64,000 nucleotides of DNA from Paractinoplanes atraurantiacus (GTDB lineage Bacteria; Actinomycetota; Actinomycetes; Mycobacteriales; Micromonosporaceae): assembly GCF_900215205.1 (NCBI RefSeq), contig NZ_OBDY01000004.1:230348-294347 (forward strand), written 5' to 3'. Under the pieces are notes generated by a model. It was not told the DNA's origin. It was given only the letters and a program-made list of their open reading frames with translations, and ran no database searches. Positions within the stretch are counted from its first letter, which is position 1; the number at the start of each line of letters is the position of its first letter. Positions 1 to 64,000 of the stretch are shown here, one piece after another. The position numbers were made by a program, and so were the translations under genes.

Positions 1-1979
1 GCGCAGGTCGGGTCGAGGTCACCGACGTCGTTGCCGGTGGCCGGGATGACGTTCACGGTGTAGCTCGTGACCGCGCCTCCGCCCGTCGGCGGGTTCCAGG
101 CCAGGTCCACCTCGCCGCTTCGGACGAGGGTGACGGTCGGCGTGGAGGGCTTGCCGGGCGCGCTGGCCACGATCGGGTCGCTGTCGGCCCCGGTCGAGGT
201 GCCGGCGGTGTTGGTCGCGGTCACCGTGAAGGTGTACTCGGTCGCCGGGTCCAGGCCGGTGATGTCGCACTCGGTCGTGCCGACGACGACGTCGGCACAT
301 CCGAAGTTCTCGGGGCCGTCGTCCGACGTGGCCGTCACGTCGTAGGTCACGACCGTGCCGCCGGTGTTCGGCGGGTCCCAGGTGACCTTCACCTTGCTCT
401 CGGCATCGCCGAGGGCCGCGACCACGGTGCGCGGCACGCCCGGCTTGGACGGGGTGATCGCGTTGCTGTCGCCGGAGGCGGTCGCGCCCAGGTCACCGAC
501 CGCGGAGACCTGGAAGGTGTACTCGGTCGCCGGGTCCAGGCCGGTGATCTCGCACGAAGGGGTGGCGAGATCGGCGCCGCAGTCGTCCGCCTTGACGCCA
601 CCGGCCGGGGTGACCGTCACCGCGTAGCTGGTGAGCGTGCCACCGTCCGACGGCGCGTCCCAGGTCAGCTTGACCTTGCCGTTGGCGTTGCCGAGCGTCG
701 CGACCGGCGTGGAGGGCTGGCCCGGCAGCTCCGAGATGATCGGCGGGGTGCTCAGGCCCGAGGTCTGCTCACCGGCCGCGTTCTTGGCGGTGACCGTGAA
801 CTGGTAGGACTTGCCGTTCGCCAGGGAGTTGACCGTGCATTCGAACGTCCCCCCGAGCTCAGTGCAGACGTCGAGTGTCGACTGGTCGTCCGGCGAGAAG
901 CTCTTGACGATGTACTGGTCGACGGTTCCGCCGTCCGCGGGCGCCTCCCAGTAGACGAAGGCCTCGCCGGCCTCGTCGCCCAACTCCACCGACGGCGGCT
1001 CGGGCTTGCCCGGGAAGGCGGGCTTGATCGCGTCCGAGGCGTCACTTGCGGGCGAGGCGCCACCGGCGTCGCCGGTCGCCGTCACCTTGAACGTGTAGCT
1101 CGTCGCTCCGGTCAGGCCGGTGACGTTGCAGGTGGTGTCGTCCGGATCCACCGACGTGCAGCTTCCGGACGGGGTGCCGGCCACCGAGTAACCGGTGATC
1201 GCCTGGCCGCCGCTGGGCTTGTCCCACGTGACCGCCACCGAGCTGTCGCTCAGCCGCTCCACGGTGGGCTTGGCCGGCTTGTGCGGCGGGCCGGCGACCT
1301 TCGCGGTCGAGGCGGCGCTGACCAGCGAGCTGCCGGTGGTGCCGGCGGCGGTCGTCACGCCGTTGGCCTGCACCCGGAACGAGTAGGACGTGTCCGGGAC
1401 CAGGCCCTCGAAGTCGCAGTACGGGCTGCCGGACGGCGCCACCAGCGTGGCGCAGGTTCCGGTCAGGGGGTCGGCCGTATTGGCCGTGACCTTGTAGGAG
1501 GCGATGCCGGGGCCGGGGTCGCCCGGGGTCCACGACACCCGCATCTTGGTCGGGCTGTCCTGGTAGTTCGCGGTCACCCCGGTCGGCGCGGCCGGCGGTC
1601 CGGGCGTCACCGAGGAGGAGGTGGCCCCGCTCGAACAATCGGTGGCGGGCGCGGTCGTACACGCCACGACGGTCACCGTGTACGCGGTGAGAGCGGTGAG
1701 CCCGGTGATGGTGCAGGAGGTCTGCGACGTGGTGTCGCAGTAGGCCCCGCCGGGGCTGGCGGTCGCCCGGTAGCCGCCCACCGGCCCCGGGTTGGACGCG
1801 GTCCAGCTCACGAGGACGCTCCGGCGTCCCGCCGCGGCAGTGACCGCTCCCGGGTCCGGCGGAGCCGCCGAGGCCGGCGCGGGATTCGTCACGATCCCCG
1901 CCACCGACAGCAACGCGCTCGCGATCGCGAGCGCCCACCTGGAGTTTCGCCGCCTTCGGCGCGGCCCTTCTGCTTGCAC
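1..1979 (-). CDS. Secreted fibronectin type III repeat protein (3' end outside window)
   Basis: The minus strand encodes an N-terminal stretch with five consecutive arginines, a hydrophobic segment (ALAIASALLSVAGIV) and an Ala/Pro-rich cleavage region, so it looks exported. At least six complete fibronectin type III (FnIII) repeats and the start of a seventh follow, each about 90 residues with the typical GL-AT-YTF-V-A strand pattern (for example GLDPATEYTFTVTATN). Each repeat carries a pair of cysteines just before this motif, suggesting one disulfide per domain. The protein runs off the window at base 1, so any catalytic or anchoring C-terminus is unseen. The start is a GTG at 1979 preceded by GAGGG. 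An in-frame GTG at 1988 is the alternative. FnIII arrays of this kind occur in actinobacterial surface proteins and as linkers in secreted polysaccharide-degrading enzymes. Which of these applies here cannot be told. Confidence 0.85.
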   Translation of the reverse strand, partial: MQAEGPRRRRRNSRWALAIASALLSVAGIVTNPAPASAAPPDPGAVTAAAGRRSVLVSWTASNPGPVGGYRATASPGGAYCDTTSQTSCTITGLTALTAYTVTVVACTTAPATDCSSGATSSSVTPGPPAAPTGVTANYQDSPTKMRVSWTPGDPGPGIASYKVTANTADPLTGTCATLVAPSGSPYCDFEGLVPDTSYSFRVQANGVTTAAGTTGSSLVSAASTAKVAGPPHKPAKPTVERLSDSSVAVTWDKPSGGQAITGYSVAGTPSGSCTSVDPDDTTCNVTGLTGATSYTFKVTATGDAGGASPASDASDAIKPAFPGKPEPPSVELGDEAGEAFVYWEAPADGGTVDQYIVKSFSPDDQSTLDVCTELGGTFECTVNSLANGKSYQFTVTAKNAAGEQTSGLSTPPIISELPGQPSTPVATLGNANGKVKLTWDAPSDGGTLTSYAVTVTPAGGVKADDCGADLATPSCEITGLDPATEYTFQVSAVGDLGATASGDSNAITPSKPGVPRTVVAALGDAESKVKVTWDPPNTGGTVVTYDVTATSDDGPENFGCADVVVGTTECDITGLDPATEYTFTVTATNTAGTSTGADSDPIVASAPGKPSTPTVTLVRSGEVDLAWNPPTGGGAVTSYTVNVIPATGNDVGDLDPTC

Positions 1980-2119
1980 TGCCCTCACACCCCCGTGCTC
2001 GGTTCCGGCCACTGCTACCACCACAAGGTAGCTATTTCGGGGGTAAATAAGGGTGAAACGGGTTTATGGGGCCGATGCATCGCCGGGCGACCTGGTAGAG
2101 GGGCTGGCAGACTCCTCCC

Positions 2120-2524
2120 ATGCGCACTGAAGTGATCACGGTTCGGACCGGGAACCGGTCCGTCGTGCGGGACATCACGGCCGAGGCCGCGAAATTCTGC
2201 CAGTCCGAAGGGGACGGGCTGCTGCACGTCTTCGTCCCGCACGCGACGGCCGGCATCGCGATCATCGAGACGGGCGCCGGGTCGGATGACGACCTGCTGA
2301 CCGCCATCGACGATCTTCTGCCTGCTCAGGACAAGTGGCGGCACCGGCACGGGTCGCGCGGACATGGGCGCGACCACGTTCTGCCGGCCTGGATCCCGCC
2401 GTACGCCTCATTGCCCGTCATCAATGGCCGAATGGCCCTGGGAACGTGGCAGTCGGTCTGCCTGGTGGACACCAACGGAGACAATCCGGAGCGCCAGGTA
2501 CGGTTCAGTTTCCTGCCCGGGTAA
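2120..2524 (+). CDS. YjbQ/UPF0047 family protein
   Basis: This 134-residue protein has the length and full pattern of the YjbQ (UPF0047) family: an N-terminal beta strand region, the conserved VFVPHATAGIAI segment, an acidic middle section, RHRHGSRGHGRDH, and a C-terminal GTWQSVCLVDTNGD segment ending near the last strand. Members are small trimeric beta-rich proteins. Weak thiamine-phosphate synthase activity has been reported for some, but the physiological role is unsettled. The ATG lies about 140 bases from the divergent FnIII gene, so the two share an upstream region. The next gene, aceE, is on the same strand but separated by about 155 bases and probably has its own promoter. Confidence 0.88.
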   Translation: MRTEVITVRTGNRSVVRDITAEAAKFCQSEGDGLLHVFVPHATAGIAIIETGAGSDDDLLTAIDDLLPAQDKWRHRHGSRGHGRDHVLPAWIPPYASLPVINGRMALGTWQSVCLVDTNGDNPERQVRFSFLPG

Positions 2525-2680
2525 CGAAGGGTTCATGTTACTGATCAGTACGTGTGTCGCGCATCGCGTACCCGCACGGTAGGCGTGACGACGCACACTG
2601 CGAAGGGGCAGGATGGAGTTATTACCGCGCGACTCACACAATGGGCCGTTCGGTCCGACACCCGACCAAGAGGAATGCCT

Positions 2681-5419
2681 GTGGCCACGGAGCGCAAGCG
2701 CCCGGTGATCAGCGACGGCCTGCCGAGCCAGCTTCCGGACATCGACCCCGAAGAAACGAACGAGTGGGTCGAGTCCCTCGACGGAGTCATCGACGAGCGG
2801 GGCGCCAAGAGAGCCCGTTACGTTATGTTGCGCCTGCTCGAGCGGGCGCGGGAGCGACAGGTCGGCATCCCGCCCCTGACCTCCACCGACTACGTCAACA
2901 CGATCACGCCCGAGCGCGAGCCGTGGTTCCCCGGTGACGAGTTCGTCGAGCGCCGCATCCGCGCCTACATCCGGTGGAACGCCGCGATGCTGGTGCACCG
3001 CGCGCAGCGCCCCGAGATCGGCGTCGGCGGCCACATCTCGACGTACGCGTCGAGCGCCAGCCTCTACGAGGTCGGCATGAACCACTTCTTCCGCGGCAAG
3101 GACCACCCGGGCGGCGGCGACCACATCTTCTTCCAGGGCCACGCCTCCCCCGGCATGTACGCCCGGGCCTACATGGAGGGCCGGCTCTCCGAGAACGACC
3201 TGGACGGCTTCCGGCAGGAGCTGTCGCACCCGGGTGGCGGCCTCCCGTCGTACCCGCACCCCCGCCTGATGCCCAACTTCTGGGAGTTCCCCACGGTCAG
3301 CATGGGCCTCGGCCCGCTGAACGCGATCTACCAGGCGCGGTACAACCGTTACCTGCACAACCGCGGCATCAAGGACACCAGCCAGCAGCACACCTGGGCG
3401 TTCCTGGGCGACGGCGAGATGGACGAGGTCGAGTCGCTCGGCGCGATCGGCCTGGCCGCCCGCGAGGAGCTCGACAACCTCACCTTCGTCATCAACTGCA
3501 ACCTGCAGCGTCTCGACGGCCCGGTGCGGGGCAACGGCAAGATCATCCAGCAGCTGGAGTCGTTCTTCCGCGGCGCCGGCTGGAACGTCATCAAGGTCGT
3601 CTGGGGCCGCGAGTGGGACCCGCTGCTCGCCGCCGACAGCGACGGCGCGCTGGTCAACCTCATGAACGTCACGCCCGACGGTGACTACCAGACCTACAAG
3701 GGCGAGTCCGGCGCGTACGTGCGTGAGCACTTCTTCGGCCGTGACCCGCGCACCCGCAAGCTGGTCGAGCACCTGTCGGACGACGAGATCTGGAACCTCA
3801 AGCGCGGCGGCCACGACTACCGCAAGCTGTACGCGGCGTACAAGGCGGCCATGGAGCACACCGGCCAGCCGACCGTGATCCTCGCCAAGACGATCAAGGG
3901 CTGGACGCTGGGCTCGCACTTCGAGGCGCGCAACGCGACCCACCAGATGAAGAAGCTGACCCTGGACGACCTCAAGGGCTTCCGGGACCGGCTCTACCTC
4001 GACATCAGCGACAAGCAGCTCGAGGACAACCCGTACCTCCCGCCGTACTACCACCCCGGCGAGAAGTCCGACGAGATGCAGTACATGCTGGAGCGCCGGC
4101 GCGAGCTCGGCGGTTCGATCCCGAGTCGCCGTACGAAGGGAAAGATCCTCCAGATCCCCGACTCGAAGGCGTTCGGCGACGTCAAGCGGGGCAGCGGCAA
4201 GCAGAAGATCGCCACCACGATGGCCTTCGTGCGCCTGCTCAAGGACCTCATGAAGGACAAGGAGTTCGGCGCCCGGTGGGTGCCGATCATCCCGGACGAG
4301 GCCCGCACGTTCGGCATGGACTCGCTCTTCCCGACCAAGAAGATCTACAACCCGCACGGCCAGACCTACACGTCGGTCGACCGGGAGCTCTTCCTGTCGT
4401 ACAAGGAGGCGACCAACGGCCAGATCCTGCACGAGGGGATCAACGAGGCCGGGTCGACCGCGAGCTTCATCGCCGCCGGCACGTCGTACGCGACGCACGA
4501 CGAGCCGATGATCCCGCTGTACATCTTCTACTCGATGTTCGGCTTCCAGCGGACCGCCGACGAGTTCTGGGCGGCCGCCGACCAGATGACCCGCGGCTTC
4601 CTGCTCGGCGCCACCGCCGGCCGCACCACGCTCAACGGTGAGGGCCTGCAGCACGAGGACGGCCACTCGCTGCTGATCGCGGCGACGAACCCGGCCGTCG
4701 TGGCCTACGACCCGGCGTACGCGTTCGAGATCGCGCACATCGTCGAGGACGGCCTGCACCGCATGTACGGCGAGAAGCAGGAGAACGTCTTCTACTACCT
4801 CACCGTCTACAACGAGCCGGCCATCCAGCCGGCCGAGCCGGCCAACCTCGACCGGGAGGGCCTACTCAAGGGCATCTACCGGTACGCCGAGGCGCCGCAG
4901 ACCACCGGCGCCAAGGCCCAGCTGCTGGCCTCCGGCACCGGCCTGCCCTGGGCTCTCAAGGCCCAGCAGCTGCTGGCCGAGGACTGGGGCGTGTCGGCCG
5001 ACGTCTGGTCGGTGACCTCGTGGACCGAGCTGCGCCGCGACGCCATCGAGGCCGAGGAGCACAACCTGCTCAACCCCGGTGACCAGCCGCGCAAGCCGTA
5101 CATCCAGGAGAAGCTGGAAGGCACCGACGGACCGGTCGTCGCGGTCAGCGACTACATGCGGGCCGTGCCCGACCTGATCTCGCGCTGGGTGCCGAACGAC
5201 TACACGTCGCTGGGCACCGACGGCTTCGGCATGAGCGACACGCGGCACGCGCTGCGCCGCCACTTCCACGTGGACGGCGAGTCGGTCGCGGTGGCCACGC
5301 TGCGCCAGCTCGCGCTGCGCGGCAAGGTGCCGTCGCACGTTCCGGCCGAGGCGGCCAAGAAGTACGCGATCGACGACGTGAACGCGGCGCCGGTCGGCGA
5401 GACCGGCGGCGACAGCTAA
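2681..5419 (+). CDS. aceE: Pyruvate dehydrogenase E1 component, homodimeric AceE type
   Basis: The 912-residue product matches the single-chain (homodimeric) E1 of the pyruvate dehydrogenase complex, which decarboxylates pyruvate with thiamine diphosphate and passes the acetyl group to the lipoyl E2. The thiamine-binding GDG motif ([12 protein letters not shown]) is near residue 244, followed by the N of [11 protein letters not shown]. The N-terminal [10 protein letters not shown] and the [11 protein letters not shown] segment are typical of actinobacterial AceE. The GTG at 2681 is chosen because an AGAGGA ribosome site sits six bases upstream; an ATG at 2675 is in frame but overlaps that site. 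No E2 or E3 gene is adjacent, as is usual in actinobacteria. A strong hairpin follows the stop codon. In Streptomyces aceE also lies near the fab operon, so this is conserved neighbourhood (from memory). Confidence 0.97.
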
Positions 5420-5432
5420 AGCCGATCTTTGA

Positions 5433-5466
5433 GAGCCGGACCATCCCGTACGGGGTGGTCCGGCTC
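5433..5466 (+). terminator. Hairpin terminator after aceE
   Basis: GAGCCGGACCA (5433-5443) pairs perfectly with TGGTCCGGCTC (5456-5466). The intervening CCCGTACGGG can extend the stem almost to the tip. There is no T-run, which is common for actinobacterial terminators. It lies between aceE and the chemoreceptor gene and probably separates their transcripts. Confidence 0.75.
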
Positions 5467-5510
5467 AGTCGTTCCCGGAACGTGCCGATGGGTACGGAGT
5501 GGGACGCGGC

Positions 5511-7622
5511 ATGCAGATCAGTCACAAGCTCCTCGCTCTGGGCCTGGGCGGGGTGATCGGCACCGCCGGCGTCCTCGTGCTGGTGGGCGCCTGGAAGAGC
5601 GGCGATTTCGCCGAGAGCACCGAGACGCAGGTGGTCGCACAGAACGAGGCGAACCTGAAACAGATCACCAGTGACGTCACCACGCTGGTGTCGTCGGTCG
5701 GTGACGAGGTGCAGAACAGCGTCGACGTCTCGATGAACGCCGCCGACAAGCTGCTGGCCCTGCGCGGCGGCGTCTCCTTCTCGGACCGGACCGCGACCTG
5801 GACCGCCACCAACCAGGTCACGAGCGCCAAGACGTCGGTCACGCTGCCCCGGATGCTGGTCGGCGGCACCTGGCTCGGGCAGAACAAGAACCTGAAGGTC
5901 ACCACGCCCTTCGTGGACGACGCGGCGTCGGTCTCGGGCGCCGTGGTCACCATCTTCCAGCGCATGAACACCGCCGGCGACCTGCTGCGGGTGGGCACGA
6001 CCGTCAAGGCGGCCAGCGGCAGCCGGGCCATCGGCACTTACATCCCGGCCACCTCGGACGGCAAGGCGAACGCCGTGGCCGCCGCCATCAAGTCCGGCAA
6101 GTCGTACCGGGGCGTGGCCAAGGTGGTCGACACCTGGTACATCACGGCCTACGACCCGATCAAGGACGCCTCGGGCGCGGTGGTCGGCTCCCTGTTCGCC
6201 GGCATCCCGCAGACGGACGCGCTGGAGAACCTGACGGCGGCGGTCTCCGCGGGCTCGTTCGGCCAGAACGGCTGGGCCACCGTCTTCAGCACCTCGGCGG
6301 CCGACGCGGGCCGGGTCGTCGCCTCCAGCATCGAGGGCGCCACCGACAGCGTCACCATCGACTCGGCCGACGCGAACGGCGCCAAGTACGTGTCGGAGAT
6401 CGTGGCCAAGGCGCCGACCCTGGAGGACGACGCGACCTGGACCACGACCTACAAGCTGCCGGGCTCGTCGGGGGCCGAGGCCGGGTCGACCACCACCACT
6501 GTCGCCTATTACGCGCCGTATTCGTGGGCCATCGCGATCGGCGGCTACGACGCCGACTCGGCCGGGCCGATCAACGCGGTCCGCGACGGCCGCCGGACGA
6601 TGCTGGTGGCTTTCGTGATCGCGGCGATCCTGCTCGCGGTGGTCGGCGGCCTGGTGGCGGCGACCATGGCCCGGCGCATCGCGGGCCGGCTGGCCGGTCT
6701 GACCGGCGGCCTGGCCCGGCTGGCCAAGCGGGACCTGACCGTTGTCGTGCCGGTCGACGGCAAGGACGAGATCGCGGTCGCCTCGGCCGAGCTGAACACC
6801 GCCGTGGGTGAGCTGCGCACGGTGATGGTCGAGGTCACCGCCGCCTCGCACGAGGTGGCCGGCACGGCCCGGCAGGTGGCCGCGACCGGTGGCGAGTTGG
6901 CCGGCTCGGCCGACGAGGCGGCCACCCGGGCCGGGCACGTCAACGTGGCCGCCGAGGGCGTCTCGCACGTCGTGCAGACGGTCGCGGCCGGCGCCGAGGA
7001 GATGGGCGCGTCGATCTCCGAGATCTCGAACAACGCCCAGGACGCGGCCCAGGCCGGCCGGGACGGCGTCGGGCTGACCGCGGCCGCGGCCGGCGTCATC
7101 GGCGAGCTGCGCACCTCGACCGCGGCCATCGCCGACGTGGTGCGGCTGATCGCGAGCATCGCCGAGCAGACCAACCTGCTGGCCCTGAACGCGACGATCG
7201 AGGCGGCCCGGGCCGGTGAGACCGGCAAGGGCTTCGCGGTGGTCGCGGGCGAGGTCAAGGAGCTTGCGCAGGAGACCGCGCGGGCCACCGAGGACGTGAC
7301 CTCGCGGGTGCAGGCGATCGAGAGCGACACCAGCCGGGCGGTCGACGCGATCGAGGCCATCACGGCCCGGATCGCGCAGGTGAACGACTATCAGACGGCG
7401 ATCGCGGCCGCGGTCGAGGAGCAGGCCGCGACCACGGCCGAGATGGCGCGCAACATCTCCGAGGTCGCCTCCGGCAGCCGGGACATCGCCGAGGGCATCG
7501 GCGTGGTCAGCGGCGCGGTCGACGGCACCCGGGCGTCGGTGGCGGTGTCGCACCAGGCGGCCGACGAGCTCGACGCGACCGCCCGCAAGCTGACCGGCCT
7601 GGTCGACCGCTTCACCGTGTAG
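5511..7622 (+). CDS. Methyl-accepting chemotaxis protein with Cache-type sensor
   Basis: The 703-residue protein has a first membrane helix at about residues 8-28, an extracytoplasmic sensor region of roughly 330 residues resembling Cache folds (including a [20 protein letters not shown] segment), and a second helix at about 363-386. A HAMP linker and a signalling domain follow, with the hallmark hairpin-tip region [19 protein letters not shown] at about residue 552. It would relay an external signal to CheA/CheW. No che or flagellar genes are in this window. The ATG at 5511 is favoured because GGAGTGGGA lies just upstream; a GTG at 5499 is also in frame. Chemoreceptors in this kind of actinobacterium fit motile zoospores (inference). 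The C-terminus ends shortly after the signalling domain, without a CheR-tethering pentapeptide. Confidence 0.93.
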
Positions 7623-7626
7623 AGGA

Positions 7627-8160
7627 TCAGGCCGGCACGTACGTCAGCACGTCGACGCCGGTCTTGGTCTGCCAGGTGCCGGTGAGCGACAGCGCGATCT
7701 TGGTGCCGGGCTCCCACAGCTTGCGGCCTTCGCCCTGCACCACGGGGTAGATCATGATCCGGTACTCGTCGATCAGGTTGTGCCGGGTCAGGTAGTTGAC
7801 CAGATCGGCGCTGCCGTTGATCAGCAGGTTGGCCGGCTCGTCCTTGAGCGCCCGGACCGCGTCGGCCACCTCGCCACGAAGGAAGGTCGCGTTCCACTCG
7901 GGCTCGGTCAGCGTGGTGGTGGCGACGTGCTTGGGCATCGCGTTCATCTTGACGCCGAAGTGGCCGGTCGCCTCCTCCATCTGGGGCCAGGCGGCCTTGA
8001 AGCCCTCGTACGTCTTGCGGCCCAGCAACAGGGCGTCGGCCTCGCGCAGGTTCGCGTCCTGCCAGCTGCCGAGCTCGTCGTTGAAGTACGGCCCGCTCCA
8101 GGACGGCTCCTCGAAGACGCCGTCGAGGGTCACGTACTCCACCGCCACGATCCTGCCCAT
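7627..8160 (-). CDS. Dihydrofolate reductase family (RibD C-terminal-like) protein
   Basis: This 177-residue protein has the RibD C-terminal/DHFR-like fold pattern: VEYVTLDGVFEEP near the N-terminus, DALLLGRKTYEGF around residue 43, LLINGSADLVNYL around residue 112 and IYPVVQGEGRKLW near residue 137. Such proteins are NAD(P)H-dependent reductases of unsettled substrate, distinct from the folA housekeeping enzyme. It is convergent with the chemoreceptor, with only four bases between stop codons. Its 114-base upstream region is shared with the divergent MFS gene, which may point to co-regulation. Confidence 0.88.
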   Translation of the reverse strand: MGRIVAVEYVTLDGVFEEPSWSGPYFNDELGSWQDANLREADALLLGRKTYEGFKAAWPQMEEATGHFGVKMNAMPKHVATTTLTEPEWNATFLRGEVADAVRALKDEPANLLINGSADLVNYLTRHNLIDEYRIMIYPVVQGEGRKLWEPGTKIALSLTGTWQTKTGVDVLTYVPA

Positions 8161-8274
8161 CAGAACACCCCTAATCTCTTATTGCGACCGGATGACCACT
8201 TTCCGTAGGCTCTCTTCCCAGGGGATCGTTGATCCTCTAACCTCCGAGGAACTTTCACCTTTCGAGGAGGCCGG

Positions 8275-9516
8275 ATGGCCGTCGCGCACGAAGCCACGGC
8301 CCTCGCCGAGCCTACGGTCCCGGTCCGCCGATCCTGGATCGGCCTGCTGTTCGCGGCCAACCTCGGTCTTTGGATGGCGTGTTACACCCCCATCCAGGTG
8401 CTGCTGCCGGAGCAGGTCGCCGAGCTCACCAAGGACAACAAGGAGCTGTGGCTCGGCCTGGTGACCGGCATCGGCGCGCTGGTCGCCGTGATCATCGCCC
8501 CGCTGGCCGGCGCGCTCTCCGACCGCACCCGGCTCAAGCTGTTCGGCCGCTCCTACGGCCGCCGGCACGTCTGGACCCTCGGCGGCGTCATCCTCACCGT
8601 GCTCTCGCTGTCGGTGCTGGCCGAGGCGCCCAACCTGCTGACCGTCACGCTGGCCTGGGCGGCCGCGCAGGTCGGCATCAACGTCATGCTGGCCTCACTG
8701 ACCGCCGCCGTGCCCGACCGGGTGCCGGTGGTCCAGCGCGGCCTGGTCTCCGGCTGGATCGGCATGCCGCAGGCGCTCGGCCTGGTGCTCGGGGCCATCC
8801 TGGTCACCGCGGTCGTCACCGACATCGGGCCCGGCTACATCGTGCTGGCGTTCGGGCTGGTCGCCCTCTCGGCCCCGTTCGCGCTGCTCACCCGGGACGA
8901 GCCGCTGCCCGAGGGCCACCGGGTCAAGGCGACGTGGCGGCTCGACCTGCGCGGCAACCCCGACTTCGCCTGGGCCTTCGGCACCCGCTTCCTGGTGCAG
9001 CTGGGCAACGCGCTGGGCACGCTCTACCTGCTGTACTTCCTGACCGACGCGGTGAAGCTGGACGATCCGGACACCGGCCTGCTGATCATGATCCTGCTCT
9101 ACACGGTCGGGATGATCGCGACGGCGATGGTCGGCGGCCACCTCTCCGACAAGCTCGGGCGCCGCAAGATCTTCGTGATCTGGTCCGGCGTGCTGATCGC
9201 CATCGCGGCCACCCTGCTGGCCATCTGGCCGACCTGGGGAGTCTCGATGGTCGCGGCCCTGCTCTTCGGCGCCGGCTACGGCGTCTACCTGGCCGTCGAC
9301 ACCGCCCTGATCACCCAGGTGCTGCCGGCCGCCACCGACCGGGCCAAGGACCTGGGCGTCATCAACATCGCCAGCGCCGCGCCCCAGGCCATCGGCCCGG
9401 CCATCTCGGCGCCGATCGTGACCCACCTGGGTGGCTATCCGGCGCTGTTCGCCCTGACCGCGATCGTCACGATCCTCGGAGCGGTGGCGGTGGTGAAAAT
9501 CCGCTCGGTGCCCTAG
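8275..9516 (+). CDS. Major facilitator superfamily transporter
   Basis: The 413-residue protein has about 12 hydrophobic segments and the MFS loop motif between helices 2 and 3 (GALSDRTRLKLFGRSYGRR), with a second copy between helices 8 and 9 (GGHLSDKLGRRK). The sequence style resembles sugar or glycoside carriers of the MFS, but the substrate cannot be read from it. The ATG is well supported by a GAGGAGG site a few bases upstream. The stop is 13 bases before the gltX start, so the two may be co-transcribed, although gltX is a housekeeping gene. Confidence 0.9.
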   Translation: MAVAHEATALAEPTVPVRRSWIGLLFAANLGLWMACYTPIQVLLPEQVAELTKDNKELWLGLVTGIGALVAVIIAPLAGALSDRTRLKLFGRSYGRRHVWTLGGVILTVLSLSVLAEAPNLLTVTLAWAAAQVGINVMLASLTAAVPDRVPVVQRGLVSGWIGMPQALGLVLGAILVTAVVTDIGPGYIVLAFGLVALSAPFALLTRDEPLPEGHRVKATWRLDLRGNPDFAWAFGTRFLVQLGNALGTLYLLYFLTDAVKLDDPDTGLLIMILLYTVGMIATAMVGGHLSDKLGRRKIFVIWSGVLIAIAATLLAIWPTWGVSMVAALLFGAGYGVYLAVDTALITQVLPAATDRAKDLGVINIASAAPQAIGPAISAPIVTHLGGYPALFALTAIVTILGAVAVVKIRSVP

Positions 9517-9529
9517 GTACCCTTGACCC

Positions 9530-10936
9530 GTGACTGTACGAGTACGCTTCGCCCCCTCTCCGACCGGCATGTTCCACGTCGGCGGCGCGCGCTCCGCGCT
9601 GCAGAACTGGATCTACGCCAAGCAGCACGACGGTGTCTTCGTGCTGCGGATCGAGGACACCGACGCCGCCCGCAACCGTCCCGAGTGGACCGAGGGCATC
9701 ATCTCGGCGCTCGACTGGATCGGCATCGAGCGCGGCACGTACGAAGGCCCGTACTTCCAGTCCTCCTACGCGCAGGACCACACCGCCGCCGCCACCCGCC
9801 TCTACGGCGAGGGCAAGGCGTACTACTGCGACTGCAAGCGTGAGGACGTCATCGCCCGCACCGGCAACCAGCACACCGGCTACGACGGCTTCTGCCGCGA
9901 CCGGGCGCTCGGGCCGGGCGAGGGCCGCGCGCTGCGCTTCCGCACCCCCGACGAGGGCGAGACCGTCGTCGAGGACATCGTGCGGGGCAAGCCCACCTTC
10001 GAGAACAAGCTGATGGAAGACTTCGTCATCGCCCGCAGCGACGGCTCGGCCGTCTTCCTGCTGGCCAACGTCGTCGACGACATGACCATGGGGATCACCC
10101 ACGTCATCCGGGCCGAGGAGCACCTGCCCAACACGCCCAAGCAGCAGCTGCTGTGGGAGGCGCTCGGGCACACCCCGCCGATCTGGGGCCACGTGCCGGT
10201 CATCGTCAACGAGAAGCGGCAGAAACTCTCCAAGCGCCGCGACAAGGTGGCCCTGGAGAGCTACCGCGACGAGGGCTACCTGGCCGCCGCCATGAAGAAC
10301 TACCTGATGCTGCTCGGCTGGGCGCCCTCGGGCGACCGCGAGATCGTGCCGTGGCAGGTCATCGAGGACGAGTACCGCCTCGAGGAGGTCAACCACGCCC
10401 CCGCGTTCTTCGACGTCAAGAAGCTGCGGGCCTTCAACGGCGACTACATCCGGGCGCTCGACGTGCAGGAGTTCATCCAGTGCTGCACGCCCTGGCTGAG
10501 CGGCACCGACACGATCCCGGCCCCGCCGTGGGAGCCGTCGGCCTTCGACGCCGAGGTCTTCACCGCGGTCGCCCCGCTGGCGCAGACCCGCATCGCGGTG
10601 CTGTCGGAGATCGTGGACTATGTCGACTTCTTCTTCCTCCCCGAGCCCAAGATCGACGAGGCGTCGTGGGCCAAGGCGATGAAGGAGGGCGCGGCCGACA
10701 TCCTCGACGCCACCGCGGCCGCCTTCGAGGCGCTCGAGGAGTGGTCGGCCGAGCCGCTGAAGGCCGCCCTCGAGGAGGTCGGGCTGGCCCGTGAGCTCAA
10801 GCTGGGCAAGACCCAGGCGCCGGTACGGGTGGCGGTCACCGGCCGTTCCGTCGGCCTGCCGCTCTTCGAGTCGATCGAGGTGCTGGGCCGCGAGCGGACC
10901 CTGGCGCGTCTGCGCGCGGCACGCGCACGCTTGTAA
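9530..10936 (+). CDS. gltX: Glutamyl-tRNA synthetase
   Basis: The 468-residue class I synthetase has the variant HIGH motif HVGGA at residues 16-20 within [17 protein letters not shown] and KLSKR near residue 232. It also has the zinc-binding pattern C100-x-C102...Y118-x3-C122. The length is normal for bacterial GluRS. It charges tRNA-Glu and, in actinobacteria that use GatCAB, usually also tRNA-Gln. The start is a GTG (GTGACTGTACGAG) lying 13 bases after the MFS stop. A perfect 13-bp hairpin follows, so gltX ends its transcript. Confidence 0.97.
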
Positions 10937-10952
10937 CACAATTTGATCTCAG

Positions 10953-10982
10953 ATGTGGCCCGGTCGAGTGACCGGGCCACAT
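10953..10982 (+). terminator. Hairpin terminator after gltX
   Basis: ATGTGGCCCGGTC (10953-10965) and GACCGGGCCACAT (10970-10982) form a perfect 13-bp stem with a four-base GAGT loop, 17 bases after the gltX stop. Only scattered T residues follow. Confidence 0.85.
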
Positions 10983-11149
10983 TCGTGTTGCGGGGACTGG
11001 GTACTATTCGGCCGCTGATCAACGGCCATCGTCGTCTCTCGGTCATCCCCAGATGGCTTCAAATTCGTCGGGCTCGAGATGCGCCCGGGCGCGGTTCCGG
11101 GAAGGCTTGGGCACAAGCCATGTCCACCACGGGGCGGGGAGGCCGGACG

Positions 11150-11794
11150 ATGGTTGGTAAGACGATCACCAGGTTGCTGGCTGTGACGGCGGCGCTCGCG
11201 GTCGGGCTCGCGCCCGCGGCCGCGCAGGCCGCTCCCAAGCCGGCGGCCAAGCCGAACGTCGTGCAGATCACCGGCAAGGACGTGGACGGCAAGATCCTCG
11301 TCGATCAGAAGAACCAGAAGCGGCTCTTCGACAGCCTCCTCAGCGAGGTCAGCTGGATGGCGACGGCCAAGTCGCAGACCACCGCGCTCAAGGCCGACAA
11401 GCTCGGCGTCAAATACACGGTCACCCTGCTCAACAACAAGCAGACCCTCCAGACGTACGACCTCTTCCCGCTGGCCGCCGGCGGTCCCCGCGCCCACCGT
11501 CTGGCCAAGCAGCCGACCGGCGCCAAGACCGAGGGCTGGTTCTACGGCCGTCTCACCATGCCCGAGGCGCTGCGGGTGGCCGGCGTGCCGCTCAAGTCGA
11601 AGCCCGACGTGGTCACCGGCGGCATCGGCGGCGGCATCGGTCAGGGCCTCGACGTCGAGGCGGCCAAGGAGCCGGCCGGCGTGAAGGAGTACGTGGGCGA
11701 GGTGCGCCGCCTGTTCCTGCTCAACGGCGCGGTCCTCGCGGCCATCCTGGTCGGCCTGGCCGGCATCGCCTTCCTCATCCGCCGCAAGATTTAA
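11150..11794 (+). CDS. Exported membrane-anchored protein of unknown function
   Basis: The 214-residue product begins with a cleavable-type signal (MVGKTITRLLAVTAALAVGLAPAAAQA). An extracytoplasmic domain of about 150 residues follows, and the protein ends with one membrane helix and a short basic tail (FLIRRKI). It is therefore predicted to be tethered to the outer face of the membrane. I recognise no catalytic motif. The ATG at 11150 is chosen because GGGAGG is placed seven bases upstream; the open frame extends further 5' without support. Its TAA stop overlaps the stop of the convergent sigma-partner gene in the four-base palindrome TTAA. An accessory role in the envelope is inference only. 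Confidence 0.75.
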   Translation: MVGKTITRLLAVTAALAVGLAPAAAQAAPKPAAKPNVVQITGKDVDGKILVDQKNQKRLFDSLLSEVSWMATAKSQTTALKADKLGVKYTVTLLNNKQTLQTYDLFPLAAGGPRAHRLAKQPTGAKTEGWFYGRLTMPEALRVAGVPLKSKPDVVTGGIGGGIGQGLDVEAAKEPAGVKEYVGEVRRLFLLNGAVLAAILVGLAGIAFLIRRKI

Positions 11795-12543
11795 CTCACG
11801 GGCGTCCGGAACGGCGGGCAGCCTTTCTCGCAGGCCTCGCCGCCGAACGCGTCGAACACCCGCTCGTCGGTCGCCACCTGCTCGACCTGGGCTCCGGTGA
11901 GCCCGGGCTTGCCGCGGGCGGCGCCGACGTCGCGCTTACCGGTGGCCATCACGGCGATCGTGCGGCCGTCGCCCGGGCGCCGCGCGATCGTCTGGCGCAC
12001 CTGCCAGTTCTCGTCGCTGACGTCGTCGTAGCGGACGAACTCGAGGTCACCTGCCTTGTCGACCCGGGCACAGGCCTTCTTGTCGGCCTTCACCGGCAAG
12101 CAGTAGCTGCCCGATCTGTCATAGACGGCCACGTCGATGGCGCCCCGCGGCTCATCCCCGTCGACCACGTGATACCTCCGCCAGCCGTCCCCCCGCTCGA
12201 CCGACTTGATCCCCAGACCACGACCGGCGATCAACGGCTCGACCATTTCCCGTACGCCGTCAGCGGCCTCCGAGACCGCGGGCGCGGGCCGGACCGTCGC
12301 CGGGACCGACACGGCCGGGGTGGCGGTGGGCGGCGCGCCCGGCAGCAGCGTGGTGGTGATCAGATAGCCGGCCGCCACGACACCGGCCGCGGCCAGCAGA
12401 CCCGAGCCGAGCAGCAGCTGCGTGCGGCGCCGGCGCAGCCGGTCGGCCCGGCGGAAGACCGCGTCGACCTCGTCGCCGACCGACGGCTCCCCCTCGAGGA
12501 CGTGCTCCAGCAGCTCGCGCAGCGGCCCCGACGGCGCGCTCAT
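11791..12543 (-). CDS. Single-pass membrane protein, likely partner of the upstream sigma factor
   Basis: The 250-residue protein has a cytoplasmic N-terminus of about 40 residues with an Arg-rich stretch (ADRLRRRRTQ), one membrane helix (LLLGSGLLAAAGVVAAGYLI) and an external domain with several cysteines near its end (GGEACEKGCPPF). Its ATG overlaps the stop of the sigma gene by ATGA, so translation is coupled. This arrangement is typical of an anti-sigma factor or a membrane sensor for an ECF/SigE-family sigma. No zinc-binding HxxxCxxC motif is visible, so a ZAS-type anti-sigma is unlikely. The function is inferred from position. Confidence 0.7.
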   Translation of the reverse strand: MSAPSGPLRELLEHVLEGEPSVGDEVDAVFRRADRLRRRRTQLLLGSGLLAAAGVVAAGYLITTTLLPGAPPTATPAVSVPATVRPAPAVSEAADGVREMVEPLIAGRGLGIKSVERGDGWRRYHVVDGDEPRGAIDVAVYDRSGSYCLPVKADKKACARVDKAGDLEFVRYDDVSDENWQVRQTIARRPGDGRTIAVMATGKRDVGAARGKPGLTGAQVEQVATDERVFDAFGGEACEKGCPPFRTPVS

Positions 12544-13019
12544 CCGGCCATCGCCGCCTCGGACTCGGTGAGCAGCTTCTCCAGCGCGGCCAGGCCGGCC
12601 CGCTCGTAGGCACCCACCCGCTCGTCGTCGAGGTCGAGCATGGCCCCGGTGGCCTCCACGTCGAAGCCGTCCCAATAGCGCAGCACGAGAACGGCGCGGC
12701 AGCGCGGCGCCAGCTTGTGCAGCGCGTCCAGAAGCAGGATCGACTCGGCGGCGACACCTTCGGCACCGGCCGAGGCCACGAAGACGTGCTCCCGGCGGCG
12801 GTTGCGCTTGCGGCACGACTCCATGAGGTCGGCGTACGCGTAGACGTCGGCGTCGGCCACGGCCCCGCGCCGGCTGTCCACGACCAGGCGGGCCAGGGTG
12901 GCGCGGGTCAGCTCGGCCGCGAGCTGCCAGTCGCCGCACATCAGGAAGGCCGACCGGCGCAGGTGCGGGAGGCGGGCCGCGACGAACGTACGAAGTTCGT
13001 CACCCTCGTTTCCGGACAT
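12540..13019 (-). CDS. SigE-family ECF sigma factor
   Basis: This 159-residue protein is a short two-domain sigma-70 factor. Region 2 is recognisable from FVAARLPHLRRSAFLMCGDWQLAAELTRATLARL, and region 4 from LHKLAPRCRAVLVLRYWDGFDVEATGAML. This is the SigE (SACE-type) group common in Actinoplanes and Streptomyces. It is translationally coupled to the downstream membrane protein, its probable regulator. The ATG at 13019 has an AAAGGG sequence upstream. Region 2 is somewhat divergent, so strong promoter activity should not be assumed. Confidence 0.85.
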   Translation of the reverse strand: MSGNEGDELRTFVAARLPHLRRSAFLMCGDWQLAAELTRATLARLVVDSRRGAVADADVYAYADLMESCRKRNRRREHVFVASAGAEGVAAESILLLDALHKLAPRCRAVLVLRYWDGFDVEATGAMLDLDDERVGAYERAGLAALEKLLTESEAAMAG

Positions 13020-13066
13020 ATGCCCTTTATAGGCGCGGAACGGGGTGCCGGGGCGCGGAACGGCGA

Positions 13067-13618
13067 TCACGCGACCTGAACGGCGACCTCCACCAGGCGT
13101 ACGAGATCATCCAGGTCTTGATCGAACTCGTCCGGGGCCTCGGCCGGCGGCAGGCCACCCGTCACCTCACCGGTGGCGTGACCCAGCAGAAAGGCGAGGA
13201 TCATGCGAGCCATTCGCGGTACGGAGCTCTCGGGCACCCCGGCGTCGTGGAGGATGCCGCGCAGCGCCGCCGTCAGCCAGGAGGCCGAAGCGCCGGCGGC
13301 CGGGCGGTTGAGCAGCAGCGGGAAGGCGCCCGGATGTTTCTGCGCGAGCGCCCGGACGGAGCGGCCCAGCGCGCGCAGGCGCCGCCGCCAGCCCGCGGCC
13401 TGACCCTCACCCTCGTCGCCGCCGTCGTTCTCGAGCTCGATGTTGAGCAGATCCACCAGGCCGTCGAGCAGGGCGTCCTTGCCACCGACGTACGGGTAGA
13501 GGGCCATCGAGGTCAGGCCGACCCGCTCGGCCACCGCCCGCATGGACATCGCGGCCAGGCCGCGCTCGTCGACGAGAGCGAGGGCCTGGTCGAGAATCAG
13601 CCGTCTCTTGTCGTCCAC
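13067..13618 (-). CDS. TetR family transcriptional regulator
   Basis: The N-terminal helix-turn-helix is clear (ILDQALALVDERGLAAMSMRAVAERVGLTSMALYPYVGGKDALL). It is followed by a helical ligand-binding C-terminal domain, 183 residues in total. The C-terminal pattern (AQKHPGAFPLLLNRP...) matches the group often annotated with a tetracycline-repressor-like C-terminal domain. It sits between the sigma operon and a small orphan gene, and no obvious efflux target is adjacent. A GTG at 13618 is taken as start; a TTG at 13621 is possible, and no good ribosome site is seen for either. Confidence 0.88.
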   Translation of the reverse strand: MDDKRRLILDQALALVDERGLAAMSMRAVAERVGLTSMALYPYVGGKDALLDGLVDLLNIELENDGGDEGEGQAAGWRRRLRALGRSVRALAQKHPGAFPLLLNRPAAGASASWLTAALRGILHDAGVPESSVPRMARMILAFLLGHATGEVTGGLPPAEAPDEFDQDLDDLVRLVEVAVQVA

Positions 13619-13763
13619 CAAACAACCGTGTCCGGCATTTCGCCTAAGTCAACCGGGACGCGCCGCGCGGCCACCCGGTCGGGGTCAGCTTTACCGCTTC
13701 CGCCTCGTACGCCTTGCCTTTTACCTTGCCCGATTTGCGAGGTTCATCGAATGGCGCGAGCGA

Positions 13764-13991
13764 TCAGCACCAGCGGCCCGGCGGGCGGCCCCGGCCGGCG
13801 GCGCGGCGGCGGGGGCGCACGGCGCCGTGCAGGTGGGCGCCGGCCCAGCCGTGCAGCTCGGTGCGGCAGCCGCCCCGGCTCGGGACCGGCACGACGACCT
13901 CCGGGTCCGCCTCGTTCACGGTCGCCATCGGCAGCGAGCCCTCCGGCGCGGGCTCACCCTCGCCGAGCGGCCAGTTCTCCCGTTCCGTCAT
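13764..13991 (-). CDS. Small hypothetical protein, 75 aa
   Basis: A 75-codon frame starts with ATG directly downstream of a very good ribosome site (GAGGAGGCGAG), which is the main support. The first half (MTERENWPLGEGEPAPEG...) is acidic and contains a VVVPVPSRGGC segment. The second half is Arg-rich. It lies divergent to the FasR-like gene. I recognise no family. It could be a genuine small protein, or the 5' end of a gene whose 3' part was lost upstream of the TetR gene. Confidence 0.5.
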   Translation of the reverse strand: MTERENWPLGEGEPAPEGSLPMATVNEADPEVVVPVPSRGGCRTELHGWAGAHLHGAVRPRRRAAGRGRPPGRWC

Positions 13992-14193
13992 CTCGCCTCC
14001 TCACCCTCTCGCGGTCTTTCATCGGCAGTTCGTGGCCCCCGCTTTACCGGAGGCGGATGCGAATCCGCCGACGCTAGGACGACACGATGCCAGGTCACCG
14101 ACCGAAATCGCGGGAGAGGCGCACCGCTACACCGGACATTTACCCCAAATCGCCACTTTTTCGACTCGGGCGCCGGCGTGGCAGTCTGTTGGC

Positions 14194-15390
14194 GTGTCAG
14201 AGACCGCGCTGCCCCAGGGCTCGGCGAAACCGCCACCGGCCGAGACCCTGCGCCGGATCGAACGGCACGCCGGGGCCCTCGCCACCTCGGCCGTCGCCCG
14301 CATGGACGAGACCCTGCCCTGGTTCCGGGCCCTCCCGGCCGACCAGCGCTCCTGGGTCATGCTCGTCGCCCAGGCCGGCGTCCGCTCGCTGGTCGAGTGG
14401 CTGCGCTCCGGCGGCGCCATCGAGGACAGCACCCAGGAGATCTCCGACGAGGTCTTCGCCGCCGCGCCGCGCGCCCTGGCCCGCTCGATCACGCTGACCC
14501 AGACGGTCCAGCTGATCAAGGTGACCATCGACGTCGCCGAGGCCGAGGTGGCCGTGCTGGCCGCCCCCGGCGAGGAGGAGCCGCTCCTTCAGGCCATCCT
14601 CAAGTTCTCCCGCGAGATCGCCTTCTCCGCGGCCCGGGTGTACGCCCGCGCCGCCGAGTCCCGCGGCGCCTGGGACGCCCGCCTCCAGGCGCTGCTCGTC
14701 GACGCGCTGCTGCGCGGCGACTCCTCCGACGTGCTGGCCAGCCGGGCCGCGGCGCTCGGCTGGGCCGACGCCCCACCGGTCGCGGTCGTGGTCGGCCGCT
14801 CCCCCGGCGGCGACATCACCGCCGTGCTGCACGCGGTCTACCGGGCGGCCCGGCGCGGCCGCATCGAGGTGATCGGCGGCGTCCACGGCGACCGGCTGGT
14901 CGTGGTCATGGGCGGCGCCGCCGACCCGGTGGCCACCGCGACCTCGCTCGCGGCCAGCTTCGGCGAGGGGCCCATCGTGGTCGGCCCGGCGGTGCCCTCG
15001 CTCGACCAGGCCACCGAGTCGGCGCGGGCCGCGCTGGCCGGCTTCCGGGCCGCGCCGGCCTGGCCGGGCGCGCCCAACCCGGTGTCCGCCGACGACCTGC
15101 TGCCCGAGCGGACCCTGGCCGGCGACATGGAGGCACGGCGGAAACTGCGGCACGACGCGTACGGGGCCCTGTCCCGGGCCGGCGGCGGACTTCTCGACAC
15201 GCTCGACGCGTTCTTCGCCGCGGGCGGGGTACTCGAGAGCGCGGCCCGCGAGTTGTTCGTGCACCCGAACACGATCCGATACCGCCTCAAAAGGGTGGCC
15301 GAGGTCACCGGGCTGTCGCCCCTGGACGGACGCGACGCGTTCGCCCTGCGGCTGGCGCTGGCCGTCGGCCGCCTCGACCCTGCGACATAG
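14194..15390 (+). CDS. fasR: PucR-type regulator, FasR-like activator of fatty acid synthase genes
   Basis: The 398-residue protein ends in a PucR/CdaR helix-turn-helix (LESAARELFVHPNTIRYRLKRV at about residues 349-370). The upstream part is an RsbR/GGDEF-like ligand or dimerisation region, as in other PucR proteins. It lies directly upstream of fabD-fabH-acpP-fabF on the same strand. In Streptomyces coelicolor the PucR-like FasR occupies exactly this place and activates that operon (established for that organism). The start is the GTG at 14194; the frame is open further upstream but without coding character. The 94 bases to fabD contain an inverted repeat that is a candidate binding site. 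Confidence 0.87.
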   Translation: MSETALPQGSAKPPPAETLRRIERHAGALATSAVARMDETLPWFRALPADQRSWVMLVAQAGVRSLVEWLRSGGAIEDSTQEISDEVFAAAPRALARSITLTQTVQLIKVTIDVAEAEVAVLAAPGEEEPLLQAILKFSREIAFSAARVYARAAESRGAWDARLQALLVDALLRGDSSDVLASRAAALGWADAPPVAVVVGRSPGGDITAVLHAVYRAARRGRIEVIGGVHGDRLVVVMGGAADPVATATSLAASFGEGPIVVGPAVPSLDQATESARAALAGFRAAPAWPGAPNPVSADDLLPERTLAGDMEARRKLRHDAYGALSRAGGGLLDTLDAFFAAGGVLESAARELFVHPNTIRYRLKRVAEVTGLSPLDGRDAFALRLALAVGRLDPAT

Positions 15391-15399
15391 CTCACCGAC

Positions 15400-15416
15400 T
15401 TGTAGAGTTCCTACAA
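15400..15416 (+). promoter_or_regulatory. Inverted repeat upstream of fabD, candidate FasR operator
   Basis: TTGTAG and CTACAA form a perfect 6-bp inverted repeat around AGTTC, starting 10 bases after the regulator stop and 69 bases before the fabD start. A third related half-site (TCGTAGG) follows at about 15423. The spacing fits a dimeric activator, and the position fits autonomous control of the fab operon. Assignment to FasR is inference from the gene order. Confidence 0.5.
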
Positions 15417-15434
15417 CAGCCGTCGTAGGGTTTC

Positions 15435-15463
15435 GTCGCCGTCAGCAACCCCGCAACGGCGAC
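15435..15463 (+). promoter_or_regulatory. Hairpin in the fabD leader
   Basis: GTCGCCGT (15435-15442) and ACGGCGAC (15456-15463) form a perfect 8-bp stem with a 13-base loop, 21 bases before the fabD GTG. It may be a leader structure affecting translation, or part of the regulator-binding region. No known riboswitch is recognised. Confidence 0.35.
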
Positions 15464-15484
15464 CTATCCGGAAGAGTCGAAGAC

Positions 15485-16411
15485 GTGCTCGCCGTACTTT
15501 CCCCCGGCCAGGGTTCCCAGAAGCCCGGCTTCCTGACTCCGTGGCTCGACCTCCCCGGCGCCGAGACCAAACTGCGTTGGTGGTCGGTGCTGGCCGGCGT
15601 CGACCTGGTGCACCTCGGCACGTCGGCCGGCGCCGACGAGATCAAGGACACCGCCCGTACGCAGCCCCTCCTGGTCGCCGCCGCCCTGCTGGCCGGCTCC
15701 GAGCTCCCGCTCGACGGCGTGGACCTCGTCGCCGGGCACAGCGTCGGCGAGCTCGGCGCGGCCGCCCTGGCCGGCGTGCTGCCGTCCGAGGCCTCGATCG
15801 CGCTGGCCGGGCTGCGCGGCCGCGAGATGGCCGCCGCCTGCGCCCTCGAACCGACCGGCATGAGCGCCGTCCTCGGCGGCGACCCCGACGAGGTGCTCGC
15901 GGCCATCGACAAGCACGGCCTGTACCCGGCCAATCGCAACGCGGCCGGCCAGGTCGTCGCGGCCGGCTCGCTCGACGGGCTCGCCGCGCTGGCCGCCGAC
16001 CCGCCGGAGAAGGCGCGGGTCCGGGCGCTCGAGGTCGCGGGGGCGTTCCACACGCCGTACATGCAAACCGCCGAAACCGCCCTCGCCGCCGTAGCCGGCG
16101 GCATCAGCGCCGGGAACCCGGCGCGCACCCTGCTCTCCAACCTCGACGGCACCGCCGTCACCGACGGCGCCGAGATGGTGCAGCGACTCGTCCGCCAGGT
16201 CACCGCGCCCGTGCGCTGGGACCTGTGCATGCGGTCGCTGGCCGAGCTCGGCGTCACCGGCGTGATCGAGCTGCCGCCCGCCGGCACCCTGGCCGGCCTG
16301 GTCAAGCGCGAGCTCAAGGGCAACGGGGCCCCCGAGATCGTCACCCTCAACACCCCCGACGACCTGCCCGCCGCCCGCGACCTCGTCGCCCGGCACTCAG
16401 CTCGCCACTAA
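15485..16411 (+). CDS. fabD: Malonyl-CoA:ACP transacylase
   Basis: The 308-residue enzyme has the N-terminal SPGQGSQ, the nucleophile motif GHSVGE near residue 85 and the catalytic-histidine region GAFHTPYM near residue 187. It loads malonate onto ACP for type II fatty acid synthesis. It is the first gene of a four-gene operon, begins with GTG, and is followed after 11 bases by fabH. Length and motifs are normal. Confidence 0.96.
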   Translation: MLAVLSPGQGSQKPGFLTPWLDLPGAETKLRWWSVLAGVDLVHLGTSAGADEIKDTARTQPLLVAAALLAGSELPLDGVDLVAGHSVGELGAAALAGVLPSEASIALAGLRGREMAAACALEPTGMSAVLGGDPDEVLAAIDKHGLYPANRNAAGQVVAAGSLDGLAALAADPPEKARVRALEVAGAFHTPYMQTAETALAAVAGGISAGNPARTLLSNLDGTAVTDGAEMVQRLVRQVTAPVRWDLCMRSLAELGVTGVIELPPAGTLAGLVKRELKGNGAPEIVTLNTPDDLPAARDLVARHSARH

Positions 16412-16422
16412 GGAGCATGCTC

Positions 16423-17373
16423 ATGACCGCGGGTTCCCGCATCGTCGCGATGGGGCACTACCAGCCCTCGCGCATCGTCACAAATGACGATCTGGCCGCG
16501 ACGATCGACACCAACGACGAGTGGATCAAGAGCCGGGTCGGCATCGCCGAACGGCGCATCGCCGACGGCGAGTCCGTCGCCGACATGGCCACCTTCGCGG
16601 CCGAGAAAGCGCTGGCGGCGTCCGGGCTGACCGCGGCCGACATCGACCTCGTCACGGTCGCCACCTGCTCGTCCATCGACCGCTGCCCCAACGTCGCGAG
16701 CCGGGTCGCGGCCCGCCTCGGCGTCAAGGCCCCCGCAGCGTACGACCTCAACACCGCCTGCTCCGGCTTCAGCTACGCGCTCGGCACGGTCGACCACGCC
16801 ATCCGCGCCGGCGCGGCCCGCAACGCGATCGTGATCGGCGCCGAGAAGCTGTCCGACGTCACCGACTGGACCGACCGCACCACGGCCGTCCTGTTCGGCG
16901 ACGGCGCCGGCGCCGCGGTCGTCACCAGCGTGGCCGACGGCGAAGAAGCGGCCATCGGCCCGGTGCTGTGGGGCTCCGCCCCCGAAAAGGGCGACGCCCT
17001 GCTCATCGAGGGCTGGCAGCCGTACATCAAGCAGGAAGGCCAGACGGTCTTCCGCTGGGCCACCACCGAACTGGCGCCGTTCGCCCTGCAGGTCTGCGAG
17101 CGGGCCGGGGTGGCCCCGTCCGAGCTGGCCGCGTTCGTGCCGCACCAGGCGAACACCCGGATCATCGACGGTATCGTCAAGCGGCTCGGTCTCGGCCCCG
17201 ACGTGGTCGTGGCCAAAGACCTGGTCCACTCCGGCAACACCTCGGCGGCGAGCGTGCCGCTGGCCCTGTCCAAGCTGGTCGAGCGCCGGGAGGTGCCCTC
17301 GGGCGCGCCCGTCCTGCTCTTCGGCTTCGGCGGCGGCCTCACCTACGCCGGTCAGGTCGTCCGCTGCCCCTGA
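16423..17373 (+). CDS. fabH: 3-oxoacyl-ACP synthase III
   Basis: The 316-residue condensing enzyme has the complete Cys-His-Asn triad: Cys113 in DLNTACSGF, His241 in VPHQANTRI and Asn272 in HSGNTS. It starts fatty acid chains from acyl-CoA primers and malonyl-ACP; in actinobacteria it often prefers branched primers. Two ATGs occur, at 16417 and 16423. The second is chosen because AGGAGC lies six bases before it and would overlap the first. Confidence 0.96.
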   Translation: MTAGSRIVAMGHYQPSRIVTNDDLAATIDTNDEWIKSRVGIAERRIADGESVADMATFAAEKALAASGLTAADIDLVTVATCSSIDRCPNVASRVAARLGVKAPAAYDLNTACSGFSYALGTVDHAIRAGAARNAIVIGAEKLSDVTDWTDRTTAVLFGDGAGAAVVTSVADGEEAAIGPVLWGSAPEKGDALLIEGWQPYIKQEGQTVFRWATTELAPFALQVCERAGVAPSELAAFVPHQANTRIIDGIVKRLGLGPDVVVAKDLVHSGNTSAASVPLALSKLVERREVPSGAPVLLFGFGGGLTYAGQVVRCP

Positions 17374-17427
17374 GCAGTTGATGGTCCTGTACGGAGCAGT
17401 CCCCACCATTGAGAGGAAACACCAGTA

Positions 17428-17670
17428 ATGGCTTCACGCGAAGAGATCACCTCCGGCCTCGCCGAGATCCTCGAAGAGGTCGCCGGGGTGAACCCGGACG
17501 ACGTCGCCGAGGGCAAGTCGTTCACCGACGACCTGGACGTCGACTCGCTGTCCATGGTCGAGGTCGTGGTGGCCGCCGAGGAGAAGTTCGGCGTCAAGAT
17601 CCCCGACAACGAGGTCCAGAACCTGAAGACCGTCGGTGACGCGGTGAGCTACATCGAGGCGAACCACTGA
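17428..17670 (+). CDS. acpP: Acyl carrier protein
   Basis: The 80-residue acidic protein has the phosphopantetheine attachment serine, Ser40, in the motif DVDSLSMVE. It also shows the usual helix pattern, ending in TVGDAVSYIEANH. It carries growing acyl chains for FabD, FabH and FabF. A GAGAGGAAA ribosome site precedes the ATG. The stop is one base from the fabF start, so translation is likely coupled. Confidence 0.97.
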   Translation: MASREEITSGLAEILEEVAGVNPDDVAEGKSFTDDLDVDSLSMVEVVVAAEEKFGVKIPDNEVQNLKTVGDAVSYIEANH

Positions 17671-17671
17671 C

Positions 17672-18898
17672 ATGAGCAATGTCGACGTCGTCGTCACCGG
17701 GCTCGGCGCGACCACCCCGTTGGGCGGGGACGTCGCGTCCACCTGGGACGCCATGCTCGCCGGCCGCTCCGGGGTGAGTCACATCACCGCGGGGTGGGCC
17801 GAGCAGGCCACAGTGAAAATCGCCGCACAACTCAAGGTCGAACCCTCCGAGGTGCTCGAAAGGGTCCGGCTCCGCCGCCTCGACCGCTCCGAGGCGATCG
17901 CGCTGATCGCCGCGAAGCAGGCCTGGGCGGACGCCGGCCTGGAAGACGCGGAGATCGACCGCGAGCGCCTCGCCGTCAGCTTCGGCAGCGGCATAGGCGG
18001 TGCGCTCACCCTGCTCAACCAGGACGACATCCTCGAAGAGTCAGGCCCCCGCAAGGTCAGCCCGCACACCGTGCCGATGCTCATGCCCAACGGGCCGGCC
18101 GCGTGGATCGGCATCGACCTCAAGGCACAGGCCGGCGTCCACGCGATGGCCAGCGCCTGCGCGACCGGCGCCGAAGCCCTGGCGCTCGGCATGGACATCA
18201 TCCGCAGCGGCCGGGCCGACGTGGTCCTGGCCGGCGGCACCGAGGCGGTCATCCACCCGCTGCCGTTCGCCGGATTCGCCAACATGCGCGCCATGTCGAC
18301 GCGCAACGACGACCCGGAGAAGGCGTCCCGGCCGTGGGACAAAGGCCGCGACGGCTTCGTGTTCGGCGAAGGATCGGGCGCGGTGGTCCTGGAAAGGGCC
18401 GAGCACGCGAAGGCCCGAGGGGCACGCGTCTACGCCCGCCTGGCCGGCTCGGGCATCACATCGGACGGGTTCGACATCGTGCAGCCCGACCCGGAGTGCA
18501 AGGGCGGAGCCCGGGCGATGACAAAGGCGATCCGCGACGCCGGCCTGACCGGCGCCGACATCGTCCACGTCAACGCGCACGCCACCTCGACCCCGGTCGG
18601 CGACATGGGCGAGATCGTGGGCATCAAGACGGCAGTGGGAACCCACCCGCTGCTGACCTCGACGAAGTCGATGTCCGGCCACCTGCTGGGTGCGGCCGGA
18701 GCGCTGGAGTCGATCGCCGTGATCCTGGCGATCCGCGACAGCGTCGTCCCCCCGACGATCAACCTGGACGACCCGGATGATCGCCTGGATCTCGATGTGG
18801 CGGCGCACAAGGCGCGGTCACTGGACATTCCGGCGGCTATGAACAACTCGTTCGGGTTTGGTGGGCACAACGTGGCTCTGGTCTTTACCCGGGCCTGA
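17672..18898 (+). CDS. fabF: 3-oxoacyl-ACP synthase II
   Basis: The 408-residue elongating ketosynthase has the Cys-His-His triad: Cys163 (SACATGAEAL), His303 (NAHATSTPVGD) and His337 (SGHLLGAAG). It also has the GFGGHN glycine motif near the end. It is the last gene of the fab operon and is followed by a terminator. A secondary-metabolite ketosynthase is unlikely because the operon is complete and in the housekeeping order. Confidence 0.96.
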   Translation: MSNVDVVVTGLGATTPLGGDVASTWDAMLAGRSGVSHITAGWAEQATVKIAAQLKVEPSEVLERVRLRRLDRSEAIALIAAKQAWADAGLEDAEIDRERLAVSFGSGIGGALTLLNQDDILEESGPRKVSPHTVPMLMPNGPAAWIGIDLKAQAGVHAMASACATGAEALALGMDIIRSGRADVVLAGGTEAVIHPLPFAGFANMRAMSTRNDDPEKASRPWDKGRDGFVFGEGSGAVVLERAEHAKARGARVYARLAGSGITSDGFDIVQPDPECKGGARAMTKAIRDAGLTGADIVHVNAHATSTPVGDMGEIVGIKTAVGTHPLLTSTKSMSGHLLGAAGALESIAVILAIRDSVVPPTINLDDPDDRLDLDVAAHKARSLDIPAAMNNSFGFGGHNVALVFTRA

Positions 18899-18912
18899 GA
18901 ATCTTTCGCTTG

Positions 18913-18947
18913 AAGCCGGTTCCTCTGGGTGGGGGGCCGGCTTTCTT
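18913..18947 (+). terminator. Terminator of the fab operon
   Basis: AAGCCGG (18913-18919) pairs with CCGGCTT (18937-18943), followed by TCTT. It starts 15 bases after the fabF stop. The loop is G-rich and about 17 bases long. Confidence 0.65.
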
Positions 18948-18957
18948 GCGCTGGGAC

Positions 18958-19033
18958 GGTTGGGGGATGGGGTGACCACTCGGGCTGACTGGGAAGCGTT
19001 TTATGCCTCGAGTGGTCACCCCATCCCCCAACC
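18958..19033. repeat. Perfect 25-bp inverted repeat with 26-base loop
   Basis: Bases 18958-18982 and 19009-19033 are exact reverse complements (25 of 25). They are separated by 26 bases that include the AT-rich GCGTTTTATGCC. It lies only 11 bases beyond the fab terminator hairpin. It could be a second, very strong transcription-blocking hairpin, a protein-binding palindrome, or a miniature mobile or REP-like element. No gene is within it. Confidence 0.85.
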
Positions 19034-19293
19034 TTGCCGGGGAGTCCGTAGCTGCCAGGTGGGTGGTTGCGGGCTGCTGGGGCGTGGGGTGGGCCGGCGG
19101 TCACCTTGCTCGGGTGGTGGGGTGGGGTTCGCATCCGCGCTGGGGTGCGGGCAGGGGAGCTTGTCACCCGGGCCTAGCTGGGTGGTGTGCTGGTCGGCAA
19201 TTCCAGGCCGGTCGCGCGGGTTCGGTGGTCAGGTCTGAGGGCCGCAGCGGATTCTGCTGAGAGGTGGAGGCGGGGGCCGACCTCGCCGCGGCG

Positions 19294-19545
19294 TCCTCTG
19301 CGCCTCACCTGGGCCCGGATGGCGGCATGCACTGTGCCTCAGCGGCCCTGGTGGAAGTCACGCTCTGCGCCTCACGTGACCCGGCCGAGCCCGGCGGGGC
19401 GGTGCGCTCTGCGCCTCACGCGACCCGGCGGGGCGGTGTGCTCTGCGCCTCACGCGACCCGGCGGGGCGGTGTGCTCTGCGCCTCACGCGACCCGGCGGG
19501 GCGGTGTGCTCTGCGCCTCACGTGAACCGGCGGGCGCTTTGCTCT
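19294..19545. repeat. 34-bp tandem repeat array
   Basis: Three identical 34-bp units occupy 19406-19439, 19440-19473 and 19474-19507. The unit begins GCTCTGCGCCTCACGCGACC and ends GGCGGTGT. A variant with a 10-bp insertion precedes them (19362-19405), a diverged copy follows from 19508, and a more degraded copy starts near 19294. There are no spacers, so it is not a CRISPR array. 34 is not a multiple of three, so the array cycles through all frames and is unlikely to be coding. Confidence 0.85.
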
Positions 19546-20041
19546 GGGCCTTACGTCGTTCCTGCGGGCGGCGTGCTCTTCCGCGGCCCACGCCGCATCG
19601 GGGTACCTCCGGCGGACCCAGTCGTGCGGTCACGATCTGACGGCGGCACACGATCCACGCGCCCGAGCGGCTGCTGAGCGGCATGCTTTGCCACGCCTCT
19701 TCCCCGGGCCTCGGCGAACGAGGCACCCGCGCGCCGGGCAAGCTTTGCTCCCTCGCCACTGCCCCGAGCCTCGGCGGGCGACGGACCCACGCGCCCGGCG
19801 GGCTTCGCGTTTCCCACCTCACGGTTAGGTCTGCGCGCAGGAGGGCTCGGCTCCCCGCCTCCACGGTCCACCGCGGACAGGGTCCGCGCTTCCTACCTTC
19901 ACCCTCGCCCCGACCGCCTGCGCGCCCACCTCCACACTCATACCCCTCGGGTCGGTGGGCTCCGCGCGTGCGAGCGGTGAGTGATGTGCTTCGGAGGGCT
20001 GCGGCCCTTCGGCAGGGCGCGGCGGGGGCGGGTATGGCTGG
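19546..20041. other. Gene-free tract with degraded repeats
   Basis: No frame here has a ribosome site or protein-like composition. The only internal order seen is a diverged direct duplication of about 60 bases, with two copies containing CCTCGGCG, at roughly 19695-19750 and 19756-19812. Together with the upstream repeats it makes about 1.1 kb without a gene between fabF and the GH3 gene. Confidence 0.6.
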
Positions 20042-21739
20042 TCAGGCCGGGCAGGCTGAGGTGGGTAGGCCTGCTACGGGGACGGGGGACTTGCCGTGGG
20101 GCTTTGACTTGCCGGCTATCAGGTTGGCGGCTGCGGTCAAGGAGAGGCGGCTTGAGGAGTAGGTGGCGATCAAGGTTTTCGAAGTGGCGGAGGACAGGAG
20201 GTGGGGGGTGTCCATGGCGATCGTGATGGTGGCCTGGGGGTCCAGGTCGGCGGGCTTGTCGCCGTACCCCACCAAGCGAATGAGTGACCCACCGGTCGGC
20301 TGGACCTTGACGCCGGCCGTTTGAAGCTCCCTGATGAGGGTTTGCTTGGCGGTTTCGCGGACGTCGTCGGCCGAGACCGAGACGGGGCCAGTGATCAGGG
20401 GGCCCGCGCAGGCGCCTCGCAGGACGGTGACGGCGGCGGTGGACAAAGGGCCCACGGCGGCGGCGTGGGCGGGGGAACCGACTGTGGCGATGTCGGGGCG
20501 CGGGGCGGTGGGCTTGCGGAGCTTCAGGGTGAGGATGCGGGTGACCGCCTCGACCAGGCGCTCGCGCTTGAGGGTTCCGTTCTTCAGGGCGGCCACGATG
20601 CCGTCGCGGGCGGCGGTGATGTCCGGTGGCATCAGCAGCATGTCGTTGCCGGCGTTGAGGGCGCGGACGGCGGCCTCGCCGGGGGGCCACTTCATGGCGG
20701 GCGGCATGTTCATGGCGTCGGTGACGGCCACGCCGGTGAACTTGAGGCGGCCGCGCAGCTCGTCGGTCATGACCTTGTGGGAGAAGGTGGCGGGGACGCC
20801 CTTGTCGAGGGCCTGGACGTCCAGGTGGCCGGACATGACGACGCCGGCGCCGGCCTGGATGCCGGACTGGAACGGTGGCCGATCCTGAGCGTCCCAGGCG
20901 GCGCGGCTCTGGGTGACCACGGGCAGGCCGTCGTGGCTGTCGCCGCTGGTGTGGCCATGGCCGGGGAAGTGCTTGAGACCGGCCGTGACGCCGGCCTTCT
21001 CGAGGCCGCGGACGGAGGCGGCGACCTGGGCCGCGTTGGCCTTGGGGTCGGCGCCGAACGAGCGGGAGCCGATCACGGTGTTGTCGGGCGGGCCCAGGGT
21101 GTCGGCGACGGGGGCGAAGTCGACGGTGACGCCCATGGCGGCCAGTTCCTGGCCCGCGGTGAGCCAGGCCTTCTCGGTGAGCGGGGGCTGCGCGGCGGCG
21201 CCGGCTGCCATGGCCGAGGGCAGCATGGTGACGCCGTTGGTGACGCGGGTGACCACGCCGTACTCCTGGTCGATGCCGATCATCAGCGGGGCGCCGCCGG
21301 GGATCTGCGCCGCCGCGGCCTGGAGACCGTCGGTGAGCTCACGCACCTGCTTCGGGTTTTCGACGTTGGTGGTCGGGTTGGTGGCGCCGGTCGGGTCCTG
21401 CGCGGTGAAGCTGACCAGGATGAGGCCGCCGAGATGGAACTTGGCGATCATCTCGGCCGGGGTGTTGACGCCGGCCAGGCCCTGGTTGCCCGCCGCTGAA
21501 GTCTTGTCGACGCTGGTGGCGGAGCTTCCATAGGCGTACGGCATGAGAACCTGCCCGGCCAGATCGGCGTCGGACATCTGGCCCAGGGCGGCGGCGACCG
21601 GGTCGCTCCCCGTTGCGGAGGGTGACGGAGTCGCGGACACGCTCTGTTGCGGCGGGGCGGCGGACGGCGCCGGTTCGTCGTTGCACGCCGCCGCCGCGAG
21701 CAGCAGGGGCACGACCAGGCCGACGCGAGCTGTCCTCAT
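20042..21739 (-). CDS. Glycoside hydrolase family 3 lipoprotein (beta-N-acetylhexosaminidase-like)
   Basis: The protein (about 565 residues) starts with a lipoprotein signal whose lipobox is LLLAAAAC, then a Ser/Pro/Thr linker. A GH3 N-terminal barrel follows, with IGIDQEYGVVTRV, VDFAPVADTLG, and the NagZ-type segment KHFPGHGHTSGDSHDGLP. That segment supplies the Asp/His pair used by NagZ-like N-acetylhexosaminidases. The nucleophile region is VAVTDAMNMPPA. A shorter, less conserved C-terminal domain follows. It would act at the cell surface on muropeptide or chitin-type oligosaccharides. ATG 21739 is used; ATG 21751 adds four residues. Confidence 0.9.
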   Translation of the reverse strand: MRTARVGLVVPLLLAAAACNDEPAPSAAPPQQSVSATPSPSATGSDPVAAALGQMSDADLAGQVLMPYAYGSSATSVDKTSAAGNQGLAGVNTPAEMIAKFHLGGLILVSFTAQDPTGATNPTTNVENPKQVRELTDGLQAAAAQIPGGAPLMIGIDQEYGVVTRVTNGVTMLPSAMAAGAAAQPPLTEKAWLTAGQELAAMGVTVDFAPVADTLGPPDNTVIGSRSFGADPKANAAQVAASVRGLEKAGVTAGLKHFPGHGHTSGDSHDGLPVVTQSRAAWDAQDRPPFQSGIQAGAGVVMSGHLDVQALDKGVPATFSHKVMTDELRGRLKFTGVAVTDAMNMPPAMKWPPGEAAVRALNAGNDMLLMPPDITAARDGIVAALKNGTLKRERLVEAVTRILTLKLRKPTAPRPDIATVGSPAHAAAVGPLSTAAVTVLRGACAGPLITGPVSVSADDVRETAKQTLIRELQTAGVKVQPTGGSLIRLVGYGDKPADLDPQATITIAMDTPHLLSSATSKTLIATYSSSRLSLTAAANLIAGKSKPHGKSPVPVAGLPTSACPA

Positions 21740-21791
21740 CACGCCCGCCATCGAAGCAGGGCCCGTCCAGCCCCGCCTCGTGGGGGGCCGG

Positions 21792-22283
21792 TCAGCCGAC
21801 CCGGGTCAGAAGTGTGACAGGGGCGCCGTCGCCGGCGTAGCGGTACGGCTCCAGCTCGGCGTCCCAGGCGGAGCCCAGGGCCTTCTCCAGGGCATGCGAA
21901 AGAGCCTCCGGCGCTCGCGCGGAGGCCATGATCGCGCGCAGCCTGTCCTCGCCGATCTGGATGTCTCCGGAAGCGCCCATGACCCCGTGGAACAAGCCGC
22001 GGCCCGGGACGTGCATGAAGCGCTCGCCGTCGACGCCGGGGCTGGGTTCCTCGGTAACCTCGAAACGGATCATGGGCCACTGCCTGAGGGCAGCAGCCAG
22101 CTCGGCGCCTGTGCCGGCCCGCCCGGTCCAGCTGCACTCGGCCCGCCGCGCGCCGGGATCAACCGGCTGCGCGGTCCAGTGCAGGGTGACCGGCGCGGTC
22201 AGCACACGCGCGATCGCCCACTCGACGTGCTGGCACACGGCGAGTGGAGTCGAGTGGACGTATACGACGCCACACGTTGGCAC
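21792..22283 (-). CDS. DUF3145 family protein
   Basis: This 163-residue protein matches the actinobacteria-specific DUF3145 family along its whole length, from GVVYVHSTPLAVCQHVEWA through RFEVTEEP and IQIGEDRLRAIM to the C-terminal DAELEPYRYAGDGAPV. No function is established. It begins with a GTG. In Streptomyces a DUF3145 gene is commonly found near fabF (from memory), which fits its position here on the far side of the repeat tract. It is followed on the same strand by the GH3 gene after a short gap. Confidence 0.9.
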   Translation of the reverse strand: MPTCGVVYVHSTPLAVCQHVEWAIARVLTAPVTLHWTAQPVDPGARRAECSWTGRAGTGAELAAALRQWPMIRFEVTEEPSPGVDGERFMHVPGRGLFHGVMGASGDIQIGEDRLRAIMASARAPEALSHALEKALGSAWDAELEPYRYAGDGAPVTLLTRVG

Positions 22284-22517
22284 GGTGACCTCCCGGAGAC
22301 CGAGGTGCGTCTTCCCCTACGACCTCGACCGCGGTTGATCGTGTCCCATGATGCCGGTTGGTACGGATGGTGCGCCAGAGAATCGGCAACATCGACATCG
22401 GATCGGCCGTAGTGGCACACCCGTTACAACGCCTCAACCTGCTCGGACGGCACGGTTCGCCGGACATCGTGTAGAGTCAGAACGGCCTTTTTTCTGTTTT
22501 CCTCAAGGAGTCCCGCC

Positions 22518-22844
22518 GTGGCGAGCAACACCTCAAAGACCGCCCGCGCATCAGTCCGCGCCGGACAGGGTTCGGGCGGCGCCCTCAGCGTGCTCGGTGA
22601 GTACAAGTACCTCATTCCGCTCGCCAACGGCCGCTTCGCGTACGTGCGTAACCTGACCAACGGCAAGACCGCGCACCTCAAGACCGACTCCGAGGCGTTC
22701 GTCGAGGAGATCCGTCTCCTCGCCGCCGCGGGCCACGGCGCCAAGATCCGCGCCGAGCTCGAGGCCCTCGGGACCGCCCACCCGCAGGACGGCTGGGACG
22801 CCACCGAGAAGCGCCTCGCCGAGGCCGGCGTCTTCGAGGGCTGA
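22518..22844 (+). CDS. Small conserved protein of unknown function, 108 aa
   Basis: A GTG preceded by CAAGGAG starts a 108-residue basic-to-neutral protein. Its first 25 residues are Ser/Thr/Ala-rich and probably flexible. The compact core includes LGEYKYLIPLANGRFAYVRNLTNG and a C-terminal helix (FVEEIRLLAAAGHGAKIRAELEAL). No known motif is recognised. It is monocistronic, divergent from DUF3145, and ends in two strong hairpins, which suggests a well expressed gene. Confidence 0.8.
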   Translation: MASNTSKTARASVRAGQGSGGALSVLGEYKYLIPLANGRFAYVRNLTNGKTAHLKTDSEAFVEEIRLLAAAGHGAKIRAELEALGTAHPQDGWDATEKRLAEAGVFEG

Positions 22845-22895
22845 GTGACTCAGCCTGCTGGCGCCGACCGTTCCCTGGTCAGCATCGTCAGCTGA

Positions 22896-22925
22896 GCCCG
22901 TTCCGCCGCCTCAGGCGGAACGGGC
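22896..22925 (+). terminator. First hairpin after the 108-aa gene
   Basis: GCCCGTTCCGCC (22896-22907) pairs perfectly with GGCGGAACGGGC (22914-22925) across a six-base loop. It has no T-run and is the first of two tandem hairpins. Confidence 0.75.
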
Positions 22926-22943
22926 CCGCGCGTTCAAAGCGCC

Positions 22944-22985
22944 AAAAAGGCGCCTCCCGGCTTTGTGGCCGAGAGGCGCCTTTTT
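22944..22985. terminator. Canonical bidirectional intrinsic terminator
   Basis: AAAAAGGCGCCTC (22944-22956) and GAGGCGCCTTTTT (22973-22985) form a perfect 13-bp stem with T5 on the plus side and, by symmetry, T5 on the minus side. It can stop transcription from the 108-aa gene and also from the convergent carbonic anhydrase gene. Terminators with a true T-run are uncommon in such GC-rich genomes. Confidence 0.93.
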
Positions 22986-23124
22986 GCGCTTGGTGAAGAT
23001 CAGCCCACGGAGATCATCCAGGCAGGATCGCCGCGGAAGGGGACAAATCAGTTCTGGCCCGCTCCGAGTGAAACGCACACGAAGAGTCTCTCCGTACCGG
23101 AACGAGCCACACGCTGAGTAAGGG

Positions 23125-23745
23125 TCAGGGCAGGATCTCGACCAGGCCGGTGTCGAGGTCGTAGACGGCGCCCACCACGTCGGCCTGGCCCGTGGCGAGG
23201 GCGTCGGCCACCGCGTCGATGGACTGCATGCGGCGGACCGTGCGGCTCACGTGGGCCCGCATCGCCTTCTCCGGGGCGTCCGGGTCGTCCACGCCCACCG
23301 CGCGGACCGCCGGGGTGATCTCGTCGACCAGGTAGCCGATGTCGCCCGCCGGGTGAGCTCCGGCGCGGAGGGACTCCACCGTCGCGGCCACCGCGCCGCA
23401 GCGCTTGTGACCCAGGACCACCACCAGCGGGACGCCCAGGGCCGACACCGCGAAGCCGACCGAGCCCAGCACCGCGCGGTCGACCACGTGGGCGCCGGAG
23501 CGGACCACGCAGATCGAACCGAAGGTCTGGTCGAAGATCGCCTCCAGGGGCACCCGGGAGTCGATGCAGCCGATCACGACGGCGTGCGGCTGCTGCCCGC
23601 CCGACGCGGCGGCCGCGGCGGCGACCTGATGGCCGTGCTCGGGGCGGCCCGAGACGAAGCGCTTGTTGCCGGCCAGCAACTCGGCCAGGGCTTCAGCTGC
23701 GGAAGTGATCGGGGCGCTGGGGGCGGCTGCCGGGTCCGTCGTCAT
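23125..23745 (-). CDS. Beta-class carbonic anhydrase
   Basis: The 206-residue protein has the zinc ligands and dyad of beta carbonic anhydrases: CIDSRVPLEAIFDQ (Cys, then Asp-Arg) and the HxxC of GHKRCGAV. The intervening SICVVRSGAHVVD region is as expected. It interconverts CO2 and bicarbonate, supplying bicarbonate for carboxylases such as acetyl-CoA carboxylase. The ATG at 23745 begins MTTDPAAAP; an upstream extension to 23799 is less likely. Confidence 0.93.
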   Translation of the reverse strand: MTTDPAAAPSAPITSAAEALAELLAGNKRFVSGRPEHGHQVAAAAAASGGQQPHAVVIGCIDSRVPLEAIFDQTFGSICVVRSGAHVVDRAVLGSVGFAVSALGVPLVVVLGHKRCGAVAATVESLRAGAHPAGDIGYLVDEITPAVRAVGVDDPDAPEKAMRAHVSRTVRRMQSIDAVADALATGQADVVGAVYDLDTGLVEILP

Positions 23746-23946
23746 ACGAGGATTCTCTCCCCACCGGGCGATGTGAACAGCGAGTGCGAGACAACTCACG
23801 TTGAGCGCAAGGGCCGAAAGTCCCGACCGGCGGACCCGGGAGCCGATTTCATGATCCGGCTGGAACTGGCAATTCGGTCGATCACGAGTGATGCTTATTA
23901 CCCGTGGGTACTACGGGGCGGCGGTAGATCCCCCGGAGGTGCCCCG

Positions 23947-24879
23947 ATGCCTGAGCTCACCCTCAGCGACGGCGTGACCCTGCACGTCGAGATCCACGGT
24001 GAGGCCGACGCCCCGGCCACCGTCGTGCTCGTGCACGGCTGGTGCCTCGATCGGCGCACGTGGCGCCAGCAGGTCACCGCCTTGAAGCGTCTCGGACGGC
24101 GCTCCCCACGGGTGATCACTTACGACGCGCGGGGGCACGGGCGCTCCGGCGCGACCGAGCTCGGCGGCGCCACTCTGGGCCGGCTCGGCGAGGATTTGGC
24201 CGAGGTCATTCGGGTGTACGCCCCCAGTGGCCCCGTCATTCTCGCCGGGCACTCGATGGGCGGGATGACGATCATGGAGTACGCCCACGCGTACCCCGAA
24301 GAATTCGCCGGCCGAGTGGCCGGCCTTCTTTTCGTCTCGACCACCGCCGAGGGACACACCCACACCCGGTACGGCCTGCCGCCCCAGCTGGCCACCCTGA
24401 TGCGGGCCGGCGAGGTGCTCGGTGCCGGCCTCCTGGCCCGGTCCGGCCCGTGGGCGCCGCACCGGCTCCTGCTGCCGGCGTTGCGCCCGGCCGTGCGCTG
24501 GCTGCTGTTCGGCGACGACCTCGACGACCACGCCCTGCAGGTGACGATGCGCTGCGTCGGCCGCACGTCGCTGCGCTCGATCGGCGGCTTCCGGGCGTCG
24601 ATCGGCGCCCAGCAGCGCCTGGACACGCTGGCGGCACTCGCCGGCGTCCCGGCCTCGGTCCTGGTCGGCGAACGCGACCGCCTGACCCCACCGGCCTGCG
24701 CCGAGTCGATCGCCGCGGCCCTACCCGGCGCCACCCTGACCGTCCTCCCCGGCGCCGGTCACATGCTCACCCTGGAACGCCCCGACGACGTCTCGGCCGC
24801 CTTGACCGCGATCGTCCGCCGGGCTACACGCACCCGCCGCCCCCGCCGCGTCACCAACCGCCTCGACCAGGCGGCATAG
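23947..24879 (+). CDS. Alpha/beta hydrolase
   Basis: The 310-residue protein has the oxyanion segment VHGWCLDRRTW, the nucleophile elbow GHSMGG with Ser103, an acidic residue in VLVGERDRLTPP and the catalytic His in PGAGHMLTLERP. A helical cap lies between. The substrate is unknown; esterase, lipase or epoxide-type activities are all possible. GGAGGTG precedes the ATG at 23947. The C-terminus is Arg-rich (RRATRTRRPRRVTNR), which may be a membrane-surface or nucleic-acid contact, or simply a tail. Confidence 0.9.
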   Translation: MPELTLSDGVTLHVEIHGEADAPATVVLVHGWCLDRRTWRQQVTALKRLGRRSPRVITYDARGHGRSGATELGGATLGRLGEDLAEVIRVYAPSGPVILAGHSMGGMTIMEYAHAYPEEFAGRVAGLLFVSTTAEGHTHTRYGLPPQLATLMRAGEVLGAGLLARSGPWAPHRLLLPALRPAVRWLLFGDDLDDHALQVTMRCVGRTSLRSIGGFRASIGAQQRLDTLAALAGVPASVLVGERDRLTPPACAESIAAALPGATLTVLPGAGHMLTLERPDDVSAALTAIVRRATRTRRPRRVTNRLDQAA

Positions 24880-25128
24880 CCCTCCCCGGCCGCCAGGCAC
24901 GATCCGCAGCCCGAGCGCCGCGAAAAATCGCAAAACCGGCAGTCGAAGCCACCCCGATGGTGTGTCAGCGTGCAACAACGCAAATCCACCGATACTCGCA
25001 CTCACCCCCACGCCCAACAGCGCCAAGCGAAGTGGGCAGCGGGAGGCAGGGCCGATGTTTCCGCCGACCGGGACCGAGGCGGCGGCCGCTGAGAGCGGCC
25101 CCCGATCGGCCTGGCTGGGCGAAACGCC

Positions 25129-25196
25129 GGCAGAACGAACGGAGGGGCCAGGAAAGTCGGGCGGCAGAACGAACGAAGGGGCCAGGAAGGTCGGGC
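25129..25196. repeat. 34-bp direct duplication
   Basis: 25129-25162 and 25163-25196 are two adjacent 34-bp copies beginning GGCAGAACGAACG and ending GTCGGGC, differing at two positions. Shorter AAGCACGCCGG(C/A)C copies follow near 25255-25285. Confidence 0.85.
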
Positions 25197-25299
25197 GGCA
25201 GAGCAGCACCAGGACGGCCAAGCACGCCGGCCAGCCGCCGCAGCACAGGAGACGGCCAAGCACGCCGGCCAAGCACGCCGACCAGGCAGAGCGGTCGGC

Positions 25300-25565
25300 A
25301 GGACGAGCGGGCACGGCAGCCGGTCACGACGGCTGGCAGGACAGCCCGGCACAGCGGCCAGGCACCACGACCGCAAGGACGGCGAGGCACAGCGGCCGGG
25401 CATGGGTACCAGGCCGGCCGGGCACGACGGCACAAGGACGGCCAGCCAGGTCGGCTGGGCACAGCGGCCAGGCACGGCGACCGGACAGGCGCAACGGTCG
25501 CCAGGACGGCCAGGAACAGCGGCCGGGCGCGGCGGCCAGGCACGGTGACCAGGCACGGTGGCCGG
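25300..25565. repeat. Degenerate GC-rich repeat cluster
   Basis: The core CACAGCGGCCAGGCA or CACAGCGGCCGGGCA, often followed by CGGCGACCGG, recurs at least five times with variable spacing. It looks like a decayed minisatellite. No coding signal is seen. Confidence 0.6.
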
Positions 25566-25781
25566 TGGAGAGGGGCGGCGGGGAGTAAGCGGGGCGCGGA
25601 GCGGTGGTGGGGGTGGGCTGGGGAAACGGGCGCTGAGGGCTGTGGGTGGAGGAGGGTGGGGTGGGGAAAGGTTGAGGAAGCGGCGGAGAACCGGGGGTCG
25701 GAGCAGACGCGGGGTGCGCCGGGGGAGTAAGTTCGATTGCCCCCTGCACGTGGGGGCGCGGACATAGGGAGATCCACGGAG

Positions 25782-27911
25782 TTGAGCGACGCCACCGTCC
25801 TGCAACAGGAGATCGCGGTCGAGCAGGAGCACGTGGACCGGGTTTACTCCCGGCTCGCCGAGCTGCGCCGGGATGCCTCGCGCGCCGAGAAGGAGGGCTA
25901 CCAGCTCGCCGGCGTCGGTAACTTCGGCGCCCTGGTCGAGCGGGATGCGATGGTCTTTCACGCCGCCCGGCGCCGGCACGCTCTCGACACCGAGTATGAG
26001 GGGCTGGTCTTCGGGCGCCTCGACCTCAAGACCGGGGCCACGCATTATGTCGGCCGCATGGGCATCCGCGACGACAGCTCGCAGCCTCTCGTCGTCGACT
26101 GGCGGGCCCCCGCCGCCGCCGCCTTCTACCGGGCGACCGCGGCCGAGCCGCTCGGGGTCGTCCGGCGGCGGATGATCCAGTCGAGCCGTGAGCGGGTCAC
26201 CGGCATCGAGGACGACCTGCTCGACCCGGACGCCGCGCCGGCCGACATGCGGGTCGTCGGTGACGGCGCGCTGCTGGCCAGCCTGTCCAAGGCGACCGGG
26301 CGGGGCATGCGGGACATCGTCGCCACGATTCAGCGGGAGCAGGACGACGCGATCCGCTCCCCCGCCTCCGGCGTGACGATCGTGACCGGCGGGCCGGGCA
26401 CCGGCAAGACCGCCGTGGCCCTGCACCGCGCCGCCTACCTGCTCTACTCCGACCGCAACCGGTTCGCCGGCGGCGGCATCCTCGTCGTCGGGCCGTCGGG
26501 CGTCTTCGTCGAATACATCGCCACCGTGCTGCCGTCGCTCGGCGAGGACACGGCCACCCTGCGCTCGCTCGGCACGCTCGTGCCGGGGTTCGGCGCCACC
26601 CGGGTCGACCCGAGCGACATCGCCGCGATCAAGGGCTCGCTGCGGATGCGGCGGGTGCTCGAGCGGGCCTCGCACGACGCCGTGCCGGACGGTCCCACCG
26701 AGCTGCGCTTGCTCTACCGGGGGACGCTGTTGCGGCTCGGCAAGGACGAGCTCGACAAGATCCGCCGGTCGGCTCTGCCGCGCGGGGCCCGGCGCAACGA
26801 GGTTCGCGGCGTGGGCTTCGACCGGCTCTTCGACGCGCTCTGGGCGCAGGCCCGCCAGCACAAGGTGAGCGGCCTGCCGGAGAAGCGCGAGTTCGAGTCC
26901 GAGCTGGCCGACCGGGGCGACTTCCGTGACTTCCTGCGGGCCTGGTGGCCGCGTTTCACGCCGATGCGGGTGCTGCGCTGGCTTGCGGTCGCGCCGCGCC
27001 TGAAGGCGTACGCCAATGGGGTCCTCTCGAGAGAGGAGATCGCCCGCCTGCAGGGGTCGTTCGACGCGCTGGCGGCCGAGGGGCCGACGATCGCCGACGT
27101 GGCGCTGCTGGACGAGCTCGACGAGATTTTGGGCCGTCCCCGGCAGGCGGCCAAGAAGACCAAGAATCCTTTCCACGTACGGGACGGGATCCAGGAGGTC
27201 AGCACGTACGCCGACCGCCAGGCGGCGCAGCGGGCCCAGCAGGTGCAGCGCGACGAGGATTACCGGGAGTACGCGCACGTGGTCGTCGACGAGTCGCAGG
27301 ACGTGTCGCCGATGCAGTGGCGCATGATCGGCCGCCGGGGCTCGTACGCGTCGTGGACGATCGTCGGCGACCCGGCGCAGACGGCCTGGGCCGGTGACCC
27401 GGCCGAGCTCGACCGGGCTCGTGACCGCGCGCTCGGCTCGCGCAAGCGCAACAGTTTCGCGCTGACCACGAACTACCGCAACTCGTCGGAGATCTTCGCG
27501 GTGGCGGCCGAGGTCATCCGGGCGATCATGCCCGACCTGCCGTTGCCGCGGGCGGTCCGCAGCACCGGCGTGGACCCGGTCGACCTGGTCGCCGGCGCCG
27601 CCGCGCTGCCCGACCTGGTGCGTGAGGTGGCCGAGAAGCAGCTGGCGGACGTCGACGGGACGATCGGCGTGATCACGCCGGTGCCGCGCCGCGACGAGAT
27701 GGCCGGCTGGGTGGCCGGCCTGCCGGAGCGGGTCCAGGTGGTCACGGCGCTGGAGGCCAAGGGCATGGAGTACGACGCGGTGGTGCTCGTCGAGCCGTCG
27801 TCCCTCACCGGGGACGCGGCCGGCATCCGCACCCTTTACGTCGCTCTCTCCCGGGCCACCCAGCGCCTGACCACTGTCGGAACCGTCGCGGATTGGCTGC
27901 CTAAGGGATAG
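25782..27911 (+). CDS. HelD/HelR-like UvrD-superfamily ATPase (RNA polymerase recycling type)
   Basis: The protein is about 709 residues. It begins with a coiled-coil-like N-terminus (QQEIAVEQEHVDRVYSRLAELRRDASRAEKEGYQ), then LVVDWRAPAAAAFYRA, the Walker A motif GGPGTGKTAVALHR near residue 203, a Walker B DESQD, TIVGDPAQTAWAG and the C-terminal helicase motifs ending LYVALSRATQRL. This is the pattern of HelD/HelR proteins, which bind and release stalled RNA polymerase. HelR of Streptomyces displaces rifamycins (established there). HelD and HelR cannot be separated by eye. The start is likely the TTG at 25782; another TTG at 25737 is in frame. It overlaps the convergent propeller gene by 11 bases. 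Confidence 0.85.
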   Translation: MSDATVLQQEIAVEQEHVDRVYSRLAELRRDASRAEKEGYQLAGVGNFGALVERDAMVFHAARRRHALDTEYEGLVFGRLDLKTGATHYVGRMGIRDDSSQPLVVDWRAPAAAAFYRATAAEPLGVVRRRMIQSSRERVTGIEDDLLDPDAAPADMRVVGDGALLASLSKATGRGMRDIVATIQREQDDAIRSPASGVTIVTGGPGTGKTAVALHRAAYLLYSDRNRFAGGGILVVGPSGVFVEYIATVLPSLGEDTATLRSLGTLVPGFGATRVDPSDIAAIKGSLRMRRVLERASHDAVPDGPTELRLLYRGTLLRLGKDELDKIRRSALPRGARRNEVRGVGFDRLFDALWAQARQHKVSGLPEKREFESELADRGDFRDFLRAWWPRFTPMRVLRWLAVAPRLKAYANGVLSREEIARLQGSFDALAAEGPTIADVALLDELDEILGRPRQAAKKTKNPFHVRDGIQEVSTYADRQAAQRAQQVQRDEDYREYAHVVVDESQDVSPMQWRMIGRRGSYASWTIVGDPAQTAWAGDPAELDRARDRALGSRKRNSFALTTNYRNSSEIFAVAAEVIRAIMPDLPLPRAVRSTGVDPVDLVAGAAALPDLVREVAEKQLADVDGTIGVITPVPRRDEMAGWVAGLPERVQVVTALEAKGMEYDAVVLVEPSSLTGDAAGIRTLYVALSRATQRLTTVGTVADWLPKG

Positions 27912-28800
27912 GCACCCGCACCGCGGTGTAGGTCGTCTCCGGTGTCGCCGGCGTCGTGAACCGGGCGTTGGGCAGGTAGAACCGCTTGCCGTACTCGGCG
28001 ATGGTGGTCGGCACGTCGAAGTTCGGGTTGCCGGTCCGCGAGACGACCGTGCCCGCGGTGCCGCTCCGGTTCAGCTCGACCTTCGTGATCACGTTGAGCC
28101 GGTTCTGCACGACGTACAGCGTGCGACCGCGCAGCCAGAGGCCGTCGCCGTTGACGACGTTCTCGGTGCCCAGGTCGATCAGGGTGGCCTTGCCGTCGTA
28201 CGTCACCCGGAAAAGCTTTCCGGTGTTGCTCTGCACGACGATCAGGGCCTTGCCGTCGGGCGTGGGCACGATGCCGTTGGCGTTGACCCCGGTGCTGTAG
28301 GCGATGTCGCCGGTCAGCGGGACGGAGGTGGCCTTGCCGTTGCGCACCTTGAACAGCACCGGGTTGGTGGAGTCGGTGAACCAGGCGGCGCCGCCGGTGA
28401 GGGTGACGTCGTTGATGAAGGACGGGACGGGCTGGAGCGTGTACGACCGAAGGACCTTGCCGGTGCGGGTGTCGATCACCCGGGCGTCGCCGCCACTGCC
28501 ACCGGCCACGAAGAGGCGGCCGTGATCGTCGATCTTCATGCCGAGCGACGGAGTGCCGGGCCCTTGGCTGATCACGTCGCCGCGCCCGGTGCGGAGGCTG
28601 ACCCGGTAGATGTCGCCGTCGGCCCGGGAGCCGAAGTAGGCGTACGGCTTGTCGCCGATGGCGATGCCCTCGGGCTGGAATCCGTCGGGCAGGGCGAGCA
28701 CTGATGGTCCCCGTGCGGGGGAATGAGCGGCAGCGGGCGACGCGGCGCCGACCACGGCGAGCACCGTTGCCATGACAATCGCGAGGGTACGTCTGGACAC
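27901..28800 (-). CDS. Secreted NHL/SMP-30-like beta-propeller protein
   Basis: A signal peptide (RRTLAIVMATVLAVVGAASPAAA) is followed by repeated blades of about 40-45 residues with patterns such as LPDGFQPEGIAIGDKPYAYFGSRADGDIYRV and GVNANGIVPTPDGKALIVVQSNTGKLFRV. This is the SMP-30/gluconolactonase/NHL propeller style, in 299 residues. Such exported proteins can be lactonases or binding scaffolds; no lactonase metal ligands are assigned with confidence. A GTG at 28800 is chosen, with AAAGGA upstream. It is divergent from the CDF exporter. Confidence 0.82.
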   Translation of the reverse strand: MSRRTLAIVMATVLAVVGAASPAAAHSPARGPSVLALPDGFQPEGIAIGDKPYAYFGSRADGDIYRVSLRTGRGDVISQGPGTPSLGMKIDDHGRLFVAGGSGGDARVIDTRTGKVLRSYTLQPVPSFINDVTLTGGAAWFTDSTNPVLFKVRNGKATSVPLTGDIAYSTGVNANGIVPTPDGKALIVVQSNTGKLFRVTYDGKATLIDLGTENVVNGDGLWLRGRTLYVVQNRLNVITKVELNRSGTAGTVVSRTGNPNFDVPTTIAEYGKRFYLPNARFTTPATPETTYTAVRVPIP

Positions 28801-28890
28801 GGAGATGAGGTCCTTTCCAGGCGGGGCTTTTGACTTGTCCAAGAGTTCATACCCCACGGGTCTGACAATGGTTCGACCTTGCACATATAG

Positions 28891-28908
28891 CAATGTCCGC
28901 ATACATTG
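28891..28908. promoter_or_regulatory. Palindrome between propeller and CDF genes
   Basis: CAATGT and ACATTG form a perfect inverted repeat around CCGCAT, 34 bases before the CDF start, in an AT-richer patch that includes CATATAG. It is a plausible operator or metal-responsive site for one or both divergent genes. No metal regulator is adjacent. Confidence 0.45.
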
Positions 28909-28942
28909 GCGACGGCGAAGCGGTCCGACGGAAGGTTGATGC

Positions 28943-29857
28943 ATGGGAGCCGGGCACGACCACGGCGGTCAAGCGCTGAGGGCAGGAGCGAAGCATCGCT
29001 CCCGCCTGTGGTGGGCGGCCGGCCTGCTCGCCGGCTTCATGATCGTCGAGGCGCTGGCCGCCTGGGCGACCGGCTCGCTGGCGCTGCTCTCCGACGCCGG
29101 GCACATGTTCACCGACGTCCTGGGCATCGCCATGGCCCTGGCCGCGATCACCGCGGCCGGCCGCGCCGCCACCGACTCGCAGCGCACCTTCGGCCTCTAC
29201 CGGCTCGAGGTGCTGGCCGCCCTGGCCAACGCCGTGCTGCTCACCGCCGTGGCCGGCTTCGTCGTGGTGCAGGCCGTGCGCCGCTTCACCGACCCGCCGG
29301 ACGTGCCGGCCGGCTCGATGCTGATCGTCGCGGTCGGCGGCCTGATCATCAACCTGATCGCGTTCGGGCTGCTCCGCGAGGGTGCGCAGGAGAGCATCAA
29401 CGTCCGCGGCGCCTACCTCGAGGTGATCGGCGACCTGCTGGGCTCGGTCGGCGTCATCCTGGCCGCCGCCGTCATCGGGCTGACCGGCTGGTCGTACGCG
29501 GACCCGATCGTCGCCGTCATCGTCGCCCTGCTGATCCTGCCCCGCACCTTCGCGCTCGGCCGCTCGGCCGTGCGCATCCTGGTCCAGGCCGCACCGCAGC
29601 ACCTGGACATCACCCGGGTGCGGGCTCGCCTGGCCGCCGTGCCGGGCGTCTGCGACGTGCACGACCTGCACGTCTGGACCCTCACCTCGGGCATGGACGT
29701 GGCCTCGGCCCACCTGAGCCTGGAGCCGGCGGCCGAGCTCGGCACCGTGCTCACCACGGCCCGCGACGCCCTGCACGACGACTTCCACATCGAGCACGCC
29801 ACGCTCCAGGTGGAGCCGGTCAACGCCGGCGGCCGCTGCTCTCCCGCCGGTTGGTGA
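28943..29857 (+). CDS. Cation diffusion facilitator (zinc/cobalt-type exporter)
   Basis: The 304-residue protein has six membrane helices and the metal-site signatures of the CDF family: HMFTDVLGI (the SDAGHMFTD motif in helix 2) and the corresponding D...D in helix 5 (YLEVIGDLLGSVGVI). A cytoplasmic C-terminal domain with VHDLHVWTL follows, which carries the second metal site. The N-terminus is His-containing (GAGHDHGGQ), as in CzcD-like zinc exporters. It probably moves Zn2+ (or Co2+/Cd2+) out in exchange for protons. Its stop codon is part of a hairpin. Confidence 0.93.
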   Translation: MGAGHDHGGQALRAGAKHRSRLWWAAGLLAGFMIVEALAAWATGSLALLSDAGHMFTDVLGIAMALAAITAAGRAATDSQRTFGLYRLEVLAALANAVLLTAVAGFVVVQAVRRFTDPPDVPAGSMLIVAVGGLIINLIAFGLLREGAQESINVRGAYLEVIGDLLGSVGVILAAAVIGLTGWSYADPIVAVIVALLILPRTFALGRSAVRILVQAAPQHLDITRVRARLAAVPGVCDVHDLHVWTLTSGMDVASAHLSLEPAAELGTVLTTARDALHDDFHIEHATLQVEPVNAGGRCSPAGW

Positions 29858-29877
29858 TCGCCAGACTATGGCGATCA
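29855..29877 (+). terminator. Hairpin at the CDF stop codon
   Basis: TGATCGCCA (29855-29863) pairs perfectly with TGGCGATCA (29869-29877) around GACTA. The TGA stop codon is the first three bases of the stem. A further small CACCT/AGGTG hairpin follows. Confidence 0.65.
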
Positions 29878-29991
29878 TCACACCTCAAGGTGCACCCTGA
29901 TCACACCGGTCACCGCGTCCGCCGACCCGTCGTCCCGGGTCTCTCGCGGTCACTACGCTTGGTGACCATGCGAACACGGGAGGACACCAGC

Positions 29992-30300
29992 ATGACCATG
30001 GTCATCCACCAGCCCCGGGTGGCGTGGGACGGCGCCCGGGCCTTCGTCCGGGCCGCCGGCAGCCCGCACTCCGAGGCGTTCGCCGCCCGGGTGCTCCGCC
30101 GGCTCGGCAGCGAGACATACGGCCACTTCGCGGACACGCGCCAGCGGCTCCTGACCGCCCTGGTCGAGACCGGCGGCGACCGTTACGCGGCCGACGTCGA
30201 GGCCGGCAAGTGGCGGGTGCGCCTGGAAGACCTGCTCCGCACCAGGCCCGACCTGACCGACGAGATCGTCGGCCTGACCAACGAGGCCTTCGAGATCTGA
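29992..30300 (+). CDS. Small hypothetical protein, 102 aa
   Basis: ATG 29992 follows GGGAGG by eight bases; ATG 29968 in the same frame is less well placed. The 102-residue product is mostly helical and charged (AFVRAAGSPHSEAFAARVLRRLGSETYG, then DTRQRLLTALVETGG). It has no membrane segment and no motif I recognise. It is flanked by the CDF gene and a PfkB kinase, without overlap. Confidence 0.68.
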   Translation: MTMVIHQPRVAWDGARAFVRAAGSPHSEAFAARVLRRLGSETYGHFADTRQRLLTALVETGGDRYAADVEAGKWRVRLEDLLRTRPDLTDEIVGLTNEAFEI

Positions 30301-30367
30301 ATCGGCGCGATGGGTGCCGCCGCTACTTTTGCGGGAATCGGCACCCAAAGCGAGACTTGCGGCTTAA

Positions 30368-31306
30368 ATGTCGTTTATGGGCGACGCTCGGGTCATGGTC
30401 TTCGCGCCGGCACCGCAACTGACGGTGACGATCGAACAGCAACACGACGTACCGGAACTGCATGTCCACCCGGGCGGCCAGGGCATCTGGCAGACCCGGA
30501 TGATCACCTCGCTCGGCGCCGAGGTGACCCTCTGCGCAGCCGTGGGCGGTGAGGTCGGCCGGGTGCTCAAGCCCCTGCTCGACTTCAAGGGCGTCCAGCT
30601 GCGCACCATCCCGCGCGAGAGCGGCAGCGGCTGGTACGTGCACGACCGCCGCGACGGCAAGCGCAAGGAGATCGCCGAGCAGCCCGGCGCCCCGTTCACC
30701 CGGCACGAGCTCGACGAGCTCTACAACCTGGCCCTGGCCGAGGGCCTGCGGGCCGGCAACGCCATCCTCAGCGGCCCCGCGCACCCCTCGGTGATCCGGG
30801 CCGACGTCTACGGCCGCCTGGCCAAGGACCTGCGGGCCAACGGCTGCCGGGTGATCGCCGACCTGTGCGGCAACCACCTCAAGGCGGTGCTGAAGGCCGG
30901 CTTGAACGTCGTCAAGATCAGCCACGAGGAGCTGATCAAGGACGGGCTGGCCAAGGACAACTCCGAGAAGCAGCTCACCGACGCCCTGCTCAAGCTGCAC
31001 GACGACGGCGCCGAGTCGGTGCTGGTGTCGCGGGCCGACGCGGGCGCGCTGGCCATGTTCAACGAGGAGATCTACCGGGTCGGCATCCCCAAGCTGTCGA
31101 TCGCCGACCACCGCGGCGCCGGCGACTCGATGACCGCGGGCGTGGCCGCCGTGCTGGCCAAGGGCGGCGACATGCACGACGCGGTCCGCACCGGGGCCGC
31201 CGCCGGAGCGCTCAACGTCACCCGGCACGGACTCGGCACCGGCCATCTGGACGCGGTCCAGGTGCTCACCGAGCGGGTCAAGCTCACCCCGATCAAGAAG
31301 GCGTGA
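30368..31306 (+). CDS. PfkB-family carbohydrate kinase
   Basis: The 312-residue protein has the two PfkB features: an N-terminal substrate segment with PGGQGIWQTRMITSLGAEVTL and the C-terminal catalytic motif HRGAGDSMTAGVAAVLA near residue 250 (GAGD with the base Asp). The arrangement is closest to 1-phosphofructokinase/tagatose-type or ribokinase-like members; the sugar cannot be assigned. No ribosome site is seen before either ATG (30368, 30377), so it may be leaderless. Its TGA stop overlaps the surE start (TGATG), which implies translational coupling. Confidence 0.87.
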   Translation: MSFMGDARVMVFAPAPQLTVTIEQQHDVPELHVHPGGQGIWQTRMITSLGAEVTLCAAVGGEVGRVLKPLLDFKGVQLRTIPRESGSGWYVHDRRDGKRKEIAEQPGAPFTRHELDELYNLALAEGLRAGNAILSGPAHPSVIRADVYGRLAKDLRANGCRVIADLCGNHLKAVLKAGLNVVKISHEELIKDGLAKDNSEKQLTDALLKLHDDGAESVLVSRADAGALAMFNEEIYRVGIPKLSIADHRGAGDSMTAGVAAVLAKGGDMHDAVRTGAAAGALNVTRHGLGTGHLDAVQVLTERVKLTPIKKA

Positions 31307-32148
31307 TGACGAGAATCCTGGTCACCAACGACGACGGCATCGACGCGCCGGGCCTGCGGCATCTCGCCCGGGCGCTGGCACGGGAGGGCCACGACGTCGT
31401 GGTCGCGGCCCCGGTCACCGAGGCGAGCGGCAGCAGCGCCGCGATGACCGCGGTCGAGGAGCACGGCAAAATCATCCTGCACAAGCGGGAACTGCCGCAC
31501 GCCAAACACATTCCGGCGTACGCGGTCGCGGCCTCCCCGGCGTACATCGTGCTCCTCGCCCTGCGCGAGGCCTTCGGCGAGCCGCCCGAGATGATCTTCT
31601 CGGGCATCAACCGGGGCGCCAACGCGGGCTCGGCCGTCGTGCACTCCGGGACCGTCGGGGCCACGCTGACCGGCTCCTACGCCGGGCTGCACGGGATGGC
31701 GGTCTCGCTCGACGTGCTGTCGCCGCGGGCCTCGTCGGCGCGCAGTGGCGGCGCCGCCCTGGCCGCCCTCGACCACGAGGAGGACGAGAAACGGCACTGG
31801 GAGAGCGCGGCCGAGCTGGCCGTGCGGCTGGCGCCGACGCTGCGGCACACGCCGACCGGCACCGTCTTCAACCTCAACGTGCCCGACCTGCACCTCGACG
31901 GCATCCGCGGGCTGCGCCGGACGTCGCTGGCCTCGTTCGGCCAGGTGCAGGTGAGCATCGCCGAGGCCGGCGAGGGATTCGTGCGCACCGCCGTGCAGGC
32001 CGCCGACGAGCTGCTCGAGCCGGACACGGACCTGGCCGCGCTGGCCGAGCATTACGCCGTGGTCACGCCGATCAGGCCGCCCGTGGAGGCGGTGGACGTG
32101 CGCATCAACCTGGAGACGATCCAGGTCCACGCGTCGGCGCTGGCGTGA
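31306..32148 (+). CDS. surE: 5'/3'-nucleotidase SurE
   Basis: The 280-residue protein starts with the SurE metal-binding signature ILVTNDDGIDAPGL, followed by SGSSAAMTA and the GINRGANAGSAVVHSGTVGA segment that completes the active site. SurE removes phosphate from nucleoside monophosphates and some other phosphate esters. It is coupled to the PfkB kinase by overlapping stop and start codons. This unusual pairing suggests a shared sugar- or nucleotide-phosphate salvage role (inference). Length is within the family range. Confidence 0.93.
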   Translation: MTRILVTNDDGIDAPGLRHLARALAREGHDVVVAAPVTEASGSSAAMTAVEEHGKIILHKRELPHAKHIPAYAVAASPAYIVLLALREAFGEPPEMIFSGINRGANAGSAVVHSGTVGATLTGSYAGLHGMAVSLDVLSPRASSARSGGAALAALDHEEDEKRHWESAAELAVRLAPTLRHTPTGTVFNLNVPDLHLDGIRGLRRTSLASFGQVQVSIAEAGEGFVRTAVQAADELLEPDTDLAALAEHYAVVTPIRPPVEAVDVRINLETIQVHASALA

Positions 32149-32152
32149 GAGA

Positions 32153-32512
32153 TCAGCTGCTGGCGGCGGCCGGCTGGGCCTTGCCCTCGGCGAACGGCTC
32201 GGGGTTGCCGAACAGGCCGAGCAGGCCGGTCACCCAGAGCTGACGGTGCGCGAAGCGGCTGGGGCGCGTGACCACGAGCTTGACGTCGCTCACGGCCGCG
32301 AGCTGGAAGGCGGCCACGAGGGCGCTGATGCCTACGGAGTCGATGAAGGTGACGTTCTGAAGGTTGAGCTCGATGCGGCCGGGCGGCCCGGCGGCCAGCT
32401 GCTCGCCGACGGCCTCGCGGATCTCGTACGCGTTCTCGACGTCGATCTCGCCGCTGGGCGAGACCTCCACCACATCGCCGGCAAGCGTCGACGTCATTAT
32501 CGACAGCGTCAC
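32153..32512 (-). CDS. STAS-domain anti-sigma factor antagonist
   Basis: The 119-residue protein is a single STAS domain with the phosphorylatable-serine motif NVTFIDSVGISALVAAF, as in SpoIIAA/RsbV. In its unphosphorylated state it would bind an anti-sigma kinase and free a sigma factor. The GTG at 32512 is chosen because GGAGGG lies seven bases upstream. No anti-sigma kinase or PP2C phosphatase is nearby, so its partners are elsewhere. It is convergent with surE, with a four-base gap. Confidence 0.88.
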   Translation of the reverse strand: MTLSIMTSTLAGDVVEVSPSGEIDVENAYEIREAVGEQLAAGPPGRIELNLQNVTFIDSVGISALVAAFQLAAVSDVKLVVTRPSRFAHRQLWVTGLLGLFGNPEPFAEGKAQPAAASS

Positions 32513-32837
32513 GCCAATTCCCTCCACCCGCCCGGAGCATCCAGGCGTCGTTCCTCCACTGCACTGACCACTGCACGGCGTGTCGACGCCGTCGTCGCCC
32601 GCGCTCGGGGCTGACCTGCCCTTTTGGGAGCAGAGCCATCCTCGAAAGGTTCGGTGAGACTGACCGAAAGGTTAGGCCCCAAACCTGTTAGACACCTGAG
32701 TGCCTCGTGTGAACCGGGTCAAGACTACCGGGGGCAGGCAAGTCGTTTCCGAAACGTGATGGCGTCCACACGGGACACGTTTCACCAATGGCGCACATGG
32801 GCAGGGTTAACGATGTAGGCGAGCCACAGGAGGAGAC
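32513..32837. other. Intergenic region between divergent STAS and membrane-protein genes
   Basis: 325 bases without a supportable gene. It has a direct repeat (CGAAAGGTT twice, near 32643 and 32665) separated by a GGTGAGACTGACC segment, and an AT-richer patch near 32800 (GGGTTAACG) before the downstream gene. It must contain the promoters of both divergent genes. None matches a consensus well enough to call. Confidence 0.5.
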
Positions 32838-33257
32838 ATGTTCACCAGCAAGAACACGGCGGAGCGCACCGCCGCCCAGGCCTGGGACTACCTGTCGTCC
32901 GCCATGGCCGCGGCCGGTGACAGCGCCAAGGAGACCGCGGACCTGGCCGGCAAGGCGGGCCGCAAGGCCCGGAAGGCCAGCCGCAAGGCGAGCAAGCAGA
33001 GCTACAAGCTCGCGGGCAAGGCCAGCGACAAGGCCGACGTGGCCTGGACCAGGGCGAACGCCGCCTACGGCGCGCTGGCAGGCCGCCGGCCGGGCCGCCC
33101 GTGGGGCCTGATCGTGGGCGTGGGACTGCTCGGCGTCGCGATCGGCTGGGCGGCCGCGAGCTCGGCCCGGGCCGCGCTGGAGCGCCAGGCCGAGAACGAG
33201 GAACTGGAGCTGGCCGAGACCGCGGTCGTGGTCACCCCCACGTACGACACGAAGTAA
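32838..33257 (+). CDS. Small Ala/Lys-rich single-pass membrane protein
   Basis: The 139-residue protein has a long N-terminal amphipathic, Ala/Lys-rich helix of repeated KASRKASKQSYKLAGKASDKA type, like LEA or histone-H1-like tails. One membrane helix (GLIVGVGLLGVAIGWAAA) and a short acidic tail follow. An excellent CAGGAGGAG ribosome site precedes the ATG. A DNA- or envelope-associated structural role is possible, but no family was recognised. A strong hairpin follows the gene. Confidence 0.8.
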   Translation: MFTSKNTAERTAAQAWDYLSSAMAAAGDSAKETADLAGKAGRKARKASRKASKQSYKLAGKASDKADVAWTRANAAYGALAGRRPGRPWGLIVGVGLLGVAIGWAAASSARAALERQAENEELELAETAVVVTPTYDTK

Positions 33258-33267
33258 TCCCTTGATC

Positions 33268-33308
33268 CCTGGTCGCCGGACGGAGCCCTTTGCCGCCCGG
33301 CGACCAGG
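33268..33308 (+). terminator. Strong hairpin terminator
   Basis: CCTGGTCGCCGG (33268-33279) and CCGGCGACCAGG (33297-33308) form a perfect 12-bp stem that can extend by CGG/CCG after one mismatch. It lies 10 bases past the stop of the Ala/Lys-rich membrane protein gene. Confidence 0.85.
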
Positions 33309-33457
33309 CGTGTCCCGAGAGTCCGTAAAATACCGACAAATCGGTCAGGACCCTCTGGCCCCCCGCTGATCGGCGAGGGTCGCTAAAGTTGAGCGCTGCT
33401 CGGCTCTCACGTTCCTCACCGCTGTGGCTCAGCCACCCGATTAGATAAGGTCCCTTG

Positions 33458-34882
33458 GTGCTCACTGCGGGACACCTCCTGGGCAACCGGTACCGGTTGG
33501 ACGAGCGCATCGCCACGGGCGGCATGGGTGACGTCTGGCGCGGCACCGACGTCGTGCTGGGCCGCACCATCGCGGTCAAGGTGCTGCGCTCCGCCATGCT
33601 GTCCGATCCCGAGTTCGCCGCCCGCTTCTACGGCGAGGCCCGGATGATGGCGGCCTTTCGTCACCCCGGCGTCGTGGAGGTCTACGACTACGCCGGTGCC
33701 GACGAGGACGGCGGTGAGGACTCGGTCGCCTACCTGGTGATGGCATATGTGGAGGGCGAGCCGCTCTCCACCCGGGTCAAGCAGGGCCCGATGCCGGTGG
33801 CCGAGGTCATGTCGATCGTGGCCCAGGCGGCCGAGGCGCTGCACGCGGCCCACCTCAACGGCACGGTTCACCGCGACGTCAAGCCCGGCAACCTGATCGT
33901 CAAGCCGAACGGCACGGTCGTGCTGGTCGACTTCGGCGTCGCCCGGTCGAACGCGGTGACCAGCGTCACAGCGGTGAACGCGATCGTCGGCACCGCCCTC
34001 TACATGGCGCCCGAACAGGTGGCCAAGGGCAACGTCTCCCCCGCCACCGACATCTACGCGCTCGGCGCGGTCGCCTATCACTGCATCTCAGGCCACCCGC
34101 CGTTCGACGGCGACAACGCCCTCCAGGTCGCGCTGCGCCACCTCGAGGACGAGCCCGAGCCGCTGCCGGCCGACGTGCCGGACGAGGTCGTCCACCTCAT
34201 CTACAAGGCGATGGCCAAGCAACCGGCCGACCGGTTCGAGACCGCGGCCGAGTTCGCCGAGGCGGCGTTCGCGGCGGCCGGCCCGCTCGACTGGAAACGT
34301 CTCACCGGCACCATGAAGGTCGCCCCGCTGAGCCCGGCCGCGCCGACCCGGGCCGTGCCGCTCCCCCGCGACCTGCCGCCCACGCCCGTGCCCGCGGCCG
34401 CCACCACCGCGGCCCGGCGCCCGCCGCGCAGCCAGACCGCGCTCCTGGTCGCCGTGGTCGCGCTGCTGGTGCTGGCGGGCGGTCTCGCCTTCGCGATCGC
34501 GCTCAGCGGCGACGGCAACGACGACGCCAAGAACAACAACGGTGGGACGAAGGACGCGCCGGCCCCGGTCGTGTCGCTCGAGCCGACCGTCGAGCCGACG
34601 GAGACGACACCCACCGCCGAAGAGACGTCCCGGCAGACCAACCGCGGCGGCAGTGAGCAGTCCCGCTCGTCCACCCCGAGCCCGTCGGTGACCGCCACGA
34701 CCACCGCGCCGACCACGAAGCCGACCACCACGCCGCCGACGACGCAGCCCACGACCACGGCGCCGACCACCACGCCGGCGACGACCCCGCCGACGACGCC
34801 GCCCACCACGCCGCCCACGACACCGCCCACCACCCCGCCGACCGAGCAGGATCCCGGCACGGGTGGCGGGACCAACCCTTGA
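33458..34882 (+). CDS. PknB-type transmembrane Ser/Thr protein kinase
   Basis: The 474-residue protein has a complete Hanks kinase domain: glycine loop IATGGMGDVW, VK lysine in IAVKVL, HRDVKPGN catalytic loop, VDFGVAR and YMAPEQ. A juxtamembrane linker and one membrane helix (ALLVAVVALLVLAGGLAFAIAL) follow. The external tail of about 120 residues is almost only Thr and Pro (TTPPTT units). It has no PASTA domains, so it is not the peptidoglycan-sensing PknB. The tail looks like a cell-wall-spanning or O-mannosylated stalk. The GTG at 33458 is placed seven bases after AAGG. Confidence 0.93.
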   Translation: MLTAGHLLGNRYRLDERIATGGMGDVWRGTDVVLGRTIAVKVLRSAMLSDPEFAARFYGEARMMAAFRHPGVVEVYDYAGADEDGGEDSVAYLVMAYVEGEPLSTRVKQGPMPVAEVMSIVAQAAEALHAAHLNGTVHRDVKPGNLIVKPNGTVVLVDFGVARSNAVTSVTAVNAIVGTALYMAPEQVAKGNVSPATDIYALGAVAYHCISGHPPFDGDNALQVALRHLEDEPEPLPADVPDEVVHLIYKAMAKQPADRFETAAEFAEAAFAAAGPLDWKRLTGTMKVAPLSPAAPTRAVPLPRDLPPTPVPAAATTAARRPPRSQTALLVAVVALLVLAGGLAFAIALSGDGNDDAKNNNGGTKDAPAPVVSLEPTVEPTETTPTAEETSRQTNRGGSEQSRSSTPSPSVTATTTAPTTKPTTTPPTTQPTTTAPTTTPATTPPTTPPTTPPTTPPTTPPTEQDPGTGGGTNP

Positions 34883-34918
34883 CCCTCACACGGTGTCAGA
34901 CCCCAGGCTGAGTGGACT

Positions 34919-35773
34919 GTGTTTTCCATCGGAGAGTTCGCCGGCCTGGGCCGGGTGTCGGTGCGCATGCTGCGCCACTACGACGCCATCGGCCTGCTTC
35001 GTCCCGCCCACGTCGACCCGCACAGCGGCTACCGCTTCTACACCGCGGCCCAGCTGCGCCTGCTCAACCGGGTGACCGCCCTCAAGGATCTGGGCTTCAG
35101 CCTCCAACAGGTGCAGACGCTGATCGACGAAAAGGTGGAGACCGCCGAGCTGCGCGGCATGCTGCGCCTGCGCCGGGCCGAGCTGGCCTCGCGCATGCGG
35201 CAGGACACCGCGCGCCTGGCCCAGGTCGACGCGCGCCTCCGCATGATCGAGAGCGAGGGGCACATGGACACCGGAGACGTCGTCCTCAAGACCATCCCGG
35301 CGATGCGGGTGGCACAGCTGTCGGCCACGGCCGAGGGCTACGACCACCCGACGTCGATCGGGGAGAACCTGAGTCCGCTCTATCCGCGGCTGATGGAGCT
35401 GATGGAGAAGCACGGCGTGGCCATGACGGGCGCGCCGATCGCCTGGTACGAGCCGGCGCCGGCCGAGCCCGGCGAGGAGACGATCCGGGTGCACGCGGCC
35501 TTCCCGATCGGCGCGGCCGAGGTGGGGCCGGAGGCCGGCTTCGACGTGGTCACGCTGCCACCGATCGAGCAGGCGGCGACGGCGCTGCACCACGGCAACA
35601 TGAACGAGGCGTTCCGCACCGGGCAGAAGATCGCCAACTGGATCGACGACAACGGCCACCGCACGATCGAGCCCGGCTTCGCCCGCGAGGTCTACCTCGA
35701 CTGCCCGCCGTGCGAGTTCGACAAGTGGGTGACCGAGATGCAGGTCCCGGTCAGAATTGCTCCCGAAAACTAA
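34919..35773 (+). CDS. MerR-family regulator with GyrI-like effector domain
   Basis: The 284-residue protein has an N-terminal MerR winged helix (FSIGEFAGLGRVSVRMLRHYDAIGLLRP) and a coiled-coil dimerisation helix. The C-terminal region (about residues 125-280) resembles GyrI/BmrR-type ligand-binding domains. It therefore probably responds to a hydrophobic or cationic compound. A TTGACC element overlaps the kinase stop codon upstream and could be the -35 box of its promoter. The start is GTG. No transporter is adjacent, so its target is unknown. Confidence 0.88.
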   Translation: MFSIGEFAGLGRVSVRMLRHYDAIGLLRPAHVDPHSGYRFYTAAQLRLLNRVTALKDLGFSLQQVQTLIDEKVETAELRGMLRLRRAELASRMRQDTARLAQVDARLRMIESEGHMDTGDVVLKTIPAMRVAQLSATAEGYDHPTSIGENLSPLYPRLMELMEKHGVAMTGAPIAWYEPAPAEPGEETIRVHAAFPIGAAEVGPEAGFDVVTLPPIEQAATALHHGNMNEAFRTGQKIANWIDDNGHRTIEPGFAREVYLDCPPCEFDKWVTEMQVPVRIAPEN

Positions 35774-35809
35774 CCTCAAGTCACCCGGGCCGCTGCCGAT
35801 GGGGCGCAC

Positions 35810-36133
35810 ATGACCTATCCGACGGCACCGCCCTGGGCCATCCCGCCGTCCCGCCGTGAGGCGGCGGACAGTGAGCCTTGGACTCCCCCCGGCCGCCTGC
35901 TCGTCGCGTACCCCGAGGAATTGGACCCGACCGCCCGACCGCCGGCACCCTCGTGGCTGCCGGTGATCCTCTGGACCCTCCTCGGCGTCCTGCCGGGGGT
36001 GGTCTCGGCGGCGCGCCGGGCCCGGGAGGCCCGGCGCGGGCGCCACGAGGGCTACCCCTACTGGATCGTGTTCGGCGCGACCGTCCTGACGACGGCCGCG
36101 CTGATCATCGCCCTTCTCGAGAAAACGATCTAG
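35810..36133 (+). CDS. Small membrane protein, 107 aa
   Basis: The N-terminal half is proline-rich and cytoplasmic (TAPPWAIPPSRRE, then ARPPAPSW). Two membrane helices follow (LPVILWTLLGVLPGVVSAA and YWIVFGATVLTTAALIIALL), joined by an Arg-rich loop. No family recognised. The stop overlaps the convergent nucleotidase stop by four bases. Confidence 0.7.
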   Translation: MTYPTAPPWAIPPSRREAADSEPWTPPGRLLVAYPEELDPTARPPAPSWLPVILWTLLGVLPGVVSAARRAREARRGRHEGYPYWIVFGATVLTTAALIIALLEKTI

Positions 36134-37911
36134 AAGACGACCGGCACGCCCTCGCGGACCAGCTGCCAGTTCTTGACGTAGAAGTCGGCCGGGTTGATCG
36201 AGCCCTTGGCCTGCGCCCAGTCGATCAGCAGCTGGCGGATCTCTTGCTGCGCGTTGTAGACCTGCGTCTTCACGATGCCGGGGAAGTTGCCGCCGCCGGA
36301 GCGCCGGTAGTTGTTCACCGCCACCACGAAGCGCGCGGCCGGGTCGACGCCGGCCCCGGCGATCTGCAAGCGGGTGATCCGCGAGCCGATCGGCTTGCTG
36401 ATGTCGATGTCGTAGTCGACGCCGGAGAACACGTCGTAGTTGTAGTCCGGGATCGACGGGTCGCTGATCGCCGCCGGGTCCACCGGCGCGCCCGGCGCCA
36501 GCGTGACGAAGAACTTCGCCGAGTACTCCAGGTACGCCTTCACCTCGGCGCCGGTCAGCACGACGGCCTCGAGCGTGTTGTCGTAGATGTAGAGCCCGGC
36601 CACGTCCTTGATCTTGAACGCGCCCTTCGGGAACACCGCGGTGCGGCTGAACGGCGCGGCGATCGACAGCACCGGCAGGCTCGCGTACTCGGTGCCGGCC
36701 AGGGCGGCGGTCACCGTGTCGGTCTGCACCTTGTTGATGTAGTCGAGGATCGGGGTGTCCTCGTACCGCGAGGTGGCGGCGGACAGCTCCTCGGTCGAGT
36801 CGGCCACGACCTGGTTGACGTACGCCACGGTCTTGGTGTGCTGTGCCTTGACCGCGGCCAGGACCTTGTGGTCGGCCTCGACCGTGTTGGTGTTCAGCGT
36901 GACCGCGGCCTTGGTCGTGATCCGCCAGCGGCCCTTCTCGCGGACCAGGTCGAAGTCCATCTTCGTGAGGCGCTGGCCCCACTTCGACGGCTCCGACATG
37001 AGCACCTGCTGCCCGGTCTTCGTGTTGGTCACGAAGCGCTGCGCGATCTCCTGGTGGGCGTGACCGAACAGGATCGCGTCGATGCCGGGAACGTTCTGGG
37101 CGATCAGCGCGGCCGGGTTCTCGTTCGGAAGCTCCGGGCCGTAGCTGGACAGGCCGCTGTCGCCGCCGTGCGCCGAGATCAGCACGATGTCGGCGCCGTG
37201 CGCGCGCATGACCGGCACCCACTTGGCGGCGGTGCTCACCATGTCGAGGAAGTTGAGCTTGCCCTCGACGTTGCCCTTGTCCCAGATCGCCACGCCGGGG
37301 TTGGTCAGCCCGAGGATGCCGACGCGCAGCGTCGGCGCGTGCCGGCCCAGAGAGACCTTCTTGATGATGTACGGGGTGAAGGCCGGCCGTCCGGTCTTGG
37401 CGCTCACCGCATTGGCGGCCAGGGCCGGGAACCCGAGCTGGCGGATCCACAGGTTCAGCAGCGGCAGGCCGTAGTTGAACTCGTGGTTGCCCAGCGTGAT
37501 GGCGTCGTAGTGCAGCACGTTCATGGCGCGGGCCATCGGGTGCTTCTCACCGGTGGTCGTGATCGGCTCCTGCTTGGCGTAGTACGTGGCCAGCGGCGTG
37601 CCCTGGATGGTGTCGCCGGCGTCGAGCACGAGGGTGGCGCCCTTCGCCTCCTTGCGCAGCTTGTTGACCAGGGCGGCCAGCTTGGCGACACCGACGTCGT
37701 TGTGCGCGCTGTCGTCGTACTCGGCGTCCTTGTAGTAGTCCCAGTTGTAGACGTTGCCGTGGGTGTCCGATGTGCCCAGCACCGTCAGGTGATAGGTCTC
37801 CGGGCCGTGGTTTCCGCCCTTGGGGTGCGCCTGCGCCGCGTCGGAGAGGACGAGCGGGGTCGCCACCGTCGCCGCCGAGGCGGCCAGCACAGTACGCCGC
37901 GAGATGGTCAT
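36130..37911 (-). CDS. Tat-exported 5'-nucleotidase / cyclic-nucleotide phosphodiesterase
   Basis: The 593-residue protein has a twin-arginine signal (ISRRTVLAASAATVATP). A metallophosphatase domain follows with LGTSDTHGNVYNWDY, DAGDTIQGTP, TLGNHEFNYG, SAHGGDSG and FGHAHQEI, then a C-terminal 5'-nucleotidase domain with NNYRRSGGGNFPG. This is the CpdB/UshA-like architecture that hydrolyses extracellular nucleotides for phosphate and nucleoside salvage. It lies immediately downstream of argS on the same strand (54-base gap). SurE and a nucleoside hydrolase elsewhere in the window are further salvage-type enzymes. Confidence 0.93.
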   Translation of the reverse strand: MTISRRTVLAASAATVATPLVLSDAAQAHPKGGNHGPETYHLTVLGTSDTHGNVYNWDYYKDAEYDDSAHNDVGVAKLAALVNKLRKEAKGATLVLDAGDTIQGTPLATYYAKQEPITTTGEKHPMARAMNVLHYDAITLGNHEFNYGLPLLNLWIRQLGFPALAANAVSAKTGRPAFTPYIIKKVSLGRHAPTLRVGILGLTNPGVAIWDKGNVEGKLNFLDMVSTAAKWVPVMRAHGADIVLISAHGGDSGLSSYGPELPNENPAALIAQNVPGIDAILFGHAHQEIAQRFVTNTKTGQQVLMSEPSKWGQRLTKMDFDLVREKGRWRITTKAAVTLNTNTVEADHKVLAAVKAQHTKTVAYVNQVVADSTEELSAATSRYEDTPILDYINKVQTDTVTAALAGTEYASLPVLSIAAPFSRTAVFPKGAFKIKDVAGLYIYDNTLEAVVLTGAEVKAYLEYSAKFFVTLAPGAPVDPAAISDPSIPDYNYDVFSGVDYDIDISKPIGSRITRLQIAGAGVDPAARFVVAVNNYRRSGGGNFPGIVKTQVYNAQQEIRQLLIDWAQAKGSINPADFYVKNWQLVREGVPVVF

Positions 37912-37965
37912 GTCGGGCCTTTCGGGGTCTTCGAACCTGACGAACGCACACTAGACCTTCTTCGA

Positions 37966-39570
37966 TCACATGACGTCCGGCACCGGGATCCCCAGGAGAT
38001 CGAGACCCAGGGTCAAGGTCTGGCCGGTCCGCTCGGCCAAGGTGAGCCGGCTCGCCCGTACGTCACCTTCGGACTTCAAGATCGGGCACTTCTCGTAGAA
38101 GGTGGTGAAGGCGACGGCCAGATCGTGCAGGTAAACGGCCAGCCGGTGCGGCTCCCTTCCCTCGGCGGCGGCGAGGACGGCCGGCTCGAAGCCCAAGAGG
38201 GTCAGGGCGAGCCGCCGCTCGGCCGGGTCGGTGACCTTCACGGGGCCGGGCGCGGTGGTGGCTTTGGCGATCAGCGACCGGATCCGGGCGACGGCGTACT
38301 GCAGGTAGGGACCGGTGTTGCCGGTGGCGGCGAGCATCCGGTCCCAGTCGAACAGGTAGTCGCTGCGCCGGTCGCCGGCCAGGTCGGCGTACTTGATGGC
38401 CCCGACGCCGATCGCCGGGCTGGTGGCCTGGGCGGCCGCCTCGTCGAGCAGGTCGCCGAGCTTGACGGTGTCGCCGGCCCGGGTCTTGAGCATCTTGCCG
38501 TCGGCGCCGAGGATCGACCCGAAGTCGATGTGCTCGGGCTCCACCCCGTCCAGCCAGCCGGCCGCCCGGGCGACCGCGAAGACCATCCGGAAATGCTGCT
38601 TCTGGGGAGTGCCCACGACGTACAGAAGCCTGGAAGCTTTGAGCTCCTGCACCCGGAAGCGGAGAGCGGCGAGATCAGTGGCGGCGTAGCCGAAGCCGCC
38701 GTCGCTCTTGCGCACGATGAGCGGAAGCGGCCGCCCGTCCCGGCCGATCTCGCCGGGCGGGAAGGCACAGAGGGCGCCCTCGCTCTCGACGAGCAGGCCT
38801 TTCGCGGTGAGCTCGTCGACCACGCCGGCGAGCATGGGCTGGTAAAAGCTCTCGCCGACGAAATCGCCGGGTGCGAGCCCGATGCCGAGCCGGGCGTACG
38901 AGTCCACGAAGGACTGCTCGGACTGCGCGACGAGCCGCTGCCAGAGGGCGCGCGAGGTGGGGTCGCCGCTCTGCAGCGCGACGACCCGGAGCCGGGCCCG
39001 GGTCCGGAAGTCCTCGTCGCCGTCGAACCTGACCCGGGCCCGCCGGTAGAACTCGGTGAGATCGCCGATCGTCGCCTGGCCATGATCATTGCCGGCCATG
39101 TACTCGATCAGCATGCCGAACTGGGTGCCCCAGTCGCCGAGATGGTTGACCCGGACGACGTCGTGACCGGTGGCTTCGAGGAGCCGGGCCAGCGCGTCCC
39201 CGATGATCGTCGACCGCAGGTGCCCGACGTGCAGTTCCTTGGCCACATTGGGCCCCGAGTAGTCGATCACGATCCGTTCGGGATGCTCGGTCAGCGGGAC
39301 TTCGGGCGGCGCCCCCTTGATCACCTCATCGTCGAGGGTGATGTTGAGGAACCCCGGCCCCGACACTTCCACGCCCGCCATGCCCGCTTTTTTCATGGCC
39401 TCGGCGGCGATGTCGCGCGGCGGCCGGCCGAGTTCCTTGGCCAGCCCCAGGGCGACCCCGGACTGGAAGTCGGCGTGCTGCGACGCCCTCACCAGCGGAT
39501 CGACCGGCCGCCCGGCCACAGCTTCGAAGGCCGCGGCGAGCCGCGCAGTGAGAAGAGCTTCAACATTCAT
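37966..39570 (-). CDS. argS: Arginyl-tRNA synthetase
   Basis: The 534-residue class I synthetase has an N-terminal additional (Arg-S-N) domain and the signature SGPNVAKELHVGHLRST, with HVGH at residues 114-117. The middle catalytic part has GADGKMLKTRAGDTVKL in place of KMSKS, as is usual in ArgRS. The C-terminal DALR anticodon-binding domain ends LDLLGIPVPDVM. ATG 39570 gives the conventional N-terminus; ATG 39582 adds four residues. At about 534 residues it is slightly short of typical ArgRS. It is not next to lysA or thrB, the usual housekeeping argS context in many actinobacteria, so it could be a second copy (inference). Confidence 0.95.
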   Translation of the reverse strand: MNVEALLTARLAAAFEAVAGRPVDPLVRASQHADFQSGVALGLAKELGRPPRDIAAEAMKKAGMAGVEVSGPGFLNITLDDEVIKGAPPEVPLTEHPERIVIDYSGPNVAKELHVGHLRSTIIGDALARLLEATGHDVVRVNHLGDWGTQFGMLIEYMAGNDHGQATIGDLTEFYRRARVRFDGDEDFRTRARLRVVALQSGDPTSRALWQRLVAQSEQSFVDSYARLGIGLAPGDFVGESFYQPMLAGVVDELTAKGLLVESEGALCAFPPGEIGRDGRPLPLIVRKSDGGFGYAATDLAALRFRVQELKASRLLYVVGTPQKQHFRMVFAVARAAGWLDGVEPEHIDFGSILGADGKMLKTRAGDTVKLGDLLDEAAAQATSPAIGVGAIKYADLAGDRRSDYLFDWDRMLAATGNTGPYLQYAVARIRSLIAKATTAPGPVKVTDPAERRLALTLLGFEPAVLAAAEGREPHRLAVYLHDLAVAFTTFYEKCPILKSEGDVRASRLTLAERTGQTLTLGLDLLGIPVPDVM

Positions 39571-39774
39571 GACCAGACCCATCGACGTACGGCGAAGACG
39601 GGTCGACCGGTCTCGTGAAACGATCCGGCGGGCTCGACCCGCCGGAAGAAATGCAGAGATCAGCGGCGGTCGTCGGAACGCCGGCGTCGCTCACTGAAGG
39701 TCTGCATGGCCGCCACTGTAACCGATCACGACCGATCTCTGCGGCGGCGCGGCCGGGATAGCAAGATGTGAAGC

Positions 39775-41460
39775 GTGAAGAAGCTCATCAACGACCCCGC
39801 GGGTGTGGTCGGCGAATCCCTGGACGGACTCACCCGGACGGCGGCGCCGGTGGCGCGGCTGGGCGGGTCGACCACCGCGATCCGCTCCGACGTCGGTGAG
39901 CTGCGAGACAACGGCCACGTCGCGGTGATCTCCGGTGGCGGGGCGGGGCACGAGCCGGCGCACGCCGGCTACGTGGGCGACGGCATGCTCACCGCGGCCG
40001 TGTCGGGTGAGGTCTTCACCTCGCCGTCGGTCGACGCCGTGCTCGAGGCGATCCGGGCCGTCGCGACGCCCGGCGGGGTGCTGCTGATCGTCAAGAACTA
40101 CACCGGCGATCGGCTCAACTTCGGGCTCGCGGCCGAGCTGGCCCGGGCCGAGGGCATCGAGACGGCGATCGTCGTGGTCGCCGACGACGTGGCGCTGGCG
40201 GCGGGCGGGGCCGGGCGCCGGGGCATCGCCGGCACCGTGCTCGTGCACAAGGTGGCGGGTGCCGCGGCCGCCGCCGGGCTGCCGCTGGCCGAGGTGGCGC
40301 AGCGGGCCCGGCGGGTGGCCGACACGGTCGGGACGATGGGCGTGGCGCTGAGCGCCTGCACCGTTCCGGCGGCCGGGCAGCCGGGCTTTCTCCTCGACGG
40401 TGACGAGGTGGAGTGGGGTCTCGGCATTCACGGCGAGCCGGGGGTGGAGCGAGGGGCGCTTCTTCCCGTACGGGACACCGTGGCGCGCCTGGCGCAAGCG
40501 ATCGTCGACGATCGCCGCGTCGCGTCCGGCGCCCGGGTGGCGGTACTGGTCAACGGCCTGGGCGCGACCCCGCCGATGGAGTTGTCCATCATGGCCGACG
40601 CGGCCGCCCGTGATCTCGGTGGCCGCGGCATCCTGGTCGAGCGGCTCTGGGCCGGCAACTTCCTGACCGCCCTCGACATGGCCGGGGCCTCGCTGAGCAT
40701 CCTGCCGGTCGACGACGACCTGCTGGCCCTGCTGGACGCGCCGACGTCGGCCCCGGCCTGGCCCGTCGTGGTCTCCCGGCCCGGCCCGTCGACGATTCCC
40801 GCGCCGCCGGCCGCCGAGAGCCCGGCCGGCGAGCTGGGCGTGACCGATCCGCTGCGCCGCGCGCTGGAGGCGGTGGCCGAGACACTGATCTCGGCCCGTG
40901 ACGAGCTGACCGACCTCGACCGCGAGGTCGGCGACGGCGACCTCGGCATCAGCCTGGCCCGCGGCGCCGCCGCCATCCTGGCCGAATGCCCCGGATATCC
41001 CGGCGCCGACGGCCCCGGCGCGGTCCTGCGCGCCGCCTCGGCCACGGTCCGCCGTTCGGTCGGCGGCACTTCGGGTCCGCTGTACGCCGTCCTGCTGCTC
41101 CGGGCCGCGTCGGCGCTACCCGGCTCCCCCACCCCGGCCGACTGGGCCCTGGCCTTCCGCGCCGGCGTGTCCGGCGTCCGCGAGGTGGGCGACGCCGCCA
41201 TGGGCGACCGCACGATGGTCGACGCCCTGCAGCCCGCGGCCGACGCCTTCGCCGGCAGCCTGGAGGCCGGCAACGACTGGCCGGCCGCCCTGGAGTCCGC
41301 GGTGGAGGCGGCCAAGGTGGGCGCCACCGCCACCGCTGCGGTCCCGGCCCGCCTGGGCCGCTCCAGCTACTTGGGCGACCGGGTGCTCGGCCACCCCGAT
41401 CCGGGTGCGATCGCCGTCTGGACCTGGCTGGCCACCCTGGCCACAACCCTGCGACCATGA
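39775..41460 (+). CDS. ATP-dependent dihydroxyacetone kinase (DhaK-DhaL fusion)
   Basis: The 561-residue protein fuses a DhaK domain (about 1-325) and a DhaL domain (about 355-561). DhaK has GGGAGHEPAHAGYVG and the substrate-binding His219 in GIHGEPGVE. DhaL has the metal-ATP motif DREVGDGDLG and GGTSGPLYA. The fused form uses ATP rather than the phosphotransferase system. It phosphorylates dihydroxyacetone to DHAP for glycolysis. The start is GTG. It is divergent from argS. Confidence 0.93.
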   Translation: MKKLINDPAGVVGESLDGLTRTAAPVARLGGSTTAIRSDVGELRDNGHVAVISGGGAGHEPAHAGYVGDGMLTAAVSGEVFTSPSVDAVLEAIRAVATPGGVLLIVKNYTGDRLNFGLAAELARAEGIETAIVVVADDVALAAGGAGRRGIAGTVLVHKVAGAAAAAGLPLAEVAQRARRVADTVGTMGVALSACTVPAAGQPGFLLDGDEVEWGLGIHGEPGVERGALLPVRDTVARLAQAIVDDRRVASGARVAVLVNGLGATPPMELSIMADAAARDLGGRGILVERLWAGNFLTALDMAGASLSILPVDDDLLALLDAPTSAPAWPVVVSRPGPSTIPAPPAAESPAGELGVTDPLRRALEAVAETLISARDELTDLDREVGDGDLGISLARGAAAILAECPGYPGADGPGAVLRAASATVRRSVGGTSGPLYAVLLLRAASALPGSPTPADWALAFRAGVSGVREVGDAAMGDRTMVDALQPAADAFAGSLEAGNDWPAALESAVEAAKVGATATAAVPARLGRSSYLGDRVLGHPDPGAIAVWTWLATLATTLRP

Positions 41461-41464
41461 GCCG

Positions 41465-41917
41465 ATGGACATGGCCGTGGAGGGGCAACTGTGGCGGGCC
41501 GGTGAGGCGGGAGTGTTGCGGCTGCCCTCGGGGCGGCTGGTGCGGGGCCGTGGGCTTCGGGAGGCCATGCCGTCGGGGCATCCGCCCACGTTCGGGGTCT
41601 ACCTGCTCGGGGGTGCGCCGCCCGAGTTCGGGTGGGAGAGCCGGTGGGTCCGGTGGCCGGATTTTCGGTTGCCGGCGGACAAGGCGTACGCGGAAACGGT
41701 CTTGATCGAAGCTCTTGACCGCAGCGCGCGGGACCGGGTCGAGATCGCCTGCGGTGGTGGGCGTGGGCGCACCGGAACCGCCCTGGCCTGGCTGGCCGTG
41801 CTCGACGGGGTGCCGCCGGACGAGGCCGTCGCCTTCGTGCGGGAGGGCTATCACCGGCGGGCCGTCGAGACGCCCTGGCAGAAGAGGTTCGTCGCACGGC
41901 TTTCGCCGCACAGCTGA
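41465..41917 (+). CDS. Protein-tyrosine-phosphatase-like protein
   Basis: The 150-residue protein contains a Cx5R phosphatase loop, CGGGRGRTGTALAWL, near residue 97. The residue before Cys is Ala rather than the usual His. An upstream Asp in WVRWPDFRLP could be the general acid. The size fits a minimal dual-specificity or tyrosine phosphatase. It starts just after the dihydroxyacetone kinase stop and may be co-transcribed. It could act on phosphoproteins or small phosphorylated molecules. Confidence 0.78.
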   Translation: MDMAVEGQLWRAGEAGVLRLPSGRLVRGRGLREAMPSGHPPTFGVYLLGGAPPEFGWESRWVRWPDFRLPADKAYAETVLIEALDRSARDRVEIACGGGRGRTGTALAWLAVLDGVPPDEAVAFVREGYHRRAVETPWQKRFVARLSPHS

Positions 41918-41995
41918 GGCACGGAGCAAACCCAGGGCGATGATCAGAAGCGGCCATTACGCTAAGAGCCGCACGCCGAGGCCCTGGGGGGTTTG

Positions 41996-42496
41996 ATGAT
42001 CGTCGTGGAGCGCACCTTGGCCGTGACCGCCGCCGCCGGTCCGGTGCTCGGATATCTGACCGATTTCGGTAACACCGCTGCCTGGGATCCGGCCGTGCAG
42101 CGGACCACCCGGCAGGACGGCGGGCCGATCCGGCCGGGCGCGAGCTGGCTGCAGGTCTGCCGGATCCTCGGTCTCACCACCGAGATGGTCTACACGCTGG
42201 TCGCGGCCGAGCCCGGCCGCCTGCTCTTCCACGGGCGCAACGAGGGCGCCACCTGCACCGACGCGGTCACCGTGCGGCCGCTCGCCACGGGCGCCGAGGT
42301 GACCTACCGGGTGGAGCTGGAGATGCACGGCCTGGCCAAGCTGGCCACACCGCTGATGCGGGTCGAGTTCGAGAAATTCGGCACGGCCAGCGCCGTGGCG
42401 CTGACCGGTGCCCTGAACGCGCTGGCCGGCATGCGGACGGCCGAGGTGCAGTTCCCCCCGGCGCCGTCCACAGTGCTGGGCGAGCTACCGACGTAG
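41996..42496 (+). CDS. SRPBCC / polyketide cyclase-like START-fold protein
   Basis: The 166-residue protein has the SRPBCC layout: an N-terminal strand (IVVERTLAVTAAAGPVLGYLTDFGNTAAWDP), a central GRLLFHGRNEG strand pair and a long C-terminal helix. It binds a small hydrophobic ligand or is a cyclase-like enzyme; the specific role is unknown. A GGGGGG run upstream serves as ribosome site. Its 3' end overlaps the convergent methyltransferase by 12 bases. Confidence 0.82.
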   Translation: MIVVERTLAVTAAAGPVLGYLTDFGNTAAWDPAVQRTTRQDGGPIRPGASWLQVCRILGLTTEMVYTLVAAEPGRLLFHGRNEGATCTDAVTVRPLATGAEVTYRVELEMHGLAKLATPLMRVEFEKFGTASAVALTGALNALAGMRTAEVQFPPAPSTVLGELPT

Positions 42497-43291
42497 AGCC
42501 ACCACCTGCAGATACGTCGACGGGATCTTGCAGGTGCCGTCGGTGGCCGTGTTCGATCGGCCGGCCAGGGCGACCAGATCGTCGTAGAGCGGCTTGCCGC
42601 CGTCCGGGCCGAGCGCCTCGAACGCCTTCAGCGTCGGGCCGTAAACCTGCCGGAAGTAGTCGGTGAAGGCTTCCGGCGAGGCGAACCGGAAGACGAACGT
42701 CTTCACGGTCGCGGTCACGTCGGCCCGGTCGCCGAACAGCTCGCGCACCCGCGCTTCGCTGCCCCACTCGACCGGCCCGCGGATGCCGGGCGGCGGCGGA
42801 ACCCGCCGGCCGACGGTGCGGAACATCTCGCCGATGAAACCGTCCGGCGTCCAGTTGGCCATGGCGATCGTCCCGCCGGGCCGGCACACCCGGGCCAGCT
42901 CGGCCGCGACCTTCTCCTGGTCGGGCGCGAACATGGCGCCGACCACGGAGAAGACGGCGTCGAAGCGGGCGTCCGGATACGGCAGGTTCTCCGCGTCCGC
43001 GACCTCGGTGGCGATCGGCAGATGCTCGGCCGCGGCCCGCTCCCGGGCCCGATCGAGCAGGGCGCCCACATAGTCGGTGGCGAGCACGTCGGCCCCGCAG
43101 CGGGCGGCCGCGATCGACGCGTTGCCCGTCCCGGCGGCCACGTCGAGCACCTTCGCCCCGGCCGACAGGTCGGCCGCCTGCACGGTCTCCTCGGCCATCG
43201 GATGGATGAGGGCCGCCACCGCGCCGTAGTCGCCGCTGGCCCAGGTCTTCTGCTGCTTGGCCTTGATACCTTCGAGTACGAGTTCTGTCAT
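42485..43291 (-). CDS. Class I SAM-dependent methyltransferase
   Basis: The 268-residue protein has motif I VLDVAAGTGNASIAAA near residue 47, the acidic DVLATD strand end, DAENLPYPDARFDAVFS and a post-motif RVCRPGGTIAM segment. This is the UbiE/MenG-like small-molecule methyltransferase pattern. The substrate is not identifiable. It lies 48 bases downstream of the LuxR regulator on the same strand, so it may be part of that transcript. ATG 43291 begins MTELVLEGIKAKQQ. Confidence 0.88.
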   Translation of the reverse strand: MTELVLEGIKAKQQKTWASGDYGAVAALIHPMAEETVQAADLSAGAKVLDVAAGTGNASIAAARCGADVLATDYVGALLDRARERAAAEHLPIATEVADAENLPYPDARFDAVFSVVGAMFAPDQEKVAAELARVCRPGGTIAMANWTPDGFIGEMFRTVGRRVPPPPGIRGPVEWGSEARVRELFGDRADVTATVKTFVFRFASPEAFTDYFRQVYGPTLKAFEALGPDGGKPLYDDLVALAGRSNTATDGTCKIPSTYLQVVALRR

Positions 43292-43339
43292 GCCTTCGAC
43301 GCTAGGAACTTCCCTGGTCAGGCACATGGGGAGAGCTCC

Positions 43340-45901
43340 CTATGTTGGGTCTCGCAGCAACCCGCGCTCCCTAGCCACGGCGGCCGCCTTACCCCGGGAG
43401 CCCACCCCAAGCTTGCCCAGGACCGCCGAGACGTGGTGGTCGACGGTCTTGGCCGAGACGGTCAGGCGGGCGGCGATGTCGGCGTTGCTCAGGCCCTCGG
43501 CCAGCAGAGCCAGAACCTCGTGCTGGCGGGCGGTCAGGCCGGTCTCCGAGGGGCGGCGGGGGCCGCGCGGCACCGGGAGCCCGCGCTCGCGCAGGCCGGC
43601 GCGCAGCACGTGGGCGCGGGCGGCGGCGCCCAGCCGGTCGAAGATCCGGAGGGCCTCGGTGACGGCGGTTTCGTCACCGTGGGCGAGGGCTTCGGCTTGG
43701 GCGTACGGACAGTCACGCTCCCGCCAATACGCGGCGGCGCCGCGCCAGTCGCCGGCGATGAGCATCCGGAACGGCGTGGCCGCGCCGGCGATCTCCCCCG
43801 AACCGCAGCGCCACAGCCAGAACGCCAGCTCGCCGACGAACCACTGCTGACCGAACCGCTCGGCGACGGCCAGGCCCTTCTTGGCCTCGATCGCGGCCCG
43901 TTCGACATCGCCGGCCAGCCAGTGCGCCTCGGCCAGGGCGATAGCGGCCGGGCACAGGAACTGGGCCTCACCGGTCGGATAGCCGTGGTCGGCGGCCACC
44001 TGAGCGTCGTCGAGCGCGCCCGGCGCACCGCGCCGCGCCTTGATCACCGCCCGCACGACCATCGCCGGCACCACCGCGCCGCCCGGCTGGGGCGGCCCGT
44101 CCAGGGCCTGCTCGGCGTCGGCCAGGGCGGCGTCCCAGTCACCGCGGGCCAGACGCAGCCGGGCACGATGTCCGAGCAGGTGGCGCACGTAGCCGTCGAG
44201 GTCCCGGGCCACCAGGAACGGGATGATCCGTTCGAGGGTCTCCTCGGCGATCGTCAGCTCGTAGCCGTCGACGGCGAAGCTGGCCAGATTGACCAGCGCC
44301 CGCCCCGCGTGATCGTCGAGGCCGGCGGCCAGCGCCAGCTCATGCGCCCGCCGCAGCTCGGCGATGCCGTCGAGATCACCGGACAGCGTCTTGGCCGAGC
44401 CGATGTTGACCAGCGCGTGCACCTCGGTGTCGAGGTCACCGAGGCGCCGGGCCAGCCCGGTCGCGCGCACGCCCCAGCCGATCGCCCGCTCGACGTCGTG
44501 GCGAAGCATGAACAACTGCGAGAGATTGCTGTACGCCGCGGCAAGCTCCCGCCCTTCCGGCTGCGCCTCGAGAACTTCGACCGCCCGAAAACCGGCGTCC
44601 CGCGCCTCCCCCGGCCGCCCCAGCCACCAGCTAAGCCGCGAGATCCACCGCAGGTTCTCCCCCACCCGCACCTCGTCACCGAGCCCGGTCCGCAGGGCGA
44701 GCGCTTCCCGCCGCGCTTCGAGCGCTTCAGGAGTGAGCCCACCGTGATAGGCGGCCAAGGAGTACTCCTCAAGCATCGCCGCCCGATCCCGATCTCCTGT
44801 GGAGCCGGCGAGAAGCAGGGCCTGCTGGAAGTGGGCGGCGGCCTGGCGGTAGGCGCCCAGGGAAGCCGCTCGGCGGGCGGCGATCGGGGCCCAGTGCAGG
44901 ACGGCGGCGGTGTCGCCCGCGTGGTGGGCGTGGTGGACCATGCGGGCCGGCTCGACGCTGGCGCGGCCCGCGTGGCCGGCCAGGATCTCGGCGTGCAGGG
45001 CGGCCCGGCGTACCGGGGAAAGCGACTCCTCCACCGCCCGCCGCAGCAGCTCGTGCCGGAAGGCGACACCGTGGCCGCGGGCCGTGAGGACGCCGCGGTC
45101 GATGCACTCCTCGACCGCGTCCAGGCGGTCGATCACGAAGCCCGCCTGTGACGGCACCACCGACACCAGATGGGCCACCTCGCGCGCCGGCGGGGACAGG
45201 GCGGAGATCCTGGACAGGACCAGATCGCGCACGGTCGGCGGCACCCCGGGCGCCGGGGCGGCCAGCACCTCGGTCACCAGCAGCGGGTTGCCGCCCGTAA
45301 CGTCGTACACCTCGGAAGCCTGTCGCCCCGCCCGCCGGGCCAGCTCACCGACCGCCTCCGGTGTGAGAGGCGGCAGGCTGACCCGCCGGACCAGGCCCCG
45401 CGGCAGCCCGGCCAGGACGGCCCGCAGGCGATGGTCGGCGCCGATCTCCTCTTCGCGGTACGTGATCAGCAGCAGCGCCCGGCACAGCGCCAGCCGGCGG
45501 CCCAGGAACACGACCATGTCGAGCGTCGCCTCGTCGGCCCAGTGCAGATCCTCCAGGACGACCACCGGCCGGGCGGCCTGCGGCGGGCGGTCGAGCGCCT
45601 CGAGCAGCAGGTCGAACACCTCGGCCCGGGCGCCGGCGGTGATCCGCTCGCGGAGGGCGCCGCCGAGGCGGCGGGCGATGTCGTGCAGCGGGCCGAGCGC
45701 GCGCGGGGTGAGCAGCGGGTCGCACGCGCCCCACAGGGTCTGCGCGCGCGGGCCGGCCGCCTCGGCGAACGCGGCGGCCAGCGTGGACTTGCCGGCCCCG
45801 GCCTCGCCGCTGACCACGGCGACGCGCCCACCGGCGGCGGACTCCGCGAGCAGGCGGTCCAGCGCGGCGAGCTCGCTCGAGCGCTCGAGCAGGTCCGTCA
45901 C
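43340..45901 (-). CDS. Large ATP-binding LuxR-type (LAL) transcriptional regulator
   Basis: The 853-residue protein has an N-terminal AAA/STAND ATPase with Walker A GEAGAGKST (residues 32-40) and the Walker B-like VVVLEDLHWADE. A long helical TPR-like middle follows, and a C-terminal LuxR helix-turn-helix (LTARQHEVLALLAEGLSNADIAARLTVSAKTVDHHVSAVLGKL). These LAL/MalT-type proteins activate catabolic or secondary-metabolite genes on ligand binding. The start is a GTG (GTGACGGAC). The methyltransferase gene downstream is the only linked candidate target. Confidence 0.93.
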   Translation of the reverse strand: MTDLLERSSELAALDRLLAESAAGGRVAVVSGEAGAGKSTLAAAFAEAAGPRAQTLWGACDPLLTPRALGPLHDIARRLGGALRERITAGARAEVFDLLLEALDRPPQAARPVVVLEDLHWADEATLDMVVFLGRRLALCRALLLITYREEEIGADHRLRAVLAGLPRGLVRRVSLPPLTPEAVGELARRAGRQASEVYDVTGGNPLLVTEVLAAPAPGVPPTVRDLVLSRISALSPPAREVAHLVSVVPSQAGFVIDRLDAVEECIDRGVLTARGHGVAFRHELLRRAVEESLSPVRRAALHAEILAGHAGRASVEPARMVHHAHHAGDTAAVLHWAPIAARRAASLGAYRQAAAHFQQALLLAGSTGDRDRAAMLEEYSLAAYHGGLTPEALEARREALALRTGLGDEVRVGENLRWISRLSWWLGRPGEARDAGFRAVEVLEAQPEGRELAAAYSNLSQLFMLRHDVERAIGWGVRATGLARRLGDLDTEVHALVNIGSAKTLSGDLDGIAELRRAHELALAAGLDDHAGRALVNLASFAVDGYELTIAEETLERIIPFLVARDLDGYVRHLLGHRARLRLARGDWDAALADAEQALDGPPQPGGAVVPAMVVRAVIKARRGAPGALDDAQVAADHGYPTGEAQFLCPAAIALAEAHWLAGDVERAAIEAKKGLAVAERFGQQWFVGELAFWLWRCGSGEIAGAATPFRMLIAGDWRGAAAYWRERDCPYAQAEALAHGDETAVTEALRIFDRLGAAARAHVLRAGLRERGLPVPRGPRRPSETGLTARQHEVLALLAEGLSNADIAARLTVSAKTVDHHVSAVLGKLGVGSRGKAAAVARERGLLRDPT

Positions 45902-46020
45902 GGCCCCAGGCTAAGTACGGCCCGCGGTCAGGCCAAGCGTTGAGTCGGAAGTCCGTCGTCGGATCTTGCGAACGACCAGACGGCGGGGAATCTGTCCTTC
46001 CTGACCCGAGGCCTAAGTTA

Positions 46021-46036
46021 TCGAACGCATGTTCTG
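46021..46036. promoter_or_regulatory. SOS-box-like palindrome
   Basis: TCGAACGCATGTTCTG matches the actinobacterial LexA-binding consensus TCGAAC-N4-GTTCGA with mismatches only in the last two positions. It lies 17-26 bases upstream of the candidate start codons of the broken transposase gene. Confidence 0.55.
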
Positions 46037-46052
46037 ATTCGCTGGCCAGGGG

Positions 46053-47475
46053 GTGACGTTCATGGGGAACGAGGCACAGGTCGAGCGCCGCACTCGGGGC
46101 AAGTCGAAGTTACGAAACTGGCGGCGTGCGACAGACGCGGGAGCGGGAGGCTTTTGAACGGGCCGCGTACAAGATGATCGAACGAGCTGGGTGGCTGCGG
46201 CATCATCTGACCAAGGCGTGAGCCATGCATCTGGCCGACGAGGTGTGGCAGACCGTGCACAGACATCTGTTCGCCGATAAGTCCGGCCGCCGGCACGGTC
46301 GGCCGAAGGTCGGTGCGTGGTGGAATTCGACACGGGTCCCCGGCCGAGCTCGCTCGCACATGGCCGCGCGCAATGGGAGACCTTCCGCTTGCACGGAACT
46401 CTAGCCGGGCATCAGGGCGCCTACCCGGGTCACCAGGCCGGGTCCGCTCACAGTGGTGTTCACCGGCTGCGGCGATGAACTGATCCTGCCGGTCCGGTTG
46501 CCACAGGGCGCTGCCCGGCAGCCACGGCTGGAGCACTTTCTCGGCCGGCCAGAGGCTTGGCACAAGATCGACCTGGTCCGTCTCGAGGATCCAAGGGCTT
46601 GAGTTCCCCCCGTTTCGACGGAGCGGTGTCGATGCCCGCTGAGCCGGCCGTCGAGGCGGGGCTGCTTATTGATCAGGTCACCGTCACCGCGCAGCAGCGT
46701 GCTGCTGCCCAGAACGCCGCTGCCGTGGCCCGGCGTCGGCAGCGGGCGCTGGACCGGTCACGGCGCAACAACAACCGGGAGCAGTACCAGCCGTCGATCA
46801 GACAGCGGAAGCGCGCGAAACGCCGCGCGGACGCCGGCCTCAGGCCACGCACGGTCGACCAGCCCGGCGGAGCCCGTCTTGCCGACGCCGCCGGCCGTCC
46901 CAAGAAGGCATACCGGCGCGATAAGCTTTCGGCCACCTACCGTCGGACACGCGGTGAGCACGCGGCTGCGGCCCGGTCCGCGTCGCAGGCAAAACGGGCT
47001 CGCGCGCGAGATCTGGCCGCATACATCGTCGGCGTACATGGTCCGCACCTCGTGGTCGAGCACACCGACATCCGCTCCTGGACCCGGCTGTGGGGACGCG
47101 GGATCGCTCTTTTCTCCCCAGGAACCGCAGAATGTGCCGCAGCTGGCGGGCGGCTGCTACGGGCCGGGACACGGCAGACCGCATTGTCGCAGCAATGCCC
47201 ATGCGGACGCCGGAGGAAGAAACCTCTTGGGCAGCGCACGCACACCTGTGAGGCCTGTGGCCTGATTGGTGACCGCGACTTGGTCGCGGCAGCAATGGCC
47301 GCTTGCGTCACTCTGACCGACTCGGACGATCCAGTATCAGCACGTATCGACGACGCAGCTCGGGCAGCACTTGCGGCCCGACTACAAGGGCAGCAAGCGG
47401 CCCTGATCCGGTCAACCGCGCCCACCAACTCAGGCCGTCGCGGCCGGAACATGGCAGGGACGGCAGCTCACTACG
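46053..47475 (+). pseudogene. Broken TnpB-like transposase (IS605/IS1341 type, OrfB)
   Basis: Homologous pieces occur in order but in different frames. First RRTRGKSKLRNWRR (about 46091), then FERAAYKMIERAGWLRHHLTKA followed by a TGA, then MHLADEVWQTVHRHLFADKSGRR ending after a shift into WETFRLHGTLAG. Next come VVFTG...LILPVRLPQGAA...WHKIDLVRLEDPRA and a TGA. The last frame carries RRRQRALDRSRRNNNREQY, the RuvC-II Glu region LVVEHTDI, the zinc ribbon (CPCGRR...CEACG) and the RuvC-III Asp in GDRDLVAAAMAA. The stretch that should carry the RuvC-I Asp is missing. With several frame breaks, two stops and an internal deletion it cannot make a nuclease. No TnpA partner is present. The end is approximate. 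Confidence 0.85.
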
Positions 47476-47483
47476 ACACGCGC

Positions 47484-48038
47484 TTATATGACAGGAGTGG
47501 TGTGCCGGTCGACGGTGTTGAGGCCGAAGACGTCCTCGACCAGGTCGAGGGCCTTGATCCACGGGAAGTCGGCGTTGTTGCCGGGCACCCAGCCGTCGAC
47601 CGGGCCGAACAGCACCCGGACGCCCTCGGCGCGCAGCTCGTCCAGCGAGCGGCGGAACGGGCGGCGGGCGGCCAGCGCCTCGTTGACCGCGGGCACGACC
47701 ACGGTGGCCACGCCGCGGCCGATCACGTCGGCGACCGAGCTCAGCGCGTACGTGTCCGCGATGCCCAGGGCGAGCTTGTTGATGGTGTTGAAGGTCGCCG
47801 GGGCCACGATCAGCGCGTCGGCCGGCGGCGAGATCCTGGTGCCGTCGGGCGCGAACTTGTACGTGGTGCGCACCGGTTTTCCGCTGACCCGGGCGACCTG
47901 GGCCGGGTCGATGAACTCGAGCGCGTTCTGTGTCGCCGTGACGTCGACCGACCAGCCGCGCCCCATCGCCGTCTCGATCAGACCGAGCACACCCGCGGCC
48001 GCCGATCCGCCGCAAACCACCACCCGTAAGTCACCCAT
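47484..48038 (-). CDS. HFCD-type flavoprotein (phosphopantothenoylcysteine decarboxylase-like)
   Basis: The 184-residue protein has the flavin-binding GGSAAAGVLGLIE N-terminus and the family signature APATFNTINKLALGIADTYAL, followed by VVPAVNEAL where HFCD enzymes have PAMN. It is shorter than CoaBC and has no synthetase domain. It is therefore a stand-alone flavoprotein that may decarboxylate a cysteine-like or other substrate, rather than the coenzyme A enzyme. It is the last gene of a tightly packed operon (three bases after the membrane protein gene). Confidence 0.85.
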   Translation of the reverse strand: MGDLRVVVCGGSAAAGVLGLIETAMGRGWSVDVTATQNALEFIDPAQVARVSGKPVRTTYKFAPDGTRISPPADALIVAPATFNTINKLALGIADTYALSSVADVIGRGVATVVVPAVNEALAARRPFRRSLDELRAEGVRVLFGPVDGWVPGNNADFPWIKALDLVEDVFGLNTVDRHTTPVI

Positions 48039-48041
48039 AGC

Positions 48042-48404
48042 TTACGATTCTGTCGGATGATCGGCATCCGCGGGCTTCGTATCGCCTTTCACGATTTCAG
48101 CTTTCGGGGTCTCGCCGTTCGGGGTCTCGCCCTTCGAGCTGTACGAGCGGTACGCCAGCCAGAGCGCGAAGACCGCGGCCACCGCGGCGGCCACACTGGA
48201 CAGTTGGTCGGCCAGGCTCGTGCCGAGCGCCGCCACGAAGACGACCACGGTGAGCAGCACGAGCATCACCAGCAGGGCCGTACGCCACCAGCCCGGCAGC
48301 GACAGCTCGGGAAGCTTCTTGCGCAGCAGGTAGACGCCGGTCTCGATCAGAATGATGGCGGCGGTCACCACGATGCAGATCTGCCACGCCTCGATGCCGC
48401 TCAT
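48042..48404 (-). CDS. Small membrane protein in the solute-binding-protein operon
   Basis: The 120-residue protein has about three membrane helices (WQICIVVTAAIILIETGVYLL, TALLVMLVLLTVVVFVAAL and a third near VAAAVAAVFALWLAY). A hydrophilic C-terminal tail of short GET(P/N) repeats ends in DADHPTES. Its ATG overlaps the stop of the upstream gene (ATGA). No family was recognised. It could anchor or signal for the exported binding protein. Confidence 0.75.
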   Translation of the reverse strand: MSGIEAWQICIVVTAAIILIETGVYLLRKKLPELSLPGWWRTALLVMLVLLTVVVFVAALGTSLADQLSSVAAAVAAVFALWLAYRSYSSKGETPNGETPKAEIVKGDTKPADADHPTES

Positions 48405-49588
48405 CGCAGCTTCCCCTGGATGTCGGTGATGAACTGCTGGGTGAGCTGCTCGCCGTCGTACAGGAACCGGTGCATGTGCCCGGCGAACGTCTCGGCGAAC
48501 GCCGCGTAGTCGCGGTGCATGGGCCGCGGCCGCGACGACTCCACCCCGTTCCGGATGACCTTGAGGTGCGGCATCGTCTCGGTCACGACCGGGTCGATGT
48601 ACGCGTCGAGGCCGGTGGGCGCGAAGCCGTACTTGGCCAGCAGCAGTTGGGCATGCGCGTCGGTGAGGAAATGGATGGCCTCCACGGCCTCGTCGCGATG
48701 GTCGCTGTCGGCCGACACGGCGAGGCTCTGCCCGCCGATGATGCCGATCGGCAGGCGGCCCAGGCGGATCTCGTCGGTGGTCGGCTTGGTGCGCTCGGCC
48801 CGGTCGATCGCCGGGTAGTAGACCGGCCAGTTGCGCATGTAGCGAAGGCCGTTGCGCTGGTACGTGCGGTTGGTGTCGTCCTCGCCGGCCTCGGCCCCGA
48901 CACGGCGGCCCCGGATGGCGGCGGCCAGCGGGCCGAGCGCCGATCGCCACTGGCCGAGGCTGAAGGACAGCTGCCCGGTCTCGTCGAGGATCGCCTCGTC
49001 CTGCGCCAGCGCCTGCTCGAGCACGTTGACCAGGAACGCCTCGTCGGTCTGCGAGCCGACCGTGTCGAGCTGGCCGACGAAGCCGCGCGAGCTGCTCGAC
49101 ATGACCTGGGCCAGCGTCGGGTCGGGGCCGGCCTCGGACTTGTCGGCGATGCGCCGGTAGAGCACGCCGACGTCGGTGTTGAACGGCACCGCCCAGAAGT
49201 CGCCGGTGTCCTCGCGCACGCTCAGCCGCCGCACCGGCGGCAGCAGCGAGATGTCGTTGCGCGGGGTGATCGGCACGACCCTTTTCTCGGCCGCGAACTT
49301 GGGGATGTGGATGACGTCGAGGTTGAAGATGTCGGCCCGGCTGGAGATGAATTTCTCGTACTGGTCCCGGGTCGAGCTGTTGATCTCAACCGTTTCGATC
49401 TTGATGTACGGGCTGAGGTCGTTCCACATCTGCACCAGCAGCCGCCGCCCGCCGGTGGCGTCGGCGCCGGTGACCAGCGTCAGCTTGACCTCCTCACGAC
49501 GGGTCAACAGGTAGCTGGCCGAGGCCGACACCATGCCGGCTGTGAGCGCCCCGGCCAGAAACGACCGTCGTGAGTAGAGCTCCGTCAT
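48401..49588 (-). CDS. Tat-type exported extracellular solute-binding protein
   Basis: The 395-residue protein starts with a twin-arginine-like segment (YSRRSFLAGALTAGMVSASASYLL) without a lipobox Cys. The fold of ABC family 1 (sugar-type) binding proteins follows, with segments such as FWAVPFNTDVGVLYRRIADKS and EAIHFLTDAHAQLLLAKYGFAPTG. No permease or ATPase gene is near. It is followed, by overlapping codons, by a small membrane protein. It may therefore work as a sensor or receptor rather than a transporter component (inference). Confidence 0.85.
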   Translation of the reverse strand: MTELYSRRSFLAGALTAGMVSASASYLLTRREEVKLTLVTGADATGGRRLLVQMWNDLSPYIKIETVEINSSTRDQYEKFISSRADIFNLDVIHIPKFAAEKRVVPITPRNDISLLPPVRRLSVREDTGDFWAVPFNTDVGVLYRRIADKSEAGPDPTLAQVMSSSSRGFVGQLDTVGSQTDEAFLVNVLEQALAQDEAILDETGQLSFSLGQWRSALGPLAAAIRGRRVGAEAGEDDTNRTYQRNGLRYMRNWPVYYPAIDRAERTKPTTDEIRLGRLPIGIIGGQSLAVSADSDHRDEAVEAIHFLTDAHAQLLLAKYGFAPTGLDAYIDPVVTETMPHLKVIRNGVESSRPRPMHRDYAAFAETFAGHMHRFLYDGEQLTQQFITDIQGKLR

Positions 49589-49731
49589 CCGCGCCTCCGT
49601 TCGCGCTTACCGACGGTACTCGATGAATGTCGATCTCGTGATCCCGGTCACTCCCCGAACCTCAGCAGCAACAGCTGCCTCGTCTGCCGACCCGCACACG
49701 TGAGGGCGGCTTCGCGCCTAGGCTGGAGGGC

Positions 49732-50277
49732 ATGCACGCGGTCGTCGACGTGGGCAGCCAGTTGAACCCGGACATCAGCTGGCCGGAAGGCGCTGCCCTG
49801 TCCATGTTCGCCGGCGAGCCGGTCCAGCTGATGCTCTTCCTGAGCCATCCGCACGAGCTCGAGATACAGGCCGTCTCGACGCCGCCGACCCAGTTCGCGT
49901 GGGTCGACGGTGAAGAGGTGGGCCTGCTGCTCTACCGCCTGGGGCCGCTGCTGACGTGGTCGTTCACGGCGTACAGCCCCCATCTGTTCGATCCGGCCGA
50001 CGGCCTGCCCGGCGTCGACGCCGACCCGCTCGTGCAGATCGTCCTCGTCGACTGCGACACCAACGTCGTCAAGGCCCTGCACACGGTCCGCTGGCCCACC
50101 GACTTCGCCGCCACCGTGCGCGCCTCGGTCGTCAAGATGCGCGAGACCCCGTTCCACCAGATCGCGTACGACCACGCCCTGGCCGCCCTGCACCGCCGCT
50201 TCCCCACCCCGGAAGACCTGATCGTCGACCGAGCCGAGGCCAGCTGCACAGCCACCCCGGTCACCGACGGCGAGTGA
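49732..50277 (+). CDS. Unrecognised conserved-looking protein, 181 aa
   Basis: The codon pattern is coding and the ATG is reasonable. The 181-residue product is acidic and soluble, with a beta-rich first half (VVDVGSQLNPDISWPEG...LMLFLSHPHELEIQAV) and a helical second half (VRASVVKMRETPFHQIAYDHALAALHRRF). No known domain recognised. It is divergent from the solute-binding operon and convergent with the NACHT gene, two bases apart. Its position between these two suggests it may belong with one of them. Confidence 0.75.
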   Translation: MHAVVDVGSQLNPDISWPEGAALSMFAGEPVQLMLFLSHPHELEIQAVSTPPTQFAWVDGEEVGLLLYRLGPLLTWSFTAYSPHLFDPADGLPGVDADPLVQIVLVDCDTNVVKALHTVRWPTDFAATVRASVVKMRETPFHQIAYDHALAALHRRFPTPEDLIVDRAEASCTATPVTDGE

Positions 50278-50279
50278 GG

Positions 50280-53240
50280 TCAGCCGGCCGCCTCACGGCG
50301 TCGGCGCACCACCTGTAGCTGGTATCGGGCGTAGAAGTCGCCGGCCGCGTCCCGGCGCTGAAGAAACGCGATCGCTTCGTCGAAGCGGCCGAGCTCGGTC
50401 AGCAGGCGCACCAGCTCGCGGCCGGCCCAGCTGTCGCCGCTGTCGGCCGGCCGGCGCAGGACGGCCACCGCCTCGTCGAGGTTGCCACGATCGCGGAACA
50501 GACCGACCAGTTGGTCACGGGCATACGTGTCGCCGCCCGCCGCGAGGCGCCTGAGCTCGTCCACGCTTCCCCGCGCCCGCAGGAGCTCGAGCAGCCACCG
50601 GAAGCCGTAGATCCCCAGGCGTTTGTCGTGACGCAGCAGGTCGACCGCGGCGTCCAGGTCGCCCCGATCCTGAAGAAGTTGCACCAACTGTTCCAGCGCG
50701 AAATCGTCACCCTTGGCCGACAGCCGCCTGAGCTCGGGCTCGTTCCCCTGCTTGCGGAGCGACACCAGGAGTTGCTTTCGCTCGTCGTAGTCCTCCTCGT
50801 GCGAGCGGTGCTCCACCTCGACCACCCACTCGGGCAGGACGACCGGCGGGGCGGGCTGTTCTCCTCGCGGCCTCGACATGCCTTTCAGCCGGAGCTGTGC
50901 GTCGCCGTCCCCGAGGTCCGCCCTGCGCGTGAGGATCTCTTTAGCGGCCTCGGTGTCGCCCTGGTCGATGAGGAGCTCGGCCAGCTGACGCTCGGCGAAG
51001 TCGTCGCCCGCCGCCGCCAGGCTCCGGAGCACGGTGATCGCCTCGGCCTCGTCGCCCCGGTCCCGGAGCAACCTCACCAATTGCTGCCGGGCATACCCGT
51101 CGCCCCCAACGGCGCGCCGCCGCAACTCGGCCGCGTCGCCCATCTCCCGGAGAAGGTCGGCGACGCGGTGCCGCGTCCACTGCGCGCCCGCACCGAGCCG
51201 GGCCAACACCATGATCGCTTCGTCGTGCAGGCCCTGCTCGCGCAGCAGCTGGAAGGTGTTCTCGGTCGCTTCGAGCACGCCGGAACGGGCCCGGCGGCGC
51301 AGCAGATCGATCTGCGTGGTCCGCAACAGGTGGTCCTGGATGTTGGCGTGACGGAACTGCCAGGCCGTGCCGTTGACCCGCAGCGTGGCCCGGTCCGGGT
51401 CGGTGCCGTCGGTCAGGAACGCGATGAGACGCACGGGGAGAGCCGCCGGCGCCCGGCCGGTGCGTACCGCGAACAAGAGCTGGTAGACCCGGAACCGCAG
51501 CCATGTGTGTTCGGCCCCGGCCAGAGCCGTCAGCCCGAAGACGGCCAGGCCGGCGCCGGCCCAGCGGACGGGACCGGCCGTCGAGCCGAGGCCGGCCAGA
51601 CCGAACACGGCGGCCGCGATCGCTGCCAGCCGGAGTGCCAGCATGGCGGCCGTGAGGTGATTCGCGGCCAGAGTGCCGCGCGGCCCGCCGGTCGAGCGGC
51701 TGCCCGGTACCGGCGCGATCAGCGACAGGGCGGCGCAGGCCAGCCCGGCCAGAGCTCCGCGGACGAGACCACCGGAGATCAGTCCGGTCAGCAGACCACC
51801 GGCCAGGCCGTAGAGGACGTGCCCCACCCGCCATCGGTCACCCGGCGGCGCGGGCTGGAAATCGTGCGCGAAGACGCGGCGCAGCGGCCCACTGGCCGAC
51901 ACCACGAGGAACGCGCCGGCGAACAGCCCCCAGACATGGCGGGCGAGCACGAAACCCGCCACTCCGGCCACCACCGTCGTGAAGAACGTCAAAAGGCTTC
52001 TCAGGCGCTGGGGCTGAACCGCCAGCTCGGGCCAGCGCAACTGCCACCAGCACAGGTCTCTCGTATCACCGAGATAGCCGAGGTAGGACAGGGAGCTCAG
52101 CCATCGCGCGGCCCGCCGGCTCTGGCCGCGATAGACGATGTCGACATAGCCGTCGATCAGCCGCTGCTCGATATCGAGGTGGGTGGTGAGACCGACGAGG
52201 ACACCGGGGTCGCCCAGCCGGAAGGTGTCCTTGGCCAGGCCCGCCATCAGGGGCGACGCCAGCGTCGTGGCCAGGACCCCGGTGGGCCGTTCCCGCATCT
52301 CGGCGAAGACGGGTGCCCATAGACGTTCGCGCGTCTCGGAGGGATCGGCGAGGAACTCGGTCACCTCGTCGACCTCGAGCGGCTCCATCTTGACGACGGC
52401 CGCGCGCGCGAGGGCGCCCGCCTGCGACTCGGCCCACAGATATTCGCGGAGGCGGCAGGTCAGCACGACCGGGCGATCGGCGGCGGCGAACGCCTCCACA
52501 CGTTCCAGTGCCCGCGTGTACAGGGCGGCGTCGATCTCGTCCAGTCCGTCGAGCACCGGCATGACCCACCATCGGCCGGAGGCGCGTGGATCGTGGGCGA
52601 GCTGCCGGGCGGCCTCCCGGTCGACGCCGAAATCCTCGGCGATGCGGCGGGCCACGAAGTCGGCCACCGATTCGGTGGCCGGATTCCACGAGGAGACGCT
52701 GAGCAGGATGGGGACAGGGTCCCCGTCGGGCCTGTTGTCGAGCAGCTGGTCGACCAGCATCATCGCCAGCACCGTCTTGCCGGCGCCGCGCTCGCCGATG
52801 ACCACCAGCTGACGCCACGGCAGGTCGCGGAGCACCGAGGCTATCTCACCGACGTGACCGGTCAGGGGCGCCGCCTGCCAGGACTGTCCCGGCTCGCCGG
52901 TCACCGCGGGGCGGGTCGCGCCGGCGCCGCCGACGGTACGGAAGCGGACGCGCAACGGCATCGGCCGGTGAAGCCGGGCGCGCAGGGAACTCACGCGGGT
53001 CAGGGTCAGCATGCGGACGGCAAGCCGGTCGGCCAGCTCGGCCACGTCAGCGTGCGGGTCTCCGCGTGACCACAGGAGACCGACGAGTGTGGGCGCGAAC
53101 GCCCCGGCGACGGCCGCTATCGCCGCCGTCACGACGGTCAGGCCGACCTTGTGATCGGCGATCGAGGCCCAGGAGGCGGCTACGGCCAGCCCCGCCACGA
53201 TCAGCCCGGAGGACAGGCCCCGCCACAGTCGACCGGACAC
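50280..53240 (-). CDS. Membrane-associated NACHT (STAND) NTPase with TPR/Sel1-like repeats
   Basis: The 986-residue protein begins with two membrane helices (about 10-27 and 33-56) and a linker. A NACHT-type NTPase follows, with Walker A GERGAGKT (residues 149-156) and the extended Walker B VLDGLDEID (229-237), where the DGLDE acidic cluster is typical of NACHT. The region from about 400 to 590 is hydrophobic and probably membrane-embedded. The C-terminal 330 residues hold about ten degenerate 35-37-residue repeats of the form RRLAAGGDTYARDQLVGLFRDRGNLDEAVAVL, close to TPR/Sel1. NACHT proteins in bacteria include antiphage NLR-like proteins (established for other members). No effector domain is recognised here. 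It starts with a GTG. Confidence 0.88.
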   Translation of the reverse strand: MSGRLWRGLSSGLIVAGLAVAASWASIADHKVGLTVVTAAIAAVAGAFAPTLVGLLWSRGDPHADVAELADRLAVRMLTLTRVSSLRARLHRPMPLRVRFRTVGGAGATRPAVTGEPGQSWQAAPLTGHVGEIASVLRDLPWRQLVVIGERGAGKTVLAMMLVDQLLDNRPDGDPVPILLSVSSWNPATESVADFVARRIAEDFGVDREAARQLAHDPRASGRWWVMPVLDGLDEIDAALYTRALERVEAFAAADRPVVLTCRLREYLWAESQAGALARAAVVKMEPLEVDEVTEFLADPSETRERLWAPVFAEMRERPTGVLATTLASPLMAGLAKDTFRLGDPGVLVGLTTHLDIEQRLIDGYVDIVYRGQSRRAARWLSSLSYLGYLGDTRDLCWWQLRWPELAVQPQRLRSLLTFFTTVVAGVAGFVLARHVWGLFAGAFLVVSASGPLRRVFAHDFQPAPPGDRWRVGHVLYGLAGGLLTGLISGGLVRGALAGLACAALSLIAPVPGSRSTGGPRGTLAANHLTAAMLALRLAAIAAAVFGLAGLGSTAGPVRWAGAGLAVFGLTALAGAEHTWLRFRVYQLLFAVRTGRAPAALPVRLIAFLTDGTDPDRATLRVNGTAWQFRHANIQDHLLRTTQIDLLRRRARSGVLEATENTFQLLREQGLHDEAIMVLARLGAGAQWTRHRVADLLREMGDAAELRRRAVGGDGYARQQLVRLLRDRGDEAEAITVLRSLAAAGDDFAERQLAELLIDQGDTEAAKEILTRRADLGDGDAQLRLKGMSRPRGEQPAPPVVLPEWVVEVEHRSHEEDYDERKQLLVSLRKQGNEPELRRLSAKGDDFALEQLVQLLQDRGDLDAAVDLLRHDKRLGIYGFRWLLELLRARGSVDELRRLAAGGDTYARDQLVGLFRDRGNLDEAVAVLRRPADSGDSWAGRELVRLLTELGRFDEAIAFLQRRDAAGDFYARYQLQVVRRRREAAG

Positions 53241-53305
53241 GCCGACACGATACTGCGGGCCGGCCCGGCCCGGGAGTCACTCGCCCGGGCCGGGCCGGTC
53301 ACTGA

Positions 53306-53539
53306 TCAGCGCGCGAGGGCGAGGCCCTGCTTGTCGGAGAACTTGCCGACGGCGATCATGATGAAGTCGATCAGGGTCCAGATGCCGAAGCCGCCGAGGG
53401 TGATCAGCATGAGGATGCCGGTGCCGACCTTGCCCACGTAGAAGCGGTGGATGCCGAGCGTGCCGAGGAAGAAGCAGAGCAGCAGCGTGGCGATCCAGGA
53501 CTTGGAGCCCGTGGCCGCGGCGGTCTGAGTGGCGGTCAT
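53306..53539 (-). CDS. TM2 domain-containing membrane protein
   Basis: The 77-residue protein contains the TM2 signature: a first helix (ATLLLCFFLGTLGIHRFYVGKVGTG), then a Gly-rich turn and second helix (LITLGGFGIWTLIDFIMIAVG). Such proteins are small two-helix membrane proteins of unknown role. It lies upstream of the NACHT gene on the same strand, with a 65-base gap. Confidence 0.92.
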   Translation of the reverse strand: MTATQTAAATGSKSWIATLLLCFFLGTLGIHRFYVGKVGTGILMLITLGGFGIWTLIDFIMIAVGKFSDKQGLALAR

Positions 53540-53621
53540 ATCGCTATGTCTCCTCTATGGAGGGGGTATGCACAAAAATCGATGCACGATAGCGGATGCC
53601 CGGGCAACTATCATCACCAGG

Positions 53622-54560
53622 GTGGACATCCCGGTGATCGTCGACTGCGATCCGGGTCACGACGACGCGCTGGCCCTGCTGCTGGCCGCCGGCGACCCCC
53701 GGCTGCGGCTCCTCGGCGTCACCACCGTGGCCGGCAACCAGACCCTCGACAAGACCACCCGGAACGCGCTGCGGATCCTCGCCCTGGCCGGCGTCACCGG
53801 TGTGCCGGTGGCCGCCGGCTGCGACCGGCCCCTGGTCGGCGACCTGGTCGTGGCCGACGACATCCACGGCTCGTCGGGGCTGGACGGGCCCGATCTCGAC
53901 GGCCCCACCGCCGAGATCGAGCCGGTGCACGCGGTCGAGTTGATGCGGCGGCTGATCGCCGAGTCGGGCGAGTCCGTGACCCTGATCGCGACCGGGCCGC
54001 TGACCAATGTCGCGCTGCTGCTGCGCCGGCACCCCGAGGTGGTGCCGGGGGTGCGGCGGATCGTCTTCATGGGCGGGTCGACCGAGCGGGGCAACACCAC
54101 CCCGTACGGCGAATTCAATGTCGTCACCGACCCCGAAGCGGCCGACATCGTGCTGCGCTCGGGCCTGGAGATCACGATGATCGGGCTCAACGTGACCCAT
54201 CAGGCCCTGGCCACCGACGAGGTCATCGCCGAGTTCCGTGGCATGGGCACGCGGGTGGGCGCGGTCTGCGCCGAGCTGATGACGTTCTTCGCTAGTACGT
54301 ATCGTGGCGTCTTCGGTTTCGACCACCCGCCCGCGCATGATCCGATCGCCGTCGCGGCCGTCGCCGATCCGTCGATCCTCCGCACGGTCGCCGTGCCCGT
54401 CGCCGTCGAGCTGACCGGGAAGCACACCCGCGGGGCGACCGTAGTCGATCTTCATGACCGCAGCGGCCGTACGCCCAATGCCGAAGTCGCCGTGGGTTTG
54501 GATGTCGATGCCTTCTGGCGGATGTTGATGGCGGCCGTGGCGCGCGGTCAGCCCTGCTGA
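53622..54560 (+). CDS. Inosine/uridine-preferring nucleoside hydrolase
   Basis: The 312-residue protein has the calcium-binding N-terminal signature IVDCDPGHDDALALLLA, the active-site region GLNVTHQAL and the late Asp in PPAHDPIAVAA. It hydrolyses ribonucleosides to base and ribose for salvage. A GTG at 53622 is used because the motif begins four residues later, as is usual. Its end overlaps the convergent VOC gene by 13 bases. Confidence 0.93.
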   Translation: MDIPVIVDCDPGHDDALALLLAAGDPRLRLLGVTTVAGNQTLDKTTRNALRILALAGVTGVPVAAGCDRPLVGDLVVADDIHGSSGLDGPDLDGPTAEIEPVHAVELMRRLIAESGESVTLIATGPLTNVALLLRRHPEVVPGVRRIVFMGGSTERGNTTPYGEFNVVTDPEAADIVLRSGLEITMIGLNVTHQALATDEVIAEFRGMGTRVGAVCAELMTFFASTYRGVFGFDHPPAHDPIAVAAVADPSILRTVAVPVAVELTGKHTRGATVVDLHDRSGRTPNAEVAVGLDVDAFWRMLMAAVARGQPC

Positions 54561-54955
54561 AGGACCCGGATCGCGTTGCCGGACGGATCCCGCAGGCCCA
54601 TGTCGGTGCCGTAGAAGTGCTGGGCCGGCTCCTGGGTGAAGTCGGTGAAGCCGCGGGCCTTCAACGATTCGTACAACCCCTGAATGTCGTCGGTGTTGAG
54701 AACGAGCCCGTTGAGGGCGCCCTTGGCGATCAGCTCACGGAGTTGCCGGGCCGTCGCCTCGTCGTGCAGCGGTGCGCCCGGCTGCTCCAGCGAGATCTCG
54801 GTGCCGTCGCCGCCCGGCACCCGGACGGTCAGCCAGCGGTAGTCGCCCTGCTGGACGTCGTTGCCCTTCTCGAGCCCGAGCATGCCGACGTAGAAGTCCA
54901 GTGCCTCGTCCTTGTCGAGGACGAACAGGGTGGTGACGTTCAGCTTCGTAATCAT
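54548..54955 (-). CDS. VOC (glyoxalase/bleomycin-resistance-like) family protein
   Basis: The 135-residue protein has two beta-alpha-beta-beta-beta halves: TTLFVLDKDEALDFYVGMLGLEKG, then LNGLVLNTDDIQGLYESLKARGF and the terminal MGLRDPSGNAIRVLQQ. The metal-ligand positions are partly conserved. It may be a dioxygenase- or lyase-like enzyme or a drug-binding protein. It is nine bases downstream of the GlxA-type regulator on the same strand and probably co-transcribed. Confidence 0.9.
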   Translation of the reverse strand: MITKLNVTTLFVLDKDEALDFYVGMLGLEKGNDVQQGDYRWLTVRVPGGDGTEISLEQPGAPLHDEATARQLRELIAKGALNGLVLNTDDIQGLYESLKARGFTDFTQEPAQHFYGTDMGLRDPSGNAIRVLQQG

Positions 54956-54964
54956 GACCTCAGG

Positions 54965-55939
54965 CTAGGGAACCGGGCTCGGCGGCGGCTTCTCCAAATG
55001 TGCTTTCTTCGTGGTCCGGAAGCGACGCTGGTAGGCGGCCGGGCTGATGGAGAGGGTCCGGGCGAAGACGCGCCGCATGCTCTCGTAGCTGGGAAAGCCG
55101 GCCTGGGCCGCGGCCTGTGTCGCGGTGTGGCCCTGGTCGAGCAGCGCCCGGGCCAGGTCGAACCGGATGGTCTCGACGTAGCGGGCCGGTGTCGTGGACA
55201 GCTCGTCGTGGAAGATCCGGGTGAGCTGCCGGGTGCTGACGTTGAGGTGCCGGGCGAGCGCGTCGAGCGAGTGGTCGCCGCGCGGGTCGGCGGTGACCAG
55301 GTCGGTGATCTTGCGGAGGGCCGGTGAGCGGGGCGCCGGCCCCTGCAACGGCGCCGAGAACTGCGACTGGCCGCCGGCCCGCTGCATGTAGACCACCAGC
55401 ATGCGGGCGACCTCGCGGGCCATGTCGGGCCCGTGGTCCTCCTCGACCAGCGCGAGCGCCAGGTCGATGCCGGCCGTCACCCCGGCCGACGTGTAGGTGG
55501 CGCCGTCCCGGACGTAGATCGCGTCGGGCTCGACCCGGCAGGACGGGCAGCGCGCGGCGAGCTCGTGGGCGACCCTCCAGTGGGTGGTCGCGCGTTTGCC
55601 GTCGAGGAGCCCGGCCGCGGCCAGGATGAACGCGCCGGTGCAGATCGACGCGACCCTTTTCGCCTCTTGACCGCGGGCCGCCCCGGCCAGCGCGGCCGGG
55701 ACGGGCGTCCGCGGGAAGAGATCGGACCCGGGCACCAGGAGCGTGTCGGCGGGCGGGCCGGGCGGGCCGTCGACCGCCATCCGGAACCCCAGATTCGGCA
55801 CCACGCCGGCGCCGTCCGGCGAGACGAGTGAGATCAGGTATTCGGCGCCGAACCGGTTCGCCTCTTTGAACACCTCGGCCGGACCGGCGACGTCCAGCAA
55901 CGTCACCCCGTCGTAGACGAGAATCGCGACCCGATGCAC
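54965..55939 (-). CDS. GlxA-type AraC family regulator with DJ-1/PfpI domain
   Basis: The 324-residue protein has an N-terminal DJ-1/PfpI-like domain (VAILVYDGVTLLDVAGPAEVF, with the elbow SICTGAFILAAAGLL). Its C-terminal AraC double helix-turn-helix has LARHLNVSTRQLTRIFHDEL and AAAQAGFPSYESMRRVF. The GTG at 55939 starts exactly at the domain. The divergent HD gene and the downstream VOC gene are its likely targets. Confidence 0.92.
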   Translation of the reverse strand: MHRVAILVYDGVTLLDVAGPAEVFKEANRFGAEYLISLVSPDGAGVVPNLGFRMAVDGPPGPPADTLLVPGSDLFPRTPVPAALAGAARGQEAKRVASICTGAFILAAAGLLDGKRATTHWRVAHELAARCPSCRVEPDAIYVRDGATYTSAGVTAGIDLALALVEEDHGPDMAREVARMLVVYMQRAGGQSQFSAPLQGPAPRSPALRKITDLVTADPRGDHSLDALARHLNVSTRQLTRIFHDELSTTPARYVETIRFDLARALLDQGHTATQAAAQAGFPSYESMRRVFARTLSISPAAYQRRFRTTKKAHLEKPPPSPVP

Positions 55940-56031
55940 CGTCTCTTGGTAGCACACGGCTGTCCGGATTCGAGTGGTTCCCGGCCGGACGAAGGCGGCG
56001 CCGGCCACCGCCCGGCGAGCACGATGAGGTC

Positions 56032-56661
56032 ATGCCAGAAGTCATCGCGGGCCTGGCGGTCCCGGAGACAGCGGCGGCCGCCGAGGCCACCGAGCTGATC
56101 CGGAAGACCACCAGCCCCCTCATCTACCACCACTCCCGGCGGATCTTCTTCTTCGGCCTGATCCACGCCCAGCGGCTCGGCCTGGAACCGGACCCGGAGT
56201 TGCTCTACCTGTCGGCCCTGTTCCACGACACCGGCCTGTTCTCCGGCGGCGTCCAGCGCTTCGAGCTCGACAGCGCCGACACCGCGCGATCGTTCCTGCG
56301 GGAGCGCGGATTCCCGGAGGCCGCGGCCGAGACGGTCTGGACGGCCATCGCGCTGCACACCACGCCCGAGATACCGGCCCGGATGGGACCCGAGATCGCG
56401 GCCACCTTTCTCGGCGTACTCACCGACGTGATCGGTTTCGGGCATAAAGACCTAGAGCCTTCCCAGGTGTACGGGATTCTGGACGCTCACCCGCGAGGGG
56501 ATTTCAAGAACGGGTTCCTTCAGGCGTACGTCGAGGGGATGCGGCACCGGCCGGAAACGGCGAACGGCACGGTGAACGCCGACGTCCTCGAGCATTTCGT
56601 CCCCGGTTTCCGGCGCACGACAACCGTCGAGCGCGTCCTCGACTCACCCTGGGCGAGCTGA
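56032..56661 (+). CDS. HD-domain phosphohydrolase (cyanamide-hydratase-like)
   Basis: The 209-residue protein has the HD signature IYHHSRRIFFFG, then LYLSALFHDTGLF (the HD pair) and later IALHTTPEI. This is the pattern of the small HD family that includes cyanamide hydratase. The substrate is unknown. It starts 92 bases from the divergent GlxA-type regulator and is one base from the next gene, so the two form an operon. Confidence 0.88.
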   Translation: MPEVIAGLAVPETAAAAEATELIRKTTSPLIYHHSRRIFFFGLIHAQRLGLEPDPELLYLSALFHDTGLFSGGVQRFELDSADTARSFLRERGFPEAAAETVWTAIALHTTPEIPARMGPEIAATFLGVLTDVIGFGHKDLEPSQVYGILDAHPRGDFKNGFLQAYVEGMRHRPETANGTVNADVLEHFVPGFRRTTTVERVLDSPWAS

Positions 56662-56662
56662 C

Positions 56663-57517
56663 ATGCGAGCGATCACCGCACCCGGCCTCTCCCTCACCGA
56701 GATGCCTTATCCGTACGCGGCCGAGAACGACGTCATCGTCCGCGTTCACGCCGCCGGCTTCACTCCCGGCGAGCTGGACTGGCCGGCGACATACAAGGAC
56801 CGCGCCGGCCGCGACCGGGCGCCGAGCATCCCGGGGCACGACCTGTCCGGGGTGGTGGCCGAGCTCGGCCCGGGAACCACCGGCCTGACCGTGGGCCAGC
56901 GGGTGTTCGGGCTGACCGACTGGGCCCGCAACGGCACCTTGGCCGAATACACCGCGGTCGAGGCCCGCAACCTGGCCCCGCTCCCGGCCGGCATCAGCCA
57001 CACCGTGGCGGCGGCGCTGCCCATCTCGGGCCTGACCGCGTGGCAGGGGCTGTTCGACCACGGCCACCTGCGAACCGGCCAGACCGTCCTCATCCACGGC
57101 GCGGCCGGCAGCGTCGGCTCCCTCGCCGTGCAGCTGGCCCGCGAGGCGGGCGCCCACGTGATCGCCACCGGGCGGCCGGCCCATCGCGACGGCGCGCTCG
57201 GCCTCGGCGCGCACACCTTCGTCGACACGGCCGACCTGGAGAAGGCGGGCGAGGTGGACGTGGTGTTCGACGTCCTCGGCGGCGACGTCCTGGCCCGGTC
57301 GGCGGCCCTGGTCCGCCCGGGCGGGACAGTGGTCTCGATCGCCCAGCCCTTCCCCGGGGCCGTGTTCTTCATCGTCGAGCCGGATCGCGCCCGTCTGGCC
57401 GACCTGGCCGAACGAGTCCGAACAGGACGGCTCACGCCGCTGGTGGGCACCGTGCAGTCGCTCGCCACGTTCACCGACCGCGTCCGGGGAGTGGTCGAGG
57501 TGCTCGAGGGGACTTAA
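56663..57517 (+). CDS. NADP-dependent quinone reductase-like oxidoreductase (MDR family)
   Basis: The 284-residue protein is a zinc-free medium-chain reductase. It has an N-terminal GroES-like domain (VIVRVHAAGFTPGELDWP, PGHDLSGVVAELG) and a Rossmann domain with LIHGAAGSVGSLAVQLAREAGAHVIATG. It reduces quinones or enones with NADPH. The ATG follows the HD stop by one base. It is probably under the control of the GlxA-type regulator. Confidence 0.92.
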   Translation: MRAITAPGLSLTEMPYPYAAENDVIVRVHAAGFTPGELDWPATYKDRAGRDRAPSIPGHDLSGVVAELGPGTTGLTVGQRVFGLTDWARNGTLAEYTAVEARNLAPLPAGISHTVAAALPISGLTAWQGLFDHGHLRTGQTVLIHGAAGSVGSLAVQLAREAGAHVIATGRPAHRDGALGLGAHTFVDTADLEKAGEVDVVFDVLGGDVLARSAALVRPGGTVVSIAQPFPGAVFFIVEPDRARLADLAERVRTGRLTPLVGTVQSLATFTDRVRGVVEVLEGT

Positions 57518-57582
57518 CCCCACCGGCGGCCCGGGGGCCAGCGGGATGTCCCGGCCGAAGCCACCGGCCGAGACTGAGGGCC

Positions 57583-58737
57583 ATGGTTGCAGACGTCCTG
57601 GTGGGCTTGCGAGCGGCACTTCTCGACCCGGACCACGCGCCGGCCCACGCACCCGCCCGGCGACGGCCTGCCCTCACCGTCGCCGCCGAGCGGGGGCCTG
57701 CCCTTTTCGTCGCCGCCCGATGGTGGCCGGGCGTCTCCGTCGCGGTCGCGATCTAGGTCCTCGCGGAGCCCTCACCCGCGCCGCCACTGGTTCGTCTCGT
57801 CCTGGCGGTGGCGGCGGCCGGGCCGGTGGCTCTCGTACACAGCAGCCCGATCATCGCCTGGCGTCTGGCCTTCCTGGCCACGCTGGTGACGGTCCCGCCC
57901 GAGGTCGTCCCCGGAGGCCTGGCGTGGCCGTGGCACCCGATCGAGCTGCTGGTGCTGCCGGGCACGGTCCTGGCCGTGGCGCTGCGGCATCGCCCGTCCG
58001 CGGTCTCCTGGGCGGCGGCCCTGTCGTGCGTGGCGATGCTCCTCCGGGTGTCACCACAGGATGCCGTGACGGTCATCGTGCTCATCACCTTGGTGGCCGT
58101 GACGGGCGTCCAGGTCCGCCGCCGAGTGGTGGCAAGGCAGACGGCCGAGCAGACCCGGCGGGCCCTGGCCGAGCAGCGCACCCTGCTGGCGAGAGAGCTG
58201 CACGACGTGGTCGGCCACCACATGTCGCTGATTGCGGTACGGGCCGAGTCGGCCCCCTACCGCCTGGACAGCCACCCAGAGGCCCGGAACGCCGAGTTCA
58301 CCGCGATCGCCGGCGCTTCCCGCGACGCCCTGAACGACATGCGCCGCCTGGTCGGCCACCTGTCCACCACTTCTGATCCCGGCGGCGTCGGCTCGCTGGT
58401 CGACCGGGCCCGCGCGGCGGGCATGAAGGTCTCGGCTCATCTGGATTCCTCGGTTGAGTCCACTGTGGTCGCCGTCCGCGTCGTACAGGAGGCCCTCACC
58501 AACGCGGCCCGCCACGCCCCCGGCAGCGAGGTCACCGTCAATGTCGCCCTCGTCGACGGCGCCATCCACATCGACATCAGCAACACCGCAGCGACCCGCC
58601 CCGCCCTTTCAGGCCCACCCGGTGGGAACGGCCTGCCCGGCATGCGTCATCGCGTGACTTCGCTGGGCGGCACCTTCCACGCCGGCCCCACCTTCGAGGG
58701 CGGCTACCGAGTGGAGGTGATCGTCCCCCTGTCATAG
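57583..58737 (+). pseudogene. NarL-type sensor histidine kinase with an in-frame amber codon
   Basis: From ATG 57583 (after GAGGGCC) the reading frame gives a typical kinase N-terminus: VADVLVGLRAALL, AAARWWPGVSVAVA-like helices. A TAG then interrupts it at 57754-57756. In the same frame, directly after the stop, membrane helices continue, followed by the dimerisation motif LARELHDVVGHHMSLIAVRAESAP and an ATPase domain (VVQEALTNAARHAPGSEV, GNGLPGMRHRVTSLGG). Either the first about 58 codons are lost and a shorter kinase starts at an internal GTG (for example 57808), or the gene is dead or the base is a sequencing error. No response regulator follows. Confidence 0.8.
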
Positions 58738-58744
58738 GAGAATC

Positions 58745-59213
58745 ATGGAACTAGGATCCGCGCTGCCCACCGCCGGGCCGCAGACCTCACCGGAGGCGAT
58801 CGCCAGCGTCGGGCGGGAGGCCGAACGGCTCGGTTACGCCGCCCTCTGGACCTTCGAACGCCAGCTCCGCCCGATCGACAAGGTGGTGCTGTGTACGGGC
58901 GGCGAACCGCAGATGCTGCCCGAGTTCTACGCCTCGGCGCACGAACCGCTGGAAACCCTGAGTTAGGTCGCCGCCGTGGCCGACCCCGCTCACCCGCGAG
59001 CCGCTCGGCCGGGGCCGCCCCTTCCTCGGCGGTTCACCGCGCGAGGTGGCCGAGGATCTGCGAGTGGCCCACGAGATCGGCGTGACACAGGTCTACCTCG
59101 CCGGCGGTCAGGGTCTCGGCCTGGACGTGGGCCTGCAAGCCGCGGACATCGACCAGTGGCTCGACCTGCTCGGCGAGGTGATGGCTCTGGCGCCGCACGA
59201 GTTATGGTGCTAA
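58745..59213 (+). pseudogene. Remnant of a luciferase-like (LLM class) oxidoreductase
   Basis: ATG 58745 after AGGAGA begins a normal LLM-class N-terminus (ELGSALPTAGPQTSPEAIASVGREAERLGYAALWTFE...EPLETLS) that stops at 58966. A second frame then encodes what looks like the C-terminus of the same family (FLGGSPREVAEDLRVAHEIGVTQVYL...DQWLDLLGEVMAL), ending at TAA 59211-59213. About 150 central codons are missing, so this is an internally deleted gene. Confidence 0.75.
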
Positions 59214-59228
59214 TAATACTAGCACCAT
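59204..59228. promoter_or_regulatory. Palindromic operator overlapping the gntR start codon
   Basis: ATGGTGCTA (59204-59212) and TAGCACCAT (59220-59228) are perfect inverted repeats around ATAATAC. The right arm ends inside the ATG start of the GntR gene, and the central TAATAC resembles a -10 box. A dimeric repressor here would block both promoter and start. The gene is likely leaderless or nearly so. Confidence 0.8.
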
Positions 59229-59574
59229 GAGATGGACTGTTGATCATTCATCGCGGGAGCCGCTGTCGTCGCAGATCGAGGCGTGCGTCCGCTCGGGCGT
59301 CGCCTCGGGCGAGCTCACCGTCGGCGAGCAGCTGCCGCCGGCGGCCGAGCTGGCCGGCGCGCTGTCGGTCGACCGCAACACGGTGCTGGCCGCCTACCGG
59401 CACCTGCGCGACGACGGTGTCCTGGAGTTCCGCCGCGGCCGAGGGGCCCGGGTCGCCTCGGCCGTGACCGAGCCCCTCCCGGTCACCGAGGCCGCCCAGA
59501 CCCTCGTCTCCGTCGCCCGCGCCCACGGCCTGGGACGCCAGGACCTGCTACGACTCATCGAGAGGCTGACGTGA
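59227..59574 (+). CDS. YtrA-type GntR family regulator
   Basis: The 115-residue protein is a short GntR regulator: a winged helix (SREPLSSQIEACVRSGVASGELTVGEQLPPAAELAGALSVDRNTVLAAYRHLRDDGVLEFRRGRG) with only a short C-terminal dimerisation helix, as in YtrA. Such regulators usually control neighbouring membrane or ABC genes. It is coupled to the following membrane protein by overlapping codons (TGATG). The palindrome over its own start indicates autorepression. Confidence 0.92.
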   Translation: MRWTVDHSSREPLSSQIEACVRSGVASGELTVGEQLPPAAELAGALSVDRNTVLAAYRHLRDDGVLEFRRGRGARVASAVTEPLPVTEAAQTLVSVARAHGLGRQDLLRLIERLT

Positions 59575-60044
59575 TGACCAGCTATTCGATCTACACCGGC
59601 CGCTCGGCCAACTGGCCGCTGGTGGCAGCCCTCAGCGCCGCCCTGCTGGCGCCGCTGCTGCTCCTGGGCGGCCTGTCCCACGGCAGCTGGCTCGACCCGG
59701 CCGGCCCCGCGCTCCCGGCCGCACTCCTGCTGGTGGTGGCCCTGACGGGTTTGAGCGTCCGAACGGCGGCCGGCCCCAACGGAGTCTCGGTCCGCTGCGG
59801 CATCGCCGGTTGGCCGCGCCACACGTACCGCCTGACCGAGATAGACGACGCCGAGGTGGTCGACTTGCAGCCTTCGCTGTGGCGCCTGCCCCTCGGCTTC
59901 TGGTGGACACCCAACGACACTTATTACGCCGTACGCAACGGCCCGGCCCTGCGGTTGACCCTGCGCTCCGGCCGCCGCGTGACCATCACCGTGCCGGACC
60001 CGCACGCCGCCCTCACGACCCTGCGCGAGGCTTCGAAGCACTGA
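59574..60044 (+). CDS. Membrane protein coupled to the GntR regulator
   Basis: The 156-residue protein has two membrane helices near the N-terminus (LVAALSAALLAPLLLLGGL and LPAALLLVVALTGLSV). A soluble beta-rich domain with a PH-like or DUF-type pattern follows (HTYRLTEIDDAEVVDLQPSLWRLPLGFWW). It starts inside the gntR stop codon. The function is unknown. Being the only gene linked to the regulator, it may act in the response to the regulator's ligand. Confidence 0.8.
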   Translation: MTSYSIYTGRSANWPLVAALSAALLAPLLLLGGLSHGSWLDPAGPALPAALLLVVALTGLSVRTAAGPNGVSVRCGIAGWPRHTYRLTEIDDAEVVDLQPSLWRLPLGFWWTPNDTYYAVRNGPALRLTLRSGRRVTITVPDPHAALTTLREASKH

Positions 60045-60190
60045 TTCACCAGTTCGAGGGCTCGAGATGCCGCCGCACCTCGGCGGAGAATCGGGGGGTG
60101 CCGATGGTGGCGTCGTACAGTCAACCTACGGCACCCGTTCGTGACCGTTGTCGCACTCGGAGGGCCGCCGCGCCGGCCGATGGCCCAGAC

Positions 60191-61324
60191 GTGAACAGTC
60201 GTCTCGCCGGCCGCCTCGGCGGCATCATCCTCACCGCTGCCGCCGCTCTGGCCGCCACGCTGGCCGGGCCGGCCACCGCGGTCGCCGCCGACCCGGGGGC
60301 GCCGCTCAAGGTGATGCCGCTCGGTGACTCGATCACGTGGGGCAGCGGCAGCGCGGACTCGCGGGTCGGCAACCGGACCGGTGCGCTCACGGCCAGCGGC
60401 TACCGCATCGACTTGCGGGAGCGGCTCGAAGCCGCCGGCATGGACGTGGACTTCGTCGGCTCCCGGCAGGCCGGCCCGGCCGGGACGGACCGCGACAACG
60501 AAGGCCACCCCGGCTGGCGCATCGACCAGATCGCCGCGAATGTCGACGGCTGGCTCGACACCTATCAGCCCGACGTGATCCTGCTGCACATCGGCACCAA
60601 CGACATGGCACAGAACCGGAGTGTCGACGCTTCGGCCGCCGGCCTGTCCGCGCTGATCGACCAGATCCGCGCCGCCCGCCCGGCCGCCGACCTCTTCGTG
60701 CAGCAGCTCGTCCAGGGCCACATCGAGCCGTACAAGAGCCGGATCGCCGCCTACAACAAGACGATCCCCGGCATCGTGGCCGGCAAGGACGCCAAAGTCC
60801 ACCTGGTCGACCAGTCGTCGATCGGCGGCCTGTCCCTGTTCGACAACCTGCACCCCAACGACGACGGCTACGCCAAGATGGCCTTCAACCTCTACCAGGC
60901 CATGGCCGAGGTCCACGCCGGCTACAGCACGCGGCCCACCGGCACCGACCCGTACGCCGCCACCTCCGCCACCCTCTGCTTCCGCATCAACAAGACCGTC
61001 GCGGGCAAGCAGACCTGGCACGCCGAGTGCAGCCCATGGACGCTGCGCACGGTGTGGCAGCGCCCCGACATCGCTCCCGAGCACTACCTGGTCTACGTCA
61101 AGCCGCACTACACCACCAAGAAGGTCCACGGAACGGCCAAGGTCTGGATCAAGGGCCGATACATCAAGACCAAGAAGACCCGGGTGTGGGCGAAGCCCCA
61201 CTACGAGACCCGGAAGGTCATCAAGACCGTCAGGGTCTTGATCGCGGCCCACTATGAGACCCGCACGCGCATCGTCGCCACGTGGCTGTCCGACGACCCG
61301 TACCTAACGAACGCCAAGAAATAG
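60191..61324 (+). CDS. Secreted SGNH/GDSL esterase with basic repeat tail
   Basis: The 377-residue protein has a signal peptide (RLAGRLGGIILTAAAALAATLAGPATAVAA). An SGNH hydrolase domain follows, with the nucleophile Ser47 in PLGDSITWG, the Gly block, the Asn of HIGTNDMAQN and the Asp/His pair in FDNLHPNDDG. The last about 80 residues are different: Lys/Tyr/Trp-rich with repeated KPHY-T-KKV / KPHYETRKV / AAHYETRTR units. This tail may bind cell wall or polyanions. GTG 60191 is the likely start; a longer frame upstream lacks a signal. Confidence 0.87.
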   Translation: MNSRLAGRLGGIILTAAAALAATLAGPATAVAADPGAPLKVMPLGDSITWGSGSADSRVGNRTGALTASGYRIDLRERLEAAGMDVDFVGSRQAGPAGTDRDNEGHPGWRIDQIAANVDGWLDTYQPDVILLHIGTNDMAQNRSVDASAAGLSALIDQIRAARPAADLFVQQLVQGHIEPYKSRIAAYNKTIPGIVAGKDAKVHLVDQSSIGGLSLFDNLHPNDDGYAKMAFNLYQAMAEVHAGYSTRPTGTDPYAATSATLCFRINKTVAGKQTWHAECSPWTLRTVWQRPDIAPEHYLVYVKPHYTTKKVHGTAKVWIKGRYIKTKKTRVWAKPHYETRKVIKTVRVLIAAHYETRTRIVATWLSDDPYLTNAKK

Positions 61325-61339
61325 CACCGTGAGGTACTT

Positions 61340-61355
61340 TGGTACTTCGGTACCA
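61340..61355. promoter_or_regulatory. Palindrome upstream of the antitoxin-like gene
   Basis: TGGTAC and GTACCA form a perfect inverted repeat around TTCG, with another GGTAC just upstream, 16 bases before the start of the antitoxin-like gene. Such sites are typical for autoregulation by ribbon-helix-helix or AbrB antitoxins. Confidence 0.55.
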
Positions 61356-61371
61356 CGCACGGGAGGATGTC

Positions 61372-61659
61372 ATGGCTGCGTCTGCTCCGATCAAGGTCGA
61401 TGTCGACACCGACCAGCTGATCTCCCACGCTGCGCACTTCCTGGGCAAAGCGAAAAAGGACGTCGTTGAGGCAGCTGTTCGCGAGTACATCGAAGCCCAC
61501 CGCGATGAGATCAACGAAGGCGTCCGGGCAGCCCTTGCGCAATTGGACGGCTCGTCAGCCTCCGCCATCTCGCTGCTTACCGACATACCGGTCGACCAAC
61601 TCGAGGAGTACGGTGGGATGCCCGCGCCCGGTGACGACCCCCTGCCGACGCGCAGGTGA
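61372..61659 (+). CDS. Antitoxin-like small protein (VapB/RHH style)
   Basis: The 95-residue protein starts after GGGAGGATGTC. Its first 50 residues (IKVDVDTDQLISHAAHFLGKAKKDVVEAAVREYIEAHR) have the strand-helix-helix pattern of ribbon-helix-helix DNA-binding antitoxins. The C-terminal half is acidic and flexible, as is usual for toxin-binding tails. A palindrome upstream supports autoregulation. No recognised PIN or other toxin follows. The next gene encodes an unrecognised 258-residue protein. Base composition is less GC-rich than the surroundings. Confidence 0.68.
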   Translation: MAASAPIKVDVDTDQLISHAAHFLGKAKKDVVEAAVREYIEAHRDEINEGVRAALAQLDGSSASAISLLTDIPVDQLEEYGGMPAPGDDPLPTRR

Positions 61660-61754
61660 TCCGCAGCTGACGATCAGCCGGATCCGGCTTGGATCCTGAT
61701 CATCGCGCACACGCCGTCCGCCACCCTTCTAGAACTCTCCCTATGCTTTGGCCG

Positions 61755-62531
61755 ATGAGCGGTGAGCCCTCTCCCGTCCGGCCGACCCGAGCCGCCCTGA
61801 CGGATCTTGATCTACCTGTTCCCCCGATCAGCGAATCCCTGTGCAAACTTGATCATCCATTGGTCCGTGAGGCCCAACGGCTACCCGAAACCTATGCGGC
61901 CGGAGGCGCCGAGAGAGTCCTCGCCCTCAGAGATCGCGTGTGGTTCAAGGTCAAGACAAGGCGGTGGCGGGGCGCTTCGACCCGCCTGCCCGAGGCTGAT
62001 CGCCTGGATGCGCGGGCCCAGGTCAGGCGGGCACCCTGGTGGCTCGGCGCCGCTGGGTATCGACGTGAGGGTGATCCGAGTGACTTCTACACCGCGCTGG
62101 CGTCCGCATGGGCCCGCGCCGGGGGCGACTCCCGCCAGTGGCTTCCGTCCGATTGGGACTGGAAGCGGATGGAACTCGAGGACGCGTATGGCTGGGAGTT
62201 CCGAATACGAGAAATCGTTCGCGAGCTGATCGGACGATCGATTCGCACCGGCCACCCCTATCAGGCGGAGTTTCACCATTACCGCGTGACCGCGCTCGCT
62301 CGTGCTCGCGGCGAGGAGACTTACCTCATCATCGGTACGGAGAACGTAGCCGACCCCAGAGTATTCGCCATCATTCTCAACGCCGTGCCCGGCGTGGAAC
62401 ACGACAGTTGGCTACCAGAGCCGAGCGAGGTCGTCGGCGTCCATCCCGGGCCGGGCGAAGTCGTCTGGTCAACGGTGTTGCCACTGAACGTAGTAGCCGA
62501 ACTGCTCGACGCCGCTCCAGACGAGGACTAG
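61755..62531 (+). CDS. Unrecognised protein, 258 aa, atypical composition
   Basis: The codon use includes many AT-ending codons (GAT, CTT, AAA, CCA, ATT), unlike the neighbours, so it was probably acquired. The protein is Trp/Arg-rich in its middle (DFYTALASAWARAGG, WLPSDWDWKRMELEDAYGWEFRIREIVREL). It has an alpha/beta end (LIIGTENVADPRVFAIILNAVPG). No membrane helix and no catalytic motif recognised. It lies 95 bases after the antitoxin-like gene and about 120 bases from the 3' end of a tRNA gene. ATG 61755 is taken as start; 61743 is an alternative. Confidence 0.7.
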   Translation: MSGEPSPVRPTRAALTDLDLPVPPISESLCKLDHPLVREAQRLPETYAAGGAERVLALRDRVWFKVKTRRWRGASTRLPEADRLDARAQVRRAPWWLGAAGYRREGDPSDFYTALASAWARAGGDSRQWLPSDWDWKRMELEDAYGWEFRIREIVRELIGRSIRTGHPYQAEFHHYRVTALARARGEETYLIIGTENVADPRVFAIILNAVPGVEHDSWLPEPSEVVGVHPGPGEVVWSTVLPLNVVAELLDAAPDED

Positions 62532-62654
62532 GCAAGTGAGGCCGGTTGAAGTGGCCGCCGGGTCGAGCCCCAGCCACCCGCCACCTGGCGCCGGGCCGCC
62601 GAAGGGCGACCACGACACCGTGGGGTCCGGGGGTCGCCCCCGGAGTAGGTACGG

Positions 62655-62728
62655 TGGGGCGGGCGGGACTCGAACCCGCGACCGAGGGATTATGAGTCCC
62701 CTGCTCTAACCCACTGAGCTACCGCCCC
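62655..62728 (-). tRNA. tRNA with CAU anticodon (tRNA-Met elongator or tRNA-Ile2)
   Basis: The minus strand folds into a perfect cloverleaf of 74 nucleotides. It has a 7-bp acceptor stem GGGGCGG/CCGCCCC, a D arm with AGTGGGTTA, an anticodon stem GGGGA/TCCCT with loop CTCATAA (anticodon CAT), variable loop CGGTC and T arm GCGGG-TTCGAGT-CCCGC. CCA is not encoded. The CAU anticodon means either elongator methionine or, after lysidine modification, isoleucine (AUA). It is not an initiator, since the first acceptor pair is a normal G-C and the anticodon stem lacks the three GC pairs of initiators. Confidence 0.96.
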
Positions 62729-62799
62729 TTACCGGCGGCGATCCTAACCCGTGGGCCCTGTTCACAGCCAGCGATCTCCCGAGCTTATGCAGCGCTGCA

Positions 62800-64000
62800 T
62801 CATCGGGCGGCTCCGACGCCCGCGCCCAGCCAGGACAGGACGGCGCCGGCCGTGCGCCAGCCGCCGGCCAGGGCGCCCTGGATCGACGGGCTGTCGCGGT
62901 GGTCGCCGGCCACGAAGAGGCCGTCGCCCAGGTCGACCGGCTTGCGGAGATTGGCCTGCGGCACGCGGGCCGACGGGAGGGCGTTGGGGATGCTGATCAC
63001 TTCGAGCAGGTCCCAGTCGTCGGTCGGGGTGCCGTAGAGGCGGGCCAGCTCGACCCTGATCACCGCCTCGGAGGCGCTGGACGGGGCCGAGACGCCGACG
63101 ACCGAGGCCGCAATCAGGGATTTGCCGGTCGGCGCGTATTCGGGGGCCGCGTTGCTGACCACCACCGTGTTGGCGATGATCTCGCGGCGGTCGCCGTCGA
63201 GGACCAGTGTGGGCTCGTCGAGCGGGGCCTTGTCGGCGCCGAAGTAGAACGTGGTCAGGCCGTGCATGTCCGGCACCGGCAGCCGGCCGGGCAGCAGGGC
63301 CGCCGCCGCGGGCGGGTCCGTCGCGACGATTACGGCGCGGCAGTTGATCTGGCCGCCTTCGGTGACGACCATGCCGGGGCCGATGGACAGGGTTCGGGCG
63401 CCGATCAACAGCTGGGGGTACGGCAGTGGGCCCGCGATCGCCGCCGGGAACGCGGCCATGCCCGCGGCCGGCACGCCCATCCGCCCTCGCGCGAACGAGC
63501 GCAGGATCATGGCGAAGACGTGGCTCGACGTGTCCAGCGAGCGGTCGCCGAAGACGCCGGACAGGAACGGCCGCAGGACCTCTTCGATCATGCGGTGGGA
63601 CATGCCCGCCTTGCGGAGGAACTCCTGCGTGGTCGTCTCGCGCGCCTCCAGCAGTTTGGCCGCCGGCACTGTCGCGCATTTGGTGGCCAGCGCGGCGAAC
63701 TTCAGCCGGTCGCTGAGCGTGCCCACCCCGGAGGTCAGCGCCTGCGCCGCGGCCAGCGGGTCACGGGCCGGGTTTTCCAGGCGGTGCAGGTCTCCCCCGC
63801 GCCGCACCAGCACGCCGGGCGTGAAGTAGCGCATGTCGAGGGCGGCCACGTCGACCAGGGCCGGCACCCGCGGATAGGCCGTGTTGAGGATCTGGAAGCC
63901 GCGATCGAGGTGCCATCCGTCGACGGTGTCGGTGGTGACGCGGCCGCCGATGCGGTCGGACGCCTCGACCAGCAGCCACTCCACGCCGGCCCGATCAAGG
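62800..64000 (-). CDS. FAD-dependent amine oxidase-like oxidoreductase (5' end outside window)
   Basis: The visible 399 residues begin within the FAD-binding region (EWLLVEASDRIGGRVTTDTVDGWHLDRGFQILN). They continue with a helical substrate domain (RKAGMSHRMIEEVLRPFLSGVFGDRSL) and end with the flavin-binding GLFVAGDHRDSPSIQGALAGGWRTAGAVL. This is the pattern of the amine oxidase / protoporphyrinogen oxidase / phytoene desaturase-like superfamily. The N-terminal GxGxxG and start codon lie beyond base 64000. The substrate is unknown. Confidence 0.9.
   Translation of the reverse strand, partial: LDRAGVEWLLVEASDRIGGRVTTDTVDGWHLDRGFQILNTAYPRVPALVDVAALDMRYFTPGVLVRRGGDLHRLENPARDPLAAAQALTSGVGTLSDRLKFAALATKCATVPAAKLLEARETTTQEFLRKAGMSHRMIEEVLRPFLSGVFGDRSLDTSSHVFAMILRSFARGRMGVPAAGMAAFPAAIAGPLPYPQLLIGARTLSIGPGMVVTEGGQINCRAVIVATDPPAAAALLPGRLPVPDMHGLTTFYFGADKAPLDEPTLVLDGDRREIIANTVVVSNAAPEYAPTGKSLIAASVVGVSAPSSASEAVIRVELARLYGTPTDDWDLLEVISIPNALPSARVPQANLRKPVDLGDGLFVAGDHRDSPSIQGALAGGWRTAGAVLSWLGAGVGAAR

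Follow-up and report, generated by a model that had tools for sequence, protein, structure and literature searches.

The RelE superfamily of toxins is well studied, and RelB, the antitoxin that accompanies RelE, is of the RHH type. The residues R61, R81 and Y87 of RelE from E. coli are described as critical, with K52 and K54 being less so (PMC2807027), and R65, R85 and Y89 of RelE1 from M. tuberculosis as needed for activity (PMC12620021). A survey of the superfamily from 2025 deals with 13 Pfam families and with multidomain proteins found from them (PMC11980606). A further relative, the type III CRISPR effector Cami1 of the CARF–RelE make-up, responds through its CARF sensor to a cyclic nucleotide, which activates it (PMC11229360).

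The gene pair presented here originates from the 10.9-Mb genome of Paractinoplanes atraurantiacus and is located in a stretch of 64,000 nucleotides, which is referred to as the window. The features of the locus are as follows:

61333..61354, no strand: putative operator, GGTAC-TTTG-GTAC-TTCG-GTACC, with three GTAC half-sites in an 8-bp register
61361..61366, + strand: GGGAGG resembling a Shine-Dalgarno element for the antitoxin gene (seen in the sequence itself)
61372..61659, + strand: putative antitoxin gene (95 aa, from the reading of ORFs), with an RHH-like N-terminus and a C-terminal tail with an invariant Gly-Gly
61755..62531, + strand: putative toxin gene (258 aa, two domains; from the reading of ORFs, the alignment and AF2)
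61755..62138, + strand: N-domain of the toxin, residues 1-128, with a predicted RelE-like fold, proposed RNase domain (AF2 and fold searches)
61947..62090, + strand: codons of the proposed active site, K65, K67, R72, R103 and Y112, invariant in the alignment and compared with K52, K54, R61, R81 and Y87 of RelE
62151..62528, + strand: C-domain of the toxin, residues 133-258 (predicted by AF2)
62653..62728, − strand: tRNA with the CAT anticodon (ARAGORN), its 3′ end toward the pair, an integration site in the genus

Based on the pairing of both genes, the conserved operator and the toxin-like fold, the locus is very probably a type II toxin–antitoxin operon, in which an RNase of the RelE fold equipped with an accessory domain would be restrained by the antitoxin. 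A preliminary description of this DNA had suggested an undescribed type of toxin–antitoxin system with a large toxin; the co-occurrence, the operator and the fold speak for the toxin–antitoxin part of that suggestion, whereas the pair fits the already established type II with a RelE-fold domain.

Pairing, distribution and operator

The two genes are found in the same strand (+) with 95 bases between them, and both lie beyond the 3′ end of the single tRNA found by ARAGORN, which is 121 bases away from the stop of the toxin gene. The ORFs and the ARAGORN result agree in this respect with the preliminary description, which had placed an antitoxin-like ORF and a 258-aa ORF beyond the 3′ end of a CAU tRNA. 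The neighbours of the pair—genes for a GDSL lipase and for a flavin amine oxidase—exhibit no sign of relation to it.

Concerning the distribution, which has been followed computationally together with the pairing, 17 of the 200 family genomes scanned with the 258-aa protein contain a match (21 rows, i.e. 18 main-family places, one of them spanning two rows, and two remote places), and an independent scan of the same genomes with the 95-aa protein gave a match in 20. All 18 main-family toxin places have a match of the 95-aa protein directly upstream; in the three genomes with the small-protein match alone, that match is partial and weak (E 1e-4 to 6e-3). When 84,980 species genomes were scanned by pattern for the 258-aa protein, 50 stretches were obtained, 19 of which are unconfirmed and 31 are confirmed relatives—nine of the latter from metagenome assemblies—and a small RHH gene is present directly upstream, in the same strand, in 31/31 confirmed loci. 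The supposition that the two genes belong together has thus been borne out. Judging by their record titles, the 31 confirmed loci belong to Actinomycetota. In a sample of the phylum, the 258-aa protein was found in 6/396 genomes, own genome included, which may be a low number because only six candidates were scored per genome; the further loci of that scan, among them G392 and G439 with the toxin in two pieces, were left out of the counts based on 45 loci. No match to the 258-aa protein was obtained by tblastn in plasmids and phages, and none of its 48 pattern matches in viral contigs was confirmed.

The distances of the two partners co-vary across 36 loci (r 0.84, reached in 0 of 2000 permutations), it being noted that shared host ancestry can also raise r. 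When the window region 61000-62800 was compared with seven relatives, the homology was seen to start exactly at 61333 in five of them and at 61370-61375 in two, and to stop within the toxin gene, 19 to 58 bases short of its end; the shared unit therefore consists of the operator and the two genes, which presumably move together as a compact cassette.

The operator itself is conserved. The pattern GTAC-N4-GTAC precedes the antitoxin start in 38 of the 45 loci, the window copy included, versus 9 of 3828 background windows from the same loci; with regard to other spacings of GTAC in the 45 loci, 6 was found in two, 11 in one and 12—reflecting a third repeat—in eight, with none at 0-3, 5 and 7-10. 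The loci lacking the pattern are L006, L011, L013, L017, L019, L069 and L071, the antitoxins of L006 and L011 being divergent (36% and 31% identity, respectively). The palindrome mentioned in the preliminary description corresponds to 61334-61353, where GTAC stands three times at intervals of 8 bp, and the pattern occurs twice in the 64 kb of the window, both times at the putative operator, with 0.18 expected and two occurrences reached by 2 of 100 shuffles. In 12 genomes, it was counted at 62 sites—13 at toxin–antitoxin loci and 49 elsewhere—and since the reversed pattern was counted at 39, no wider regulon is apparent in these 12 genomes.

As far as the RHH assignment is concerned, it is weak for the 95-aa protein of the window, with its similarities to PSK_trans_fac (E 0.0016) and VapB (E 0.011) in Pfam as well as to a RelB-like model in NCBIfam (E 0.012) all below the cut-off, and better for its family, 27 of 43 members matching PSK_trans_fac and 16 of 43 matching VapB_antitoxin at E <= 0.01. 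The RHH-like character ascribed to the antitoxin earlier may thus be retained for the family and, with reserve, for the window member. The antitoxin profile also gave weak matches to two solved CopG-family regulators among the PDB sequences (E 0.019 and 0.095). In the same search, a CAP repeat in the top row (E 1.2e-5), with no single stretch passing, and rows of Toxin B (E about 0.05) were taken as chance.

Conservation is higher in the antitoxin than in the toxin, the mean pairwise identities being 57% vs 44%, while many antitoxins are not better conserved than their toxins. This would suit an ordinary repressor accompanying a non-toxic RNA-binding or RNA-processing protein, i.e. a pair that would not represent an addiction module; such an arrangement is, however, quite unlikely in view of the patchy distribution (17/200 family and 6/396 phylum genomes), the compact cassette, the toxin-superfamily fold and the exchange of the DNA-binding partner.

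Predicted fold and proposed active site of the toxin

The 258-aa protein of the window has no family match in Pfam, NCBIfam, PHROGs and PADLOC. Among 36 toxin members compared with Pfam, no RelE-superfamily model appeared at E 1, just scattered weak unrelated matches, the best of them with E 0.0034 in one member; the alignment of the N-domain compared by hhalign with PF05016 (27 rows including E. coli RelE) and PF05973 Gp49 (29 rows) likewise gave no match, with a probability below 1%, a result that speaks against the RelE assignment. The designed armadillo repeats retrieved from the PDB sequences with the toxin profile (best E 1.3e-4), with no single stretch passing, were taken as chance.

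AF2 delivered a confident two-domain model of the whole toxin (pLDDT 92.5, pTM 0.83), and the N-domain, residues 1-128, was also folded alone (pLDDT 86.9, pTM 0.79). With the whole model, Foldseek gave no RelE row and nothing significant among the 50 rows listed. The top row of VIA was RelE2 from M. tuberculosis (Z 5.4, rmsd 3.0, 78 of 87 residues), tied within 1 in Z with rows covering the other half of the toxin; the four rows on the N-terminal half among the 50 listed were all RelE or HigB. With the N-domain alone, the 13 best Foldseek rows were titled RelE, HigB or toxin–antitoxin (best E 0.077), and 16 of the 50 rows listed were of the RelE type, most rows past rank 13 being unrelated. 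VIA listed for the same domain 46 of 50 rows titled as toxins of the RelE superfamily or Cami1; the remaining four comprised two Helicobacter proteins titled hypothetical, which we take to be toxins of the RelE-superfamily type, and two others. The best of all was RelE1 from M. tuberculosis (Z 6.2, rmsd 2.8, 77 of 84 residues). It should be pointed out here that VIA only re-ranks the 475 candidates of Foldseek, 97 of which have Z >= 2, and that below its caution line at Z 8 a match may mean only a common arrangement, no single fold match being significant; the weight of the fold evidence comes from the uniformity of the toxin list and not from any single score. Computed in this way on a predicted model, residues 1-128 resemble the RelE/HigB/ParE (BECR-fold) toxins. 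The preliminary description had seen no recognised toxin beside the antitoxin; this still applies to the library profiles, none of which matches the 258-aa protein, whereas the fold list of the N-domain is of the RelE/HigB type and the neighbour itself is read here as the toxin.

The first half of the toxin contains 18 residues invariant in the 36 full-length members: M1, R9, P10, T11, P23, L29, R54, D60, F64, K65, V66, K67, R72, W96, G101, R103, D110 and Y112. The alignment places some of them in the order known from E. coli RelE, i.e. Y51-K52-I53-K54, R61, G79-K80-R81 and Y87 in the latter, and F64-K65-V66-K67, R72, G101-Y-R103 and Y112 in the 258-aa toxin. In the structural alignments, which end at model residue 105 matched to residue 83 of RelE, 108 to 86 of RelE and 107 to 89 of RelE1, R103 would fall on R81 of RelE and R85 of RelE1, provided that the last segment is ungapped; in one row of E. 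coli RelE (4fxh, 109 matched to 88), the register is off by one residue. Y112 corresponds to Y87 in that each stands where the last helix begins, the tyrosine being nine residues past the arginine here and six in RelE. The register of R103 with the RelE active site may accordingly be inferred from the predicted model.

A toxin of the RelE fold might also act in the manner of ParE on DNA gyrase, or on some other target, without being an RNase. RHH antitoxins are usual for ParE, fold matches of the ParE type were obtained at similar Z (3kxe, 5czf and 6xrw), and the C-domain could redirect the target. On the other hand, the invariant K-x-K, R, G-x-R and Y, situated in the strands and helix of RelE catalysis, would not be expected in a gyrase inhibitor, and R72 with Y112 are kept also in five of five remote members (see below), so that this mode of action is regarded as unlikely and an RNase of the RelE type is preferred.

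In the AF2 model, the C-domain contains a long helix and a three-strand meander, besides other elements. It has no convincing fold match, either in the searches with the whole model (best Z 5.1) or among viral models. Searched for alone in the 200 family genomes with 21 candidates scored per genome, it was found at 18 places in 17 genomes, which are the same places as those of the toxin.

Base composition, tRNA genes and the remote branch

The lowest GC content among the 64 segments of 1 kb is that of 61001-62000 (63.0%), the antitoxin gene having 63.2% and the toxin gene 64.7%. Their GC3 values (0.75 and 0.71, respectively) lie below the average over 42 window ORFs (0.909, sd 0.055), a reference raised by selection, as only ORFs with GC3 exceeding GC2 by 0.2 were taken. 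The lower GC and differing codon use described earlier are therefore recovered, and the relatives share the former, 46 of 50 toxin pieces having a GC content below that of their own locus; the 258-aa protein has not proved to be a member of a known unrelated enzyme family with normal codon use.

With regard to the tRNA genes, which were scanned in 44 loci (L017 being absent), the pair is situated less than 1 kb from a tRNA in at least seven, since in some loci the contig breaks off less than 1 kb from the pair, and always at the 3′ side of the tRNA: the window (Met), L044 and L045 (Arg-ccg), L005 (Arg-acg), L052 and L053 (Leu-tag) and L064 (Ser-gga). As both L044/L045 and L052/L053 represent orthologous neighbourhoods, about five cases are independent. 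Three more tRNAs are 2 to 5 kb away, with the pair at the 5′ side in L043 and at the 3′ side in L046 and L054. Among eight other loci tested, the tRNA 3′ end is duplicated around the pair in one, L064, where it recurs at 6281-6322 (93% over 45 bases), and the pair is accompanied between the two copies by an ORF resembling, by eye, fragments of a relaxase and a tyrosine recombinase.

The window tRNA and the neighbouring amine oxidase gene are close together in 60 of 60 genus genomes compared, its own included. At other positions, 13 of these genomes contain further copies of the tRNA-Met 3′ end, 11 of them with a distance of up to 60 kb on the same contig, as is characteristic of an integration site. 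In the window (64 kb) there is no second copy of that end, and a search for tyrosine integrases in 16 genomes gave none on the window contig among the six of nine own-genome matches listed. The comparison with relatives at this tRNA, by which the preliminary description had hoped to see an empty site, did not yield a clean one: all 20 flanks, which were 4.1 to 7.4 kb long, lacked the neighbouring lipase gene, the flank being thus variable and no empty site readable. The pair is probably at times cargo of elements integrating at tRNA genes.

Concerning the integrity of the pair, 8 of the 45 loci (L045, L047, L048, L070-L073 and L011) combine a broken toxin with an open antitoxin and the reverse is seen in none; both are broken in L017, which makes nine broken toxins in all, and the antitoxin is open next to all 36 intact toxins, the window copy among them. 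It should be noted that this excess of broken toxins represents weak evidence because the toxin gene is about three times as long as the antitoxin gene; moreover, the broken copies L070, L071 and L073 come from metagenome assemblies, L071 also reaching the contig end. A decayed left-over of an excised island without present function, as considered in the preliminary description, would agree with the low GC beside a tRNA that serves as an integration site in the genus, with the att-flanked remnant in one relative and with the broken toxins in 9 of 45 loci. The recurring tRNA-Met end and L064 thus give the island idea some substance, but both frames of the window are complete, the operator and the residues invariant in the family are preserved, and the tRNA end has no second copy within the window, all of which makes a functionless remnant very improbable here.

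The two remote places seen in the family scan, L020 and L021, are weak matches to proteins of 334 and 349 aa, respectively, with N-terminal homology of 62 and 57 bits, and a 131-aa HTH_17 protein directly upstream. L020 has a C-terminal DUF3039 domain, three plasmid copies being annotated likewise, and its relatives are found on five plasmids of Rhodococcus and Prescottella; in the three plasmids inspected, a gene annotated as helix-turn-helix or excisionase-type is directly upstream of the toxin relative. All five remote loci examined thus have a partner of the HTH type, and no GTAC-N4-GTAC was seen by eye in the 150 bases upstream of the remote pairs. As regards the proposed active site, all five remote members retain R72 and Y112 and have a basic residue at the position of K67, while K65 is a lysine in three and the position of R103 an arginine in one. 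It follows that one toxin core is combined with two unrelated DNA-binding partners; toxin–antitoxin families are known to make such swaps.

Proposed mechanism and comparison with known systems

In the type II toxin–antitoxin operon favoured here, the 95-aa RHH protein would bind the GTAC-N4-GTAC operator and repress the operon, and its C-terminal tail would cover and inhibit the toxin, itself seen as an RNase of the RelE fold (residues 1-128) that is joined with a second domain (133-258). Upon loss of the antitoxin, the toxin would cleave RNA, the likeliest substrate being mRNA in the A site of the ribosome, with R72, R103 and Y112 acting as R61, R81 and Y87 of RelE, and the C-domain might aid the binding of the target, the ribosome or the antitoxin. 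What the genomes share would be a compact cassette, carried at times by elements that integrate at tRNA genes. It is also conceivable, albeit doubtful, that the C-domain serves for sensing or targeting and directs a RelE-type nuclease to a specific RNA or trigger, such as a phage product or a structured RNA, the whole being a defence effector with an antitoxin exchangeable between RHH and HTH.

No description of the 258-aa toxin family has been recognised among the open papers listed in the searches, subscription papers being largely outside the coverage. The family adds to the RelE superfamily toxins invisible to the profile libraries used, with a second domain and DNA-binding partners of two unrelated kinds. 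Uncharacterised proteins may well include further hidden toxins of the RelE type, and the DUF3039 proteins encoded next to HTH genes on plasmids of actinobacteria become candidates for toxins. Thanks to its conserved operator, the module can easily be located and tested.

Regarding the antitoxin, the VapB and Rv0623-like (PSK_trans_fac) antitoxins share with the present family a weak profile similarity of the RHH part (16/43 and 27/43, respectively, at E <= 0.01), whereas the window member is below both cut-offs and the 36 toxin partners match no PIN-domain model. The pairs of HTH and DUF3039 proteins are alike in the N-terminal part of the larger protein, homologous to the 258-aa family with 43 to 62 bits in five members, but differ in the length of this protein (331 to 349 aa) and in having an HTH partner instead of RHH.

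The RelBE systems—E. coli RelE as well as RelE1 and RelE2 from M. tuberculosis—are similar in that the antitoxin gene comes first, the antitoxin is of the RHH type, the N-domain is RelE-like in its predicted fold and the K-x-K, R, G-x-R and Y follow in the same order; in contrast to them, the toxin here has 258 aa vs 95 in RelE, a second domain, no RelE-superfamily match in Pfam and no profile match to PF05016 and PF05973. Cami1, found in the fold list (8phb, Z 6.1), also has a RelE domain fused to another one, but the RelE-like domain is N-terminal here and an antitoxin gene is adjacent, whereas Cami1 is not known to be accompanied by an antitoxin gene.

None of the 13 Pfam families dealt with in the superfamily survey was matched by the 36 toxin members at E <= 1 (PMC11980606). 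The ToxM–ToxR system has, according to the survey, a transmembrane segment and a periplasmic domain in ToxM; no such segment is indicated in the present family, the highest 19-residue Kyte-Doolittle mean being 1.43 in the window toxin and 0.87 to 1.23 in four other members. With its N-terminal RelE-fold domain, its C-terminal domain and its upstream antitoxin of the RHH or HTH type, ToxM with ToxR nevertheless represents the nearest architecture in the sections of the survey consulted (Gerdes 2025, PMC11980606).

The remote branch with an HTH-type partner

The remote branch consists of longer proteins with N-terminal homology to the 258-aa toxin, encoded by chromosomal genes as well as by plasmids of Rhodococcus and Prescottella. 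The following genes, numbered within their own loci, belong here (DUF3039 type as indicated, by domain scan for L020 and by annotation for the three plasmid copies):

L020, 1393-2397, DUF3039 type
L021, 1012-2061
L203, 2992-3987, DUF3039 type
L204, 2989-3984, DUF3039 type
L205, 2986-3993, DUF3039 type

In each of the five loci, an HTH or excisionase-like gene lies immediately 5' of the longer-protein gene, and the two probably form a toxin-antitoxin pair.

Divergent partners and tails

The sub-branch of L006 and L011 has a divergent antitoxin and, in the scanned regions upstream of the antitoxin genes, lacks the GTAC operator (GTAC-N4-GTAC). In L073 (1954-2442), the toxin N-domain continues in frame into a tail resembling, by eye, a RelB-like antitoxin, with no Pfam match at E 0.01; recombination with another module has perhaps produced this arrangement.

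Other features of the window

At 60960-61320, the C-terminal part of the neighbouring GDSL lipase ORF, which falls outside the lipase domain, has a high content of Lys, His and Tyr and repeatedly contains a KPHY-like motif. The ORFs at 48056-48506 and 23913-24531, with low third-position GC (0.72 and 0.76, respectively), may be additional foreign genes.

Remnants and possible remnants at tRNA genes

An att-flanked remnant at tRNA-Ser (L064, 3818-6322) contains the toxin-antitoxin pair together with apparent relaxase and recombinase fragments, these recognised by eye. In three same-genus genomes, no more than about 0.8 to 1.9 kb separates tRNA-Met from a repeat of part of its 3' end:

L181, 177-1028
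L179, 104-1720
L188, 95-2042

These very short stretches resemble minimal remains of integrated elements.
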